Shown here: positions 1 to 6,171 of the stretch, one piece after another
Layout of the letters: every line of letters begins with the position of its first letter
How positions within the stretch are numbered: the first letter of the stretch is position 1
Made by a program: the position numbers and the translations under genes
Notes under the pieces: model-generated
What the model was told of the DNA's origin: nothing
The model's input: only the letters and a program-made list of their open reading frames with translations
The model's database searches: none
Assembly: GCA_003499585.1 (NCBI GenBank)
Contig: DNSU01000006.1
Coordinates: 1-6,171, forward strand
Direction: 5' to 3'
From: Cyanobacteria bacterium UBA9579
Lineage (GTDB): Bacteria > Cyanobacteriota > Vampirovibrionia > Gastranaerophilales > UBA9579
DNA length: 6,171 bases

Positions 1-420
1 GGAGGACAAGCAACAGCTAATGGGGTACAAAACGGATTAAATAACATTAATCAAGGTTTAGCACCAGCAGCTGCAGTAGAAAAACCAGCATTATCAGTAC
101 AGGATGGAATAGCTAAATTTAACGAAACCAAACAACCAGTTTGGAACAAAGCAGAATGTCCAGTCTGTAAAGGAAAAGGATGTAAATACTGTAGCGATGC
201 AGTACCTGCAAATCAAGCACAAGCTCCAGCAGCACAAGGAATCCAGCCAGCAGCAACTAATCCAATACAAGCACCACAAATAGCTAAATTACAAATGGCA
301 CAAAATCCACAATTAGCCGGATTAGTAGATCAAGCACAAAACCCATATCAATTATCAGATACAGAAATTAAAAACCTATTAGCTGCTATTATGCAACTGG
401 TTAATCAATCAGGTAAATAA
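1..420 (+). CDS. Gln/Ala/Pro-rich protein with four-cysteine knuckle (3' end only)
   Basis: The frame is open from the first base to the TAA at 418-420, giving 139 residues; the start lies outside the window. The only in-frame ATG (295-297) is late and has no ribosome binding site, so I treat this as a partial gene. Composition is low-complexity and rich in Q, A, P and N, suggesting a largely disordered chain. One ordered-looking spot is CPVCKGKGCKYC at visible residues 53-64 (codons 157-192), a CxxC-x4-CxxC arrangement that could bind one zinc ion; its CxxCxGxGC part resembles half of a DnaJ-type zinc repeat. The last 25 residues look helical. Codon use is strongly biased to A-ending codons (GCA, CCA, CAA). 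The opposite strand is also open here but gives an implausible Cys/Trp-rich product. A terminator follows the stop by 16 nt, supporting the plus reading. I do not recognise the family; a structural or scaffold role is only a guess. Confidence 0.75.
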   Translation, partial: GGQATANGVQNGLNNINQGLAPAAAVEKPALSVQDGIAKFNETKQPVWNKAECPVCKGKGCKYCSDAVPANQAQAPAAQGIQPAATNPIQAPQIAKLQMAQNPQLAGLVDQAQNPYQLSDTEIKNLLAAIMQLVNQSGK

Positions 421-436
421 TCAATCCTATTAACTT

Positions 437-472
437 AAAAAGAGCTTAGAATTGTTTTTCTAAGCTCTTTTT
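437..472. terminator. Bidirectional intrinsic terminator between convergent genes
   Basis: A perfect 15-bp stem pairs 437-451 (AAAAAGAGCTTAGAA) with 458-472 (TTCTAAGCTCTTTTT) around the 6-nt loop TTGTTT. The right arm ends in a run of five T, and the left arm gives a T run on the other strand. It therefore can stop both the plus-strand gene ending at 420 and the minus-strand rplI message ending at 487. Confidence 0.9.
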
Positions 473-486
473 ATTATAAGTAAACT

Positions 487-984
487 TTATTCGGTTTCTT
501 CTTGAACTTCAGGTTGAATTTCTTCTTTAATAATCTCAGAAGCTGATACAACAACAGGTAAATTAACTTCAACTTTAGAGGTTAATCTTATAACCATTTT
601 ATATTCACCAATGTGATTAATTGGGTTATTCAGTGAAATATTTCTTCTATCTACTTCTATGCCTGATTTTTCTTTTATTTCATCAGCTAATCTGCGTGTA
701 GTAATTGCGCCAAACAATTTTCCATTTTCACCAGCTTTAGCGTGAATATCAATTTTACCAAGACCTTTAATTTTTTCAGCTTGCACTAATGCTTCCTGAC
801 GTACTTTTTCAGCTTTAGCTTTAATTCTAGCCAGATTTTGTTCTCTATTTTTTAGCGCACCTGAAGTTGCGAGTTCAGCAAAATTTTGCGGTAAAAGATA
901 ATTTCTTGCATATCCGTCTGCTACATCTACAATGTCCCCTGATTCACCCAGAGACTGCACATCCTTTGTAAGTAAAACTTTCAT
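487..984 (-). CDS. rplI: 50S ribosomal protein L9
   Basis: This is bL9, a protein of the large ribosomal subunit that binds 23S rRNA near the base of the L1 stalk and helps keep reading frame. The N-terminal domain (about 1-40) carries the family signature: G13, G16, then V-A-D-G-Y-A-R-N-Y-L-L-P at 21-32. A long charged connecting helix spans about 42-75. The C-terminal domain starts with GENGKLFGAITTRRLADEI (85-103) and runs to NLPVVV (141-146). At 165 residues it exceeds the usual length of roughly 150, because of an acidic Glu-rich tail from about 150 to 165. After LLPQ the usual glycine is replaced by NFA. The start is fixed by AGGAGG five nt upstream. It is the last gene of a two-gene operon: its ATG overlaps the stop of the acetyltransferase gene in ATGA, so translation is probably coupled. 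Identification is very secure. Confidence 0.97.
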   Translation of the reverse strand: MKVLLTKDVQSLGESGDIVDVADGYARNYLLPQNFAELATSGALKNREQNLARIKAKAEKVRQEALVQAEKIKGLGKIDIHAKAGENGKLFGAITTRRLADEIKEKSGIEVDRRNISLNNPINHIGEYKMVIRLTSKVEVNLPVVVSASEIIKEEIQPEVQEETE

Positions 985-996
985 TCATTCCTCCTG
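981..996 (-). promoter_or_regulatory. rplI ribosome binding site and ATGA stop/start overlap
   Basis: Read on the minus strand, AGGAGG (995-990) lies five nt before the rplI ATG (984-982), inside the last codons of the acetyltransferase gene. The stop TGA of that gene (983-981) shares bases with the ATG. Another ATG at 988-986 touches the Shine-Dalgarno and is in the wrong frame, so the downstream ATG is the real start. The layout points to translational coupling. Confidence 0.85.
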
Positions 997-1460
997 TTTC
1001 TTTTATCTCGAAATGGCTCATTTTTATATCTATACATGCCTACTACTTTATTTATGTTGGTTTCAAAACCCAATTTACTATAAAAATCTTTTTTTGCCCA
1101 CTCCACATATAAAGTAATTAAAGGTATACCACAATCGTCAAGTTTAGTCAGCATGGATTTTAGAATTAACTTTCCGACACCCTGTTTTTGGTATATTGGT
1201 TTAACCGCAACATCCCATATTGTAACACTAAAAATCCCGTCACCTGTTGCTCTGGCAATTCCAATTAACTTTTCTTCATCCCAGGCAGTAGTAACTAAAA
1301 CACTGTTATCTAATGATCCTCTTATATCCTGTATATCTCTGTATTGCCAGCCAACGGACAAGTATAGATCCTGAATAAGATCCGGTGATACGTCTTTATC
1401 ATGTTTAATTGTAATGTTATTAAGATCAATTTGTTTTTTGCCCGAAATTATTTTAAACAT
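981..1460 (-). CDS. GNAT family N-acetyltransferase, Ycf52-like
   Basis: This 159-residue protein has a single GNAT acetyl-CoA-dependent acetyltransferase fold. The acetyl-CoA pyrophosphate loop is visible as Q91-x-x-G94-x-G96 within IYQKQGVGKLIL, preceded by the beta strand TIWDVAVKP (80-88). The C-terminal motif is KKDFYSKLGFE (123-133). The N-terminal half, LYLSVGWQYRD (32-42) followed by SVLVTTAWDEEKLIGIARAT (53-72), resembles what I recall of the Ycf52 proteins of cyanobacteria and red-algal plastids and the plant chloroplast enzymes NSI/GNAT2. Plant members acetylate proteins and serotonin; the substrate here is unknown. The basic tail (KRNRRNE) is encoded across the rplI ribosome binding site. 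No strong Shine-Dalgarno precedes the ATG; GGGGG lies about 15 nt upstream. It heads an operon with rplI, and a candidate promoter lies in the 99-bp gap to rlmD. Superfamily assignment is secure; the Ycf52 link is from memory. Confidence 0.88.
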   Translation of the reverse strand: MFKIISGKKQIDLNNITIKHDKDVSPDLIQDLYLSVGWQYRDIQDIRGSLDNSVLVTTAWDEEKLIGIARATGDGIFSVTIWDVAVKPIYQKQGVGKLILKSMLTKLDDCGIPLITLYVEWAKKDFYSKLGFETNINKVVGMYRYKNEPFRDKRNRRNE

Positions 1461-1502
1461 TATTTAATACAAAAACCCCCAAGTCTCTGTAAAAGAACAA
1501 TA

Positions 1503-1532
1503 ACTATACTGATTTACGTACATGTAAATCAA
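1503..1532 (-). promoter_or_regulatory. Predicted sigma70-type promoter of the GNAT-rplI operon
   Basis: On the minus strand TTGATT (1532-1527, 4/6 to consensus) is followed after 18 nt by TATAGT (1508-1503, 5/6). Transcription would start near 1496, giving a leader of about 35 nt before the ATG at 1460. The position, between rlmD and the acetyltransferase gene, fits. In an AT-rich genome such matches also arise by chance. Confidence 0.5.
1510..1531. repeat. Inverted repeat in the promoter spacer, possible operator
   Basis: Arms TGATTTAC (1510-1517) and GTAAATCA (1524-1531) are perfect 8-bp reverse complements around GTACAT. The repeat fills the gap between the predicted -35 and -10 of the minus-strand operon, where a bound dimer would block polymerase. 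No T run follows on either strand, so it is unlikely to be an intrinsic terminator for rlmD. Confidence 0.5.
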
Positions 1533-1559
1533 AGTTTTAAATTTTGTTAACTATGTGTT

Positions 1560-2945
1560 TTATTGTTTTTTTAAAACCACTATTGATTCTATATGGTAAG
1601 TGTGACAAAACATATCAATCGGTTGGGCAAACTCTGGAATAAAACCACTTTCCATTAATAGTTTAATATCCCTGGCTAAAGTAGCGGGATTACAACTTAC
1701 ATATATTATATATTTACCGGTTAATCTGGCTACTAAATCAATAGCAGCACTAGAACATCCCTTTCTGGGGGGATCAAGAACAGTTATATCAAAGGTTCTG
1801 TTATTGTTGACTAATGTCTGCAAAACCTCATCAGCATTCCCCTCTATCATTTCTATATCAACATCATTCGCAGACTTATTTAATTTAATATTTTCCTTGG
1901 CATCACTGACTGCGTGTGGATTTTCTTCAATAGCAGTAATTTTTGAGGCCAAATCTTTAAGCCATATTGAAAAAGTACCAACACCGGCATATACATCAAG
2001 TATGGTTGGTTTTTCCATTTTTTTCTGAACTATTTTATGTACTTCATTAAATATTTTAACTGCAACAGCAGGATTTACTTGAAAGAAACTAGAGGCAGAT
2101 ACTTTAAAAACTTTCCCTTCAAGATTTTCCTCTATATAATCACTTCCACAAACAAGTTCTGTTTTATTTGACATTATGACGTTTGTTCCTGATGTATTGA
2201 AATTAACAAGAATACCAGCAAGTTCTTTATATTCATTCATTACAATTTTACAAAGCTGATTTAATTTATCGGGTATTTCCTGAGAGTTTATTACTATTAT
2301 CAACAGTAAATTCTTGTCATACTGGCTATACCTATATACCAAATGCCTAATTAAACCTTTTCTGGTATTTTCACTATAAGCAGTAAGATTTAATTCCTGA
2401 GCCTTTTCTCTGATAAACTGCGTAATGCCATTTATGATTTCAGGTTGTATAGGACAATATTTAATATTTACAATTTCGTGAGTAGCTTTTTTATAATATC
2501 CGGCCAAAATTCTCTTTGAGACTTTTGTTTGCTGGACAGGAAATTGAATTTTACAGCGATACTCTAATTGATAATCACTTGGAATCACATCAAAAACAGG
2601 AATATCAACATGTGCGATTTTTTTAAGGCTATCTTCAACAATTTTTTTCTTGGCCCTTAACTGTTCTTGATAATCTACATATAACCACTGGCATCCGCCA
2701 CATACTTTACTCAGTGAACATAAAGGCTTTATACGGTACTGCGATGGCTCGATTATCTCTTTTATTATTCCTCTGGCATAGTTCTTTTTAGCAGATACTA
2801 TTTCAATTTTGAGCTTATCACCAGTCACAGAATCAGGGACAAATACCGTCATTCCGTCCAATCTACCGATACCCTCACCGCCGTAGGCAAGGCTATCAAT
2901 ATTTATCTCAAATGTATCGCCTTTTTTTATCATTTTATTCATCAT
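1560..2945 (-). CDS. rlmD: 23S rRNA (uracil-C5)-methyltransferase, RlmD/TrmA family
   Basis: This enzyme transfers a methyl group from S-adenosylmethionine to C5 of a uridine in 23S rRNA (U1939 in E. coli RlmD; RlmCD-type members also modify U747). Domain order over 461 residues is complete. An N-terminal TRAM RNA-binding domain covers about 5-65. The iron-sulfur cysteines are C76, C82, C85 (C-x5-C-G-G-C) and C164. The SAM-binding parts are FFQVNP (287-292) and LDVYAGVGTF (316-325), followed by LDPPRKG (390-396). The catalytic nucleophile is C418 in YVSCNPATLARD, and the general base is probably E453 in HIES. Length matches the family. Three ATGs lie close together (2943-2945, 2940-2942, 2931-2933) and none has a clear Shine-Dalgarno, so the exact start is uncertain by up to five codons. 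The target uridine(s) cannot be told from the sequence; TrmA, lacking TRAM and the cluster, is excluded. Confidence 0.95.
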   Translation of the reverse strand: MMNKMIKKGDTFEINIDSLAYGGEGIGRLDGMTVFVPDSVTGDKLKIEIVSAKKNYARGIIKEIIEPSQYRIKPLCSLSKVCGGCQWLYVDYQEQLRAKKKIVEDSLKKIAHVDIPVFDVIPSDYQLEYRCKIQFPVQQTKVSKRILAGYYKKATHEIVNIKYCPIQPEIINGITQFIREKAQELNLTAYSENTRKGLIRHLVYRYSQYDKNLLLIIVINSQEIPDKLNQLCKIVMNEYKELAGILVNFNTSGTNVIMSNKTELVCGSDYIEENLEGKVFKVSASSFFQVNPAVAVKIFNEVHKIVQKKMEKPTILDVYAGVGTFSIWLKDLASKITAIEENPHAVSDAKENIKLNKSANDVDIEMIEGNADEVLQTLVNNNRTFDITVLDPPRKGCSSAAIDLVARLTGKYIIYVSCNPATLARDIKLLMESGFIPEFAQPIDMFCHTYHIESIVVLKKQ

Positions 2946-2957
2946 ATAAATTCTAGT

Positions 2958-2986
2958 ATTATTCTAACAATGCCTAAACTACTCAA
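2958..2986 (-). promoter_or_regulatory. Possible rlmD promoter with very short leader
   Basis: On the minus strand TTGAGT (2986-2981, 4/6) and AATAAT (2963-2958, 5/6) are separated by 17 nt. Initiation would fall near 2951, only about six nt before the first ATG, which would fit the lack of a Shine-Dalgarno. Weak prediction in AT-rich DNA. Confidence 0.3.
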
Positions 2987-3009
2987 AAATATTAGCACCA
3001 ACTTTTTAT

Positions 3010-3037
3010 TTCACGAATCACACTTTTATATTATAAT
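3010..3037 (+). promoter_or_regulatory. Possible sigma70-type promoter, plus strand
   Basis: TTCACG (3010-3015, 4/6) and a perfect TATAAT (3032-3037) are separated by 16 nt in the divergent intergenic region. It would give a leader of about 146 nt for the gene at 3190. The AT-rich context makes a chance match possible, and the shared block at 3126-3161 is a competing promoter candidate. Confidence 0.3.
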
Positions 3038-3125
3038 CTACCTGATAAAAATAAAAGTAAATGCTAGTCGCTAATAAAATATCTCAAAATATTACGAATT
3101 ATTAATGTTTTGAAAGAGGGATAAC

Positions 3126-3161
3126 AATTTTTTTGATTTATGAGTTTTATCTAATCAGACA
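3126..3161 (+). promoter_or_regulatory. Conserved upstream block, copy 1 (promoter/operator candidate)
   Basis: This 36-nt stretch matches 4031-4066 at 28 positions without gaps. Its core GTTTTATCTAATCAGACA (3144-3161) matches the other copy at 16 of 18 positions and sits at the same distance, 28 nt, from the following ATG. Inside the core is an imperfect dyad, TTnTCT-N4-AGAnAA (3147-3162). No standard -10 hexamer is obvious, so it may be an alternative-sigma promoter, an operator or a 5'-UTR element. Confidence 0.6.
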
Positions 3162-3189
3162 AATGTTTTTATGTTAAGGAGAGTATTAA

Positions 3190-3978
3190 ATGGCTAATAT
3201 CACAAGACTTGTTAACCCTCCTGTCCAACCATTAGCTCAACAGGTTAAATCCAAAGTACAAAATCCTGTTAGCTTTAAAGGTAAGGATGAGACGGATAAG
3301 CTAGATACATCAAATGAAAAAGCCAAAGATACCCCAAAAGGTAGAAAATTTAGCATAAAAAACGCATATAGATACTTTGCAAAAGGCCTTATATCTCCTA
3401 TTACAACAATGTTTGAAAGTGCCGAAAACTTCTTAATGGGTACAGGTATTATAGCCATAGGCAGCGTAATTGGAAGATTAAATAAAAATATACCTCCATT
3501 ATTCGTAGCTGCAGGACTTGCATTAGGAACTTTACAAGCATCACTAGGAATAAAACAGGCAATTACAGAGAAAAAAGCTGAAAATAAAGAAGCTGCATTC
3601 TACAACATAGGTGCAGGTACAGGTGTAGTAATGGCTTCAGCATATGCAGCAAAGTCTGTCGCTGAAACTGCAGGATTTAATGTTAAAGATAAAAATATGT
3701 TTCAGTCTGCATTAGAGTGTATCAAGCTTAATAATCTTAAAAAATCCTCAGTTGAACTAGTCAAAACCATAAGTGATCCAAATATGATTGCCAATATGAT
3801 TAAAATAGCAACAGGCAAAATTTCAGCAGATGCTATTGCAGGTGAAGTTATAGTTGATAAAACAGGTTCAACCCAGTCATTATTAACCAATTTATCCAAA
3901 TATGGTAATGGTAAATATAAACTAACCAGCGCAGGAATAGCAATAGACCAATTCAAAGATAATGACGATGAAAATTAA
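3190..3978 (+). CDS. Unassigned 262-aa protein with N-terminal SFKG motif and hydrophobic segments
   Basis: I do not recognise a known family. The start is supported by AAGGAG (3176-3181) eight nt before ATG. Residues 1-26 are a polar tail rich in P, Q and V without a signal-peptide pattern, ending in VSFKG (27-31). A charged Lys/Asp/Glu linker (32-55) follows. Three Gly/Ala-rich hydrophobic stretches come next: about 81-96 (FLMGTGIIAIGSVIG), 101-120 and 137-155. They could be membrane helices or a glycine-zipper-like core. The rest (160-262) is mixed helical with an acidic end (KDNDDEN). It contains a single cysteine (C177). Composition and A-ending codons look like coding sequence rather than a chance ORF. 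The next gene has the same upstream block, similar length and a similar N-terminal motif, so the two probably act in the same programme. Membrane association is an inference. Confidence 0.85.
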   Translation: MANITRLVNPPVQPLAQQVKSKVQNPVSFKGKDETDKLDTSNEKAKDTPKGRKFSIKNAYRYFAKGLISPITTMFESAENFLMGTGIIAIGSVIGRLNKNIPPLFVAAGLALGTLQASLGIKQAITEKKAENKEAAFYNIGAGTGVVMASAYAAKSVAETAGFNVKDKNMFQSALECIKLNNLKKSSVELVKTISDPNMIANMIKIATGKISADAIAGEVIVDKTGSTQSLLTNLSKYGNGKYKLTSAGIAIDQFKDNDDEN

Positions 3979-4030
3979 ATGTTTTCTAAGCAATTGTAAA
4001 TATTTTATAAATTACTCACATTTAATTATT

Positions 4031-4066
4031 AATTTTATATATTTACAGGTTTTATCTACTCAGAAA
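4031..4066 (+). promoter_or_regulatory. Conserved upstream block, copy 2 (promoter/operator candidate)
   Basis: Second copy of the block at 3126-3161. Conserved parts are AATTTT (4031-4036), ATTTA (4041-4045) and the core GTTTTATCTACTCAGAAA (4049-4066), which ends 28 nt before the ATG at 4095, as in copy 1. The sequence between the core and the ATG is not conserved apart from the ribosome binding site, so the core appears selected rather than merely recently duplicated. Confidence 0.6.
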
Positions 4067-4094
4067 GCATATATTAAATTGGAGGTTAACAGTA

Positions 4095-4889
4095 ATGCAA
4101 TCAATTGTGAATAACTCCATTGCTCACCCGGGAATACAGCAAAAACCATTGTATGCAAATAAATCAATAAGTTTTGGTAATGCAGATGATGCTTCTGATA
4201 AAAAACCTGTTGATGAATCTGGAGACAAGATTTTATTTGAAGAGCAGAAAAAATTAGGCAATCAAGCTGACAAAATTCAAGAAAACTTAGATTCATTCAG
4301 AAAAACAAGAGACAAACTTATCAAAAATCCAATCGGAGAAAAAATAGCTAAATATGGAACTACCGCACTTCTTGCTGGAGCAGGCTTCATACTTGGTAAA
4401 GCTGTTATATTTGAAAAAATAATGAAAGCCAAATTTGCTGTAGAATACAAAAATAAAATATTAAATGTACTTGATGACAAAGTAAAAAAAGGCATAGATT
4501 ACATACTAAACCAGGGTAATCAGGCAAAAGCTAAAGAAGCTGCTGCTACAATTATTGATAAAGCAAAAGTTTCAATAGCCAAAGGCACCGAAAAAATCAA
4601 AGGCATGGTAATAGGAAAAGATGCACAAATCCCTGTAGAAAATTTGAGAGCTAAACTCAGTGACTTAATGATTAAATCAGGTAAAGATATTAATACTGCT
4701 ACAAAGCAAGAATTGCTTGATAAATTATTTACCAGAAAAGTTGTCTATCATAGCATTGGAAGTGTAGCTGGAACTGTTACCGCAGCAAAAGCATTCAATG
4801 AAGGTAGAAAAATTGATAATATCAATGAAGTAGATAATATGATAAAAGAAAAGCTAAAAGCAGTAAGAGATGTAGCTATAATGGTATAG
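4095..4889 (+). CDS. Unassigned 264-aa protein with N-terminal SFGN motif
   Basis: No family recognised. GGAGG (4081-4085) lies nine nt before the ATG, a strong start. The polar N-terminus (1-24) ends in ISFGN (25-29), placed like VSFKG in the preceding gene's product. An acidic/charged region (30-45) leads into a predicted charged helix or coiled coil (about 46-85). A Gly/Ala hydrophobic stretch follows at 88-106 (core TTALLAGAGFILGKAVIF). A long Lys/Ala-rich helical section (107-215) follows, then a second weakly hydrophobic Gly/Ala stretch at 216-233 (VVYHSIGSVAGTVTAAKA) and a charged helical end. It has no cysteine and no visible catalytic motif. There is no signal peptide. It lies 116 nt after the previous gene with no clear terminator between them, so partial co-transcription is possible in addition to its own upstream block. 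A membrane-linked or exported structural protein is possible but unproven. Confidence 0.85.
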   Translation: MQSIVNNSIAHPGIQQKPLYANKSISFGNADDASDKKPVDESGDKILFEEQKKLGNQADKIQENLDSFRKTRDKLIKNPIGEKIAKYGTTALLAGAGFILGKAVIFEKIMKAKFAVEYKNKILNVLDDKVKKGIDYILNQGNQAKAKEAAATIIDKAKVSIAKGTEKIKGMVIGKDAQIPVENLRAKLSDLMIKSGKDINTATKQELLDKLFTRKVVYHSIGSVAGTVTAAKAFNEGRKIDNINEVDNMIKEKLKAVRDVAIMV

Positions 4890-4893
4890 TAAT

Positions 4894-4945
4894 AAAACAT
4901 AATAAAGAGAGCAGGTTAAAAGACTTGCTCTTTTTATTATGTTTT
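4894..4945. terminator. Strong intrinsic terminator after the 264-aa protein gene
   Basis: Left arm 4894-4913 and right arm 4926-4945 pair over 20 positions with one G-U pair; the core is GAGAGCA / TGCTCTT. The 12-nt loop (GGTTAAAAGACT) can close further with wobble pairs. The right arm contains TTTTTATT, giving a plus-strand terminator five nt after the stop codon. The other strand offers a weaker T-rich arm, so it may also stop the kinase message coming from the right. Confidence 0.85.
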
Positions 4946-4966
4946 ACACCACAAATAACAGTAGTG

Positions 4967-4992
4967 TTTTAGGACTAGTCTTAAAATATAGT
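4967..4992 (+). promoter_or_regulatory. Near-palindrome abutting a TATAGT hexamer
   Basis: TTTTAGGACTAGTCTTAAAA (4967-4986) is a 20-nt palindrome with a single mismatched pair and the perfect core GACTAGTC. It directly abuts TATAGT (4987-4992), a 5/6 match to a -10 box. No good -35 is visible at the right distance, so this would be an activator- or repressor-controlled promoter, if one at all. Confidence 0.35.
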
Positions 4993-4998
4993 AATATA

Positions 4999-5127
4999 AG
5001 AAGTTTTACAAAAATTGATACCTTAAAAGTGGATGTAAAATCTGCATAACTTGTGTATTATAAGATTAGCAAATAATTTTAATACTACACAGATGCCAAT
5101 ACAGAAATGTATTGGTTTATTTTTTTT
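4999..5127 (+). ncRNA. Candidate structured small RNA (ends approximate)
   Basis: The 256-nt gap between the 264-aa gene and the kinase gene has no convincing ORF on either strand. After the first terminator (4945), a separate plus-strand intrinsic terminator stands at 5096-5127 with no gene to terminate. A transcript starting after TATAGT (4987-4992) would be about 130 nt. It could form TTTTACA (5004-5010) with TGTAAAA (5034-5040), GTGTATTA (5053-5060) with 5080-5090 through a 3-nt bulge, and the terminator hairpin. I recognise no known RNA family. An alternative start is TATTAT (5056-5061), giving about 60 nt. It would be partly antisense to any read-through from the kinase gene. Confidence 0.35.
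5096..5127 (+). terminator. Orphan plus-strand intrinsic terminator
   Basis: A perfect 8-bp stem CCAATACA (5096-5103) / TGTATTGG (5108-5115) is closed by a GAAA loop and followed by TTTATTTTTTTT (5116-5127). The T run is only on the plus strand; on the minus strand the hairpin is followed by CATCTG, so it does not serve the kinase gene. Confidence 0.75.
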
Positions 5128-5145
5128 GCAACTAACCACTGCTTC

Positions 5146-6171
5146 TTAAGCAACTGGCAAACTAAAGTAGAAGGTTGTACCTTTATCAACTTCAGATTCA
5201 AACCATATCCTGCCGTCATGTTCTTCAATTATCTGCTTTGATAAATATAATCCAAGACCTGATCCTATCTCTCTTTTTGTAGTCGGATATCTCTGGAATA
5301 TTTTAGGCTTTGATTCTTCAGGAATTCCTCTTCCATTATCACTGACAGATACTTGAACCTCATTATCTGCCTTTTTAGCTGCAACAATTATTTGAGTTCC
5401 TTTTTTATTGTGTTTTATTGCATTGCTGATGAGATTTACCAAAACTCTGTTAATCTCAGTTTGATCCATCATAACAAGAGGTAAATCAGGTTGAATATCC
5501 ATAGTAATGTCTGATTCTTGAGATTTTGCAAAATGTTTTAAAGACCTGACTGCTGCCTCAATTGTATCCTGTATATTACCAGCTTGCAGTGTTAAAGCAA
5601 TCTTTCCTGATTCGTAGTGGTATACAGAAAGCATATTATTTACAATTCTAAGCAATTCTTCATTAGTAGAGTAAATATCCTGCATATATTCAATATAATT
5701 TCTCAGCTCTGTGGAAAGATCTCTTGATGTAATAAATTCAATCGCCTTTTGTTCAGCAATTATCGGACTTCTTAAATCATGAGTCAAAGTTGCAATAAAT
5801 GTTCTTCTGGTTTCATCCAATTCCTGCCTTTGAGCTTGCTCAAAGAATATAATAGATACAGTATCAATCATCAATTTGAAAAGATCTACTTCATCAGAGG
5901 TCCATTTTCTGGGAGTTTCAGAAGTTATCAATGTAGTACCGGTAACACTTTCTTCTAGCAGTTCATATGCTTTTTTTGCACTCGGATATAACATTATTGC
6001 TTGAATTTTGTTAGATAATAAATATTCCCTAAGCGCGGTATTCTGAATTTCTTCTGCCACATCATATATAATAATTGCCTGTGTAGGATAAGGTTTAAGT
6101 TCCACAGTAGATTCTGCTGATAAAAGAACTTGTTTATAAAGGGATTTAAACATTTCAGGTTGCTGCAAGTC
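5146..6171 (-). CDS. Sensor histidine kinase, GAF-like + HisKA + HATPase_c (5' end outside window)
   Basis: The frame is open to the right edge, giving 341 visible residues (numbered from the codon at 6171-6169). A TTG at 6168 and an ATG at 6153 are internal codons, not likely starts. Visible residues 1 to about 110 look like the end of a GAF-type sensory domain, including RKWTSDEVDLFKLMIDTV (88-105). The phosphoacceptor H131 is in THDLRSP. The kinase domain shows the N box NLISNAIKH (246-254), G1 DNGRGI (278-283), the F box (KIFQRY) and G2 GSGLGL (303-308), ending with GTTF and FSLPVA. All catalytic motifs are intact. No receiver domain follows and no response regulator gene is in view, so the partner is unknown. 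No membrane segment is visible in this part, which suggests a soluble, cytoplasmic sensor, but the missing N-terminus could change that. The H-box region (FIATLTHDLRSP) resembles cyanobacterial kinases from memory. Confidence 0.93.
   Translation of the reverse strand, partial: DLQQPEMFKSLYKQVLLSAESTVELKPYPTQAIIIYDVAEEIQNTALREYLLSNKIQAIMLYPSAKKAYELLEESVTGTTLITSETPRKWTSDEVDLFKLMIDTVSIIFFEQAQRQELDETRRTFIATLTHDLRSPIIAEQKAIEFITSRDLSTELRNYIEYMQDIYSTNEELLRIVNNMLSVYHYESGKIALTLQAGNIQDTIEAAVRSLKHFAKSQESDITMDIQPDLPLVMMDQTEINRVLVNLISNAIKHNKKGTQIIVAAKKADNEVQVSVSDNGRGIPEESKPKIFQRYPTTKREIGSGLGLYLSKQIIEEHDGRIWFESEVDKGTTFYFSLPVA

Follow-up and report, generated by a model that had tools for sequence, protein, structure and literature searches.

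A two-box promoter-like element that mostly precedes genes for N-terminally tagged proteins in Gastranaerophilales, and its candidate readers

The Gastranaerophilales are non-photosynthetic relatives of the Cyanobacteria, mostly uncultured, from gut and groundwater habitats. The described promoter classes with which the element reported here is best compared belong to three kinds of sigma factor. The FliA/WhiG (sigma-28) class reads a TAAA-type -35 box, at a spacing similar to that found here, and its -10 is GCCGATAA; the boxes of SigB/SigF-class promoters are GTTTAA and GGGTAT; and housekeeping (SigA) promoters are considered last. For the Gastranaerophilales themselves, the titles and abstract openings of the papers listed from an open-access library yielded no promoters or regulons, and no description of a promoter or tag of the present kind; the word sigma occurs 0 times in PMC5877343.

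The window analyzed here is the 6,171 nt of contig DNSU01000006.1 from Cyanobacteria bacterium UBA9579, in which two adjacent genes (ORF1 and ORF2) are each preceded by a copy of the same block. Both blocks are read here as a two-box promoter-like element that stands mostly before tagged genes and is likely recognized by an alternative sigma factor serving one regulon; the probability of this reading is put at about 0.55. The features concerned are:

3124..3131, forward strand: copy 1, upstream box resembling a -35, ACAATTTT; the TTYA box follows at 13 nt, and relatives have their GYAATTTT box in this place
3137..3149, forward strand: core box of copy 1, TTTATGAGTTTTA, which fits TTYANNNGTTTTA; located by matrix scores and the window scan
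3148..3153, forward strand: putative -10-like hexamer of copy 1, TATCTA, equivalent in position to TATATA of the relative GWF2_37_15; +1 predicted near 3160
3190..3978, forward strand: ORF1, 262 amino acids, tag VSFKG at residues 27-31 (3268-3282), no Pfam match
4029..4036, forward strand: copy 2, upstream box resembling a -35, TTAATTTT; the TTYA box again follows at 13 nt
4042..4054, forward strand: core box of copy 2, TTTACAGGTTTTA; located by matrix scores and the window scan
4053..4058, forward strand: putative -10-like hexamer of copy 2, TATCTA; +1 predicted near 4065, as for copy 1
4095..4889, forward strand: ORF2, 264 amino acids, tag ISFGN at residues 25-29 (4167-4181), no Pfam family above cut-off

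The paired blocks and their genes

The original prediction, made from the letters of this locus, was of a 36-nt block shared by the two upstream regions, with an 18-nt core differing at two positions and lying equally far from each start codon. On recomputation, 3126-3161 and 4031-4066 are identical at 28/36 positions and the cores (3144-3161 and 4049-4066) at 16/18, and each core ends 28 nt before its ATG (3190 and 4095). When both 150-nt upstream regions were resampled by a first-order Markov model, 28/36 identities were reached by 0/4000 pairs in the same register and by 0/800 in any register (shifts of up to 60), and 16/18 core identities in the same register by 1/20000. The core pattern has two matches across the window, a number found in 0/200 shuffles; since the pattern derives from these same copies, the count is to some extent circular. 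The upstream boxes differ: that of copy 1 (ACAA) fails the box pattern used for counting below, while that of copy 2 satisfies it, as ATTAA at 14 nt.

Both predicted proteins carry an N-terminal tag, VSFKG in ORF1 and ISFGN in ORF2. Neither has a Pfam family above cut-off, and a protein search with the two returned self-matches only, plus one relative of ORF2 at 84%. The two do not align (best E 2.8). Neighboring copies that are equally far from the ATG could have been left by a recent tandem duplication or by the copying of a promoter segment; since ORF1 and ORF2 do not align, however, gene duplication does not explain the shared block and is ruled out as its cause, and the element also precedes unrelated genes in many genomes. 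A relic of either sort is considered highly improbable.

Upstream of the pair is a methyltransferase gene (1560-2945), presumably of the RlmD type, with matches in Gastranaerophilales and Melainabacteria genomes (protein search; the best 59-60% identical). Inspection by eye 3' of ORF2 shows a stem, AAAGAGAGCA at 4904-4913 with TGCTCTTTTT at 4926-4935, around a 12-nt loop. This stem-loop (4904-4935) is likely a terminator; it is not in the output of a terminator scan, whose loop limit the 12-nt loop exceeds.

Form and recurrence of the element

The prediction was also to be judged by conservation in relatives, and the block does recur in related genomes, before genes for tagged proteins. With up to two mismatches, the core has 18 matches in eight relatives, vs. 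eight for the reversed pattern. Fourteen of the 18 fall within open reading frames. The two closest (one mismatch) are intergenic and precede small IGFG-tagged genes, with products starting MVSSIGFGNSW and MVNGIGFGSNW. A shared sequence, TTYANNNGTTTTA, emerged before tagged genes of the fetched loci, with full matches before 12/192 tagged vs. 0/799 untagged crude gene calls, the 12 not being independent: two are from the window, two were fetched for their core match, and most of the others are orthologues beside RlmD.

Many copies are present in GWF2_37_15 (G004), whose RlmD is 57% identical to that of the window. Nine TTCA-type and 15 TTTA-type matches are followed there by a ribosome-binding site and ATG (reversed control: 0 and 2). 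The 19 full matches in fetched regions of this genome align over ~35 nt as GTYAATTTTTnTnTTYASGnGTTTTATATAAATAG, and the upstream box, GTYAATTTT, lay outside the search string. Generalized, the element is a G-Y-A-A-TTTT box followed 12-14 nt on by TTYANNNGTTTTA, ~47 nt before the start codon; in the pooled sites, TTYA lies 32-70 nt from the start codon, with a median of 47 nt. A YAA box at 12-14 nt upstream is found at 49/60 sites before tagged genes, 4/12 before untagged genes, and 5/47 chance sites inside genes. Its variants include GTAAA in a number of sites, of which many belong to orthologues beside RlmD, GCAA, GTCAA, and GTTAA in others, and ACAA and TTAA in the window. In loci L055, L039, and others, a TGTAAATTTATGTTACAA-like sequence was seen by eye ~75-100 nt before the tagged gene beside RlmD.

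A matrix was also built only from G004 sites, 28 in number after iteration, with about half of its training regions picked for holding matches; its weights are independent of the window, but the seed string was chosen after the window was inspected. Applied to upstream regions in the window, it gives the ORF1/ORF2 pair 24.7 and 21.8, and the four other scored genes -14.3 or less. Over all window positions the highest scores are 25.2 and 24.9, followed by 7.4; the maximum over 60 Markov windows was 20.2. In G004 stretches outside the training set, the element precedes 9/254 genes vs. 0/508 in shuffles.

Across the order, the TTCA form with a ribosome-binding site and ATG has 200 matches vs. 71 reversed in 79 genomes, exceeding the control in 55 of them and falling below it in nine. 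The TTTA form, under the same condition, has 70 vs. 36 in 11 genomes, four of which are at or below control, and 15 of the 70 matches are from G004. Without regard to gene starts, a strict 15-nt string, TTYASGNGTTTTATA, shows no enrichment over its control (171 vs. 161 in 117 genomes; 158 vs. 157 without G004), and it was therefore rejected as an order-wide marker. Support for the element in gut genomes is weak. The G004 matrix finds it before 1/394 genes in the gut genome G022, where a matrix from the pooled sites finds eight genes at threshold 10, all loosely tagged (some doubtfully), vs. 153/492 (p 1e-4, no shuffle); p is 0.025 at threshold 8 and 0.26 at threshold 6. A smaller sample from G044, G009, and G018 has two genes at threshold 10 with the pooled matrix, one of them tagged, and three in shuffles, numbers too low to reveal the element.

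An element of two boxes, nearly constant in spacing and set ahead of start codons, suggests a promoter. Its -10 would be at TATCTA and its start points near 3160 and 4065, ~30 nt before the ATG, so that ORF1 and ORF2 would each be transcribed from their own copy. Alternatively, a weak SigA promoter could be controlled by a DNA-binding activator or repressor that binds TTYANNNGTTTTA, perhaps in the form of a dyad: the conserved core shares positions with the -10, and the window copies allow a dyad to be drawn. The dyad of the original prediction, TTnTCT-N4-AGAnAA, is nevertheless unconserved in relatives, falling mostly in positions that vary there. In the pooled set, those after GTTTTA each carry no more than ~0.2 bit, and in G004, where they are informative, they read TATA...TAG rather than a dyad. 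Because it is not conserved, the dyad is unsupported as an operator. The second conserved box at 12-14 nt (49/60), moreover, is what a sigma factor would give, and control by such a regulator seems rather improbable. The two-box form favors a sigma factor over another kind of regulator, and a promoter class is more likely than an operator.

The tagged genes

The element is associated with the tag. Intergenic sites lying 30-80 nt ahead of a gene start were pooled from 70 loci, the window and G022 being excluded. Of the non-redundant ones, 60/72 precede genes with an N-terminal x-F-x-G-like tag, vs. 377/1154 background genes (Fisher p 1.2e-17). The background consists of bulk-region genes under the same loose tag definition, which was loosened in the course of the analysis; the loci were not selected by tag, and many were selected for a string match before a ribosome-binding site and ATG. 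Of the proposal that a shared regulator or alternative sigma factor defines a regulon of tagged proteins, the recurring signal before tagged genes is thus upheld, and the dyad as operator is what falls away.

The same association is seen within G004. Among contigs C1-C20, taken in number order and also part of the training set, 6/9 element genes are tagged vs. 18/236 others (p 3.3e-5); for all 40 scored regions, 16 of them fetched for matches, the figures are 17/30 vs. 39/558 (p 1.8e-11). Outside the training set, a strict regular expression tags 3/9 element genes (p 0.048), and inspection by eye 7/9. In G002 the element precedes 3/225 genes and 28/222 of the remaining genes are tagged; some tagged genes are therefore without it.

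An alternative-sigma regulon is expected to show two conserved boxes, spaced almost constantly, before a linked set of genes, as is seen here (upstream box in 49/60; 60/72 tagged). The element genes would likely be switched on together by one dedicated factor, and if that factor is a sigma factor reading the element, it would transcribe the tagged genes as a single order-wide regulon. Scattered unclassified proteins would then become one regulon with a readable DNA signature, its members listable from genomes, and the role of the tag, like that of the retained FliA/WhiG-class sigma discussed below, would be made directly testable. The tag itself might, as a guess, be a sorting or export signal.

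Some tagged proteins of 340-420 amino acids adjoin RlmD (L040:7832-8848 and others); a RelA_SpoT domain (PF04607) is present in that of L040, and no Pfam match in that of L039. Element genes in L125, L127, and L217 (start near base 6113) encode proteins of at least 460 amino acids with a SIFY(I/V/F)ND motif near the start, which we take to recall metallophosphatases.

Candidate sigma factors and known promoter classes

There are several sigma factors to choose from: 10/12 genomes have seven to nine sigma-70 region 2 matches each, and the other two have five. By conservation, the best candidate reader of the element is a FliA/WhiG-class sigma, found above curated cut-off in 56/60 genomes of the order. 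In G022, G044, and G009 (genome completeness unstated), FliG_C and flagellin were not found and the FliA/WhiG-class sigma is present, so it should have non-flagellar targets there. Upstream regions of flagellin genes (200 nt) have a best score of 2.3, among 19 entries from 17/30 loci, at least two of them repeats. This lack of the element does not help the FliA/WhiG candidate, though flagellin promoters may lie beyond 200 nt. Some flagellin genes share another feature: leaders in L368-L396 have, by eye, a common TTACARGGAnGTAA-like element 20-60 nt before the gene, presumably akin to the CsrA binding consensus.

A second candidate, a SigF-like sigma, was seen in the six genomes inspected for it (best named match SigF, below curated cut-off; two scanned); in five of the six it adjoins a prepilin-peptidase-like gene, named by eye. 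Autoregulation of the order-wide sigma genes through the element was rejected: 18/19 scored sigma genes are without it upstream (7.3 or less). G004 also has a divergent sigma-70 family protein (L278:18327-19388), with Pfam regions 2, 3, and 4 above cut-off, that bears the tag KISFGDG and whose gene is preceded by the element (score 21.0). It could be a regulon member able to feed back on transcription. As a rather unlikely extension of the main reading, it is tentatively suggested that a FliA/WhiG-class or similar group-3 sigma, kept even without flagella, has become the master switch for many otherwise unclassified proteins with an N-terminal x-F-x-G sorting tag, a large regulon that would pair a promoter of its own with a protein address of its own.

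Alternatively, the element could be a SigA promoter of the ordinary housekeeping kind whose spacer sequence is particular to the lineage, the tagged genes being alike in expression and needing no dedicated factor. The spacing of the boxes would fit any member of the sigma-70 family, and the -10-like TATATA or TATCTA follows GTTT at the usual place. The original prediction had found no standard sigma70 -10 in the core, which holds in the strict sense, since a scan for TTGACA and TATAAT at 16-18 nt does not have the window sites among the 13 it lists, but TATCTA (3148-3153, 4053-4058) stands where the element of G004 continues from GTTT into TATATA. The absence from that strict scan counts against SigA, as does another type of promoter in the same order, TATGnTATAAT, upstream of 6/6 SigF-like sigma genes. 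Housekeeping-like patterns in G004 precede 1/38 element genes vs. 51/804 others, which is too close to be decisive. SigA promoters do not usually have a conserved TTYANNNG in the spacer either, and a SigA promoter is judged possible but unlikely. The preferred reading is still that of an alternative-sigma recognition site.

Compared with known classes, the element may resemble FliA/WhiG promoters in a TAAA- or YAA-type upstream box with a T run at a similar spacing to the -10; unlike them, its -10 is GTTTTATA-like in G004 and GTTTTATC in the window, not GCCGATAA, and it is absent within 200 nt of the flagellin genes examined. As in SigB/SigF promoters, G-rich letters precede its TTTTA, but its matrices show boxes other than GTTTAA and GGGTAT. 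With SigA extended -10 promoters it has in common an A/T-rich -10-like hexamer directly after GTTT; it differs from SigA promoters in having neither TTGACA nor TGnTATAAT, and in the conserved TTYANNNG of its spacer.
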